Made by a program: the position numbers and the translations under genes | In this document: in pieces, positions 1 to 64,000 of the stretch | How positions within the stretch are numbered: the first letter of the stretch is position 1 | Layout of the letters: each line of letters starts with the position of its first letter | Notes under the pieces: model-generated | Told to the model about the DNA's origin: nothing | The model's input: only the letters and a program-made list of their open reading frames with translations | Database searches by the model: none | NCBI GenBank assembly: GCA_949358305.1 | Contig: OX442320.1 | Coordinates: 7,146,259 to 7,210,258, forward strand | Length of the DNA: 64,000 nucleotides | Direction: 5' to 3' | DNA from: Strigamia acuminata | Taxonomy: Eukaryota; Arthropoda; Chilopoda; Geophilomorpha; Linotaeniidae

Positions 1-21
1 AATTAGAGTGTAACTTATATC

Positions 22-29
22 TATATAAA
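22..29 (+). promoter_or_regulatory. TATA box of 7-domain Kazal gene A
   Basis: TATATAAA lies 41-48 bp before the first ATG. The same box with the same spacing and flanks (TATATAAACGTTCGG) precedes the paralogue at 8248, so the core promoter was copied with the gene. The transcription start is expected about 30 bp downstream, near 50-55; this is inferred. Confidence 0.6.
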
Positions 30-69
30 CGTTCGGGAGACGATCAAAAATCACTTTGCACATATTTTT

Positions 70-1539
70 ATGCACAAAACCAACATGCAATACATCTTGG
101 CTGCTTCCCTTCTGATTGCTGCAGGTAAGAAAATTTATTAGACAGTTTTTAACGTCTAATTTCATTATTTTGTAGCAAACTGCGCATTCGGACAAGACAT
201 TTGTCCCTTGTATTACTCTCCACTCTGTGGCAGTGATGGCAAAACCTACTCCAACAAATGCTTCTTCCAAGTCGCCCAAAAAACCAACTCTGATCTCTCT
301 ATGGTATATAAAAATCCGAATCGCGAATTTACGAATCGAAATTAACATTTGAAATTATCTAAACAGAAACATTTGGGCGCTTGTACAACCAAACGAGCTG
401 CGGATGACGAAAAAATTAATTTCTGTACCTTGGAGTACTCTCCACTCTGTGGTAGTGATGGCAAAACCTACTCCAACAAATGCTTCTTCCAAGTCGCCCA
501 AAAATCCAACTCTGATCTCACTATGGTATGTAAAAATCCGAATCGCGAATTTACGAATCGAAATTAACGTTTGAAATTACCTAAACAGAATCATTTGGGC
601 GCGTGCAAGACCAAACGAGACGTCATCGACGAAGAAAGCGACGACGACTGTCCCGAGTACAGCAAAAACGGGATCTGCACTCTCGAATATTTCCCCGTAT
701 GCGCTAGTAACGGCCAAACATACAGCAACAAATGCGGCATGTGTGTCGCCATGTACAACGAAAGAAAGGAAGGCAAACAGGCGAATTTCCGAGTAATGCA
801 TCCCGGAAAATGCGGCTCACTCGATTACTGTTTACCCAGGGATAAATCGGGCGCTTGCACGTACGAATACATGCCGATCTGCGGCAGCGATGGCGTCACG
901 TACCCCAATCGATGCACCTTCTGCTTCAGTAAAAGCCAGAAGGAAGCGAAGGGAGAAGAGATGTCGATGGAGTACGTCGGGGAATGTCTAAATTGTCCCG
1001 CAATGAGCAAACAGGGCGCCTGCCCGAGAAATTACGCGCCGGTTTGCGCTAGCGACGGCAAAACGTACGGCAATTTGTGCATGTTATGCGCGGAGAAGTA
1101 CAGGCAACACAACCAGGGCACTGGGATGGGTTTGAGGATGCAACACGAAGGCGTGTGTAAATTTGAAGCCACTTTGTACAGCGCGGAGTTCTGCAGACCC
1201 GAGTGGAAAAGTGGAATGTGTACGCGAGAGTACAACCCGATCTGCGGCACGGATGGCGTTAGTTATGGCAATCCATGCACGTTCTGCTACGCGATGTTTG
1301 AGAAACAGGCTAAGGGCAATGATATTAGCGTGAGACGTGAAGGGCCGTGCAAGGATGAAGATAAACTCGTCTGTCCGAAGTCGGTGGAGAATGGAATCTG
1401 CACGATGGAATATTCGCCCGTGTGCGGTTCGGATGGGATCGTGTATCCGAATAAATGCTTTTTCTGCGTCGCGCAAAAGGAGAAGTTGAAGAATGGAGTC
1501 GAGTTGTATTTCCATCATGTTGGCAAATGTTATGTTTGA
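70..1539 (+). CDS. Secreted serine protease inhibitor with seven Kazal domains (gene A)
   Basis: Exons 70-124, 176-303, 367-525 and 589-1539 give 430 residues. Exon 1 encodes a signal peptide ([18 protein letters not shown]); a second in-frame ATG at 85 is an alternative start. Exons 2 and 3 each hold one Kazal domain; exon 4 holds five. Kazal domains block serine proteases through a loop where P1 is the second residue after the second cysteine. P1 reads L, L, L, Y, R, R, M in order, suggesting chymotrypsin/elastase-like targets at the N-terminus and trypsin-like targets in domains 5-6. Domains 1-2 lack the usual fifth cysteine (KCFFQVAQ where domain 7 has KCFFCVAQ). Exons 2 and 3, with their 63-bp introns, are recent internal duplicates. 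AATAAA is at 1569. Likely secreted to haemolymph, cuticle, gut or saliva; the target is unknown. Confidence 0.9.
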
Positions 1540-1615
1540 AAAAAATGTAATTAAGATCTGTAAGGTGAAATAAAAACGATTGTGGATTAATTTGATGGAT
1601 ATTGTGATATTGAAT

Positions 1616-1648
1616 ACTGTAAAACACTTGGGAAAATGTGGGTTCGAG
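1616..1648 (+). pseudogene. 33-bp relic of the 4-domain Kazal gene
   Basis: This stretch matches 11944-11976 inside the third exon of the 4-domain Kazal gene with one difference. On its left it abuts sequence following the gene A 3' end; on its right it joins lectin sequence. It is a leftover of a larger duplicated block after deletions on both sides. Confidence 0.75.
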
Positions 1649-2428
1649 ACAAAGCGATTTACCGCCGCAGTTTTCGTCTAGATTCAAAAATATACCCATT
1701 TTTTAACAAATTTGTGAATATTTCGAGGATTTTTCGGACCTAAAACATCGCAAACGAAACAAGTTGATTCCGCATTGCATGGAATGGATTCGACTTGGTG
1801 AGTGCTGTCTTTCAGCGAGAGTTTTCCACACTGTTTGTTGTAATAGAGATAGAAATCGGACACTTTTGGGATGAAATTTCGTTCGAAGGATAAAATAAAA
1901 TTCCATCTGGTGATAGAAATAATTTATCCATCGTGTGTCTGCAACCTGGGAATAATTTTTTTTTAAATATTTAATCGGGGGTTGGAGAGATTGGAGCGAT
2001 TTTACCGATGAAAAGCCGGTCGCAAACTTCAAACGCACTTTGGTTCTGGTTTAAATACTCCATTATGAAATTCTCTTCCATTTCATTGCTGGTGGACAAT
2101 AATTTGCCATTTATTTGCTTGCTCGCGCAGTACTCGGCCGCATCGGAGTAATTTCTTTTCTCGCTTACAACATGTAGGCTTAAACTTTCTAAATGTTATT
2201 TATTTAAAAATATTTTTTTAAACACATTTATTTTAACAAATTTAAAGTTACTTAGTAATGGAATGGAGTTTAATCCCAAGAAATCTTTTTATTGCTTTAT
2301 AAAAATAAATATGTTAAAAATAAATTTAAAAAAACTTAAAATATTAAAGAAAAACCTCTTCGAATTCGATTCCATCATTAATTATATCTGATACTTCATT
2401 AAAATCGTATAATTCTTCATCGTTGGCA
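1649..2428 (-). pseudogene. Truncated C-type lectin pseudogene
   Basis: Collinear, near-identical copy of 13149-13929, covering the first C-type lectin domain exons of the gene at 12646-14207, the start of the exon after them and part of exon 2. It lacks the signal-anchor exon and most of the second domain. Relative to the intact gene, the exon corresponding to 13238-13438 has two extra T residues (ACACTTTTGGG against ACACTTGGG), which shifts the frame, plus a 3-bp insertion. Similarity stops abruptly at 2428. I read it as a dead copy from the block duplication. Confidence 0.8.
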
Positions 2429-2566
2429 TGTGTGCGCAGCAAATTCTAATTGCGTATCAAAATAGAGATAAAAATGAAAAGTCAACGAGGTAGTTTTTAA
2501 AAAACGACTGATTATGATTATGAATTTATTGCATTTTGTTATCATCGTCAATTAAATGATAAAATT

Positions 2567-3063
2567 CGACGCATTTTCCATTTGACTGTAAATAAAAATC
2601 AGTCTGCTCGAAAAATTGCTAATGAATTGAGTGTAAATGTATAAAATACCACATTTACTTGAGTTTTGAAGAAGAATGACAGTAGTAAGTAGATGAAAAA
2701 GAAGGCAAAACCATTCCTGAAAAAGAAGCACAAAGAAGACCTTTGAAAAATACTCCTCTTCTTTATTTAAATTATGCCAATAGTATTTATTGCCATCTGG
2801 GTCATTAAGGTTGAACTTTTTTCATCACAGAAAATTATTTTTCTCCATTCTGCATCCCAGGTTTGATATTTTTTTGCCAACTTTAATCTGTCTTCTTTGT
2901 GCTTCTTTTTCAGGAATGGTTTTGCCTTCTTTTTCATCTACTTACTATTGTCATTCTTCTTCAAAACTCAAGTAAATGTGGTATTTTATACATTTACACT
3001 CAATTCATTAGCAATTTTTCGAGCAGACTGATTTTTATTTACAGTCAAATGGAAAATGCGTCG
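2567..3063. repeat. Large inverted repeat with 174-bp arms
   Basis: Arms 2567-2740 and 2890-3063 are reverse complements with about one mismatch, separated by 149 bp. Just inside the left flank, frame +2500 to 2640 encodes a helix-turn-helix-like stretch (RRIFHLTVNKNQSARKIAN), reminiscent of Tc1/mariner-type transposase N-termini. The likely origin is a fold-back or inverted-duplication derivative of a decayed DNA transposon. No full transposase is present. Confidence 0.7.
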
Positions 3064-3252
3064 CAGACCATGTTATCGCCACATTAAAATCTCTAATTAA
3101 TTCCATGTTAGACAGGGTGTACATAGTTATCCTAAGGCAGGGTAACTTTATTTGGTATTAAATGGTACTAAATCATTGCCTACATTGTCATAAATCATTG
3201 TTAACCAACTGTTCATAATTTTTTGAACCAGGGTGTTTTTTCATTTTAGTTG
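3064..3252. other. Spacer between the inverted repeat and the copia element
   Basis: No gene seen. The last five bases, AGTTG (3248-3252), are the left copy of the copia target-site duplication; the right copy is 8018-8022. Confidence 0.6.
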
Positions 3253-3415
3253 TGTGGGAAACGTGATTTATATTGCGCATGCATTGTCGTTTGGTTGCTA
3301 CGGCAACTTTGTTGTTAGGTTATAAGTTTTTCATGACCATTCGTTGTACGCCATTCCTGAAAGTAAAACGTTATATTGGTTCCTGTTTGAAAACGACTCC
3401 TCCTTGACTCTAACA
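3253..3415 (+). repeat. 5' LTR of the copia element
   Basis: 163 bp, TGTGGGAAACG at the left end and CTCTAACA at the right. It matches the 3' LTR along its whole length by eye. It should carry the promoter for the element transcript. Confidence 0.97.
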
Positions 3416-3418
3416 TAT

Positions 3419-3434
3419 TGGTAGCAGAGGGTGG
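3419..3434 (+). promoter_or_regulatory. Primer-binding site, initiator tRNA-Met
   Basis: TGGTAGCAGAGGGTGG starts 3 bp after the 5' LTR. It complements the 3' end of animal initiator tRNA-Met (CCA plus acceptor and T stem) with about one mismatch, so reverse transcription is probably primed from the tRNA 3' end. Confidence 0.8.
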
Positions 3435-3563
3435 TTGCTCCAAAAACGGTTCACGGAAAGAGGAAGACGTTTGCGAAGTTTTTTCCTTTCTAATTAAAAG
3501 AAAAGAAGAACACAAGGTGGAACAGAACGTTCGACAGAAAAGGCTTACAGAAAAGAACACGAA

Positions 3564-5900
3564 ATGGCCGACGCAATATCAGCTGGATCTCTAAATCGTA
3601 TAGAATTATTGAGTATTCGTAACTATTTCGTGTGGCAGTTTAAAGTCGGGGCACTATTACGAGCAAAAGGCTTGACGAGCGCGGTTACGGACGATGAGCC
3701 GGAGAAACCGATTCAAGGAGCACCCGATTTTAAGGCTAAGGAAGCCATTTACAATACCTGGGCGAAAAGCAACAGTGAGGCCGTGGGAATTTTGGCATTG
3801 ACCATTTCGGACGAAGAAGCTACGAACTGCCTGAGCATGACGAGTGCGAAGGTTATGTGGGAGCATTTGAAGACGCAACATGCAGGGGTGACTGTGGAAA
3901 AGCAAGTTGACGCCAGCGCTCAACTCACAGGTTTGAAAATGCGCACGGACGAATCCGTAGATCAATATATTAATCGGGCAAGGGCTATCCAAGCCAAGGC
4001 GAAAGCAGTCGGACGCGACATCCCGGATCGGGAAGTGATACTTTACGCCGCAAAAGGATTGTTGCCCAAATACCACCCAATTGGACGTGATTATCGCTCG
4101 CGACTGGATGCGAAATTAGAAGATCTGCGCACGGGTCTGCTAATCGAAGACCAATGGGCGCCGCCGAGTGGTGCAGCAAGCGCTTCCGCCACCCCCGTCG
4201 CTTTCAAAGCTCAAGCTAGTAAAAATTCGGGCGGGAGAAAATTTCGTGATGGGAATAAGAGAGCGTGTTTTGAGTGTGGCAAAACGGGCCACATAGCGAA
4301 AAATTGTTGGATCCGTTTCCCGGAGAAGCGTCCGAAGCCACAACAAAAGGAAACGGCCAAGCTCGCGTTGGGAACGCCATTACAGCATGCGTACGTCGCC
4401 ACTCTTGAATACGCAATGGGTCCACATGCGGAACGATTAACGCCAGCGCGCGAAGAGACGCGACATTACGCGCTAGTAGTCGATTTTGATGGGAACAACT
4501 CAACAAAATCCAATTGGATTCTGGATTCGGGCGCGTCGTCGCACATGTCGTGCCACCGTGAATGGTTTTCAACGCTGGAGGAGTTTGAGGCAACGGTAAC
4601 TACAGCTAAGAAGGGGACAGAGTTATTAGCGAAAGGAAAAGGGCAAATCGTTATTAATTGCCGTTTGCCGGATTCGACACAAAAAAGAATTACTTTGCTA
4701 CAAGTACTTTACGTACCGGAATTAAAAGGAAACCTGCTGTCAATTCCTAAATTGACATCCAAGAAACGCCAAGTGCTGTTCGGTGAGCACAAGGTGGACA
4801 TTTTTGACCCGACTGGGGAACTCATCGCGCAAGGTAACAAGCACGGAGACATGTTTTTCTTGGAAACGCGCGAAGAAGAAAATGCGACGACAGCACGTGA
4901 GAACGTAGTCATGACGGAGAAGGAGCTGTGGCACGGACGATTGGGTCACGTTAACGAGAAAACGCTTGACGAAATGCACAATGGTGAGATCGTTTATGGC
5001 ATAAAATATAAGCACGAACAACTGCCGAAATGCGCGTCTTGCGTCTGCGGAAAAATGTCCAAGGCGCCTTTTAAGCGCATCAAAGAGAAGCAGTCTCAAA
5101 AGGTTCTGGATTTGATCCATGCGGATTTGGTGGGACCTTTTCAAGCGCCGTCCCTGTTGGGCTCGAGATATGCGATGGTCCTGACGGATGACTTCTCAAG
5201 AAAAAGGTTTATTTATTTTTTGAGGAAAAAATCAGAAGCATTAGGCTATTTCAAGATTTTCAAAGCTTTAGTTGAAAAACAAACGGGAAAGGCACTTTGC
5301 AGATTGCGAACGGACAACGGAGGAGAATTCACAAGCGGGGATTTTCGTGTTTTTTGCGAAGAGAACGGAATAATGCACGAGCTCACAGTTCCATACAGCG
5401 CAGCCAGCAATGGAATTGCTGAGCGTTCAAACCGAACGCTGGTTGAAGCAGCTAGAACGATGTTAATAGACTCGAAAATGCCATTGCGTTTTTGGGCAGA
5501 AGCTTTAGCAACGGTTGTTTTTATCAAAAATCGCACGTTGACCAAACCAAATGGTAAAGTCGTTGCGGAGGAGATTTGGACGGGACGGAAGCCATCCGTC
5601 GGTTTTCTTCGCACTTTTGGATGTTCTGCGTGGCTGCACGTGCCAAACGAGCAGCGCAAGAAACTCGACAGCAAGGCACGAGAAGGCATTTTTGTCGGGT
5701 ATTCAGCTGTGCGCAAAGCGTATCGAATTTTCATTCCCGAAATTAACGACGTGGTCGAAGGTAGATCGGTTGTTTTTGACGAGGGAGTTCGCGGAGCCAA
5801 ACTACTCGACACAAACCGGCAGAAAACGGGAAATTCTCACGACATGGACGAGGGGAACGGCCCGCCGGTGAACACAATTATTGAGGATCCTATCGATTAA
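3564..5900 (+). CDS. Copia gag-protease-integrase
   Basis: 778 codons from ATG at 3564. In order: a gag/UBN2-like region (residues about 1-200), a CCHC zinc knuckle (CFECGKTGHIAKNC, about 237-250), an aspartic protease with the DSGASSH active site (about 318), an integrase zinc domain (HGRLGH ... CASCVCGK), and an integrase core with D, D and E in HADLVGPF, RTDNGGEF and AERSNRTL. The frame stops at TAA 5898-5900, but the same frame continues without another stop into the reverse transcriptase. Copia elements normally make one polyprotein, so this stop is most simply a point mutation (CAA to TAA is possible). Confidence 0.92.
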   Translation: MADAISAGSLNRIELLSIRNYFVWQFKVGALLRAKGLTSAVTDDEPEKPIQGAPDFKAKEAIYNTWAKSNSEAVGILALTISDEEATNCLSMTSAKVMWEHLKTQHAGVTVEKQVDASAQLTGLKMRTDESVDQYINRARAIQAKAKAVGRDIPDREVILYAAKGLLPKYHPIGRDYRSRLDAKLEDLRTGLLIEDQWAPPSGAASASATPVAFKAQASKNSGGRKFRDGNKRACFECGKTGHIAKNCWIRFPEKRPKPQQKETAKLALGTPLQHAYVATLEYAMGPHAERLTPAREETRHYALVVDFDGNNSTKSNWILDSGASSHMSCHREWFSTLEEFEATVTTAKKGTELLAKGKGQIVINCRLPDSTQKRITLLQVLYVPELKGNLLSIPKLTSKKRQVLFGEHKVDIFDPTGELIAQGNKHGDMFFLETREEENATTARENVVMTEKELWHGRLGHVNEKTLDEMHNGEIVYGIKYKHEQLPKCASCVCGKMSKAPFKRIKEKQSQKVLDLIHADLVGPFQAPSLLGSRYAMVLTDDFSRKRFIYFLRKKSEALGYFKIFKALVEKQTGKALCRLRTDNGGEFTSGDFRVFCEENGIMHELTVPYSAASNGIAERSNRTLVEAARTMLIDSKMPLRFWAEALATVVFIKNRTLTKPNGKVVAEEIWTGRKPSVGFLRTFGCSAWLHVPNEQRKKLDSKAREGIFVGYSAVRKAYRIFIPEINDVVEGRSVVFDEGVRGAKLLDTNRQKTGNSHDMDEGNGPPVNTIIEDPID

Positions 5901-7700
5901 CAACAGGACGTTACGGATGACCAACCGGATGACCAACCGGATGATCAACAATTACCGACTTGTGACGAGCCAGCACGCATAGTTGGACGACCGAGGGGAG
6001 CCACAGCTGAAGCGGTGACGCAGCGACACGAAGAGGGAAAACGTGAACGTGAGCAGCAACTGCTCGCTTCAGGTGTGCGGCGCTCGCAACGCCTGGCGGA
6101 ACAAAACGAGGCGGCGAATGTCGTTGGAGAAGAGACAAGCGAGCTGTTCACGCCAGAGACGTTTGACGAGGCTATTAATTGCCCTGATCGCGACAAGTGG
6201 CTCGATGCGATGACAAGCGAGATGGATTCCTTGCACGTTAATCAAGTGTGGAAACTGGTCAAACGCCGGGCAGGAATGAGGACAATAAGATCCAAATGGA
6301 TCTTTAGAATCAAATTCAACGCGGACAAGAGTATTAGTAAATACAAGGCACGTTTAGTAGCAGTCGGATGTGCACAACGGCCGGGCATCGACTTTACGGA
6401 AACTTTTTCGCCAGTCGTGCGGATGGAGTCCTTACGTATTATATTATTTTTGGTGGCCACGTTAGGACTAAAGACAAGACAATTTGACGTAAAGACGGCA
6501 TATCTTTACGGGGATCTAGAAGTTGACATTTACATGGACCAACCCGAAGGTTTTTTAGAAGAGGACGATGCAGTATGCAAATTGGAGCGGAGTCTGTATG
6601 GATTACGCCAATCCGGCCGATGCTGGAATAAGCGCCTAAACAGCGAACTTGTAAAATTGGGTTTGACACCAATTGCGGATGACGCTTGCGTCTACATTTA
6701 CGTGGAAAGGGACGGAATGCTTATTTTAGGAGTTTACGTCGATGATATTCTCGCCGCTTACTCTGACGACCGGACGCTCGAATGGCTGTTGACAGGGCTG
6801 AAGAAAGTTTTTGAGATAGTGGAACTGGGGGAGGTGCACTATCTGCTCGGGATGCAGATCCAAATCACGGCGGAAGGTGTTTGGGTCGGCCAACAAAAAT
6901 ACATTGATCAAATACTGGATACTTTTGATCCGGATGACCGCAGCAAAGCTTACACCCCCGTGGTGGTAGGACAAGATTTGGATGTTTTTGAAGAGTCTAA
7001 GGAGGTCGAGCAGCGCATCTACCAAAAGATTTTGGGCTCTATCATGCACCTAATGATAGTCACGAGACCGGACATATCGTTTGCGGTCAGCAAACTGTCG
7101 ATGTACTCGCGCGATCCGCGTGAAGTTCATTTTCGTGCAATCAAGCGCGTCCTGAGTTACATCAAACGAACCAGGAATTTTCGATTGTTTTTCCCATCCG
7201 AGGGTGGAAGCGTTGTTGGATACACGGATGCGAGCTGGTGCTCCACAAGGAAGGCAAGATCCTTTTCGGGGATACTGGTCATGCTAGGCCAGGCTCCAAT
7301 TTGTTGGAAAACCAAAAAGCAAAACCTTGTGGCATTATCCTCCTGTGAGAGTGAGGTCTTAGCCATGTGTGAACTTCTCAAGAGTTTGAAGTGGGTGCGG
7401 AGCATCCTGTGCAGTCTGGGGCAGGGAGCATTCGTCCCGCAAAGCATCCCGATTTACACGGACAGCACGGCGGCGATGGACGTGCTAAGTGGGTCCAACC
7501 AGCACGGGAGGACCAAACACATCAACCGCCACTTGATGTTTGTGCGGGAGGACGTCTACTTGGGAAATATCCATTTGATTCATATGCCTTCAGAAATTCT
7601 GGCAGCAGACTTTCTCACCAAGGCGGTGCCAGCAGAGAAGATCAACGCGAGTCGTGAAGCAGTAGGACTCAAAGAGCTTGGAGAGGCTGAGAAGAAGTAG
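5901..7700 (+). CDS. Copia reverse transcriptase-RNase H, downstream of the in-frame stop
   Basis: This is in the same frame as the gag-integrase part; the first ATG is at 6015 (561 codons). The reverse transcriptase runs from about KSKWIFRIKFN to the catalytic YVDD (YVDDILAA). RNase H follows with GYTDASW, SSCESEV and IYTDSTAA, and ends with the copia-typical KHINRHL block. Directly after the stop is a short tandem repeat of GATGACCAACCG units (5917-5944) in the linker. It cannot be made as part of the polyprotein unless the stop is read through. Confidence 0.92.
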   Translation, partial: QQDVTDDQPDDQPDDQQLPTCDEPARIVGRPRGATAEAVTQRHEEGKREREQQLLASGVRRSQRLAEQNEAANVVGEETSELFTPETFDEAINCPDRDKWLDAMTSEMDSLHVNQVWKLVKRRAGMRTIRSKWIFRIKFNADKSISKYKARLVAVGCAQRPGIDFTETFSPVVRMESLRIILFLVATLGLKTRQFDVKTAYLYGDLEVDIYMDQPEGFLEEDDAVCKLERSLYGLRQSGRCWNKRLNSELVKLGLTPIADDACVYIYVERDGMLILGVYVDDILAAYSDDRTLEWLLTGLKKVFEIVELGEVHYLLGMQIQITAEGVWVGQQKYIDQILDTFDPDDRSKAYTPVVVGQDLDVFEESKEVEQRIYQKILGSIMHLMIVTRPDISFAVSKLSMYSRDPREVHFRAIKRVLSYIKRTRNFRLFFPSEGGSVVGYTDASWCSTRKARSFSGILVMLGQAPICWKTKKQNLVALSSCESEVLAMCELLKSLKWVRSILCSLGQGAFVPQSIPIYTDSTAAMDVLSGSNQHGRTKHINRHLMFVREDVYLGNIHLIHMPSEILAADFLTKAVPAEKINASREAVGLKELGEAEKK

Positions 7701-7729
7701 ACGAAAGATTTCAAGCAAAGAAGAAGAAT

Positions 7730-7835
7730 AGTTTTTATTGTCGTTAAAATTATTAGGTTAAAATTCGAATTGATTTGTATTTAGCTTTATTGTCGTTATT
7801 AAGTTAAAGTTCCAATTAGTTTGTATTTATGCACG
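7730..7835 (+). repeat. Imperfect tandem duplication in the copia 3' untranslated region
   Basis: Two copies of a roughly 50-bp AT-rich unit, each starting TTTATTGTCGTTA and ending TTTGTATTTA, lie side by side before the polypurine tract. No function is apparent. Confidence 0.6.
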
Positions 7836-7842
7836 CACAATC

Positions 7843-7854
7843 TATAGGGGGATT
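7843..7854 (+). promoter_or_regulatory. Polypurine tract of the copia element
   Basis: TATAGGGGGATT immediately precedes the 3' LTR, as expected for the plus-strand DNA primer. Confidence 0.7.
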
Positions 7855-8017
7855 TGTGGGAAACGTGATTTATATTGCGCATGCATTGTCGTTTGGTTGC
7901 TACGGCAACTTTGTTGTTAGGTTATAAGTTTTTCATGACCATTCGTTGTACGCCATTCCTGAAAGTAAAACGTTATATTGGTTCCTGTTTGAAAACGACT
8001 CCTCCTTGACTCTAACA
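7855..8017 (+). repeat. 3' LTR of the copia element
   Basis: 163 bp, no difference seen from the 5' LTR. It is followed by AGTTG (8018-8022), the right copy of the target-site duplication. Confidence 0.97.
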
Positions 8018-8247
8018 AGTTGATTACGAGAGAAAACTAAAAGTTTCCATGTTAAAAATAAGTTTTCTTGCTTATTTTGATGTTAAAAACGATTGGAATA
8101 GGTTAGAAAACCATAAAATGACGAGATCATTTCAAAACAAACAAATTTCACGTGTTTCTAATTTTTTGAGTCGCACCTTATAATTGCTGATATCGACAAA
8201 CGGGTGCGAGATAAACCACTTTTTCACACACGATTAGGGTGTATATC

Positions 8248-8255
8248 TATATAAA
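8248..8255 (+). promoter_or_regulatory. TATA box of 7-domain Kazal gene B
   Basis: TATATAAA, 41-48 bp before the ATG at 8296, within a stretch matching positions 1-60 of the window. The left edge of similarity with gene A is near 8230; 8023-8230 shows no gene. Confidence 0.6.
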
Positions 8256-8295
8256 CGTTCGGAAGACGATCAAAAATCACCTTTGTTTCATTTTT

Positions 8296-9765
8296 ATGCA
8301 CAAAACCAACATGCAATACATCTTGGCTGCTTCACTCCTGATTGCTGCAGGTGAGAAAATTTATTAGACAGTTTTTAACGTCTAATTTCATTATTTTGTA
8401 GCAAACTGCGCATTCGGACAAGACATTTGTCCCTTGTATTACTCTCCACTCTGTGGCAGTGATGGCAAAACCTACTCCAACAAATGCTTCTTCCAAGTCG
8501 CCCAAAAAACCAACTCTGATCTCTCGATGGTATCTAAAAATCCGAATCGCGAATTTACGAATCGAAACTAACATTTGAAATTACCTAAACAGAAACATTT
8601 GGGCGCGTGCACAACCAAACGAGCTGCGATTGGCGAAAAAATGATTATCTGTCCCTTGTATTTCTCTCCACTCTGTGGCAGTGATGGCCAAACCTACTCC
8701 AACAAATGTTTCTTCCAAAAAGCCCAAAAAAACATCTCTGATCTCTCTATAGTATGTAATAATCCGAATCGCGAATTTACGAATCGAAACTAACCTTTGA
8801 AATTCTCTAAACAGAAGTACTACGGAGTGTGCAAGACCAAACGAGACGTCAGCGACGACGAAAGCGACGACGACTGTCCCGAGTACAGCAAAAACGGGAT
8901 CTGCACTCTCGAATATTCCCCCGTATGCGCGAGTAACGGCCAAACATACAGCAACAAATGCGGCATGTGTGTCGACATGTACAACCAAAGAAAGGAGGGC
9001 AAACAGGCGAATTTCCGAGTAATGCATCCCGGAAAATGCGGCTCACTCGATTACTGTTTACCCATAGATAAATCGGGCGCTTGCACGGACGAATTAATGC
9101 CGGTTTGCGGTAGCGATGGCGTCACGTACCCCAATCGATGCAACTTCTGCTTCAGTAAAAGCCAGAAGGAAGCGAAGGGAGAAGAGATGTCGATGGAGTA
9201 CGTCGGGGAATGTCTAAATTGTCCCGCAATGAGCAAACAGGGCGCTTGCCCGAGAAATTACGCGCCGGTTTGCGCTAGCGACGGCAAAACGTACGGAAAT
9301 TTGTGCATGTTATGCGCGGAGAAGTACAGGCAACAGAACCAGGGCACAGGGTTGGGTTTGAGGATGCAACACGAAGGCGCGTGTAAATTTGAAGCCACTT
9401 TGTACAGCGCGGAGTTCTGCAGACCCGAGTGGAAAAGCGGAGTGTGTACGCGAGAGTACAACCCGATCTGCGGCACGGATGGCGTTAGTTATGGCAATCC
9501 ATGCACGTTCTGCTACGCGATGTTTGAGAAACAGGCTAAGGGGAATGATATTAGCGTGAGACGTGAAGGGCCGTGTAAGGATGAAGATAAACTCGTCTGT
9601 CCGAAGTCGGTGGAGAATGGAATCTGCACGATGGAATATTCGCCAGTCTGCGGTTCGGATGGGATCGTGTATCCGAATAAATGCTTTTTCTGCATCGCGC
9701 AAAAGGAGAAGTTGAAGAATGGAGTCGAGTTGTATTTCCATCATTTGGGCAAATGTTATGTTTGA
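8296..9765 (+). CDS. Secreted serine protease inhibitor with seven Kazal domains (gene B)
   Basis: Exons 8296-8350, 8402-8529, 8593-8751 and 8815-9765 give 430 residues, identical in architecture to gene A. Most of exon 4 is nearly unchanged, while exon 3 and the start of exon 4 differ more ([19 protein letters not shown] against [19 protein letters not shown]). P1 residues read L, L, L, D, R, R, M: domain 4 has aspartate where gene A has tyrosine (CTDELMP against CTYEYMP), so that loop has probably changed target or lost activity. Domains 1-2 again lack the fifth cysteine. AATAAA is at 9796. It is the right-hand product of a tandem block duplication. Confidence 0.9.
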
Positions 9766-9801
9766 AAAAAAATGTAATTAAGATCTGTAAGGTGAAATAA
9801 A

Positions 9802-10111
9802 AATGATTGTGGATTAATTTGATGGATATTGTGAGTTTTCTCGAAATAATGACACTGGATTTAGAAACATAATGGCGGCCATGTTTATTCGCAGTCAGCA
9901 GAAGAAGGAAAGATACATTCGAGATTATGATGAAAAAACAAAATCAAAAAGACCTGGAAAATGAAATAAAAATTCCGAGATGATTAATTAGTCTATTAAA
10001 GTTTGATTTATGTGAATGTGAATAGATATTGCACTTGAACAAACAAATAATGTCTCTAATGTTTATGCAACGTATTGCTACGCGAATCCAAACAGTTTGT
10101 TTTAGATCGTC
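9802..10111. other. Spacer with a dispersed repeat upstream of the 3-domain Kazal gene
   Basis: No gene. About 9990-10050 (ATTAAAGTTTGATTTATGTG ... GAACAAACAAATAATGT) resembles 17031-17090 upstream of the RdRP gene, so a diverged repeat of about 60-80 bp occurs in both places. Confidence 0.5.
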
Positions 10112-10807
10112 ATGCAATGCAGCGTGGTTCGAAGCGCTTTAGCTCTTTTAGCTGTTGGTGAGGAAAATTTCAACTTTTATCTTATTTTTTTTTTATCTTT
10201 TATAATAACAAACATGTTTTTAGTGAGTTGTACGCCGGTAGCGGATGATTGCACTTCGGATGATTTCAAAAATAGTCAAAACGGACTGTGCTCACTCGAG
10301 TACGCTCCCGTATGTGCGAGTAACGGCAAAAGCTATGGCAATAAATGCGAAATGTGCGATGAAATGTATAGACAAAGAAAGGAGAGTAAATCTGTGGGTT
10401 TGCGAGTAGTTCATGCCGGTAAATGTGGTTCGTTTGACTACTGCTTACCGAGCGATGAATCTGGCGCGTGTACGGAAATAAACGAACCAATTTGCGGCAG
10501 CGATGGGAAAACCTACGGTAACCGGTGCGTATTTTGCAACTATAAATACTCGAAAGGAACAAATGGAGACGAGCTGTCAATGGAACACTTTGGGAGATGT
10601 TTAGGATGTTCTGATTTGAGCAAACGTGGTATCTGCCCTGAAACTTACTCGTCAGTTTGCGGTAGCGATTTCAGAACGTACGACAACTTGTGCTCGCTGT
10701 GCGCAGAAATCTACAGGCAGAAGAGCGAGCGCATTTACTTGAGTTTGACGCTGCAGTTTGAAGGCGATTGCAGAAACTACATTGCACTTTCTAAACTTAT
10801 GAAATGA
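10112..10807 (+). CDS. Secreted three-domain Kazal inhibitor
   Basis: Exons 10112-10157 and 10224-10807 give 209 residues. The 66-bp intron (GTGAGG ... TTTTTAG) has no stop and keeps frame, so an ORF caller reads through it and adds 22 spurious hydrophobic residues. Spliced, exon 1 plus the start of exon 2 form a clean signal peptide ([18 protein letters not shown]). Three six-cysteine Kazal domains follow, most like domains 3-5 of genes A and B. P1 residues are L (CSL), E (CTE) and E (CPE). Acidic P1 in two domains suggests a Glu-specific target or loss of inhibition. Confidence 0.85.
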
Positions 10808-11445
10808 TGTTTTGAAAATCTGGATTTGTAACTAAGCTACATAATGAAATATATGTAATTTTGGGTTATTTTAAATGCAAAATAATTGTTTTATTCAAAT
10901 CTGATGGTATAAATTTGTTTTGCTTAACTTTTAAGTCAATTATTTGGTGTTATTCGCTAAGTGCATCTGAAATAAAAAGTTTGAGATGAAGTTTTAGTTT
11001 TTTTTGTGTTTGATTATTTATTTTTATTGAATTTCCAACAAGTATAGATCGTTTAGTATTACTTCGAGCTATTTTGCATGCTATTTTCTGACGTCATCAG
11101 AGATTTTATCAGCAGCAGACATAGGCGAGTTCAGGAATTACATGGCGTCGAACAGCTGCTAAAGTGGAATTTGTGGATGGATGAGCTTACACATAAAATC
11201 GTAATTGATGTTTGTTTTATATCTGAATGCAGTACAGCGTACTGATAAGTTTTTATTCCTTTTTCTCTGCAATTTGTTGATCTTTCTTCTTAGTTGCTGT
11301 TTTTTGTTTCTGCTGATTTCGAGAATTACAGTCTTGATTAGATAAATGACAACTTTATCTCAACTAATTTTCAAAAAATACAATCTTATCGATAAAATGA
11401 CTTATTTAAAAATGTGCGGATATATTTTTTCAGACTGACGGTAAA
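10808..11445. other. Spacer between Kazal genes
   Basis: AT-rich, no coding signal found on either strand. It holds AATAAA near 10970 and the upstream region of the 4-domain Kazal gene. The 3' splice-like TTTTTTCAG at about 11425-11432 suggests a 5' untranslated exon for that gene further left. Confidence 0.5.
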
Positions 11446-12405
11446 ATGTTTGCAGTAACGTTCATTTCGCTCGCTGTAGTTTGTGCAATTACTTTCGGTA
11501 AGATTAACATAAACAGGTGTTTTAATCATTTCAAAACCTCCAATTAAGTGTTTTCAACCTTCTCTAGATGGCAGCACCGCATTGGATTGCTCCAAATTGG
11601 TTTGCCCATCAATTTGGAACCCTGTATGTGCCAGTGACGGCAATACATACGCCAGCGAATGCCACATGAAAACGGCGCAATGTTTGAACCCAAAATTGAC
11701 AAAAGTAAGAACTTTTTACATTCCCTAACAATTTCTAATGTCTAAAAAATTCGGAAACATTTTAAGGAACACTCAGGGTCGTGTGATCAATCATATTTAA
11801 ATCCGGGTTGCACCGAAGAGATATTAAAAATCGAATGCACCGAGGACGAATTCCCATTATGCGCTACAAACGGAGTAACGTACGGTAATCCGTGCAAATT
11901 TTGCAAAGCTCTGTACGCACTGAAACAATTTGGCATCGAATTAACTGTAAAACACTTGGGAAAATGTGGGTTTGAGTTCGAGGCACCCATGTACTACGAA
12001 GAAGCGTTTTGTAACGACGATGAGAAAAATCAAGTTTGTTCGAGCGAAGAATATTCGCCATTTTGTGCGAGTAATGGCGTAACGTACAAAAATAAATGCC
12101 TGTTTTGTCATGCGATGGCAAATGAAAATTCGCTGGGTGTGGAAATCGAAGGTGAATGTCCCGGAAATTCACACTGTAGTTCGGCGGAGTTGCAGGGCCC
12201 ATGCGCGGATAATTATTTGCCGGTTTGTGGCAGTGATGGCGTCACTTATGCGAATAATTGCGAGAGGTGTGCCGAAATGAGCAGACGACAAGAACGAGGA
12301 GAAAACATCTTTATTTATAACAAATATAAAGGTTAGTGGGTTTAACTTGTACATCCATTAATTTAATTTATTCTGTTGTATTTTCTAGGAGCGTGTCCGA
12401 AATAA
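11446..12405 (+). CDS. Secreted four-domain Kazal inhibitor
   Basis: Exons 11446-11497, 11568-11704, 11767-12331 and 12389-12405 give 256 residues. Exon 1 encodes a signal peptide (MFAVTFISLAVVCAITF). Domain 1 (exon 2 and the start of exon 3) is the shorter arthropod type; domains 2-4 are the longer type shared with the other genes here. P1 residues are S (CPS), E (CTE), S (CSS) and D (CAD), so no domain has the basic or large hydrophobic P1 of a classic trypsin or chymotrypsin inhibitor. The last exon is only 17 bp and completes the final cysteine (GACPK). A 33-bp piece of exon 3 survives at 1616-1648 in the other half of the duplication. Confidence 0.85.
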
Positions 12406-12645
12406 ATGCTAATTCACCTGTAGGAAATTATAAGTTGTGAATTATTATTGGATAAAATTATTATAAAGCTCCGAATAAATGCCGGGGTATTTAATATTTG
12501 TTGAGACACTACTACAATGCTCCTATTTGGATTATTTGAGCAGTCGTTTTGCAAGAAATCAGTAATTTTTACAACAAAATCGGTGTTTTTTTTTTAAATC
12601 ATTGATTTTTACATCAAAATTGGTGATTTTTGTGGGCCCCGGCGC
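12406..12645. other. Shared 3' spacer of convergent Kazal and lectin genes
   Basis: The Kazal gene (plus) and the lectin gene (minus) converge here. There is AATAAA near 12474 for the plus-strand gene and short near-repeats (about 12560-12630, ATTTTTACAACAAAATCGGTG and a variant). No other gene. Confidence 0.5.
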
Positions 12646-14207
12646 TTAAATGAGCAAAGGCCAATGCAGGGACCCGGCGACAATTCGGAGCTTTACTGTA
12701 ATTAATTTACACACATTAATCCTACACACGAAACAGTTTAAATTGCTGCAGGATTCACTTATCCACTTGTAATGCCTATTTTTATCGATGGCCAAGCAAT
12801 GATCTTTGTAATTATCCACTTGAATCCGACGTGAATGATAAGCCATTGAAACTCCATCGAAAGTTTCGTATAATTTGCTCAAGTTTGTTCGCACTGAGGA
12901 GATAAACAGTCAAAATTGGACTTAAAAATGTAAATATTTGTTTTTGCTCCGTCACTTACAAACCAGGCATTCGGAATTAGCGGATAATTGTTGGCTCGAC
13001 ATGTGGGAAATTGTTTTTCGGAAGACCGGAGGAATCTGGTCGTACGGAAATAGGGCTAAACCTGCCGAGTTGGAAAATGTTTCCTTGCAATGTTTGTTGG
13101 CGGCGGAGAAGGATATCGGCGGCCATAAAACGTTGACAAATCGTTGACAAAGCGATTTACCGCCGCAGTTTTCGTCTAGATTCAAAAATCTGTCAATTTT
13201 GTAATAAAATTGTGAATATTTCGAGGATTTTTCGGACCTAAAACATCGCAAACGAAACAAGTTGATTCTGCATTGCATGGAGTGGATTCGACTCGGTGAG
13301 TGTCTTTCAGCGAGAGTTTTCCACACTGTTTGTTATGATAGAGGTAGAAATCGGACACTTGGGATGAAATTTCGTTCGAAGGATAAAATAAAATTCCATC
13401 TGGTGATAGAAATAATTTATCCATCGTGTGTCTGTAACCTGGAAATATTTTTTTTTTTAAATATTTAATCGGTGGTTGGAGAGATTGTTTGAAAAAGCGA
13501 TTTTACCGATGAAAAGCCGGTCGCAAACTTCAAAAGCACTTTGGTTCTGGTTTAGATACTCCATTATGAAATTCTCTTCCATTTCATTGCTGGTGGTCAA
13601 TAATTTGCCATTTATTTGCTTGCTGGCGCAGTACTCGGCCGCGTCGGAGTAATTTCTTTTCTCGCTTACAACATGTAGGCTTAAACTTTCTAAATGTTAT
13701 TTATTTAAAAATATTTTTTTAAACATATTTTTTTTAAAAAAAAATTAATGTTACTTAGTAATGGAATGGAGTTTAATCCCAAGAAATCTTTTTTTTGCTT
13801 TATAAAAATAAATATGTTAAAAATAAATAAAAAAAACGTAAAATATTAATGAAAAACCTCTTCGAATTCGATTTCATCATTAATTATATCCGATACTTCA
13901 TTAAAATCGTATAATTCTTCATCGTTGGCAACATTTAAACTTGTAATTTCAACGTTTTTATATTTCCTAATTAAAAAAAAATCTATAAAATAGTTTTCAG
14001 TTCCAAAAAACACATTTCCATTCACCTGGATGAAATTTTAGGAGGAAAACCACGCTGTGAATTACAAAACAACACGTCTCTAGCTGCCATTAGTATCGCA
14101 AATGTCACTAGAAATATCGTCGCCATCAATGCCGATAAAAATATGAGTGCAACGGCCAAAATTCGCCACGGAACCCTAAAACAGCCCAACTCGCTTCTCA
14201 TTTCCAC
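12646..14207 (-). CDS. Type II membrane protein with two C-type lectin-like domains
   Basis: Seven exons on the minus strand: 14026-14207, 13858-13966, 13755-13797, 13507-13689, 13238-13438, 12960-13175 and 12646-12893 (393 residues). Exon 1 encodes a short cytoplasmic tail and a signal-anchor helix (RILAVALIFLSALMATIFLV). An acidic stalk follows, then domain 1 (YSDAAEYCASKQINGKLLTT ... TPCNAESTCFVC) and domain 2 (ISFSAANKHCKETFSNSAG ... WISESCSNLNCFVC). I see no EPN or QPD sugar-selectivity motif and no WND, so calcium-dependent sugar binding is doubtful; protein recognition or an immune receptor role is possible. The exon 5/6 boundary uses CTAG at 13176-13179, which is also conserved in the pseudogene copy. 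Confidence 0.75.
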
Positions 14208-14325
14208 AACAATAACAACAACCGCAACACAACAAACACTTTTAACAATTTTATTAAAGTGCCGCTCATTAAATTAAAGAAATAAACACAAAAAAACAAC
14301 GAAATGAAGACGAAATCGGCTTCGC

Positions 14326-14646
14326 TCAGTCCCGCCACGTGTTGTCGCACTTGGAACACTTGTAAAATATTGTCATCGGTTCGTCGGCGGAGCGAGTTTG
14401 CATCTGGAAGAAGGCGGCACGGTTGTGACTGCATTTCGGGCACGTGGCGTCGGTCGTGTCGACGTTTTCCCAAACTTCCGAACTTCCCAGGATGTCATCT
14501 AAGGCTTTAGGCTTAGGGTATGTTTTCGCCACCATTTTACGTCGGATGTTGTGAACGTACGGACAGGTGTGACACATGAATCGGTTGCAGTTTGATCCCG
14601 CTTCGATGACCAATAGATTCGCACAAGTTGGGCAAAATAAGAGCAT
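14326..14646 (-). CDS. POLR3K: RNA polymerase III subunit RPC10 (C11 in yeast)
   Basis: 106 residues in a single exon; the human protein has 108. The N-terminal zinc ribbon has cysteines in MLLFCPTCAN and HTCPYVHN. The C-terminal TFIIS-like ribbon has CPKC and CSKC and the invariant QTRSADEP loop, whose acidic pair stimulates RNA cleavage by Pol III. The start gives the conserved MLLFCP N-terminus. It acts in the nucleus in Pol III termination, reinitiation and proofreading. It lies head to head with MRPL46. Confidence 0.97.
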   Translation of the reverse strand: MLLFCPTCANLLVIEAGSNCNRFMCHTCPYVHNIRRKMVAKTYPKPKALDDILGSSEVWENVDTTDATCPKCSHNRAAFFQMQTRSADEPMTIFYKCSKCDNTWRD

Positions 14647-14850
14647 TTTTGCGGTTGATCAATGAGGACACACGAGACTTGTTTGTTGATTTTTTCCACC
14701 ATCCATGTGCCTGGTCGGTGTCGCCCTCGTGCGATTTGTTGAGGAAGTTTTGTTTGTGTTACAGAGCCTATACCAGTTGTGAATGTAGGTTGCGTGTTCG
14801 GAACTGTACTGTGTTTTGAAATGTAGCGCACACGCTACAGTTCTACTTTA
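14647..14850. promoter_or_regulatory. Bidirectional promoter of POLR3K and MRPL46
   Basis: Only 204 bp separates the two divergent start codons, and no TATA box is evident. Both promoters must lie in this interval or in upstream untranslated exons. Confidence 0.5.
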
Positions 14851-16041
14851 ATGATGGCGCAGCCCGTTTCGAAAATTGGCCGGCTGTTTTCAAATTTATC
14901 GTTTGTTTTTAACAGTTATCATCACAAAAAATGTATTTCTAGGACAACCCTAAACAGTAAATGTTTATTAACGTTGGAAATTATTTTTTTTAAATAATTA
15001 ATGCGTGATTTATTTTGCATTTTAGGTTTGGTTCGATTTTCGTCTTCGGCAGCGAGCTCCGGCAAGAACTCGACGAAATGGCAACTCATGAGCGCAGTTT
15101 GTTTGGAAAGAAAACCCATTATTACACATCCACCGAACGAAATTGAAACGAGATTCGCGGAATTGTTGGAAGAACTCGAATACGAGCAGAGCCTCAAGTC
15201 GGACCACGAGATGCGGCTGCAAGAAGATTTGTAAACATAGAAAAATGTGCCAAATTTTCTCAAAAATAAATTGTACTAATAAATAATTTAGGCTGCGCGC
15301 GGAGCAGTTAAAACGTGGACAAACATTGAAACCCGAACTAGAAACGACGATCATCGAAACGGCGCAAGATCTGGAAGACAGAGCCGCGGCTGAACTTGAA
15401 AAATTTCAATTCGCGTCCAAAAACACCGAAGCTGATTTAAAAAACGACCAAAAGTCACTGCAACGTGCGCTCGACAAACAACTGATCCTGGTAGTCAGGC
15501 AGAAGCTGGGCGCCGATTACAAATGGGTTTTGCCACAAGCTGCGTGGCAAGAAGGCGAAACTATGAGACAAGTAGACGAGTTTTTAGCCTTGAAAATCGT
15601 TCGAATTTGATTTATTAAACGAGAATTTGATTTTCCAGACGGCGGAACGAGTTCTGCATCATTTTTGCGGCGATAAACTCCAGGCACAGTTTCTCGGCAA
15701 CGGTCCGTGTGGGTTTTACAAGTACAAATATCCACGGCAAATGTGGGGCGAAGGAAAACCAAGCGGCGCAAAGGTGAATTAAATTAAAAATTTAAATTTA
15801 AATTAAATTAAATTAATTATTTTTTTTTTTTTAGGTTTTTTTCTTTAAGGCGCATTACACAATGGGAGATGTCGAACCGTTCCGAGACGAAGTTGAGGAT
15901 TACAAATGGCTGAAACTTGAAGAAATGCGAGAACTTTTGAGACCTAGTTATTTTGATGCGGTGTCGAGCTTTTTGGTGCAGTCGGCGGACGGTTCTCAGG
16001 CGGAGAAGTCAAAATATGAGCTTAATAGAGTCGAAAACTAA
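14851..16041 (+). CDS. MRPL46: Mitochondrial large-ribosomal-subunit protein mL46
   Basis: Exons 14851-14956, 15026-15230, 15292-15571, 15639-15773 and 15835-16041 give 310 residues. The N-terminus is a basic, acid-free presequence (MMAQPVSKIGRLFSNLSF). The conserved mL46 blocks WQLMSAVCLERKP, EYEQSLKSDHEMR and FLGNGPCGFYKYKYP belong to the L46 and Nudix-like folds; mL46 is a structural ribosomal protein. The start at 14851 was chosen because it opens a frame that splices in phase to exon 2 and gives a mitochondrial targeting signal. Confidence 0.92.
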
Positions 16042-16851
<810 letters not shown>

Positions 16852-17379
16852 AGACAAGTGAAGTGGAATGTGCAAGTTATTGATCACTTTTTTCAACTGC
16901 AGGGAACATTGTAATTGGGCAAAAAATGACATATTATCATATTATTTTTATTAATCTGTTATCTGTTCACCTCTTTATTGTAGTTTGTTGTTTCAATCGT
17001 CCTAATTATATAGACAGCAAGTAACTGGACTATTAAAGCTTTATTTTAATAAATGTGAATATAATATTGCACGTGGACAAACAAATAGTGTACTTCTCCT
17101 TGAGATGGCGTAGCTGTTGAGGTGTTTGATTAAATTTCAGACAACAACTTTTAAACCGAGATTCGATTTGATGTCACTAGATGGCAGGCGTGATCATGTG
17201 ACCGCCAACTTCGGGAAATTCCCTTCGAGAGCGAAACCAATACCAATGAGCAGGATAACTTGGTAATCAATCATCGCCTCACATTTTACCCTCAAAAACA
17301 CATTTTAGCGTAAGTGCCGTACTTATTTTCCAACATTGTACGACTATAACATTTTTTTATTCGACTTTTAGTCGTAAAC
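16852..17379. other. Upstream region and 5' untranslated intron of the RdRP-helicase gene
   Basis: It contains the second copy of the duplicated segment (about 17110-17220). A likely 5' untranslated intron lies at 17310-17371 (GTAAGTG ... TTTTTAG), leaving 8 bases before the ATG at 17380. No other gene seen. Confidence 0.5.
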
Positions 17380-18762
17380 ATGGATAAAATACGATTGCAG
17401 TGGATGATATCATCGGACGATGACCATTGGACCTACAATAACGTCAATCTCCGTCAACTACAACGCGATTGCAAGCAGAAAATCAAGTGTTTGTGGATCC
17501 GCCAATCCGGCATCACTCTGGGTTTGATTGACAAACACAACAACCGCATGCTGCAAACCAACGACGTCTCAAAATTCGCGCTGGCCAATTTCTCCGAATT
17601 CAAACTGGCGGACCAACCGATGTCCAAAACAACCGAATACATTGAAAAATTCCTGAAAACCGGAATCACCATCAACGGCTCGACCTATCGCTTCTTCGGG
17701 TGCTCAAACTCGCAGCTAAAGACGAAAACGTGCTATCTTTACGCAGCAACTTTCCCTCAAATCACCAAAATGATCGACTCGATGGGATCCTTCAGCAACA
17801 TGAACTCCGTCGCGAAAAAGATGAAGCGCATTGGCTTGTTGTTTACGTCGACGGACGTCGGCATCGAGTTGGAACCGAGCGAATACGAAGACATCGACGA
17901 CATCGAGGGCGACAATGGCGACGTTTTCACCGACGGTTGCGGCTTTATTACGACAAAATTCGCCAAATACATCGCGAGGCAGATGAAAATCACGTTCCGG
18001 AACAAGAATTACGTCCCGTCCGTCTTCCAAATACGGTACAAGGGCTACAAAGGAGTCGTCGTGCAGAACAAGGGCTTGAAAGGCCAATTCAAGGTCCAGT
18101 TGCGCAAATCCATGAAGAAATTCAACGGTTGCGCAGATAATTCATTTTCGGCCAAAAACCACTCGATGCCGTACTCTTTCGGCAATTTAAATGCCGAATT
18201 GATCACGCTGCTCTCATCTTTGGGCATCAAAGACGAAATTTTCTTGAAGAAACAAAAGGAATACTTTGAGTTTATTCGACTATCGACAACCGACGTTTAC
18301 GTTGCATTCGAGTTCTGTTGCTACAAAAACAGAATAGATTTGGCGGAAATGATCGTCAACGACGGATTGACGCCGAAAATTTAACGACAAATCAAGAAAC
18401 TGCAAACGGACGAATGGAAATGCGTCACGCAGACGTGCGACGACGAAAAGAAGAAGAAAATCCGAATTTTCGTCCCGGATTCGCGTCTTTTGTTCGGGGT
18501 TTGCGATCCGTCGGGGAAATTGAAGGAAAAGGAAGTTTTCGTTCGAATTTCGACCGAGGGGTCGGTAAAGACCATCGAGGGAGCCGAAATCGTGGCGAGT
18601 AGGAACCCTTGTCTTCATCCGGGAGACATCCAGAAATTCAAAGCGGTCGATATCAAGGAATTGAATTATTTGCACGACGTTGTGGTGTTTCCGGTGGTCG
18701 GCACCAGGGCGGCTGCGTCGTTGCTATCGGGTGGGGATTTGGATGGCGACAAATTCTTCGTT
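17380..18762 (+). pseudogene. RdRP-helicase fusion gene, 5' part: RNA-dependent RNA polymerase catalytic region
   Basis: 461 codons of cellular (RNAi-type) RdRP without introns. Conserved blocks include FTDGCGFI (about residue 186), PSVFQIRYKGYKGVV (about 211) and the catalytic LLSGGDLDGDKFFV; DLDGD is at 18736-18750, residues 453-457, the metal-binding aspartates of the double-psi beta-barrel. These enzymes copy RNA to make double-stranded RNA for Dicer or secondary small RNAs. Two lesions exist: an in-frame TAA at 18382-18384 (codon 335), with the same frame open on both sides, and a DIRS element inserted after GTT 18760-18762. The N-terminus is short for the family, so upstream exons are possible. 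A functional product from this copy is unlikely. Confidence 0.9.
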
Positions 18763-18784
18763 CACTCTTAGTAATCTCCGGCTA

Positions 18785-18818
18785 AACAGGAGATGGCGCT
18801 ACTAGTCGGGTTACGTCA
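18785..18818 (+). repeat. Left inverted terminal repeat, core of DIRS element
   Basis: 34 bp that are the exact reverse complement of 23477-23510. The outermost 24 bp on the left (18761-18784) differ from the right terminus, as usual for DIRS elements whose extreme ends are templated by the internal complementary region. Confidence 0.85.
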
Positions 18819-18975
18819 CTTCCGGTTCTACTAACGGGTTGCGCGGTCAGGTTCGAATTGCTCTACAAGAAAAATTTGCTTTTATATCGTTTTTTCCCCT
18901 TTTTAATTAAAGGATCTCATATTTTCGAACACCTTTCTAATAATTGTTTCTTTATTAGTTTTATAACATTCTATT

Positions 18976-21900
18976 ATGAATTCCCAAGTTATGATTACCG
19001 ATTCTGGATTCCCTACTTTGAACGACCACGTGGTCCAAAATCTCCAAAATGAGGAGGTCCACGAACCTAACCACGAAGAAGAGATCGTAGAAGAGCCACC
19101 TTCGCCGAGAAGGATGCAAAATAGGATCGAATGTCTAGCCAACACTGTGTACGAGCTAAAAGACATAATGCAAAATTTGCTAACTGCGAAAACGGTCGTC
19201 GTTTCGCCGCAGAACACCGCGATGGCTGGGCCAGGTGCTGTACCTACCCCAAAAGCCACTGACGGGACAACTTCGTTGTTGAACCCCGCAATCGCAGTTC
19301 CCCTTGTCGTCACAAGCAAGCCAGTTGACGGTTCAACGGCTCCGACTCCAGCAACCAAAGTTGGTTTTTCGGATGTTTCGAAACTTTTGGGCGCCGAGAC
19401 CAAGTTTGGCGACGCCTGGCCCGCCGAATTAGAGGCTTTGGTAAGCAAATCGCTTTTTGAGACCTCGACGGAATTTAGGGATCAATTAGTTGAAAAGCTA
19501 ATAATCCCTGAAAACGCAAAATACTTGGACCCGCCTAAAGTGGACGGCACTCTGTTTGGAGAAGTGCAGCCTTGGATAAGGTCGAGAGACACGACGTCTC
19601 TAAAACATCAAAAGCTCGTTTTGAAAGCTTACATTCCGCTTGCTTCGGCAATGAAGGACGTAGTGGCGGGAAATTTGGACCCCAATTCACTGGTCATCCA
19701 CCTGGCCGAGGCCATGACGCTGCTGGGCGCAATGAATACGGCGCTAACGTTACGCCGACGTCTGGACTTCGCGGACTCGCTCGCACCTAGATACAAGCAG
19801 TTTGCAAAAGGGAAGGTTGTTTTCCCATCCGACCTGTTTGGCCCGGATTTGTCGAAGCAGATCAAAGAATTCGACGAATTAAAGAAGGTTACTTCCAAGG
19901 CCACTTTTGATAAAGCCGAAAATCGCAAGTCCGACAGGGACAAGAATTACCGCCGCTTCCACCCGTACAATAGGTACGATAATAAATACGATTACAAGCG
20001 CTCAGACAACTCAAGAAGTTTCGATTTTAAGCGCCAAAATAGTATGAACATTGTTTGTTCTAATCCTGTAACCGAGTTTACTAATTCCGATTCTCTTTGC
20101 AGATCGGGGGAAGAACCAGCGCGGGAAATCCTACAAGAAGTAGCGACAGAATCACCTGTAATTGAAAATGAAAATGTAAGAAATAAAGAGTTGTTCTTTA
20201 ATTTACACATATCGCATCTGTCCTTTAAGCCAGGGAATTTACAATATTACTTGCCTGTTTGGCGTAAGATCACATCCAATCCTTTTGTATTATCTGCCCT
20301 GTCGGGCATAAAATTCGATCTAAATTTCGACAAGCTCGTTCACGTTAAAAGAACGGAATATAGAATGAAACTGAGCGAAACTTCTGCAATTTCCCAAGCT
20401 GTGGACAAGCTTTGCCTGCAAGGCATAATTAAACAGGTCGCCCACGTTGAAGGCGAATACTTAAGTCCAATTTTCGCCGTCCCCAAGCCGGACGGATCTG
20501 TACGGATAATTTTAAATCTAAAAAAGTTCAACGAGAGCTTAGAATATCTCCATTTTAAAATGGCCTCGCTTAAAGATGCGATAAACCTTATGAAAAAGGG
20601 TCAATTTATGTTTAAAATCGACCTCACTAACGCCTTTTATTTGTTACCAATTAAAAACGAATTTAAGAAATATGTACGTTTTTTGTGGCAAGGCCAGTTA
20701 TACGAATATCAGGTAATGCCAATGGGCTTGGCAAGTGCCCCACGGACCTTTACTAAGGTTATGTGCCCTGTTTTTTCCGAGTTGAGGACTTGGGGGATTT
20801 GCGGAATCCCTTATTTGGACGACGGAATTTTTCTGTGTGATTCCTTTTGCGAGGCTAAAAACGCCTGTATCGACGTAATAAATTTTTTTCAAAAATTAGG
20901 CCTCTGCATTAACTGGGAAAAATCCGAATTTATTCCCAAAACTAGAATAGAATTTTTAGGATTAACACTAGACTCTAGAAAAATGGAAGTGTCACTTCCA
21001 GAAAGGAAAATCGTAAAAATAACTAAGCTAGCTTCACGCCTTCTCCAATTGGAGAATTTCTCTATTCAGGATTTGGCCATTTTTATTGGCAATTTAGTTT
21101 CCGCCGAGCCAGCGCTTTCTGACGGTTTTTGGAACATAAAGCCCCTGGAATCTTTCAAAACAGGACAGTTGTTCCTTCATGACCACAACTATAATACTTT
21201 AGTTAAAAATTACCCCGACATCAAGGCCGAATTGTCTAGATGGACTAAATTAGAAAATTTCTCCCCCAAAGATCTAAACCGTCGCGATGTGGATACGGAG
21301 GTTTTCACCGACGCCTCCAATTTGGGTTGGGGAGCCAGTTGGAACTCCCGCTCTGCAAATGGCCAGTGGACAGCTGAGGAAAATGATTTTCACATTAATG
21401 TCAAGGAACTTTTGGCCCTCTGGTTCGCCTGGAAGGTTTTTGCCCCCTTTGACGGCAAAAAACACGTTTTGTTTCATTCCGACAGCTCCACAGTAGTGAG
21501 CGTGTTCCGGAACCAGGGCAGTAAGGTCCAGCAACTCCACCATTTTGGTAGACTAGTGTGGGAAGATTCCCAAAGATTAAATATTGACCTTTCAGTAATT
21601 CACATTCCCGGCAAGGAAAACGTTATGGCCGACTATCTGTCGCGTAATTTTTTAACTACGGATGGGGAATGGAGCTTATCTCCAAAAATGTTTAATAAAT
21701 TAAAATCCCTATTCGGACTGCCCGAGATTGATCTGTTTGCTACGAGATTAAACCATAAATTACCAAAATATTTTTCTTGGGGCCCTGACCCCTTCGCTTA
21801 CAGGATAGATGCGTTCTCCCATTCTTGGAAAGAAACTTTTGCTTACGCCTTTCCTCCTTTTTGTTTAATTTCTAGGATTTTACAAAAAATCCGCCAGGAT

Positions 21901-22260
21901 CAAGCCACGGTACTTCTAGTAGTACCAAAATGGACCTCACAAGCGTGGTTTGTACCACTGTTGGACTGCTTGGTCGCAGTACCAGTGTCCTTTCCGGCCC
22001 CAGAACATCTGATGTTGGTTCATCAACCAGAGGCCCAGTTTCCTCTCCAGGCCCTGCAGCTCCTTGGCTGCAAAGTCAGTGGAGTGACCTCATCGCAGGA
22101 GGCTTTTCGCCGGACGCTGCCAACTTGTACTCGGCCGGGTGGAGATCGACAACTGTCAGAACGTACACGGCGGGAATTAAGAGGTGGACGGAATTTTCTG
22201 GTGAAGGGTCACCTTATTCCAATCCACTCCCTCCCAGTCTTGACCCAAACTATCGTTTAA
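18976..22260 (+). CDS. DIRS gag-like, reverse transcriptase and RNase H polyprotein
   Basis: 1,094 codons. The N-terminal 380 residues are gag-like: an acidic start, then a basic arginine/tyrosine-rich tail near RFHPYNRYDNKYDYKRSD. The reverse transcriptase follows with SPIFAVPKPDGSVRIILNL, FKIDLTNAFYLLP and the catalytic YLDD (PYLDDGIF). RNase H has VFTDASNLGWGASW, NVKELLALW and HSDSSTVV. The C-terminal stretch from EIDLFATRLNHKLPKYFSW matches the region downstream of RNase H that is typical of DIRS polyproteins. The 3' end overlaps the recombinase ORF in another frame by about 330 bp. Confidence 0.92.
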   Translation: MNSQVMITDSGFPTLNDHVVQNLQNEEVHEPNHEEEIVEEPPSPRRMQNRIECLANTVYELKDIMQNLLTAKTVVVSPQNTAMAGPGAVPTPKATDGTTSLLNPAIAVPLVVTSKPVDGSTAPTPATKVGFSDVSKLLGAETKFGDAWPAELEALVSKSLFETSTEFRDQLVEKLIIPENAKYLDPPKVDGTLFGEVQPWIRSRDTTSLKHQKLVLKAYIPLASAMKDVVAGNLDPNSLVIHLAEAMTLLGAMNTALTLRRRLDFADSLAPRYKQFAKGKVVFPSDLFGPDLSKQIKEFDELKKVTSKATFDKAENRKSDRDKNYRRFHPYNRYDNKYDYKRSDNSRSFDFKRQNSMNIVCSNPVTEFTNSDSLCRSGEEPAREILQEVATESPVIENENVRNKELFFNLHISHLSFKPGNLQYYLPVWRKITSNPFVLSALSGIKFDLNFDKLVHVKRTEYRMKLSETSAISQAVDKLCLQGIIKQVAHVEGEYLSPIFAVPKPDGSVRIILNLKKFNESLEYLHFKMASLKDAINLMKKGQFMFKIDLTNAFYLLPIKNEFKKYVRFLWQGQLYEYQVMPMGLASAPRTFTKVMCPVFSELRTWGICGIPYLDDGIFLCDSFCEAKNACIDVINFFQKLGLCINWEKSEFIPKTRIEFLGLTLDSRKMEVSLPERKIVKITKLASRLLQLENFSIQDLAIFIGNLVSAEPALSDGFWNIKPLESFKTGQLFLHDHNYNTLVKNYPDIKAELSRWTKLENFSPKDLNRRDVDTEVFTDASNLGWGASWNSRSANGQWTAEENDFHINVKELLALWFAWKVFAPFDGKKHVLFHSDSSTVVSVFRNQGSKVQQLHHFGRLVWEDSQRLNIDLSVIHIPGKENVMADYLSRNFLTTDGEWSLSPKMFNKLKSLFGLPEIDLFATRLNHKLPKYFSWGPDPFAYRIDAFSHSWKETFAYAFPPFCLISRILQKIRQDQATVLLVVPKWTSQAWFVPLLDCLVAVPVSFPAPEHLMLVHQPEAQFPLQALQLLGCKVSGVTSSQEAFRRTLPTCTRPGGDRQLSERTRRELRGGRNFLVKGHLIPIHSLPVLTQTIV

Positions 22261-23063
22261 CGCTCATCAATACCGCAAATTTCATCGCCTCAAGATTCAA
22301 TGAAGGCTTGTCACACTCCTCCATTTCGGGAAGTTTAGCGGCCATCACCGCCGCAGGCTTCATTGACCCGTCAATTAGAGCTGATGATCGTATCGCCCGA
22401 ATTCTAAAAGGAGTTAATAATTTAAGGCCGAACTTACCACGTTATGTGGCCACTTGGGACGTGGGCCTAGCTCTGAACGCCCTGCGAAAACTCTGGCCGC
22501 ATGATGATCTCGATTGGAGACAACTCCAAGAAAAACTGCTCATGCTGCTGGCTTTAACAACTGCTGCCAGGGTCAGCTCGCTGCAAAGTTTTAAAATTTC
22601 GGAGATGACAGTCTCAACTGACGCGGTCATTTTCAACCCGAAAACTTTACACAAGCATTCTCGTGTTGGACACCATACTGTATTTCGAGTGGCCCCTTAT
22701 TTGCAAGAACGGGCCATCTGCCCTTTCAAGGCCCTGATGGATTTTTTGGCCAAAACAAATCCGTTACGCAAGGACGATGGTTTGTTCTTAAAATTACAAC
22801 CACCCCATGCCGCACCTACCAAAGATACTGTGCGACGATGGATTAAGGATTTTTTAAAAAAGATCGGCGTCGGTCAAGAGTTTGGTGCTCATTCGACGCG
22901 AGCTGCGGCCACCAGCGCAGCCGCCAGTGTTATTCCGGTACAACAAATATTAGGTGTTGCCGGTTGGACCTCCGAACAAACATTCGCGAGGTTCTACAAC
23001 AAAACAATTGTCAACCACAATGCTTTTCAGGAATCAGTCCTAAACAGACCAATTCCAAAATAA
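21930..23063 (+). CDS. DIRS tyrosine recombinase
   Basis: 377 codons, with a short non-homologous N-terminus inside the overlap with the polyprotein ORF. The core carries the catalytic set: arginine in TTAARVSSLQ, HxxR in AHSTRAAATS, tryptophan in GVAGWTSEQTF and the nucleophilic tyrosine in FARFYNK. It integrates the circular DNA copy into the host by site-specific-like recombination, which is why there is no target duplication. All residues are intact. Confidence 0.93.
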   Translation: MDLTSVVCTTVGLLGRSTSVLSGPRTSDVGSSTRGPVSSPGPAAPWLQSQWSDLIAGGFSPDAANLYSAGWRSTTVRTYTAGIKRWTEFSGEGSPYSNPLPPSLDPNYRLTLINTANFIASRFNEGLSHSSISGSLAAITAAGFIDPSIRADDRIARILKGVNNLRPNLPRYVATWDVGLALNALRKLWPHDDLDWRQLQEKLLMLLALTTAARVSSLQSFKISEMTVSTDAVIFNPKTLHKHSRVGHHTVFRVAPYLQERAICPFKALMDFLAKTNPLRKDDGLFLKLQPPHAAPTKDTVRRWIKDFLKKIGVGQEFGAHSTRAAATSAAASVIPVQQILGVAGWTSEQTFARFYNKTIVNHNAFQESVLNRPIPK

Positions 23064-23160
23064 ATTCATAAATAAAAAATGATTAAACTGAAAAATTGTT
23101 AAATTTGTTTTTTCCAAAACATTTTTATTTTTATCCTATGGAAAAAAGTTACCTTTCAAG

Positions 23161-23287
23161 TCTCCTGTTTAGCCGGAGATTACTAAGAGTGAATGTAATC
23201 TCGGCTGAACGAAGTGAAGCGGAGCGAAGCGGAGCGAACGAGTGAAAGCCGATAACATTCACTCGTGTAATTGGAGGTTTAACAGGA
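23161..23287 (+). repeat. Internal complementary region of DIRS element
   Basis: 23161-23193 is the reverse complement of the left end (18761-18793); 23194-23287 is the reverse complement of the right end (23504-23597). Together they spell the circle junction, the hallmark used in DIRS replication to complete both termini. It includes a palindromic-looking GAAGCGGAGCGAAGCGGAG run. Confidence 0.92.
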
Positions 23288-23476
23288 CCCACCGACCTCC
23301 CTTGTCACAACTAAATTATCTAAGCTCCATCTAACACAAACTAATTCGTTTTCAATCACTACCTAGCGTTCTAAATGTTTAAAAATGAACGAAAATCACG
23401 CTTACCGTCAACACCGTTGATTTCGTCGACTCCATTTTGTCCTTCACTTCCTTTTTTCCAGGATAGCTTTTAAGAC

Positions 23477-23599
23477 TGACGTAACCCGACTAGTAGCGCC
23501 ATCTCCTGTTAAACCTCCAATTACACGAGTGAATGTTATCGGCTTTCACTCGTTCGCTCCGCTTCGCTCCGCTTCACTTCGTTCAGCCGAGATTACATT
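23477..23599 (+). repeat. Right terminal repeat of DIRS element
   Basis: 23477-23510 pairs with the left core repeat; 23504-23597 is present inverted in the internal complementary region. The element ends in GATTACATT, sharing TT with the target. Confidence 0.88.
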
Positions 23600-26500
23600 T
23601 GTTGGAACGAGGAATTGATACCGGAGACTTTGTTCGAGCCGTACGGATACCCACCGGCAAGGCTAGCCGTCGAAAGAGACATTTCGCATGAAAAATTGGT
23701 CAAATATTTTGTTGGGTGGAATAATTCGTCGTTGGGGAAAATCAAAAATTTGTATTTAGGTTGGTGTCGCGCGTTACCAGATGGCGCGGCATCGCCCGAA
23801 TGCCAACAACTGAATGTTTTGTTTTCGTCGGCGGTCGACGCCGAAAAAGTAACGATTCCTGACAATCTGTTGAATCCACCGGCCAATCCCGACAGGTCGT
23901 TCATAGTGGACACTTTGTGGGAGAATATGAAGAGTGAAGCGTCGTCGCGGATGCAGTGCGAGCCGGATTTAATCGCTTTGAATCCGGAAGACAACGTCGC
24001 CATGTTGTTGACGAGCGATGCGGACACTTTGAGCGATTTTGAGGTTTTTAAGTTGGTTCACGACGTTTGCATGCGAAATAACATGAAAATAAGCGATCAT
24101 TTGCGTCATTTTAACTTCGATGCATTTTCAGACGTGGAAAAAAGATGGACGATCCAAATGTTGAAAGATGTGGACAACTACAGCGATTTGGTGCTGAATT
24201 CCCTCAACAGCTCGCAGATACTAAAGCGAGAGGAACTTAGCAAACACCGACTGCACAAATCGATCAATCATTGGAAAAGGTTGTATTCGACCGAGGACGA
24301 CGGGGGACGACGGTTTGGAGTGAATTTCACGCGTTGTATGAGCGAATTTAAACGGAAATTGATTGTTTTTAAGGTGAACGACTTGCTGAAAGTCGCCATA
24401 TACATTCCGATTGTTATGTTCGAGGGCACTCACGTCGTGGACGATGCTGTGAAGGTGTTTGCGTTCACAAACGCGAAGGATGGGAACGTGGTGACGAACA
24501 CGGTCAAAGATTACAGGGTGGAGTTCAATGATAAAGTGTTTTCGTTGTATAAAACGAAGAAAAGAGATAATACTTTTATTTTTTTCGTTGTCGAAGAGAA
24601 GGGAAAGGAAGATAGAATTGTCAAGATGAGCATCGCGTTGCAGCACTTCAATCAGTCGGTGAAAAGTCACGTGGGAAAACTGCTGAAGGAGCCGTGTCGG
24701 TCGGTGGAGATTTATGCGATTTCTCATCGGGATAAAATCGGACATCAACTCGTGGATATTTCTTTGAACGACGTGGAGACGAAGAATGTGCGCAAATGCG
24801 TCGAAAACACGCCGAAGGAGTTCGAGTTTCTCGGATTGAGCGACGTTAAGTTCGACGAATATCCGGATGTTTACGAGAAGATTTTGGTTGGGAAAGAGTT
24901 TTATTTGCTCGACGGTTTGGCCGATGCGACTAATTTCGTGGAAATTTTCGAATTGTGCTACGAAACTGACGCGAAATGCGTTCTGAGCGCGATAATCGAG
25001 TATATTTTAGGGAATTCTGGGAGAATTAGCAATTACGGACTGGTTTTTGAGTCGATTTTGAATTTGATTCGACGTTTGCCGTTCGTTGCTCTGGAAGTGA
25101 GCGAATACGTTGGGAAGGAGTCGGGCGCGAGTTTGTCGGACGTGGAGTACGTTAAAGTGTTGACGGGGTTGATTAATTGTTGCAACGAATTGCCGTCGTT
25201 CGCCAGCGCGCAAATTCAACTCGTTTTGACCGTTTTGAGGGATAAATCGGTCGGGTTTTCGTTCGGCGACGTCGTTCGATTGTGTCGGACAATTTCGGTC
25301 GGAGTTCGACGTAAATCCGTCGCTGTTGAGCATTTGAAACGACTTTTGGACGATTTCAAGGATCTTTTGAGTGAAAATGACCAATTGTGCGTAGATTACT
25401 TCCGGAAGTTTGTGCTCGCGGTGTGCGTCGATTATTTGGCGGAAGTGGACGAAAACACGACGATAGACGCGAGATCGCTTCCGGTTTGCACTGGAAAAGA
25501 AGTTTTTTGTCGGAACGTGAAGCCCAGCAAAGATGTCGGCATTTATTCGGCGGAAATACGTTTGGATTTAGCGTTCAGAGTGAAAAACAACGACCACATC
25601 CGGTTCGTTTGCGCAACGGCGGCCGGAAACTCACTGGACAAGCCCATCGCGTTCGACGCCGTCGTCCAATCGGTCAAAAGGGGTTCGTTTAACTTCAAAA
25701 TCCAGCAGGAAACGCCGAACATCTTAGAAAAAGCGAGCTGGAACCTCGTCCCGTGCGCCACAACAACAAACCTGACGGCATTCCTTGACGCCATCTCGGA
25801 GTTAGTGACCAAAAGAGACGATTCGACGTCGCAATTCAACACGATAGTCGCGACGAACGTCCGAAACGAGCAAAAGTCGAAGCCCGACGACTTGACCTCG
25901 AAGTCCGCCTTGGAATTCGATTCGAACACGTTCAACGAGAGCCAGAAACGAGCGATTAACGCGGCACTGACCAACCCTTTGAGCTTGATCTGGGGTCCGC
26001 CGGGCACGGGCAAGACGACCGTGGTGGTCGAAACGATCCTTCAACTCAGCCGCGCGTTCGAGGACCTCCAGATTTTGATTTGCGCGAGCACGCACAACGC
26101 CGTGGACAATATTTTGGAGAAATTTCTTCGGGAAATGCAAAACGTGGACGACGAGCGCGTTATTCGAGTGGCGACCGAAGTGGGCAAGGTGAAATCGGAC
26201 CTCCAGATTTGGACCGTGAACGCGTTTGTCGGGAAAAACATCAACGAGGACTTCAAGGCGAAGAAAGAGGCGAAAAAAAGAGTGAAGAAGGCGAAATTTA
26301 TCTTCACGACGTGCACCGGTGCGGGATTAGGGCTGTTGCGAGACGAGAAGTTCGAGATTGTGGTCATTGACGAGGCGTCGCAGTTGACCGAGCCGAATTG
26401 TCTTCTGCCGATAGTTAAGGGGAGCAAGAAGATCGTTTTGGTCGGGGATCACGTCCAGTTGCGGCCGACGGTCACCGTGGATGCGGAGGTTTATAATTTG

Positions 26501-27148
26501 CAATTTTCCTTGTTCGAAAGGATGTATGTCGATTCGTGCGTCACTAAAACCATGTTGAATGTGCAGTATCGAATGAATCCGAAATTGGCTCAAATTGCTT
26601 CGCAAATGTGCTACGAGGGGGAGTTGCGATCGGGGGTGAGCGAAGAGGAACGGATGGTGCCGAAATGTGGTTTTGTTTGGCCGGAAAAATCGTTTCCCGG
26701 GGTTTTTGTCGAGTGTTCGGCCGATGAATCGCCTTTTAGTAAATCCAAGTCGAATGAGGGACAAGCGCAGTGTGTTGTTGATATCGTGCGGAGGTTGAGG
26801 TCGGTCGATGAGGATTGTGGGGGTGGTGGGAAGTTTTCTATCGTGGTTTTGTCGCCTTATAGTAAGCAGAAGGATTTGATCAAGGGGAGGGTTAAGAAGT
26901 TTGCGATGGTTGAGGTTGAAACTGTTGATGGGTTTCAGGGAAGGGAAGCGGATGTTGTTGTTGTGTCAACTGTGAGGAAGAATGCGGGTCGGGTTTTGGG
27001 GTTTTCTGATGATCCGAGGAGGATTAATGTGGCTTTGACTAGAGCTAAGGTCGGGTTGGTCGTTGTTGGACATAGAGATACGTTGGAGTCGTCGAAGTTG
27101 TGGAAGGATTATTTGAAATTGTTAAAGGAAGTGAATTTTAAGAAATAG
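23600..27148 (+). pseudogene. RdRP-helicase fusion gene, 3' part: RdRP C-terminus fused to UPF1-like helicase
   Basis: 1,182 codons plus TAG, one uninterrupted exon in frame with the 5' part once the DIRS element is removed. It opens with CWNEELIPETLFEPYGYPPA, the block that directly follows DLDGD in cellular RdRPs, and continues as RdRP C-terminal sequence to about 24500. A region of unknown fold and a beta-barrel-like segment (about 25480-25800) follow. Then comes a full SF1 helicase: Q motif FNESQKRAIN (about 25931), Walker A GPPGTGKTT (25994), CASTHNAVDN, DEASQ, VGDHVQLRP, QYRMNP, DGFQGREADVVVVS and NVALTRAK. The closest resemblance is to UPF1. The helicase part has no visible lesion and could be expressed separately. 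Confidence 0.92.
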
Positions 27149-27195
27149 TTTTTAATTTTTTTTTTAATAATGATGGTTTTTAATTTTTTTAATGT

Positions 27196-27811
27196 TTATT
27201 CGTATACGTAGTCATCTGAAAATAAAATATAAATTGTTAAAATAAAAGTTTTGATTTTTTAAAATATTTTTATTACCGTCTGTTGAATAGAGTAAGTCGT
27301 TGTTGTTTTCAAGACTCGGAAGAGGTTCATCTGAGAAAATTATTAAAAGATAACGCTAGCTGCATTCAAAAATTAAAATAACAATTTTAGTTTACGTGTA
27401 TTTTAAGTTTTAACATGGGTTTAAACAGGAAATGATGTCATTTTTTGTTTAAAATTGAAGTAAAACACAAAATATGTTAGATTTTGAATGCAGCTACTGT
27501 ATTTCTTAATTCTGGGTTTGTATTCGATTACCTCGATGTGCGGGTGGTGGTTTTCTGCCGTAATCTTCGTACATGCCGGAGGATTTGGATTTTTCTGACT
27601 GAATGTACCAGTAGACAGCAAATGCGAGAATGGCGATTCCGACCGCGACCAAGACTGTTAATGTAATTGTGAGTATGATGTTACGGTATCTACGGATTAA
27701 TTTATTTTAAATTTTCCTTCATCGCTGATGAATAAATGTTAACCTTTTCGTGCACATTGAATCACTAAGTTCGGTTTCTTCTTCAAACGTCCTGCTGGGA
27801 TTCCAAGGCAT
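27196..27811 (-). CDS. Small single-pass membrane protein, family not recognised
   Basis: Four short minus-strand exons, 27744-27811, 27532-27689, 27277-27330 and 27196-27215, splice in phase to 99 codons plus TAA, all with GT-AG introns. The product has a short acidic N-terminus (MPWNPSRTFEEETELSD), one predicted membrane helix (IILTITLTVLVAVGIAILAF), then a basic and tyrosine-bearing tail ending DDDYVYE. Each exon is too short for an ORF scan. Support is the phase consistency, the clean helix and the head-to-head placement 257 bp from DBR1. No homology or function is claimed. Confidence 0.65.
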
Positions 27812-28068
27812 CGTAGGTTTTAGATAAATCGATTCTTTATTTCATTTATTTGTTGGATCAATGGAGGATTCAAAATGTCTTCTTTAGCGCCAATCTTGAA
27901 TCGCCATCTAGTGAGCGATTTTGAAGTCTAGATTTGTATTAAAATATATTAATAGGAGCGTTGTTGGGTTTTAGATATTTCCACTGATCTACAGTCGCTG
28001 TTTATTTTGTTGCACATCTAAAATGTGTTAATTTAAGGTCATTTAATTGGTTCCGCAAAGATTTAAAA
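27812..28068. promoter_or_regulatory. Bidirectional promoter between the small membrane protein gene and DBR1
   Basis: 257 bp between divergent ATGs at 27811 (minus) and 28069 (plus). It includes GCGCCAATC (CCAAT-like) at about 27887 and no TATA box near either start. The promoter role is inferred from gene arrangement. Confidence 0.4.
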
Positions 28069-31028
28069 ATGAAAATAGCTGTCGAAGGTTGCGCGCATGG
28101 AGATCTCGAGAAAATTTACGCCTGCGTGGAGATGCTGCAGAAAAAACATTGCATTAAGGTATGCAGAAAACGAAAAGTTGTATTAAAATATGGAGAAAAT
28201 AATTTATTGAAAAATTCCAGGTTGATCTGCTTATATGTTGCGGCGATTTCCAATCCGTGAGAAACCAGGTTGATTTGAATTGTTTAGCAGCGCCACCGCG
28301 CTACAGAGAAATGAAATCATTTCACAAGTAAACGCAACTAAACACTCGCAATAAATTCAATTCATCTTTTAATTTTTTATAATCCCAACTTCAGATACTA
28401 CTCTGGGGAACTCAAAGCTCCCATTTTAACCATTTTCATCGGTGGAAATCATGAAGCTAGTAATTACCTCGCCGAACTGCCGTTTGGTGGCTGGGTCTGC
28501 CCCAACATTTATTATTTGGGTACAAAATACGAGAAATTCTACAATTTCCAACGATTTCTTTACTAAATAATAATCATTCTAGGATTTGCCAATGTAATTC
28601 AAATAGGGGGTCTCCGTATCGGGGGTCTGTCGGGTATTTTTAAGCCAAACGATTATTTAAGAGGTAAAAAATACACACGCAAAACGAAAAAAAACTTAAA
28701 TTTAATCAAAACAATTCATTTCAGGTCATTTCGAATCATTTCCATACAATAATTCAACAGTAAGAAGTGTTTATCATGTTAGAAACTTGGACGTTTTCCG
28801 ATTAAAACAGGTGATTTAATTAAATTTAAATGATTTTCGAATTAATTAATTATTTTGTGTGGTTTTCCAAGGTCGGACAACCGATTGATATTTTCCTTTC
28901 ACACGACTGGCCACGTGGAGTCCACGAATACGGCTCGGTCAAACAATTACTCCGACGCAAGCCCTTTTTCCGCGAAGATATCGAAGCGGGACGTTTGGGC
29001 AGCGAACCAGCGGCCGAGTTGCTGCACACTTTGAAACCCCGTTACTGGTTTTCCGCGCACCTCCACGTGAAATTCTCGGCATTAATCGAACACAACGACG
29101 TGAGTTGGTGTTTTTTAATTATTTCTAGACGCGAAAATCGATTTGTCATCGATATTTTGATGGATTCGACGCTCATTCGCGCGAATCTCGATTGAAAGGG
29201 TTATTTCTCTTTTCAAACGCAATTCAATCACGTCAACAGGTGGCGCCTGTTGGCTATTTGTCAGCCGGTATTTTGTCTGATGCTCGGTTTCGAGAAAGCC
29301 ATCAACAAAGCCAAAGCCAAAGCCAGTGAGCGTAAAGTGGATTAAAGTGAAGTTTGTATAAATTGGAAAAAGCTATTCCTAGTGCCAGCAGTCACCGAAC
29401 ATGTAAACTCCATTGCGTTTGAAAATGAGATTTTCTAATTGAATTAACTCAATTTTTATCTTTTTTTATCGAATAAAAAAGTGTAAATCGCGCGGATAAT
29501 GGAGTTGCACGCATTAATTTCGCTCGTTTTTGTCTAAATTTCAAGGAATCGGCGAGCAAAACGCGGTTTCTCGCGCTCGACAAGTGTCTTCCGCGCCGAG
29601 ATTTCCTTCAGGTATGTAGTCTTAATTGGAAATATTTTACTGCCCAAACCGGGGCCCACTTTTAACTACTTTTTCGTGCTAATTCGAGTCGGTTTTAATC
29701 AAGTAAAACTCTCTCTTCTTTGGGCATGTTAATTTCTTTGATCATTCTCGACTTTCACTCGGGCTATTTCAATTGCAAAGCACGCGCAATTTCATCTTGG
29801 CCAACTACTTCGTACTTCTTCTATTTTTTTGTCAACTTGATGAGATAAACGACAGGAATTAATTGAATTATTCATGAATAATTCGGTTTCTTCGCGATTC
29901 TTTTATTATATCCGGACATTGCGATTCCGCGAATTCATCTCCGACTAAAAGGGTTTCAACATAAAATGGAAACAAACACTTTTTAATCACGTGAATGCGA
30001 ATAAAATAAAAAAAAATAATATAAAAAAAGCCATTAGAGAACGACATTAATGGATAAAAATCAAATTGTTTATGGTGCGCAACTGATCACGCGCAGTTTA
30101 ATGTAATTTGCTCGCTAAAAACAACATTCATCTTCAATTCCAAGTAGACGAGCAACAGATGGAAATATCACTAACATTTTTAAATATATACACACACTTT
30201 TTTTCAATAAATAACAATTTTAAATTAAATGTAATACAAATAAAATTTAATTTCTAGATTCTGGATATTCCCCACGACCAAAACAAACCGCTGCAATTGC
30301 AATACGACCCGGAGTGGTTACACATCCTAAAGACCACCGATCATTTGATGTCAACGTCACACGGAACCCAGTACATGCCAGGACCAGGATGTGATGAAAG
30401 GTTGGATTTTAATCTGTCATTTTTGACGATTTTGCGAATTATTTGCATTCGGCACTGCAGACTTCTGCACAATCTCGACTTGATTAACTGTTGGCAGTTT
30501 GTCGTGACATAATGCAGTTGTTTTTTGTTCCGAGCCATTAATTTTTAGATTACGATTAACTCGATGCAATTAGTCCTAGACCCCGAAAGTCAATGTCCAA
30601 CTGGTGCGTCGGATATGTTGTGCAGGGAGCCAGCTGGTTTTTAGTGTGTCGGGGCTAAGTTTAAGCTATGTAAAGTCCGATTTGCACGAGGAAGGTCAGG
30701 ACTGGACTCTCGTATGCTTCCATTAATTTGATTAGGTTGAGTAGAACATGGTGTAGCGCAAACAAGTCTCAAATTGACATCGCTGCACTTGTGTTTGGTT
30801 TAAATTGATCGACTCGAAGATGTTTTATGTGTCTTTTTCGTACGTCAAAGAGGCTTTAAAAGGTTTAAATAATTAGTGTAGTTGAGGTGAGCGGGTTGAA
30901 TCATTTATTAGTTCGCCTAATGCGTTGGAAGTGACAAAAATGTGTTTTAAAATGTGTTGTTGTTTTTTTGAAGTTTTATTTTCAATTTGCGGAAATTGAT
31001 GTTTTTTGTTTAGTTAACGAAGGTGGAA

Positions 31029-31060
<32 letters not shown>

Positions 31061-33472
31061 ATGTTTTTTGTTTTGGTGAAGGAAATGTGGGTTTTTTGAT
31101 CAATTAGAGGTTCCTAGTTAATGGATTTATATTTTTGGAGGGAAAGAAAAAATGAAATTATTTATGTTTGATTTGGAGTATTATTTTGGATGACTGCGCT
31201 AGGGAAAGTAAATGGAATTTGACATTTCTGGCTTCTTTTTAAAAAATAGAATTAGAAATTGAAGCGTGTGAGACCAGGGTGTGTTGAGGTATGACTCATT
31301 TACGCAGAAAATGTGCAAATGATACCTGGCAAGCAGAAAATGTGTGCAAATTATTCAAAGGCTTTTAAATTAACTCAACAGCTGATATTTTTCTTGGAGA
31401 AAGGTGGAAAATTACAAGTTTAAAGCGGAACAAGAAACGTGAAATAATGTTATTCTACAATAACATATTTTCGACTTTGGCGAGGTGTTTGTTTTCTTCT
31501 TAAGTTTAAGTTAAAAGCGCGAATTCAATTTGTTTTCGAAGTGTGTGGTAATTAATATTGAAATTTGTTGTTGCCGTTCGGTTTTACCAAATGGAATGTC
31601 GTAAAATGCTGTTATTTAAACGGGTTTATTGGATTTTTAAAATTTTCCAAGTTTGGAAAATATAATTTCATCTTTAAGAGCAATTTGGAAAATGAGGATT
31701 CGTGGAAATTAATATTTTTAGATATACAGTTTGTAAGAGATATTATCTCGTAGGCATTCAAAGGGTTGAATGTTGTTTATGGAGTTCGGTATTAATTTTA
31801 TGTAAAACTTGGAAGTGAATTAATTTTTTTTATTTTTTTTTTTTGTTTTATTGATTTTTATTTAAATAGTGACTTGGAGGCGTCTTGTTGAAATGTTGGA
31901 AAGTTTTCACAAATATTTAGTTTTAAGTGTTTACGGGTTTCGTCGTGTTTGGATGAACCTGGGGAATTGGAGGTTCAAATGTTAATTGAAAACGTTTAAT
32001 TAGGGAATAATCAAACTGTTTATTTGAAGTTTTGGATTTTTATTTTTCTTGGATTTCAATTCACATCCTGCAGTTTAAGGGGTTTCATTAAATGTATAGG
32101 AGGATTTTTTTAATTTCCTGATTTTGTATTTACAAAAAAAATCAATCTTTGCGTTTGTGAGGTCCAAAGAGTCTGAAAATTGTCATATGACCAAACCAAC
32201 CGTAAAATGTCGTGCAGAAAAAGAAAAAAGAAAAAATTTCGAAATTGAAACAAAAACATATATTTTTTACACTTACAAGTTTCACCGAGTGTTCTGGAGT
32301 TGCCTCCATTTTGTTTTGGGTTTGACGAGTTTCAAAATCGCTTCCAAACTTCGCAAAAATTACTTTTTGTGATTTCGCGATTTTCCGCTTTAGTGTTTTC
32401 GCAATTATTCACGAAATTGGTGGAACCAACATCACGTGACAAATCCAAAATTGCTAAATCCCAAAATCCATTAAATCAAATCCGTTAATGTCTGGGAAAA
32501 CCGTGACTAAAACACAGATGTCTGGAACATCGGAAACGGTGATAAATTAATTATCCAGACACGATACAATGGAGATAAAAAAAATTAATAAAGACCTAGA
32601 GCGAAATATTAATAATATATTCTCGTTTTATGGGATTACCAAATTTAAATTCAGAAAATCTTTTGAATAAAAAAAAGAAAGAAAAAAAAATTGGAAAAGA
32701 ACTTTTATTGAAAAATTCTTTTGTGTCCGAAAACCAATATTTGAGCACATTTTTCACGTTAAAAGAACGAAAGAATGAAAGAAAAAGACAGAGCGACCAC
32801 TTGTTTGAATTGCTAAACAAATATTAACATTTTTCACAACCGGACCAAATTGTATTCTCCAATTTTACTTAAACAAACCGCACCAAAATGTACAATATAC
32901 TTCCTTTCAGACACGATTTCACCCCCACGATCGACGAGATGAATGACACGACCCGACAGCTGAACGACGAGCTGCTCATTCCACTCAACTTTAGTCGCAC
33001 CGCGCCCATTCACGACGCCGCGAATACCGCACTGGACGAACCGCAACGGGCGCGATGCAACCCGCAGACCACTGAATTCTGTGACAAATTGAACGTTACG
33101 GATTTACAAAAAGCCCTCATAGACAAAACTAACGCGAGTGACAGCGCCGCAGCTGCTGCAGCTCCTTATTCATCTTCGTCTTATTCTTTCTTGGAGTTGG
33201 AGTCGCCTTCTTTGTCGCAGCGGAGTCTTAACCCTGATGAGATTTCTCTGAGCGACAATGAAGAGGTCTCAGTCTCGCAAGAGAATCCCAATAAATCCTC
33301 GCCCAACGCTGGTTTTAATCCGGATCAAACTTCTGCAAGTGGGCTCGATGAAAGCGAGCGTGTTGACGAGTCCGAATTGTTTGCAGTGGACAGAGAGGGA
33401 AATTCGCGGGTTAAAAAGCAATTTAAGAGGCGGAATTGGGCTCTGTATGCGCCAACAAACGATTCTGATTAG
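28069..33472 (+). CDS. DBR1: RNA lariat debranching enzyme
   Basis: Nine exons (28069-28158, 28221-28327, 28395-28519, 28583-28663, 28725-28810, 28872-29099, 29546-29611, 30258-30400, 32911-33472) give 495 residues. It is a metallophosphoesterase that hydrolyses the 2'-5' branch of excised intron lariats in the nucleus. Active-site signatures are present: [11 protein letters not shown] (the family's Cys-x-His variant), CCGDFQ, GGNHE, LSHDWP and SAHLHVKF. The C-terminal half is serine/acid-rich and ends with the basic [14 protein letters not shown]. The intron 30401-32910 is unusually long (2.5 kb) for this neighbourhood. Confidence 0.96.
30401..32910 (+). other. Long last intron of DBR1
   Basis: 2.5 kb, AT-rich with poly-T runs (about 31030). 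I found no gene, RNA or recognisable element within it on either strand. Confidence 0.6.
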
Positions 33473-35103
33473 ATTATGATGATATTTGTACGACAAGTTG
33501 TGTAAATAAATATTTTATTTATATTTTAATACGGAAATTGTTTGTTTGAACTAAATATTGGTTTTTTCTTAAAAGCATTACTTAGGTAAATTTATTTGGG
33601 CTTTTAATTTTTTTTTTTAATTAGTTTGGGGAGATTTATTTTAGGAATTTTTATAAATAGTTGTTATTGATTTTTTTTAAAAGTAATTTGTGGGAGATTT
33701 TATTTTAGTTTGGTTTCTAAGTTTTTATTTCGTTAGGGGAAAGTTGCCATGCGATTTTAGTGCTGGAAATGTTAAATGCGTCAGTAGAACTGTAGTCATT
33801 TCACTCGATTTTAATCCTACGAACCAATGGAAGTGAGGATGGCGTGGGCACACGCAGTCTCATTGGCTACAAATGATGAATGAAAACATGATCAACTTGC
33901 ACAGCCCAAGACACAAACCGCTGCATCTTCAACTCATAGCACATGCCGTGTTCAGTTTGTCAGATTGTTGGGTAAGTTCCTTCAAGATTTTATATTTTTT
34001 TCTCTTTAAATTATAGCTAAAATATATATTTTTTTAAATTTATTGCAATAATTTACTGCAGAAAACTTTAAGAAGAAAAAAATATTCAAATTGGAATAAT
34101 TTTTTCTTGAGAATTTGTTCGTTGCAAAAATAATCTTAATTTGTAGAGAAAAAAATTCCGAATTTGTTTTTGGAAAATGTATGTAATTATAATTACAAGC
34201 AAAAGAGCGGAAACAAAAAGATTTATTTAGTGATTTCTTTTTATTTTCTGTTCACTGAAATTGAATTATTCCGCATGTCTCTCGAGATCGCAATTAGGAA
34301 GCTGCAAACAAACAGTTGGAAGGCTGATTTTTTATTTTTATTCTTATTTTTCCAAAAGAGAATAATTAGTTTACAAATTGATTGCAGGAAAGCAAAGAAA
34401 CAGGTAAATTTATTAGCCACACTTCGCTCAGACAAGATGATGAGTTACTTCGGCCTTTGAAAAGCCATTTAACGCTTTATAAAAGCTTTATTTGAAGGAA
34501 ATCACCGAGAAGAACGTTGAATTAACGTTCTAGGTGTCAAAGAGAACTTAGTATTCCGTGGAGAAAGTCACTCAAATTGTCTTTAGCAGGACAGCTGTTG
34601 GGCTCGCGATAACGGCCGGAGCGCACTGCGCCGTAATAATAAGAAAAAGTACTAAATTTTACCGTTAGTGATTCTAGCACTGTCGGACGATGAAAGTTAT
34701 AATGATTGGAAATTTCATGATTTGGGATCATGAAATACCCAAAAGATTTCATCACTTTGTCTGAGTTTATTGCTGATGCTGATAATTCAATAAACATATG
34801 TGTTGAATGGGTGGTAAATCAAAAGCAGAGTTTGATTAGGGTTAAGTGCTGTATAGCAGGGAAATGATGGACGATCACTGTTAATTTTTTAATTATTGCG
34901 TTGTATTTTTAAAAGATGATGTTTAATCATCGATTTGGGTCTTGGAGACATGGATGATATCATTGCGAAATGTTTGAAAATAATTAAAAGTTTTAAAGAC
35001 GCTTATTTAAGATATACGATCGAATTTTCACTTCTATCGTGTGGTTTTAAGCACATCGCATTCATTTTATTTTTGTTTAAATTCCAGATCTCGTAAATTC
35101 ACT
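33473..35103. promoter_or_regulatory. Allatotropin upstream region with possible 5' untranslated exon
   Basis: No coding gene. Around 33815-33870 there are two CCAAT-type boxes (ACCAATGG, and CATTGGCT as the inverse), followed by GTTCAGTTTGTCAGATTGTTG and a good 5' splice site, GTAAGT, at about 33972. A 3' splice site (AAATTCCAG) lies just before the allatotropin ATG at about 35088. A non-coding first exon ending near 33971 is therefore plausible but unproven. Confidence 0.35.
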
Positions 35104-35554
35104 ATGAAGCCAGTATGCTTGGTAATAGTTTTATTGGTTCTTTTGGTTTCGGCCACTTCGTCGTCTACAGATGAACCCGCGAACAGAGTGCGGCAAACCA
35201 GGGGATTTAAAAATTCCGCCTTAGCGACAGCTCGGGGGTTTGGAAAACGCACAATGTTAAAAGATTTGGTCGATAGTACAGACAGGTATAGAAATTGAAT
35301 TGCGGTTTTGTCTTTTAAGGGCAAAACTAATTTGCTGTACGCTTTTTTCGCAGGGCAATAATGTCAAATGAACAATTAGCGGAGCTTATGTCTCGGAACC
35401 CACAATTTGCTCAACAGATATTGTCGAAATTTGTTGATACTGATGGTAATGAGAATTAAAAAGGTTTATTTTAGTTTTTAATAATTAGGAGGAAATAAAA
35501 TTCGTTTCAGGAGATGGTATTCTCTCATTTCGTGAACTATTTCCGGAAGAGTGA
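35104..35554 (+). CDS. AT: Allatotropin neuropeptide precursor
   Basis: Exons 35104-35285, 35354-35445 and 35511-35554 give 105 residues. A signal peptide (MKPVCLVIVLLVLLVSATS) is followed by RQTR, the peptide GFKNSALATARGF, then GKR, so the mature product is a 13-residue C-terminally amidated allatotropin. Insect allatotropins share GFKN and TARGF-amide and stimulate juvenile-hormone synthesis and gut or heart muscle through an orexin-like receptor. The C-terminal remainder ends in DTDGDGILSFREL, which resembles an EF-hand loop and is split by intron 3. Similar tails are known in other allatotropin precursors. Confidence 0.93.
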
Positions 35555-36103
35555 TGTGTTTCAGGAAATTCATCAATTCCAATGGCTCAGTTTTAACTTT
35601 TAATTTTATTTTTTTTAATTTAAAAAAGAAAGAAATGTAAAAAAACAAAACAAAAATTATATATACCATGAAGTATTTGAATTGTATTTAATAAAATGTG
35701 AGAAATGTATAATTTAATTTAAAATAAAGTGTTGCCATTTTTCGTCCTGCAAATTGCAGACTTTTGTTCACGGAAATTCCTTCGAAAAATTGTAAAAAAA
35801 AATAATAAAAAAATTTAATAAATTATTTAAAAACAAATAAAAAACTACTGGTCTTATTTATTTTATTTATTTTTCGTTTGCCGCCTTTCCTCAAAACCAA
35901 AATGGCGGCATCCACGAACGGTACATGCTTTCTACGCAGCACAAACGTTTTCTCGCATTATCATCGATGCCGCTATTTATAGTGCGCGACTGAAACATCT
36001 GAAAACGAGAGGTATTTTTTTTCAAACGCATTTTTTAAACCTGACATTAATTGCCACTTCCTTAGCGCGTCAGAGTCTGCTTCCCGAAATAACTTCCGAA
36101 AAG
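35555..36103. other. Spacer between allatotropin and DDX20
   Basis: AT-rich 3' region of allatotropin (AATAAA at about 35690 and 35723) and the DDX20 upstream region. It contains AAAATGGCGG at about 35900, a YY1-like or housekeeping-promoter motif, and no TATA box. Confidence 0.45.
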
Positions 36104-39100
36104 ATGTCGGAGACGGTCTTGGATACACGATTCAGAACCAGAGATATCGAGATCACAGAAAATGTCGACTTCGAAGGCTTATTTTTATCCAAAACAATAC
36201 TCCAAGGACTAAACAAAGCTGGTCATGTACGTCCAAGCCCCATTCAATTAAAAGCAATTCCCATTGGAAGGTGTGGTTTGGGTAAGGCGAATGTAAAAAA
36301 TCAAAATCAAAATATATCTTCTTAGTAATTACGTAATGTAGAGCTAGTTAAAGCTGTGTTTATTCAATATTAAGTGAATTACTGTGTGCATAATTTATTT
36401 TATGATTTGCACGCATTTGAGTGATTGCTATTAATATGTTATTATTTTTAGATTTGATCATACAAGCCAAATCTGGAACTGGAAAAACCTGTGTTTTTAC
36501 TGTTGTCGCACTCGAAAGCGTCATGCCTGACAATAATAGAGTGCAGGTAATTGTAAAACCATTAAATCTACATGTTTGTGTTGTTAATTGTATTTTTTAT
36601 TTATTTTTTAGTCGCTGATTTTGGCACCAACGCGAGAAATTGCAATTCAAAATGCACACGTTGTGGAGACAATTGGTCGAGCTATTCCAAGATTAAAGTC
36701 GTACGCATTTACCGGAGGAATCCCATTAGCTCAGGACAAACTGAAATTAAAGTGTTGTCAGGTCGCTACAGGAACACCGGGTCGCATCAAGCAGTTAATC
36801 GAAGAAGGAACTATGATAACTGATAATATTCGGTTGTTTGTGTTGGATGAGGCTGATAAACTACTAGAAGAAGGGTTTCAAGACACCATTAAGTAAATTT
36901 TAAACATTTTACGGTGGATTTAATCGAGTTAATGTTTTTTATTATATTTTAACAGTTGGATTTATGCACATTTGCCTGAAAATAAACAAATAATAGCTGC
37001 GTCTGCTACGTATACTGAGGAATTAGCTCAGTTTTTAATGCGTTATATGCGGAATCCGACGTTTGTGAGGTTAAATTCCAGTGATCCTGCTTTACTAGGT
37101 TTGGAAAGAAACAATAATAAATAAATTGTTGATACATTTTATTATCTTTAGGTGTGAAACAGTATTTCAAGGTGACGCCATTTCACACGTTTGGCCATAA
37201 AGTTTTTGACGAAAAAATTAAAGAGTTGTTGCGTTTACTCAATAAAATCTCATTTAACCAGTGTATTATTTTTTCGAACTATCAGGCCAAGTAAGTCGCA
37301 TAAATTGATTATAATATTTGATTTATTAATTTTTTGTACGTTTTAGAGCTCAATTACTGTGCGATTTGCTCACGTCGAAGGGATGGCCGACAATGTTCAT
37401 TTCCGGGAGCCAGGATCAACAGCAACGAATGCACGTCATGTCCACATTGCATAATTTTAAATGCAGGATATTAATCTCGACTGATTTGGTGAGTAAAAAT
37501 CCAAACAAAAGGAAGAAAACTTTATTAAAATGGTAATTTTCTACAGACATCGCGAGGCGTCGACGCAGAACACGTGAATTTGGTTATAAATTTAGACGTG
37601 CCGTGGGATAAAGAGACTTATCTTCATAGGATTGGACGAGCAGGACGATTCGGTAAGCTGTTTGAGCCAAAATTAAATTTATTACTTGATTTTGAATATA
37701 TTTTTCTACCAGGTACGGTTGGAATTGCCGTGACGTTTGCGAGTGAAGGCAAAGAAGAGGAACTGTTGATGAAAATTAAAAATGATATTGGATTGCATTT
37801 GACGCCATTACCAGGTACGACGTTTTGTTTCGCATTAAAAGGAATTAAACGAGGATTTTTATTTGTTTTTAGATCATATAGACAACACCATTTGGCAGCT
37901 GAGCGCGTCGGCAAAGCATTCAACGATGAATTACTCGCGCGAATCGATTGAAAAGAAAGCGCCGATCGCCAAAGAAGAAGAATCCACCAATCCGTTCGAA
38001 AATGTGTCGAAAACGACGCCGTCCGATGAGATTTCGGAAGAAGAGATGAAATCAATAATCGTGGATTTCAAGCGCGACAAAAAAAGAGATTCGATCGTGT
38101 CTAAATCATCCACTTCGGACAGTACTACCTCGACCGATCAATCGATACACACCGTAATCAGCCGATGTCAGTCGCTCGCCGATGAAGATCCGAAGCGATC
38201 CGAGCCGAAAGAAGACGAAATTACGGCGCCATTGCCGTCCGTGATCAGACGTTGCGACTCAACGGATGAATTTGAGGATAAAAAAGAAGAGAACGGTGCG
38301 GAAGAAGCTGAATATGTTCCTAAATCGGTCAAAAATCGAATACACGAGTTCGAACGTTACATCGTTAAGTTGATCCACGCTGGCGAGGTGGCGAAAACCG
38401 ACGGATCGACGCCACCGACCGACGCGGCGACTAAACGATCGATTTTGAAAGATTTGCACGGCGGATCGAACGTGAAAAGCAGCACGTCGGTGGATTCGGA
38501 CGAGTTTGCCAAGTCGAATACTCCCAGGAGATTGGTCAAGAGCGAGACGTGGGACTCTCACGACATCGAAACGAAATTATTGACCAAATCGACGACGATA
38601 GATGCTATTCCTTCCGCAATAGAAAGCGACGCGATGCAGGCGAGAAGTTTGGACTTAAAAGCCGAATTTTGTAGGTTAAATCCGCAGGAAATTGAAGTTT
38701 CCGCGACCGGTGGTGATTTGCGGAGCGTTTTACGCGTTGCGCCGCTTCAAAGTGAATGTGAGGTGCGAGAAGAGAGACTGGACGATGGGAAAACGTACGA
38801 CGATTTTCACCCGGGTTTGAATAGATCTACTTTGCAAGTTAAATTAAATAATGTCAAAGTTGTTACCGAGGAAACGCCGTTAGTTACTCAGAGTTATAAG
38901 GATCTCGAGGCCGATTTGGAGGATTTTCTAGAAACTAAGTTCAATCAGGGCGATCGTTTAAGCCTTGAAGACGCGACAAATGCTCAACCTGCGAAGGAAT
39001 TAAAGAATACAGCGGACCAAACTGATTCCGGCGATGATAAAGCTCGCGCGCCGAAGAATGCGCCGGATTGCTTGAAGAAAATGTGCAGTTTGGAGTCGAA

Positions 39101-40158
39101 ACCGTCGGAAGATAATTCCGTCGATTGGAAACAATATCAGGAACAGTGGGAACGTTTTGTGGACGAATTACGGGTAAATATTTATTGGATAAATTGAAAT
39201 TTAGTGACTTAATGAGCGTAATTTTTATTAGTCGATCGATTCGGGCCAATCCGAAGGCGAAGATCAAGTTGTTTCTCCGACGAAGACTCCAGACGACGCC
39301 GAAACGGATGAAAAAGTTGAGAAAATTGAAGCGAAAACAGATTTGGAGACGGATTTGGTTGCTCAAACTCCCGTCGTAGAAGACGACGGGATAGGGTTGT
39401 TAGAACAGGACGATTCCTTCGATATGATTCAATCCGACGTCGTGGATCGAGTGACTTTGTTGAGTAAAATGACGAGCGAGCACGAATGGATTTTCTCTTC
39501 GTCGTCGGTCGAAGCGCCGGACACTGAGAACGAGGAGATCGAAAACAACGAGTCGGACGGCGATTTGTCGACGAGCGAAACGGATAACAAGGAGGAAGAC
39601 GGCCCGGATGCGGAAGACAAGCTCGATTCGAGTAGAGAGCAGATTTTGCCGGACGAAACGGAAACGGAAACGGAAACGGAAACGGAAACTGAAACTGAAA
39701 ACGAGACCACTGAAGAAGAAGAAGAAGATGGAAGTAGCGAGGAATCGGAATTGAGCGAGATTGAAAAGGCGAAAGACGAAACGGAATCGACGCTTGAAAG
39801 TTCAGCGGAGTTTGCTCAATGGTCGGAATATTGGAAATTGTTTTCTGATTGGGCGGGTCAGATGCATAAACCGGGACCGGCGAGTGATTGCGGTAAAAAC
39901 GCGAGTTTGGATCCAAAATTCTCGTGTATGGCGCCTCCATTTCCGTTCAATGCGCCCTCGTTTCCTTCACAGATGCCTATGGCGCCTCAAATGCCGTCCA
40001 TGTGGCCCCAGCCTCAATTTCAAAATATGTTTCCAGGTGCTTCCCCTTTTAATACTTGTTGTAACTGTTCGATGGCGAGTGCTTGGTGGAATCAATACTG
40101 GAGTTTCTGCTATTGGCAGATGATGATGATGCAAAAGAGTCAAGAAAAGAAACAGTGA
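36104..40158 (+). CDS. DDX20: DEAD-box RNA helicase DDX20 / Gemin3 (SMN complex)
   Basis: Ten exons (36104-36281, 36452-36546, 36612-36892, 36956-37098, 37152-37290, 37347-37488, 37547-37652, 37713-37814, 37873-39173, 39232-40158) give 1,137 residues against 824 in human. Helicase motifs in order: [10 protein letters not shown] (Q), AKSGTGKT (I), APTREIA, TPGR, DEAD (VLDEADKL), [21 protein letters not shown] and HRIGRAGR. Gemin3 binds SMN and helps load Sm proteins on snRNAs in the cytoplasm. The long tail is low complexity: acidic, with Glu-Thr repeats from (GAAACG)n at 39655-39690, then a Trp-rich end ([16 protein letters not shown] and [13 protein letters not shown]). The tail accounts for the extra length. 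Confidence 0.93.
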
Positions 40159-41217
40159 AATACGCATTTTTGTTAATTTCTTTTTGTAGTTTTTTTTTTC
40201 TTTGTTTTTTTTTTATTTTTAGTGTTATTTTATTTATGAGAATTAATTATTTTCTATTGACATTATTTCTATGTTTCCGTTTAGATACGATGGATTGTTT
40301 AAGCCTTGATCATCAGTACTCAGTAATTTGTACAGTTGTGAAAAATTTTATGACCAAATGTGTTAATAAAAGGAAAATTTTCACTGCACAGTTCGAGTTT
40401 TTAATGAATAATTTGAACAAACCAATAAAAATCTGCATCAAGCTAATTTTGAAACATCGGTTCTGGTTTTATAAACTACAAGCGCCATTGCTCTCCACGT
40501 TTTCGCACCACCCGAAATGATTAAAGCATTGGATTGAATTCCAAGATGGGGACTTTATGATAACGTAGCTAGTGTTTTCGCTCTTCTGATAGTTTCCACC
40601 AGCAATATGAATTAAATAAGCATAAAAATTCACACAGTAAGTTGAAACTTTAATGTGTTTCTTATCACGTGAAGACGTGATCCACTTTTCCGTATAATTT
40701 CCGCGAGTAAATTCAAAACGAGCTTAGAGACACTGCACTCGTCGATATATGATATCAACTATTTGACTTAAAACAAGTGCACACACGCCCACCGTGATGG
40801 AAACACCGCAAGAATTTATACGAAACTCGTTTGCATTCAGATCTCAATTTATATCTCAAAAGCGAAGGAGTGCCACACTTATTTCCTCATAAAATCCTTG
40901 ACACAGTCACGGAATCTAAAGACAAGTAAACAACTTTAACATTACGAGATCGATCAAGATATATGTCATCTGGATGATGTCATAAATCGAGTGAAAATCG
41001 TCGTTAAATATTTGCAGGATTTAAAGACGAGCTGTGGAAACTCGTGTAAATTGATTACTTAACCTATTTTGTGCAAATCAAATGAAAGTTTTTATGTAAT
41101 AGCAATTGTAATCTGATTTTGGTTGATTGTTGAATTGTGCGGTTTTTTTTCTTTTTTTTCTTTTTTTTTTGTAGGTTTTGGCTGACTGCTCTGTAAATTA
41201 AAAAATGGTGCAGTGTT
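40159..41217. other. DDX20 3' end and hyccin upstream region
   Basis: No gene. A poly-T-rich 3' untranslated region extends past 40200. A 3' splice site (TTTTTTGTAG at about 41165-41174) before the hyccin ATG implies a 5' untranslated exon further left. An upstream ATG at 41206, in another frame, opens an 8-codon reading frame overlapping the hyccin start. Confidence 0.45.
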
Positions 41218-44759
<3,542 letters not shown>

Positions 44760-45457
44760 GTGCGCAAAGTCATCCAGTGTTTATCACGTATCATTGATTT
44801 GTTGTAATTCGTGCGGTTTAGGTCGAGTTTGTGCCATATTGGCTTGGTGGCCATGTTTTTTTATGTTTTAAACGTTTGCTAATAAATGTTGCTATGTTTT
44901 GGTTGGAAACATAGTGTGATTTGATTTTATTGTTTTGTTACTTAAATTACGGTTTGATTGGAATCGAGTACTTAAAATTTAGATTTTTTTTTATGGTATT
45001 TGTATGTTTTGATTGGAAAATGAAATTTAATTTGGATTTGATTTTTTGTTGTTTTTTTTCCTTTGATTTTCGAGTGTGTAATAAAGTATAAATACGAGGA
45101 ATTTAAAGGAAAGAAATGTGTATTATAAAATGTAATAATTTTTAATTATTAATTGTATAAAGTATATATCTATAATTTGTATATAGGTTTAGAAAGAATT
45201 GATCAATTTTATTGAAAAGCTCTGTGGTTATACTTAACTTTATTGTAAAAAGAATTAAAAATTTGCTGTTTCAAATTGTGCAAAGGAAAAATTAATTGAT
45301 GTATAAATTTTTCGGTATTTTTTATCTTGTTTATTATTATCATTGATTGGAATGCAATACGTAGCAATAAATTATCATTGTGGTCATTTAATGATTCAAA
45401 AAAGTGTTTGATTTGAGTTGGAATTGAAATATTAAAATAAAAATGCAAAAGATTTAG
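44760..45457. other. Hyccin 3' region
   Basis: AT-rich 3' untranslated and spacer sequence with AATAAA at about 44880 and 45080. No other gene seen. Confidence 0.5.
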
Positions 45458-45531
45458 TGGCCCGTGGGGGGATCGAACCCACGACCTCCGCGTTATTAGC
45501 ACGGCGCTCTAACCAACTGAGCTAACGGGCC
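45458..45531 (-). tRNA. trnI-AAU: tRNA-Ile (anticodon AAU)
   Basis: 74 bases that fold into a full cloverleaf: acceptor GGCCCGU with ACGGGCC, D arm UAGCUCAGUUGGUUAGAGC (A box), anticodon loop CUAAUAA with AAU, and T arm GGUUCGAUCC (B box). There is no intron. A T-rich run follows on the minus strand as terminator. It decodes AUU and, through inosine, AUC. Long-range near-identity to other animal tRNA-Ile genes is evident from the boxes. Confidence 0.97.
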
Positions 45532-46424
45532 AGTTGGCTACATGTGCTTTTAATAAGATTTATAAAGGATTATGTCGTTTGTTTTATACGATTAAAACAA
45601 TCTTTTAATTTAGAATTTATTAAATAAATTTAGCATTCTGCTCTTGGTTGTCGTAAAATGTGTAAATGAGTAATTACAAATGGCGGAATAGTGGTTTGGT
45701 TCTTTTTTTTATACTTTTAAAAACAGCCACTAGCTGTCGCAATTCCCAAGATGAAGTTCGAAATAACTCGTGAGCGGAAACTTCAAAGTGGGATTTTTTA
45801 TATCTTCAATTCACAGAGGCCACAAAACACAATTATCGAGCAAAAAAATGCAATTAACTAGTGTTGTAAAAAAATATAAAACATCATTTTGTAAGTCCTT
45901 GACGGTCCCGTTAATAATTATAAACCCCTATAAAATAAAATTACATTTCCTTCCGTTATTAAAAATTAAAAATTAAAAATTCATGTCGGATTAATTTTAA
46001 TAAACAAATCGCGAGCCGATTATCGACGATTATCGGATAACAAACTCCATCTCGCGTCCACCTTGCCAACTATAAACATGGCACATGTCAACGCCGAGCA
46101 TCGGGCATGCCCGAAATCAATTTATATTGCTTCGTCAACACCGTTGAGGGCGTGTTGACGAGAAATCTTAGCTGGTTAAGCGCACATTTGATATTTGTCA
46201 AGTCCCAAAAGACGTCTAACTTTTCTGCGGTCCCTCGCCATCGCCACATTTCAACCCCCGCACATTGGACTCGGCCGCTGGGCGCTTTTGCAGCTTCTTT
46301 CTCCGTCGTCTTCCGAGTTCAGGTACGCGCACTTGACTTGTACCGGTTACTTATTTACAACTTGTTATCGTCCCATTAATTATACTCAAGATCGTACTAA
46401 TCGAACACGTGGAGAAAAATCAGC
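45532..46424. other. Multiplexin upstream region
   Basis: No gene found. Around 46240-46320 the sequence is less AT-rich (CATTGGACTCGGCCGCTGGG) and could hold the promoter and 5' untranslated region, but no element is decisive. Confidence 0.4.
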
Positions 46425-49400
46425 ATGGTTTGCCGGTAAGTTGGAATAAATTCGATTTTTAACTCTTTTTTTGCATCGACTTTTCCACTTTTCGTCGCGA
46501 ATATTCAAGAAAATTTCGGGATTTGCGTCGAAATTTACGTTGGAAATTTGTACGAAACGTTCGGTTAAGTGCATCTTGTTTATCGGGAATGTTTTAAGTA
46601 GGTTAACACTTATTTAATTAACGAAAAAAGGGTTTTGAATTGAATTAAGGACGGGGGGTTATTTTAGTCACCTCATTTAATTCGCATCAAAGAAATTCTA
46701 ATGCCGAATTTACGAGCGGAAAACAAAATCGGCCTGGAAATAATTACAAAACACGATTAATTAATCACGATTTATAATTTTAATTAGTTTTTCTATATAA
46801 TAAAATAATGTATTCCGCAGAAAGGCGACCAATGCGCAAATAATCTTTTGGTGGTCGACGCTCGTCTTCGTTCTTTGTCCAGCTATCGCTCCGCATCTTC
46901 AGCAACCGACATCAGGTAATAAATTGGAAAAATATAAAATTTTGCATAATTCCGCCCTAATTCCGCCCGAAAAACGTCAAAATCAGACGTTTTAACGTCT
47001 GGATTGACGTGAGTTCAAACGATGCTATAAATTTTAGCGTTTCGAAATAATTTGTAAACAAATTTCACATGTGAGTTATTTTAGCTGTTCGCTGTTGGGT
47101 AACATGTGTGTAAGGGGCATAATGAATCCAACCCCCTATTTCGTGACCCTACTTCCATTTCCCCTTCCCCATGCAGAGGAAAATCTCGACAGAAGAGGAT
47201 GAAAGAAAAAAAAAACAGAATGGCTGTTCAGTTTCATTTCCAGGGGCGGATGTGGGTGGAGGAGGTTGACATTTTCAAGTAAATGAGTGAATGCGCAACA
47301 AAACGGGGTATTAAAGAGGAAAATCGTTGTTTGGCAGCGATTTAATCGGATGAACTGGTGGAAAATCGCTTTGTCGTTGCTGGACTAGATAGAAAAATTA
47401 GTTTTTTCATTTTTTCTTTAAAGTTTTCGATGATTTTCCTCCGTTTTTTCATTTTGAAGGCACACGTGTTGTTCCTGGATGGCACCAGAATGTTTGGTGT
47501 GTAATGTTTTTTCAATATTCTCTGATTTTTTTTTCTTTTTCGTTTTTTTATTATTTTATTTTTATTAAATCGATAAATTGTAGAAATTCTTGATGTTGGA
47601 AGTGGAAAAAGCGAATTTTATTACACGGAAATGAGTCGATATTCATGAAAATGAGTTGCAAGAATATTTAAATAGTTATTTAAGTGGAAAGTTTGTAAAT
47701 TTTCGAAACAAGACTCTGATTCGTGTAATGTCATTAATCAACACATGTTAATGACCTAAATTGGTCCATAACAGGATCAAATTCCATACGGGAAAAGAGA
47801 TTTTTAATGTTGTTGCTGTGTTGTCCTTTCAAAACTTGCCGTAACACTTTATTAAAGCCTTTTGAATAATTGCATTATACAGTAGTACATACACAACATA
47901 GAAAAATTAATATTTTACATTTTCGCACACCTAATTAACAGCACCTAACAAAACAAATAGATAAATTAAAGGAAAAACAGAAGGAAAAAATGTTTTCCTA
48001 ATGAAAAGTCGCCATATTTTCAGCCCTATTTCTCCCTAAGGGACAAGATTTCATTTCAACTGTTGAAAAATTTAATTTCATATTCGCTTATGAAAAACTT
48101 GGGTGCTCATATTTCTCGGCAAACTTTATGAAAAAGCTTTATCTTTCTGTTGTGCTGTAGTAACTGAGGCAATTTCCTTTAATATCTCTAACCTGATCTT
48201 CGCCATTTCTTTTTTCTTTCTTTTTTATTGTTTACTAGCAAGTGGCGCCACATGTTGACTAACAACTCAATCAGGTGCGCTTGTAAAAAAAAATTTCATT
48301 CCCGAACGTTGGAACTGAAATCTCGACGTTTTTATTTCCGCTCGATGAATAAAGCAAACGTTAATAAATTATTAAACTGAAATTTAATGAGCTTTTTTTT
48401 TTATTGTCCGTCCTCGGGACATTGGAGAAACTACTGGTTAATTTCTGAATTGTTTATCAACGGAAAATAAACTAAACTCTCCTTCAATGGCTGAACAAAC
48501 AAATGTTTCGCTCAAGACAAATGTTTACGTTATGCATCGCTTTGATCTGTTTTACTCCAGTAATAGACCAAAACTTAACATAAAATGATGAAATCAAGTA
48601 GGAAAATATTCCTTACTTTGGTATTTTTTGAATGGAATGTAAATATATCATTTGTCCTGCAGGAATTCTCATTGATGTTGGTTTTTGTCTATTTTTCTTT
48701 CTTTTCTTCATGTCGCGCAACCCAACGTTTTTGATGGTTGCCTACAGATATAAACGAGGAAAGGAACGAAAACATATCATTTAAAATTGATATATATCAG
48801 GCCAGAAGTTTTGCTGCATTTATGGATGTTTAGGAAAGATTTTATATATATTTTTTTCTTGTAATTTTGTTGATACCAGAGTGCGCCTGCATTTTGGTAA
48901 TTTGTGTTTGCAATTTTGAAAATTGCAAAGTTGGTTCTTCAGCATCTGGTCGAAAATGCGGTTAGAAAAGCAATTAATCTGGACACGTGTGTTCAGACTT
49001 CATTAATATTCTGTTCTGTTTATTATAACCTGGTGAATTATGATTGCCAACGAGGCTTAAATCAAAAAATATTTATTTTTCTAAAATTAGCTTCAATTAT
49101 ACTCTTAATTTAATTTTAGTTTAATAAAAACAAATATATAAAATATTTTTTTTTTTTAGGGTTAAAAAAAATCAAAATTAATGCATCAGTGCTTCTTTTT
49201 CATCTCGTGTTTGTTCAGGTTGAAATTTTAATGCTTTTATAAAATCTGTTTGAAAAATGTTTAAAAATTTATCAAGTGTGCTTTGAAGTTTTAGCCCATA
49301 CATAATCTAATGTGAAAAAATTGCATTTTTAATTTTCCATTTTGTTTTTTCCTCTCTCTCTATCTATTAAAACAGTGGAAGAAAATTGATACAAGAGAAA

Positions 49401-49830
49401 AGCAATAAAAATAGTCGCTTAATTTATGGATCCAACAGATTGAAAGACAATTCTATCACATTCCCACAGCTATTTGTCACGCTGCGCGATTCCTTATTTT
49501 AAGAGGCGAACAAGATAAACTCTTTGGGATTAAAGGAAAAGAAATGGAGTTTCAAATATATATATACATTTTAGTTTATACACAGAAAAAAAAAACGTCT
49601 AAAAACCTAAATTGAATTTATAAAATACGCCACAAGTGAGATGAAGCAGAAATGATTGATTAAAGTCCATTGACTCATCCATAATTGATGTTAATCACCA
49701 AAGTGTAACGAGGCCTAATTGAAACCAGTGGCAATGCCAATACTGCCAGTTTGAATATGTATGCGAAGATTTTGATTTTTTTTTTTTTTTTTTTTTTTAA
49801 GTGGGAAAAAATACAAAAGAGAGTCTTGAA

Positions 49831-49863
<33 letters not shown>

Positions 49864-52800
49864 GGTTAATAAGGTCCGTCGTCTTCCATGATGGATTGAA
49901 GTTCTTTGGGCGTCGTATTGCGTTTCTTTTCATTCCTGTTATCTGATAGCATTTCAATCTGGTTTCTTTCGACATGTTGTGCCAACGTGACCTCCGTACG
50001 AAATCGAATTCCGGGCAATTTGAATCAGTTTGTGAAATATCGCCCACGGATCAATACGAGAGTACACTTTGGGCTGGATAAGTGAATCTGGAAAGAAAGC
50101 AAAAAAAAAAGAAAAAGAAAAAAAAGAAAAAAAAAGGCATTTCTGTTTGTTGTCTGGGGAGAATGAAGTATCATCTTCTTCCAATTCAAGACTGCGTGAA
50201 TAATGTACGAAAAAAAACCTCTCATATTTCCCTCTCCAACCCCCAAAAAAATTATTCCCCATGATTTAACAATGCTCTCTATAAATAAATACACAAAACT
50301 ACACTGATTTCATCACGAAAAGAGTAATTACGAAGATGAAAAGCACTCAGCTTGAATAAAAACAATAAAAACGTGTAAAAATGGACGGGAATTGAGGAAG
50401 AGAAACTCGAGGTTGCAGTGAGGACACAAAGAGAAGGAAAAATTGAAATTTCGCATATTTTTACGTGCGCCCGAATCACATTTCCTGATCTCCGTGACGA
50501 ATCGGAACGATCAGTGCGCTCAGTTGGGGGCCCCCTCGCATTTAGTCTCGAAAATGTAACGCGGCTTCTCCGCACCTCATCCTCGCACCGCCGTGAAGCG
50601 GAACACCGAGAAACGAACTGATTGCATCGCGTCGTTTATAAACGTTATTAAAGCTCGCTTTTCTCTAATAGAGCGGAATAAAACTCAAAGATATTTGATT
50701 AAGACACCGAATTTTGTCCGTGGCGAGGTAAATACGTCACGTGTTTGTGAAATGAGGGTATTTTGCAGTGGCCTTCGTTCGATTACAGCTCGATGCTCTA
50801 TGATTAGAGTATTTTTAAATTATGGGGTGCTCGATGGGGGAGATGAAATTTTTTCACCTTTAAGGTCAATCGTGGCGACTTGATTTAACGCTGCACCAGG
50901 TGGCGCAATCCGAGTACGAAAAAGTTGATTAAGATTAAGTAATTTGTGTAATTTTGATGTCTAAATCGGAAGTAGGGAAAGAAAAATTGTATTTTTATTT
51001 ATATTTTTATTTATTTATTATTTTTCTTAGGTCAGATTGAAGGCGTCGATCTTTTGCAAGTGATCACTGTCCCATTTTCGTCGCCCGGGTTGGAATTCGA
51101 GACCGGTTACGATGAGTTTCCAGCGTTTAATTTCAAGAGCGATTCGAACGTCAAAGCGCCGTCTCGTTTGTTCATTTCGGACAAAATGTTTATGGACTTT
51201 TCACTCTTGATTACATTCCGTGCGGATAATAAAAACGGGGGGTATCTGTTCGCCGTCGTTGACCCCCAAGAAACCGTGGTGCAGTTCGGCGTCGAGTTGG
51301 CCGGAAACGGAAATGGATTACGCAATCTCACGTTGTATTATACCGACTCGCGACGACACATGGCGTCGGAAAGCCTCGCTTCGTTCGCGGTGCCGAACAG
51401 GCCGAACGAATGGACGAGATTGGCTTTTAAGGTCCTAGGGAACCAAGTCACGTTGTACTATGACTGTAATGAGTACGGAAGGGTCCTGGTGTCGCGCCGA
51501 CACCGACTGGTGTTTCATCCCGCTTCCGTTTTGTATTTGGCGCAGGCGGGAAAGAAAATAGGAAATCACTTTGAGGTATAAAATTGAAATAAAACAAACA
51601 TGGGCGACGCTCGGTGAATTTCGGATGAATGGCAACGATAATGCATGCGTCACGGTCAAGGACTTTAGCCATTCGGTGCGCTCAATCGGATGTGTGACGC
51701 GGAAACTGCAGTGTGTGCAGGAAAAACGAGGAAAACCGAGGAATACCGATCGCCATTTATCACGAATTTATTGCTAAAAGCGTCGTCCGTGTTTGTTTTT
51801 TTTGTTATCTTTTCTTGGTAAAGTGGAGATTTTGATACATATCTGCTACTAGTGTTTTAAATGAGGTTTGTAATCAAAGTTTTTACTGAGATTTGATGCT
51901 AAATTTACCAATCGCAGCTATAAACGTTTATCAGAGGAGCATATGGACAACATGTGAAAAGCTGCGAGCGAAACTTCGACTGAATACCAGGAAGAAAAGG
52001 AGATAGCGAAGATTTGCATAACCTGAATGGATTTGAGAAATAACGAATTTTAGTTTAAAATTTTCATGTTTTGCAAACTTTTTCTTGGGATATTCAAGGA
52101 GTTGTGTTGTGATATGAAAATTTTAACGTTGATTTTGTATTTGCATTTTTGCTGCAAGTTAAACATTGGAAGAATGACTCAGAGGTTATAGTACATAAGA
52201 GACAGGCAAAGATATTTATCTGCCATGGCGGGGTCAGACAGTGGCCTCTAGGCGGGAATTTCGCCGCTTTTTTTTTCTTTTTTTTCTCAATGGTCCCTCC
52301 CAGTGTTTCATAAAAAGTTTGTTCGAAGTAAATCTCATCTACACATCTTGAATGAAAGATTGAAAGTGAATTAAAATTGCATTTAGAAATTTTCAATTTT
52401 TTTTTTTTTTTTTTTTATATATAAAAAATAATTGAGTTAAATAAAAATTTGGTTATATTTATTTAAAAAAAAAAATTAACCGATGCTTAGAATGAGTTGA
52501 TTTAAGTGCAAAAGCTTTTAACAGCTCCGTAGGGCCCTTTGAGGATTAAAAGGAAGAGAAAAAAAAAATGGCGGACTCCTCCCATCTCCTACTAGGTTTA
52601 AAATAATAGTATAAAGAATGCTTTGGTGAGTGATTTATTACGAAGTCGGGTCCGTCGAGTTCACCCATAACCGAGAATGAACTCGACCGGGATACTTGAA
52701 GTGGAGAAAGAGACTTCAACTTCATTTCCATCATGCAATCAAATGAGAGGAGCAGTGAGTGACAAATTAAGGAAAAGTTTGCGATCGACACGAAACACTA

Positions 52801-55800
52801 AACTCGACGAAAATTGGATTTTTTTATTTTTTTAAATTTATTTTTTATTTTTATTTCCGAGAGTGATGGTGCAACCAACACGTGTTCGTAAAGTTTGAAG
52901 AAAGATTTCTTTTCTTCGGAAAGACATGCCGAGCATCGAATTTATTATCAGTTTGGTCACTGCATCCAGTTTAAGACTTTGATGTTGAATCAATGGACAT
53001 GATTCGATATTGTTATTCATTTCTCTTCTTTTTTGCTCTAAAGGGAGCTCTGCAAGAGTTAAAAATCTACAGCAATCCCGGGTTGGCCCAAGTGCAGTGC
53101 GATGATAACTTACAGGTAAGAACGATTTTTCAATTCTAAATACCGTAAATGCTCTCATAGAACACCCGCGCTCTATTGACAGAACGTACAGATACAACCC
53201 GCGATAATTAAAATAGATTTTTAATCTCAAAAAGTCGATTTTTGCACGTACGAAGTCCATTTTGCACTCTAATATGCATTTATTGCACATAAAAAGTGCA
53301 TTTTAGACCTTAAAATGCATTTTTGCACACAAAAAAGGCATTTTAGATTTTAAAATGCATTTTTTTTGCACAAAAAATGCATTTTTGCACATGAAAAGTG
53401 CATTTTAGACCTTAAAATGCATTTTTTTTGCACAAAAAATGCATTTTGCACCTTAAAACACATTATTGGGACATAAAAAAAGATTTTTATACTTGAAAAA
53501 TGCATTTTCTACACTTTTAAGTCGCGTTGTTGAAGGATATCGTGTTCAATCAGCATCCCGTGCTCAACGAGAGCATGTTCGGTATTAAACAATTTATTTT
53601 TAAAATAGGAAAAAAAAGGTTCTGTGATGTAATTAGTGCAATCTGTTGTTTAATTTGTGTAAATATTTACGCATTCTCGTGAGATTAGAGGGGTTTATGT
53701 GGTTGGTGTTCCTGGACAGCATCAAAATTAATGACATCATATAATTTGACTTTTACACCTCCGAATTTTCAAACTGTAATTTTACGACACAAAAGTGAAA
53801 TTTTATGCCTTGAAAAACAAACTTGGACGCAATCCAATCACACCGAATTTCTTTTTATAGTAAAAGTTATTTAAAATGACCATTTATAGTTCCATTGACT
53901 CCCAATGTTGCTGTTTAAGCATTTCCAGACAGGATATTTGTGTTTATTTACCTTGAAAATACTTAAATTATAGCCTGAGTGAGTCACATTGAGTCGCTAT
54001 CCCTTTGCTTACAAAAAGCGTCTTTATTATTTGGCCACACGGGATGCTAATTACAGAGCAGCACTTTGGGTTAGGCCTTCTGTTTTATCTCTTAAGGCGC
54101 GATGTAACTTCGCCAACGACTCACTCACGTCACTTCAACACTCGCATTGTTTCTGCATTGACAGTGTGTAATTTGCTGATGGATTTGCACGTTTGTTTTG
54201 GACGTTTTTTAAGGCGGGAGAGAGGATCTTAATGTCAAGTTTTGGATGTGTTAAGACTCGAAGTGATCAAATAAATGGGGTGTAATTAAAAGAAGGAATA
54301 ATAAAGCGATGTGGGGAACGGAATTGATTTAATTAATCTGGGTTAAGCTTTTTGGGGAAGAAAAGTTTTGGTTTTTTTTTTTTTGGTTTTTTTTTTGGTT
54401 TTTTTTTGGGTGGGTATATGAGTAAAGTTGCTGACATTTCAGAGTGTTTATGAGTTTTTTTTTGGATTGTTTTACAAGTAAATAGGAGAATTATACCGTG
54501 TTAAACATAGAGGAAAATATGGAAGTTCCCTACTGGGAATTACATTAAACCTTGGGATAATTTTTGCCGGTGACATGACAAAGCAAGCTTTGATGAATAA
54601 TATTTTGTTTATTGGTTTTCCATGACCTGTTTGTGGTGAGGTTTTGGTTTTTTTTTTTTTTTTTTTTTAAAGGTTTTTTTTTTTTTTGGTTTTTTTTTTA
54701 TTGGTGATTTTGGTGGAATTGGTTGGGTGTATAAAATGTTTTTTTAATTGATTGATTTGAGGGTGATTTGGTCAGTAACCTTAAAACATGCAGGAATGCT
54801 TGTAAGAGTTTTGGACGTATAACAAAACCTTGAAATTATTTATGGGTTAAACATCAAGTTCGAGATTAAATAAACCGTAAATAATTGCTGAAAAAAGCGG
54901 ATAAATGGCGTTTATGTTGATGAAAATTCAAAAGAAACCGAGATTTTTTTTTAATTTAATGGAAAAAAATGAGATTTTCTAAAATTTTATGGAAAAAAAG
55001 TTATTTTCTAAAATTTTATGAAAAAAAAAGTTTTTTTCTAATATTTTATGAAAAAAAAACTATTATTTTTTTAATTTAATGAAAAATTCAGCTATTTTTT
55101 AAAATTTAATGAAAAATACAGCTTTTTCTAAAATTTAATAAAAATACAGCTATTTTCTAAAATTTAATGAAAAATTCAGATATTTTCTAAAATTTAATGA
55201 AAAATTCAGATATTTTCTCAAATTTAATGAAAAATATAGCTATTTTTTAAAATTTATTGAAAAATACAGCTTTTTTCTAAAATTTAATGAAAATACAGCT
55301 ATTTTCTAAAATTTAATGAAAAATTCAGATATTTTCTAAAATTTAATGAAAAATTCAGATATTTTCTCAAATTTAATGAAAAATATAGCTATTTTCTCAA
55401 ATTTAATGAAAAATACAGCTAGTTTCTAAATTTTAATGAGAAAAAATTGTTATCTTTTAAAATTTAATGAAAAAAACTCTTATTTTCCAAAAAATTTCTA
55501 AATTTCTACAAAAATAAAAAAAAATTGACATTTATTCAGAAACTTTTGACGTTCAACTTTACCCATTTAATTCCGCGAGCAATTTCCGCCCATTTTACCC
55601 TACTAATGCACAAGCCCTCACTTTGTATATATAATTACATAAACGCAGAAAAGAAAAAAAAATTCCTCACAGAAATCAGTGATTTCTAGTCCATGTGGTC
55701 CCTTGTCAGCAATTCAAATGTGGAAATCTCGTCCAACACGTGTTCTCACGTTCTCACGGCTGTTATTTTGATTCTCCCGCAGATGCGAATTTCATAGAGC

Positions 55801-56606
55801 CTTCATTATATTATACACGACACTGGAACTCCAAACCAAACTCACACAAATACCCCACCCCTCCAGAAATAAAATAAAAAAAAATTTCCCAATTTCATTT
55901 ATACAACTTCCCGCGCTCAGTATTTATATCCGAAACCGCACAGAATATTAATTCCAAACATTACATTAAATCCTTCCTATTTTACGCCATAAAACCTGTG
56001 TCGGAACAACTTTTTTAAACTCAATTAAATCCAAAAAAAAAAAAATATATAATTGCCTTCGTTTGCTAATAATAATAAAAGAGTGCGTGATAAGTTCCCA
56101 AGGTGTGGCAAATTTGAATTTCAAAGCCCGGATGTGTTTTTCGCCGTTTAGCAAATAAATGTTGTTCAATTATGAAGCCATTCATAAGTGTCCCCTCGTG
56201 TATTTATTATCTAATGAGGAATTAGAAATGCTTTTGTTCGCTGCTGCGTGCATGAATGGGAGTTGGTTGTTGATTTCACTCGGGTTCCCCCACGGGTGAA
56301 TGTTCTTTCACTCCTCGCGACCCCCTCGCTGCCTTTGCTATTCTGCTGGGGTTGAGGAAAATGGGCGAGCGGTGGTTGGAGGGCGCAAATGCCAATTTGA
56401 AGAATTGAATGCGAACACCTCGACTGATAGCGAGATTGAAAGATCGTTTTTTTTTTCGCTCAGGTGCAACAAATGTTTTTCTACATTAGGGGGGTGGGCG
56501 AAGAGGAATTGGGAAGGGGAACTACTGTTTAAACCCAACCCCAAACCCATAATTTTTAAACTCGACGTTATTCATGGAGGGTGAAGTAAATTATTTAGTC
56601 GTATGT

Positions 56607-56646
<40 letters not shown>

Positions 56647-59600
56647 ATTTGGTAATTAAAAAAAAATGGCAGGAAAATTGAGATAATTTAGAATTTTTAT
56701 GTCTTCGGAGAATGTTTTTTTTTTTTTTTTAGGCTTTGGTGAATCAGCTGGTGGTGGAGCATTTAATGGGTGATTTATTCTTTTAATTTGGTTGAGGGAG
56801 ACTCAAGCTGTCGCTAGAATGTGCCGCTTTGTAAGCAGCTGTTGAAGTGTCAAGTTAATAATTTAACCATTTAATACTCAAAGTTCTACGAATAATAACA
56901 ACAAAAAATAAGTACATTCAACTCCACACTCATTCACTCTAGATAAATTTTTCTTCGCAGTTTGTTTAGAAACAAAACACGTAACATGAAGCGCCGTTAC
57001 ACCTTTATCTTTGTTTGGGCTACAAATTCAAATAACCTTTCGTTAAATGTACACGGAAATGTAATTGGTAGCTGCTAGTGGCAGCTGGAAAAAATATTAA
57101 ATGCAAAATTGGTGTTTGTGAGTGCTAATTCTTACTATCTATTGGTGAAATCGTCTAGGCCTAAGTGTTAGGCCTAAGTGGACGAGTGTGAGTTTTGCAT
57201 CAAGGTCGCGGTTTAGGGAAGGAGGAATATTCGGGGTGTGGAATTTTAGTTAATAGTGTTGTTTCCTTGAGTGCCTGTTAAAATCTCTCCCCACGTAATA
57301 AAATATAAAGTAACAGAGTTGGTAAACTTGATTTTTTGTACAATATATATCGCCTATAGAGATTTTTTTTTATATTTAAAGTTTATGTCGTTTCGATGCA
57401 TTTTTTTAATTGTGGGTTATCAACTGACAATACTGTTGTGTTGATCGTAGATCTGTCATAGCGAGTAATTTGTTGCGACACTTAAAGAGCCGAGGTCGAA
57501 AAGCCTTTAGCTATCACCTAACTCAAAAACATATACAGGATGTTTGGGAATGAAATGGGACTCGTTTATTTCTTGTTTCAAATAGTTTGTTGATTGTGAA
57601 AAGTCCATTGTGTTGTGTGAATAAATTGCAGTTGTAAATTTTATATATTTTTTTTTATATTTCTATGGTTGATTAGTGTCTTTTTGTTTCAGGGGTCTTC
57701 CAGTGGCGAAGGTCCAAGAGGTGATATGCCTCTACAACAGTTCGAGTTACAGGTAAGATGGAAATAATAATAATAAAAAAAGAGTAACAAAATGGATTCA
57801 TTTTATGGCCACTTTTGACTTTGATAGTATGGAAAAGAAAGTGCTAGTTGTAAACAGTGACCTATGCTTTAATTTATTGGTAATTCAAGATGATAAATGT
57901 TGTTTTGGCGGGAAATAGAGGCTTTTTTCTGAGAAATTTAAAACAAAAAAAATTTATAAACAAATTAAAACACATTTATCATATTATCAATAGGAATTAT
58001 GACTTCATTTTGATTTTTTTGGTTATTTTTATTATTTTGATTATTTTTATTATTTTGGTTATTTTTATTATTTTGGTTATTTTTATTATTTTGGTTATTT
58101 TTATTATTTTGGTTATTTTTATTATTTTGGTTATTTTTATTATTTTGGTTATTTTTATTATTTTGGTTATTTTTATTATTTTGGTTATTTTTATATTTTA
58201 TTATTTTGGTTATTTTTATTATTTTGGTTATTTTTATTATTTTGGTTATTTTTATCATTTTGGTTATTTTGATTATTTTGGTTATTTTGATTATTTTTAA
58301 CAGAGCGATGACTTGGAAATAGAAAACAGTCAAGTGCAAGAAAACACTAACCTTGGATCCACTAGTATTTAAAATAACATTTAATCAATTAATTAAATAG
58401 TTAATTAGTTTGAATTATCACAGCCTCACCACCCCCCACCATATTACCGCCACCACCTCAACTTCAAGCAGGTAAAACATATCTCAAAGTGTTGAACATT
58501 CCCAGCACCTGTGAATATTATTTGTGATCCAACAGGTCAGTTCCAAGTTAAAGGTGAAAAGGGAGAAAAAGGCGACCGTGGATTGCAAGGACCAAAGGTT
58601 AATTGCACTTTCAGTACACCGCCAGTTATGAATACTAAGATTATATAAAAATTCTTTTTAAAAAAAATTAAAAATTATCGTTTGATGTAGGGAGACAGCA
58701 TTCAAGGACCTCCCGGACCACCCGGCGCTCCGGCTGAAGTGACCTCGGCAGACGAGTTGATTCCTGTGCCTGGAACAGTCAATGGGCAGTCAGAGGTTGC
58801 TATAAATGCACAATGGTTGCGCAGTTTGCAGCTGTAATTTACGATTTACGTATTTTTAGGCAAGAAAATCAATTGCCGGACCACCCGGACCGCCTGGACC
58901 ACCTGGTGCATGTTTGTGCGATGAAAAGTTAAACGCTAGTCAATTAAATCGTCTTTCGGTAATGAAAAACAAATGTCGAAACGGTTGCGCTTTATTTTTA
59001 TTCGATTTTAGGACGAATCGCGCACTCTTAAAGGTGAGATCGGTCCACCCGGGCCGCCCGGACCGCCCGGACCGCCGGGGAGTGCAGACGCGATGCTTAC
59101 TGGGACTTTTGTGGAGGTGAGTTAAGAATAGTTTAATGTTTTGTTTATTTTTTTGTTGTTTATTTTTGTTGGTAGGTGGGGTCTGCTTATCCCAACGCCG
59201 AGTCTGGGGATTATTTACGGTCGGCCGATTGTAAAGGTGAAGCGGGAAAAAATGGTCTTCCTGGGTTTCCTGGAATGGACGGAAGGGCTGGAGCGAAAGG
59301 AGAGAAAGGAGAGCCGGCTGTAGGTTTATTTGCGTGTTTTCAAATGTATTATTAGGATGATTTAAAAGGCGGTTCGTTGGGCTTCACTGCGTGGCTAGTT
59401 TTGCCAGATGTTCCGCCTTTTAATTTAGGGTTGCTTTCACTGCGCTACATGTTTTCCATCTTTTGTTTTGTAGGTCGCTGTACCGGAGATGGCCGGTGAT
59501 AAAGTGAGTGGGAAATAATAATTTTTTTAATTTTTATTAATTTTTTAATTTTTTTTTTAAGGGTGAAAAGGGTGATTCGGGGGTTGGGTTGCCGGGGCCG

Positions 59601-62600
59601 CCGGGGCCTCCTGGTCCGCCTGGGATTGGAGGAGCGATGAATATGCTCGCTGAACAAGCGGGAGAAAAAGTAAAAAATTAAAAATTTTTTTTAAATGATT
59701 TAATTAACTGGGATTTTTTTTTTAAAGGGTGATAGGGGTCTTCCGGGGCCCAAAGGAGACACGGGTGCCCCGGGTAAAGCCGCGGTTGATGGACAACGGG
59801 TAAGGATTAATGGAAAGTTTTGGGGTTTGGGTTTATTTTGGGTTTATTTCTCTTTTGTTTAGGGTCCTGCGGGCCCCAAAGGTGATCGTGGACATATTGG
59901 GCCACTTGGTCAGAAAGGTGGGAAGGGTGAACGCGGGCCCCCAGGAACGCCGGGGTCTTCGGACGGAATTGCGGATGGCAAACCACTACGTTTTTATAAA
60001 GTAAGATTTTTTTAAATTTAATTATTTCGATGTCTAAGAAGTAATTCTTTATTTTTTGTATTTTTTTAAAGGGCGAACCCGGTTCAGCTGGTCGGAGAGG
60101 TAAGCGAGGACCCCCGGGAACCCCCGGAGTGGCGGGCCCTTCTGGAGAAATTGGCGAAATTGGACTACCAGGTTTTCCAGTAAGTAAAAGAAAAAATTAA
60201 ATTAAATAAATATAATTTTTTTTTTTTAAATTGTAAAATTTTGTTGGTTTTAGGGACGACCAGGACGGTCAGGTGAACCCGGGGTCGGAACGAAAGGAGA
60301 TAAGGGTGAAATTGGACTTCCCGGACCCCCTGGTGTTGCATTAGACACCAATGAAGGCATTTCATACGTAAGTTTACGAGAAAAACAAACTCTAAAACGT
60401 ATACTCGTATTTTCTCGCAATTTGCTCAGCACCCGAATAGTTTTGCATTTCCTGGAGAAAAGGGCCACAAAGGTGACACGGGGCCCATTGGTCCGACGGG
60501 GCTGCTCGGCCCCATCGGTCCGGAGGGACCGCCCGGACCGATCGGACCGACCGGTCCAAGGGGAGAGAAAGGAAATAAGGTAAAAATCATAACGATAACT
60601 CGCGCGGTTATGTAAACAAAAATTATTTTTACTCATTTAGGGCGCTCCTGGTCCTCCTGGTGCATCCACCCAGTCGGATGGAGGTTTCATACCGGTCGTG
60701 GGACCTCCCGGCCCACCTGGAGTTGCAGTTAGTTTTGTTTGTCGCTTTGGTTTTATTTGTTTTTGGTAATTGGAGGAATTTTAAAGGGAGATCGGGGCCC
60801 GCCGGGATTATCGATCGAAGGAGAAATGGGCAAACCCGGACCAGCTGGAACCCCGGGTCAAGGGTTACCCGGTCCACCTGGTCCTCGGGGAGCTTCCGGC
60901 CCTCCTGGACCACCAGGTTTTGGTCGCCTTGGTAAGCTAACGGTTTTATTTTATTTTGTATTTGACGTTTTCCCATATTTTTTTGTTTTTAATGGTAAAT
61001 TTCATCAGTTACTATTCGCCTTAAGTATTTCTTTTTTTACTTTCCAAGGAGAACTCAGAAGACTTAAGGAACTCAATTATTTGAGTGGTAAATTAATAAT
61101 TTTGTTTTTTTTTTGTGGTAGATTTTAAATATTAATTTTTTTTTAGGTCCTCCAGGCCCAGCCGGCCCCCCTGGCCCACCGGGAGCCCCAGGTTCACCGG
61201 GGAATCAACGAGATTACTCCCTGCGTCACACGATTGTTCCTGGAGTAAGAATTTACTGGTTTTTTCGTTGTTGAAATAATCGATTTTGTTTATTTTGTAG
61301 GCAGTAACTTTCCAGTCTTTAGACGCCATGTTGAAGTTGTCTCATTTTAGTCCGGTTGGCACATTGGCGTATATTGTTGTTGAGCAGGCGTTGCTAGTCC
61401 GGGTGAAGGACGGCTGGCAATATGTATCTGTGAGAAGCGAAGATTTTGTTTGAAAAAGTGTTAGAAATTAAATTTGACGTTAAAAATTTGATTTTTTCAG
61501 CTCGGGTCCACGATTGCGATCCCCACGGATCCCCCCGCGGTAATTTCTAGATGAATTTTAATTAAAAGTTGTTAAAAGAGTGAAATGTGACTGTTTTTAG
61601 ACGTCAACTACACCTTCGTCGTTTTTGAAATTACCAGCTGATTCCCTGCTGGCATCTGGCCCAACGGTAAATAAAACTCGCATCTCTTTAATATTGATTA
61701 GTGAATTTCATTTTCTCTATATATGCGCAATTTTTGGGGATGTAGCTTCGTAAAAAGGTTTGTTTCGATAAATAAATTTAGAAATGTTTTCGATAGAATT
61801 TGTTGGAAATAATTTTTTTGACATTTTTTTAAATTAATTTAAATGCGATTCATTTGTTTAATTCAGCTGCGAATGGCAGCGCTCAATGAACCCTATTCCG
61901 GGGACATGCACGGGGTTCGAGGTGTTGATTACAGCTGTTACCGCCAAGCGAGACGTGCCGGGCTTCGTGGAACCTTTCGAGCGTTTCTTTCATCTCGTGT
62001 TCAGAATTTGGACAGTCTCGTTAGATATGCGGACAAATCGTTACCTGTGGCGAACATTCGGGCAAGTAACGTGCAGAATAAAGGATAAAAATGAATAATA
62101 TAAAATTAAATCAAATTTGCAGGGCGATATTTTGTTTAACTCGTGGAGCGACATGTTTGTCGGTTCGGGAGCGCCGTTTAGTTATCACCCGCGGTTGTAC
62201 TCGTTCGATGGACGTAATGTGATGCAGGATAACACTTGGTAGCGATTTAAACGTGCGGGATTTGTTTTTTAATTTGGTTTTTGATGGTTTTTGTTGTTTT
62301 AGGCCGCAGAAAATCATCTGGCACGGATCGACTCGTTCGGGAGAGCGGTCGATGGACACGTATTGCGATGCGTGGCATTCGAACAGCAAGGATAAAGTTG
62401 GTTTGGCAAGTCCGTTGAACACTGGCAAGTTGCTCGAGCAAGAAGAATACACGTGCAGCAATACCTTTGTGGTTTTGTGCGTCGAAGCCACGAGTCAGAC
62501 GGAGTATAGACGGAAAAGGGACGTGGAGATGGTAGCGGACGAAATGGAAGCCGAGCTGGAAGCGTTGGAAAAACACAAACAGAATGTGAAAGTTGACGAG

Positions 62601-62657
62601 TTTACAACGGAGGATGAATACGCCGAATTTTTACAACGTGTGGCTCCGTTGGTTTAA
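46425..62657 (+). CDS. Mp: Multiplexin: collagen XV/XVIII-type basement-membrane protein with endostatin
   Basis: A 29-exon model totals 1,131 residues. Exons 1-2 (46425-46435, 46821-46915) encode a signal peptide ([20 protein letters not shown]). Exons 3-4 (51031-51575, 53044-53115) encode a TSPN/laminin-G-like domain ending [19 protein letters not shown]. Short exons from 57693 to 61244, mostly multiples of 3 or 9 bases, encode Gly-X-Y stretches with many interruptions and two linker cysteines (GACLCDEK). Exon 61301-61429 is the trimerisation domain ([13 protein letters not shown]). After a short hinge, exons 61867-62061, 62123-62238 and 62303-62657 encode endostatin ([31 protein letters not shown]) plus an acidic tail. 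The protein is secreted to basement membranes. Intron 62062-62122 begins GC (CGG|GCAAGT). Confidence 0.93.
46916..51030 (+). other. Second intron of multiplexin
   Basis: 4.1 kb with poly-T/poly-A tracts (49780-49800, 49838-49863, 50100-50135). No nested gene, RNA or transposon could be supported. Multiple short ORFs show no family likeness. Confidence 0.6.
51576..53043 (+). other. Third intron of multiplexin
   Basis: 1.5 kb, AT-rich, with no feature beyond homopolymer runs near 52270, 52400 and 52460. Confidence 0.55.
53265..53515 (+). repeat. Degenerate AAAATGCATTTT repeats
   Basis: Irregular tandem units of roughly 25-60 bp, built around the palindrome AAAATGCATTTT and TTTTGCACA/TTAGACCTT spacers, in intron 4 of multiplexin. 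Confidence 0.8.
54945..55480 (+). repeat. About 30-bp AT-rich minisatellite
   Basis: Fifteen or more diverged copies of a unit close to TTTTCTAAAATTTAATGAAA with spacers AATACAGCTA or AATTCAGATA. A block of several units (about 55160-55250 and 55300-55395) is itself repeated, a sign of higher-order duplication. Confidence 0.85.
58010..58300 (+). repeat. 18-bp minisatellite just upstream of multiplexin exon 6
   Basis: About 14 copies of TTATTTTGGTTATTTTTA. It forms the pyrimidine-rich stretch before the splice acceptor at 58301-58303, so copy number could affect splicing of the next exon. The reading frames it opens on both strands are spurious. Confidence 0.92.
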
Positions 62658-63816
62658 GATTTTTAAGTGGATTGAAAGAGTTTTTTTTGTATTTTATTGG
62701 TTTATTTCGAAGTAATCTGATGTGAAACGTCCGATTTCTATAGTTGTTGTCATTAGTTTCATATTTAAATGAAAATTGCAAGTGTAAAATGATATTACGT
62801 CTGTTTAATGTTGAAGGATTTGGTTTAAATAGACAATATGAATGCTCATTTGGAGACAATCTCATTATATATAGTTAAAATTTTCTCAATGCAATTTTGT
62901 GTGTCATCAAACATCCATAATCAAAAGATGTAGAATGAATTACATATCTGCTAATGATATTAAATTGAAGTTGAAAGTATATGAAATGTTTTAAAATGAT
63001 GAGATTCGTGGAAGATGATAACTTTTTACTTATTTTATTTTATTTTTATTTTTTTCCCTTTTGTGTACTAGCAATAAATCGTGTTATATTAGATGTGTCG
63101 GTAGAAAATATACTCTTAGAGGCGATGAAATAGGCTTAATTACCCGTGTAAAATTTTTTTACCACTGCCATTGATAAGATTTTTGATATAGTTATTTTTT
63201 ATTTTCTGTTACCTTTATTAAAAGTTCTAAAATAAGAAAAAAGTTTGATTGAGTTTTTTCGTGAAATGGTTTTGTACAAATTGTGAATGACCTTAAAACG
63301 GTAGCAATAAATTTAATTTACGTGATCGTATTTATTTATTTATCCCGCCATTTTGGTCTTCCGCCATCTATCGTCATTACGGAAAAGTTCTCTAGGGCAG
63401 AATTTAAAAAAAGAAGCAAGTCATATTTGACCGCCGGCCGGACCGGTTCTCATGGATTCTCGGAAGAACAGGACGAAAACAAACTCCATTTTAACAAAAT
63501 TCCATTCAACGGAAGTGATTTAACCATAATTCATCAATGCAAAAATGTGCGAAGAGCAGCATAACGCCTTGGGTGCCGTCCTTGGGAGAACGTCGTTAAA
63601 GTGAGTGCCGTCCTTGGGAGAGAACATCTTCAAAATTTTTTTACGAAATCGGAAAAAACCCAAGTCATATCCTAGGGATTTTTTTTCACGGAATCAAAAG
63701 ACATCGCCCGATTTGGCGCAGGAAACGACAGTTCTGATTTCCGATTTCAACTTAATGGAATGAACAAAATCGTGTGAGCATTTATTTGACATTTATTTAC
63801 AAAATAGCTGCATGGC
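62658..63816. other. Multiplexin 3' end and upstream region of the LRR gene
   Basis: AT-rich with no supported gene. A short direct repeat, GTGCCGTCCTTGGGAGA, occurs at about 63572 and 63604. The 93-codon ORF at 63283-63564 has no family likeness and may be part of the next gene's 5' region. Confidence 0.45.
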
Positions 63817-64000
63817 ATGACATCTTTACGATCCACCTTGACCTCCATTTTTCTCCTGAATTGCGTTTTGACATGCTCACTTCAATCCCTCGACTCAACT
63901 CCAGTGCTCTGCCCACAGACGTGTAATTGTAGCGATTCGGACATTCTAACTGGATCAACGACCTTATACCTGAAATGTGAAGCCGCTAACAAAACGTATT
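63817..64000 (+). CDS. Secreted leucine-rich-repeat protein, N-terminal part only
   Basis: 61 codons open from ATG 63817 to the window end. There is a signal peptide (STLTSIFLLNCVLTCSL) and then a cysteine cluster, CPQTCNCS, of the LRRNT type (Cx3CxC) that caps leucine-rich repeats in extracellular and cell-surface proteins. No repeats are visible before the window ends, so the subfamily cannot be named. An ATG at 63812 stops after two codons. Confidence 0.65.
   Translation, partial: MTSLRSTLTSIFLLNCVLTCSLQSLDSTPVLCPQTCNCSDSDILTGSTTLYLKCEAANKTY

Follow-up and report, generated by a model that had tools for sequence, protein, structure and literature searches.

An apparently disrupted, compact fungal-type RdRP-SF1 helicase fusion gene in the genome of Strigamia acuminata

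Introduction

How does a chilopod genome come to contain one coding region for both a cellular RNA-dependent RNA polymerase (RdRP) and a UPF1-like SF1 helicase, and does that region still encode a working protein? The locus lies in the window, the whole 64,000-nucleotide stretch of Strigamia acuminata DNA (contig OX442320.1) that was analysed here. Our reading, to which we assign a probability of roughly 0.8, is that this gene, intronless and now disrupted, encoded an RdRP-SF1 helicase fusion of the compact fungal type, ~1,643 residues long, with the architecture of Fgrdrp5 of Fusarium graminearum and from the same clade. Before the damage the enzyme would have had a role in double-stranded RNA (dsRNA) synthesis, and the gene may have been of fungal derivation.

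Gene structure

We identified an intronless frame from an ATG at 17380 to a TAG at 27146-27148, encoding a cellular RdRP (PF05183) followed by a UPF1-like SF1 helicase. The features of the locus are as follows.

17380..18381, + strand: left part of the RdRP, codons 1-334 from the start codon (PF05183, E 1.1e-56, profile positions 50-300; PDB RdRP, 2.4e-26)
18382..18384, + strand: in-frame TAA, nonsense codon 335 (open reading frames; profile search of the own genome)
18385..18762, + strand: RdRP resumed in the same frame, to the catalytic DLDGD and KFFV (tblastn of fusion proteins)
~18763..23599, + strand: DIRS-like retrotransposon within the RdRP, ends accurate to a few bases (inverted repeats; genome matches of its coding part)
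18967..22260, + strand: DIRS open reading frame, reverse transcriptase and RNase H-like region (RVT_1, 1e-22; RT_RNaseH, 4.7e-4)
21876..23063, + strand: DIRS open reading frame, tyrosine recombinase (Phage_integrase, 9.2e-8)
23600..25378, + strand: RdRP tail, from CWNEELIP, and the RdRP-to-helicase region (PF05183, 8.4e-10; model pLDDT 85 for the entire C part)
25379..27148, + strand: UPF1-like SF1 helicase with a barrel-like part, to the stop TAG (AAA_11, AAA_12; Upf1)

The initial annotation described the reading frame after the element as the RdRP block that follows DLDGD and then an SF1 helicase, free of stops to 27148, and this is borne out. The right open reading frame has 1183 open codons (23597 to 27148) and matches the tail of the RdRP profile (positions 443-539), then AAA_11 (1.2e-46) and AAA_12 (1.1e-50). 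The catalytic DLDGD lies just before 18762, and helicase motifs I and II in the right frame are GPPGTGKT and DEAS. The helicase matches Upf1 by sequence (1.1e-63), with the structural match beginning at model residue 595. With the DIRS element omitted, the two parts share one frame of ~1,643 codons (461 + 1182), as also proposed. The further claim of a single reading frame holds for the ancestral gene, and fails for the present one. RdRP sequence continues in frame beyond the TAA at 18382-18384, which that annotation did not mention and which closes the left part; thus, there was one ancestral reading frame, but there is not one open frame today. The profile search of the own genome also shows one TAA inside the RdRP locus.

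In tblastn searches of the window, 28 of 30 related proteins are collinear on both sides of the element, which excludes chance; the other two, P0026 and P0027, match the helicase side only. The window gene retains 81/84 and 107/118 of the residues that are invariant in the family, although the C part, at 0.907 of its invariants, ranks third lowest among 30 rows.

Occurrence of the fusion

Among the matches listed, 202 of the 233 collected proteins that match the RdRP core of the window gene also match its helicase core, so that the search for single proteins with both domains suggested by the initial annotation yielded a conserved architecture. The RdRP comes first in all 202, with the cores 701-1000 residues apart (again among the matches listed). 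The 233 are the collected RdRP-matching proteins among those matches, and some of the searches scored only candidates sharing most words. Carriers among the matches listed include fungi, molluscs, an anemone and the fly Bradysia odoriphaga.

The suggestion that no such fusion had been described from an animal is not supported. Databases hold fusions from Dreissena, Mya, Mercenaria, Actinostola and Bradysia, and the legend to Fig. 1 of PMC6396948 records an AAA_12 domain in an amphioxus RdRP. The fungal fusion Fgrdrp5 has already been deleted and phenotyped, according to the available text of PMC11237814. The fusion is an already known architecture; new here are the unusual host and the fresh loss event. 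In the open-licence literature, as judged by titles and the openings of abstracts, no paper was recognisable as dealing with a fusion of RdRP and helicase in any arthropod, Bradysia included.

Disruption of the gene

DIRS-like elements combine a reverse transcriptase, a tyrosine recombinase and inverted termini. The insert has all three and, like DIRS retrotransposons, an RNase H-like region; its make-up is ordinary and only its location is notable, directly after DLDGD(KFFV), inside the RdRP and ahead of its tail. Its coding part has 43 matches genome-wide, and 12 other full-length copies are 100% identical; thus, we infer that the insertion is very recent. Given so young an insertion, the segregation of intact and broken alleles can be tested in populations.

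In the sequenced individual, full-length protein cannot be obtained by ordinary translation of the disrupted copy. Because the gene is broken here, a present function is unsupported. A profile search detected no second PF05183 locus in the 237.5-Mb assembly. A mite was considered as the host, but PMC7659050 gives 1 to 5 RdRPs each for nine Acari, and here a single broken locus was found.

Three other features of this genome are in keeping with an arthropod: contig C1 starts with TTAGG from base 1, Chitin_bind_4 has 54 matches in the genome, and mitochondrial COX1 reads through a TGA. For 7tm_6 there is a single match, right at the cut-off, which argues against a winged insect, as these have many such receptors. 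In the mitochondrial contig, cox1 abuts cox2, with no space for the tRNA that is usual at this place in insects and crustaceans.

Two other explanations of the locus can be weighed on this evidence. That two neighbouring genes, for an RdRP and a helicase, merely appear fused is very improbable. The element does part the two halves today, and in-frame ATGs in the right open reading frame (from 23927) could begin a helicase-only product, but the element boundary falls inside the RdRP, before its tail. Moreover, the collinear proteins span that boundary as single proteins, and both domains occur in the 202 collected proteins among the matches listed. We also consider it rather unlikely that the animal has a working gene and that the lesions reflect a minor allele or mistakes of assembly or sequencing. 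The good conservation of the remaining residues would fit such a gene, as would the many near-identical element copies, among which mis-joins can arise; against it, the insert has matched inverted termini and lies within a 12.25-Mb contig, and an intact second copy was not detected in the assembly. A minor or second haplotype is nonetheless conceivable.

Phylogenetic placement and origin

In the RdRP, C-part and helicase trees, which were built from hand-picked rows (C part, 49; left part, 48 of 90; helicase, 59), the gene groups with fungal and insect proteins in a compact clade, apart from the longer animal type. Support for this clade is 100/100 for the left part, 100 for the C part (a quick tree without bootstrap, in which the window gene has an odd letter composition) and 100/99 for the helicase alone. 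Placement with the animal (metazoan) type, represented by mollusc and cnidarian fusions, was rejected (p-AU 0.015). The window gene adjoins the Bradysia protein or its group (75/90; 98 in the C-part tree; 95/91 in the helicase tree), and its nearest relative by identity, among the matches listed, is P0234. Its end branch is long (0.47-0.94), and the compact clade is rooted differently in the three trees. In the helicase tree, a single origin of the compact and animal-type fusions is neither established nor rejected (p-AU 0.316).

These placements give hints, less secure than the identity of the gene, that arthropods may have acquired it from a fungus. In the left-part tree, which has a plant outgroup, the 13-row clade of the window gene groups with Basidiomycota (96/92). 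More tentatively, an arthropod lineage may have taken up a ready-made fungal RdRP-helicase silencing enzyme and retained it as its only cellular RdRP, which a still-transposing DIRS family has just knocked out. If so, the loss of a silencing gene and the spread of a transposon could be watched together in one population. There is no foreign codon signature of recent transfer: GC3 along the gene is 0.58-0.67, inside the range of the other genes in the window (0.50-0.75). A viral origin was also considered, and no encoded relative of the window C part or P0234 was detected in viral_contigs by a scan for a few exact peptides, which would miss distant relatives.

Descent is a possible alternative, to which we give a modest probability: the compact fusion would be an ancient opisthokont gene that fungi and a few arthropods retained and other lineages lost, without any transfer from fungi. 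Constraining Dikarya as one clade apart from the clade of the window gene costs 2.1 log units and is not rejected (p-AU 0.397), nor is constraining Dikarya together with the P0001 group (p-AU 0.274), and in the C-part tree the window gene, Bradysia and P0234 together branch outermost within the compact clade (85). Descent is, however, at odds with the Basidiomycota grouping, and, since other animals have a separate type, it requires either many losses or an early duplication. According to the available text of PMC6396948, patchy animal RdRP genes are usually put down to vertical descent and loss. The fungal-type fusion in Bradysia and in the present genome provides a specific candidate case of the opposite route.

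Proposed function

The original function was likely synthesis of dsRNA for Dicer-dependent small RNAs, by analogy with the fungal relative. The enzyme would have turned selected RNAs into dsRNA substrates of Dicer, and the fused helicase may have cleared proteins and structure from the template RNA; on the same grounds, unwinding may plausibly have been coupled to small-RNA synthesis. As reported in PMC11237814, antisense exonic sRNA falls from 27.3% to 18.91% when Fgrdrp5 is deleted, and 5'-U ex-siRNA of 21-25 nt falls by ~32%. Profile searches of the present genome returned only one Dicer_dimer match vs 36 Piwi matches, which counts against a Dicer-dependent role. Why a polymerase was joined to a UPF1-like motor is made testable by the fused helicase, because deletion mutants of the fungal relative survive and show a small-RNA phenotype.

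Comparison with known systems

The helicase is distinct from UPF1/NAM7, as none of the 20 families detected at E up to 0.1 is the CH domain (PF09416), and the helicase tree separates the compact clade from the UPF1 clade (100/98). Identity with ZNFX1 was also rejected: no zinc-finger family follows the helicase, and the AAA_12 match extends to residue 1187 of 1210.

The metazoan-type fusions (Dreissena P0032, Mya P0121, Mercenaria P0123 and Actinostola P0127) likewise have an RdRP and then an SF1 helicase in one protein, but they are ~1,900 aa long, carry an extra N-terminal region of >200 residues and form a separate clade. Amphioxus BL02069, likened here by its description only, is given in print as an RdRP followed by an SF1 helicase. 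Unlike these, the window gene is of the compact fungal type, with PF05183 and then AAA_11/AAA_12 in one frame (now broken by the TAA and the insert), a catalytic DLDGD, helicase motifs I and II, and membership of the clade both by RdRP and by helicase. The closest named relative among the matches listed is Bradysia odoriphaga HA402_004979 (P0236), an insect protein of compact type (1,732 aa; 47% and 35% identity) that, unlike the window gene, is intact. Fusarium graminearum Fgrdrp5, taken as FGSG_09076 (P0302), resembles the window gene in domain order and in length class (1,721 aa) and likewise belongs to the compact clade; identity is 41% across the left part and 32% across the C part. Fgrdrp5 is intact, and its deletion has a phenotype (PMC11237814), whereas its counterpart in this arthropod genome is disrupted.

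Structure of the disrupted gene

The RdRP-helicase gene in the window is split by a DIRS-like retrotransposon that begins just after the RdRP motif DLDGDKFFV (18762) and ends near 23600. The following features were identified (window coordinates).

18382-18384: nonsense TAA in the RdRP frame, left part (5' of the insert)
18761-18793 and 23161-23193: inverted repeat of the DIRS element
18771-18818 and 23477-23524: inverted repeat of the DIRS element
18967-22260: reverse transcriptase (RT) ORF of the DIRS element
21876-23063: tyrosine recombinase ORF of the DIRS element
23192-23287 and 23504-23599: perfect 96-nt inverted repeat, right end of the DIRS insert
near 23600: gene restart at CWNEELIP, open to TAG 27146-27148
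3' of the insert: RdRP tail (PF05183 profile positions 443-539)
3' of the RdRP tail, ending at TAG 27146-27148: helicase (AAA_11 and AAA_12)

The initial annotation had proposed about 1,643 codons in a single frame once the element is excluded, and a stop-free run from the element through the helicase to the TAG. Both are borne out, the latter with matches to AAA_11 and AAA_12. The TAA at 18382-18384 does not appear in that annotation; the RdRP is recognisable past it in unchanged frame, as far as DLDGDKFFV.

The 96-nt right-end repeat is longer than the matched terminal repeat of the insert, and could be a portion of the DIRS element or a second small element. The DIRS coding part has at least 43 matches in the genome (a lower bound, as 39 of 88 candidates were scored). 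Among those listed, at least 13 are full-length at 100% identity, window copy included, and 13 further are at 96-97%; the identical copies indicate very recent movement of the family.

Before its disruption, the gene looks to have been functional until recently, judging by its conserved residues and GC3. Invariant residues (the same in ≥95% of other compact proteins, the clade of fungal and insect fusions) are retained at 81 of 84 positions in the left part and 107 of 118 in the C part (RdRP tail and helicase). The corresponding fractions in the other 29 rows are 0.93-1.00 and 0.85-1.00. GC3 along the gene is 0.58-0.67, compared with 0.46-0.75 in other coding stretches of the window and 0.63 in two large Kazal exons. 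These very similar five-domain Kazal inhibitor exons (568-1539 and 8794-9765) flank a copia-type retrotransposon with two long ORFs (3498-7700); further Kazal-like exons were seen by eye at 10106-10807 and 11746-12336.

Fusion architecture and copy number

The fusion is, on comparison of protein sequences, ancestral. In tblastn against the window, 28 of 30 first-search proteins match both flanks of the element collinearly, and P0026 and P0027 match on the helicase side only. PF05183, PF13086 and PF13087 occur together in all 25 best proteins of the first protein search. Single proteins with both domains, a check proposed in the initial annotation, number 202 among the 325 listed from three pooled protein searches, the first of which was rich in helicase-only proteins; the window RdRP core is matched by 233 and the helicase core by 294. 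The RdRP precedes the helicase in all 202. RdRP-only proteins (n = 31 among those listed) include plant, tick and shorter fungal entries. Both domains are present in 92 of 116 matches listed for a Dreissena protein. Owners of the fusion include Ascomycota, Basidiomycota, Dreissena, Mya, Mercenaria, Actinostola and the fly Bradysia odoriphaga. In the Bradysia-group proteins P0235, P0237 and P0238 (1321-1345 aa), the match to the window ends at C-part residue 803. P0235 terminates shortly past GPPG of helicase motif I, which suggests an intron near this position.

The window lies at C9:7146259-7210258 of its assembly (237,517,015 bases, 157 contigs). Searches of this assembly were first-look, and very distant copies could escape them. 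PF05183 was found nowhere outside this locus (2 matches, both here; 3 candidates). P0234, the closest protein by identity, gave 19 matches: 2 at the window locus and 17 at helicase-only places. Seven of the 19 lie at C3:35368664-35482440 and C3:32637606-32637917, which may represent a local expansion of ZNFX1-like genes; ORFs were read at one locus, L020 (1390-2610 and 2902-6168), which looks like ZNFX1, with Cys-rich NFX1-type repeats coming after an SF1 helicase. Contig C157 (first 10 kb of 15068 bases, locus L018) is mitochondrial. Its genes, assigned by eye, include cox1, cox2, cox3, nad6 and nad2, consecutive on the same strand, and cox1 extends right to the start of cox2; no tRNA was identified in these 10 kb by ARAGORN run with the bacterial code. 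A fungal-type fusion as the sole RdRP detected in an arthropod, disrupted by a very young transposon insertion, may be unexpected for a specialist.

Phylogenetic placement

Separate trees cover the left part, the C part and the helicase on its own, and the halves were never joined. In the careful left-part tree (48 rows hand-picked from 90), the window gene shares a clade of 13 rows (99/92) with P0234 and the Bradysia and P0001 groups, within a 36-row compact clade (100/100); the longer animal-type fusions of molluscs and cnidarians (10 rows) are separate (100/96). The compact clade is likewise recovered in a quick tree of all 90 rows (100). The window gene joins the Bradysia group in the C-part quick tree (49 rows; 98, compact clade 100) and Bradysia in the careful helicase tree (59 rows; 95/91, compact clade 100/99); for the left part, its grouping with the Bradysia group has just 75/90. 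A topology that puts the window gene among the animal-type fusions is rejected (p-AU 0.015). A UPF1 identity for the helicase is also rejected, the compact clade being separate from CH-domain UPF1 (100/98) in the helicase tree; IGHMBP2-like rows there fall outside the compact clade, in more than one clade. By these sequence relationships the window gene is of fungal-like type.

Position inside the compact clade varies by tree. The window's clade joins Basidiomycota in the left-part tree (96/92); window, Bradysia and P0234 form the outermost branch in the C-part tree (85); and in the helicase tree the window gene is internal, with the P0001 group outermost (81/88). The data do not reject a topology in which Dikarya form one group that leaves out the window's clade (p-AU 0.397). 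Origin by transfer is the reading we tentatively favour. PMC6396948 argues for vertical descent of animal RdRPs and considers that the Strigamia RdRP, too, was probably not gained from fungi, which weighs against assuming transfer too readily.

Possible function

The authors of PMC6396948 speculate that amphioxus RdRPs, including BL02069, have a role unrelated to RNAi, a point against giving the animal proteins a simple RNAi function. For mechanism in the arthropod gene, all of whose function we infer, the best guide is the fungal relative. Fgrdrp5 of Fusarium, which we equate with FGSG_09076 (P0302) by locus-tag list and domain layout, has an RdRP domain, DEXDc at 1,277-1,478 and AAA (PF13087) at 1,475-1,677 (PMC11237814). 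According to that study, its deletion reduces ascospore discharge to 47.6% of wild type and antisense exonic sRNA from 27.3% to 18.91%, and lowers 5'-U 21-25-nt ex-siRNA by ~32%, a smaller drop than in Fgrdrp1 and Fgrdrp2 deletions. With the contribution of the helicase left open by the authors (PMC11237814), these results show that Fgrdrp5 has a share in Dicer-dependent siRNA accumulation in Fusarium.
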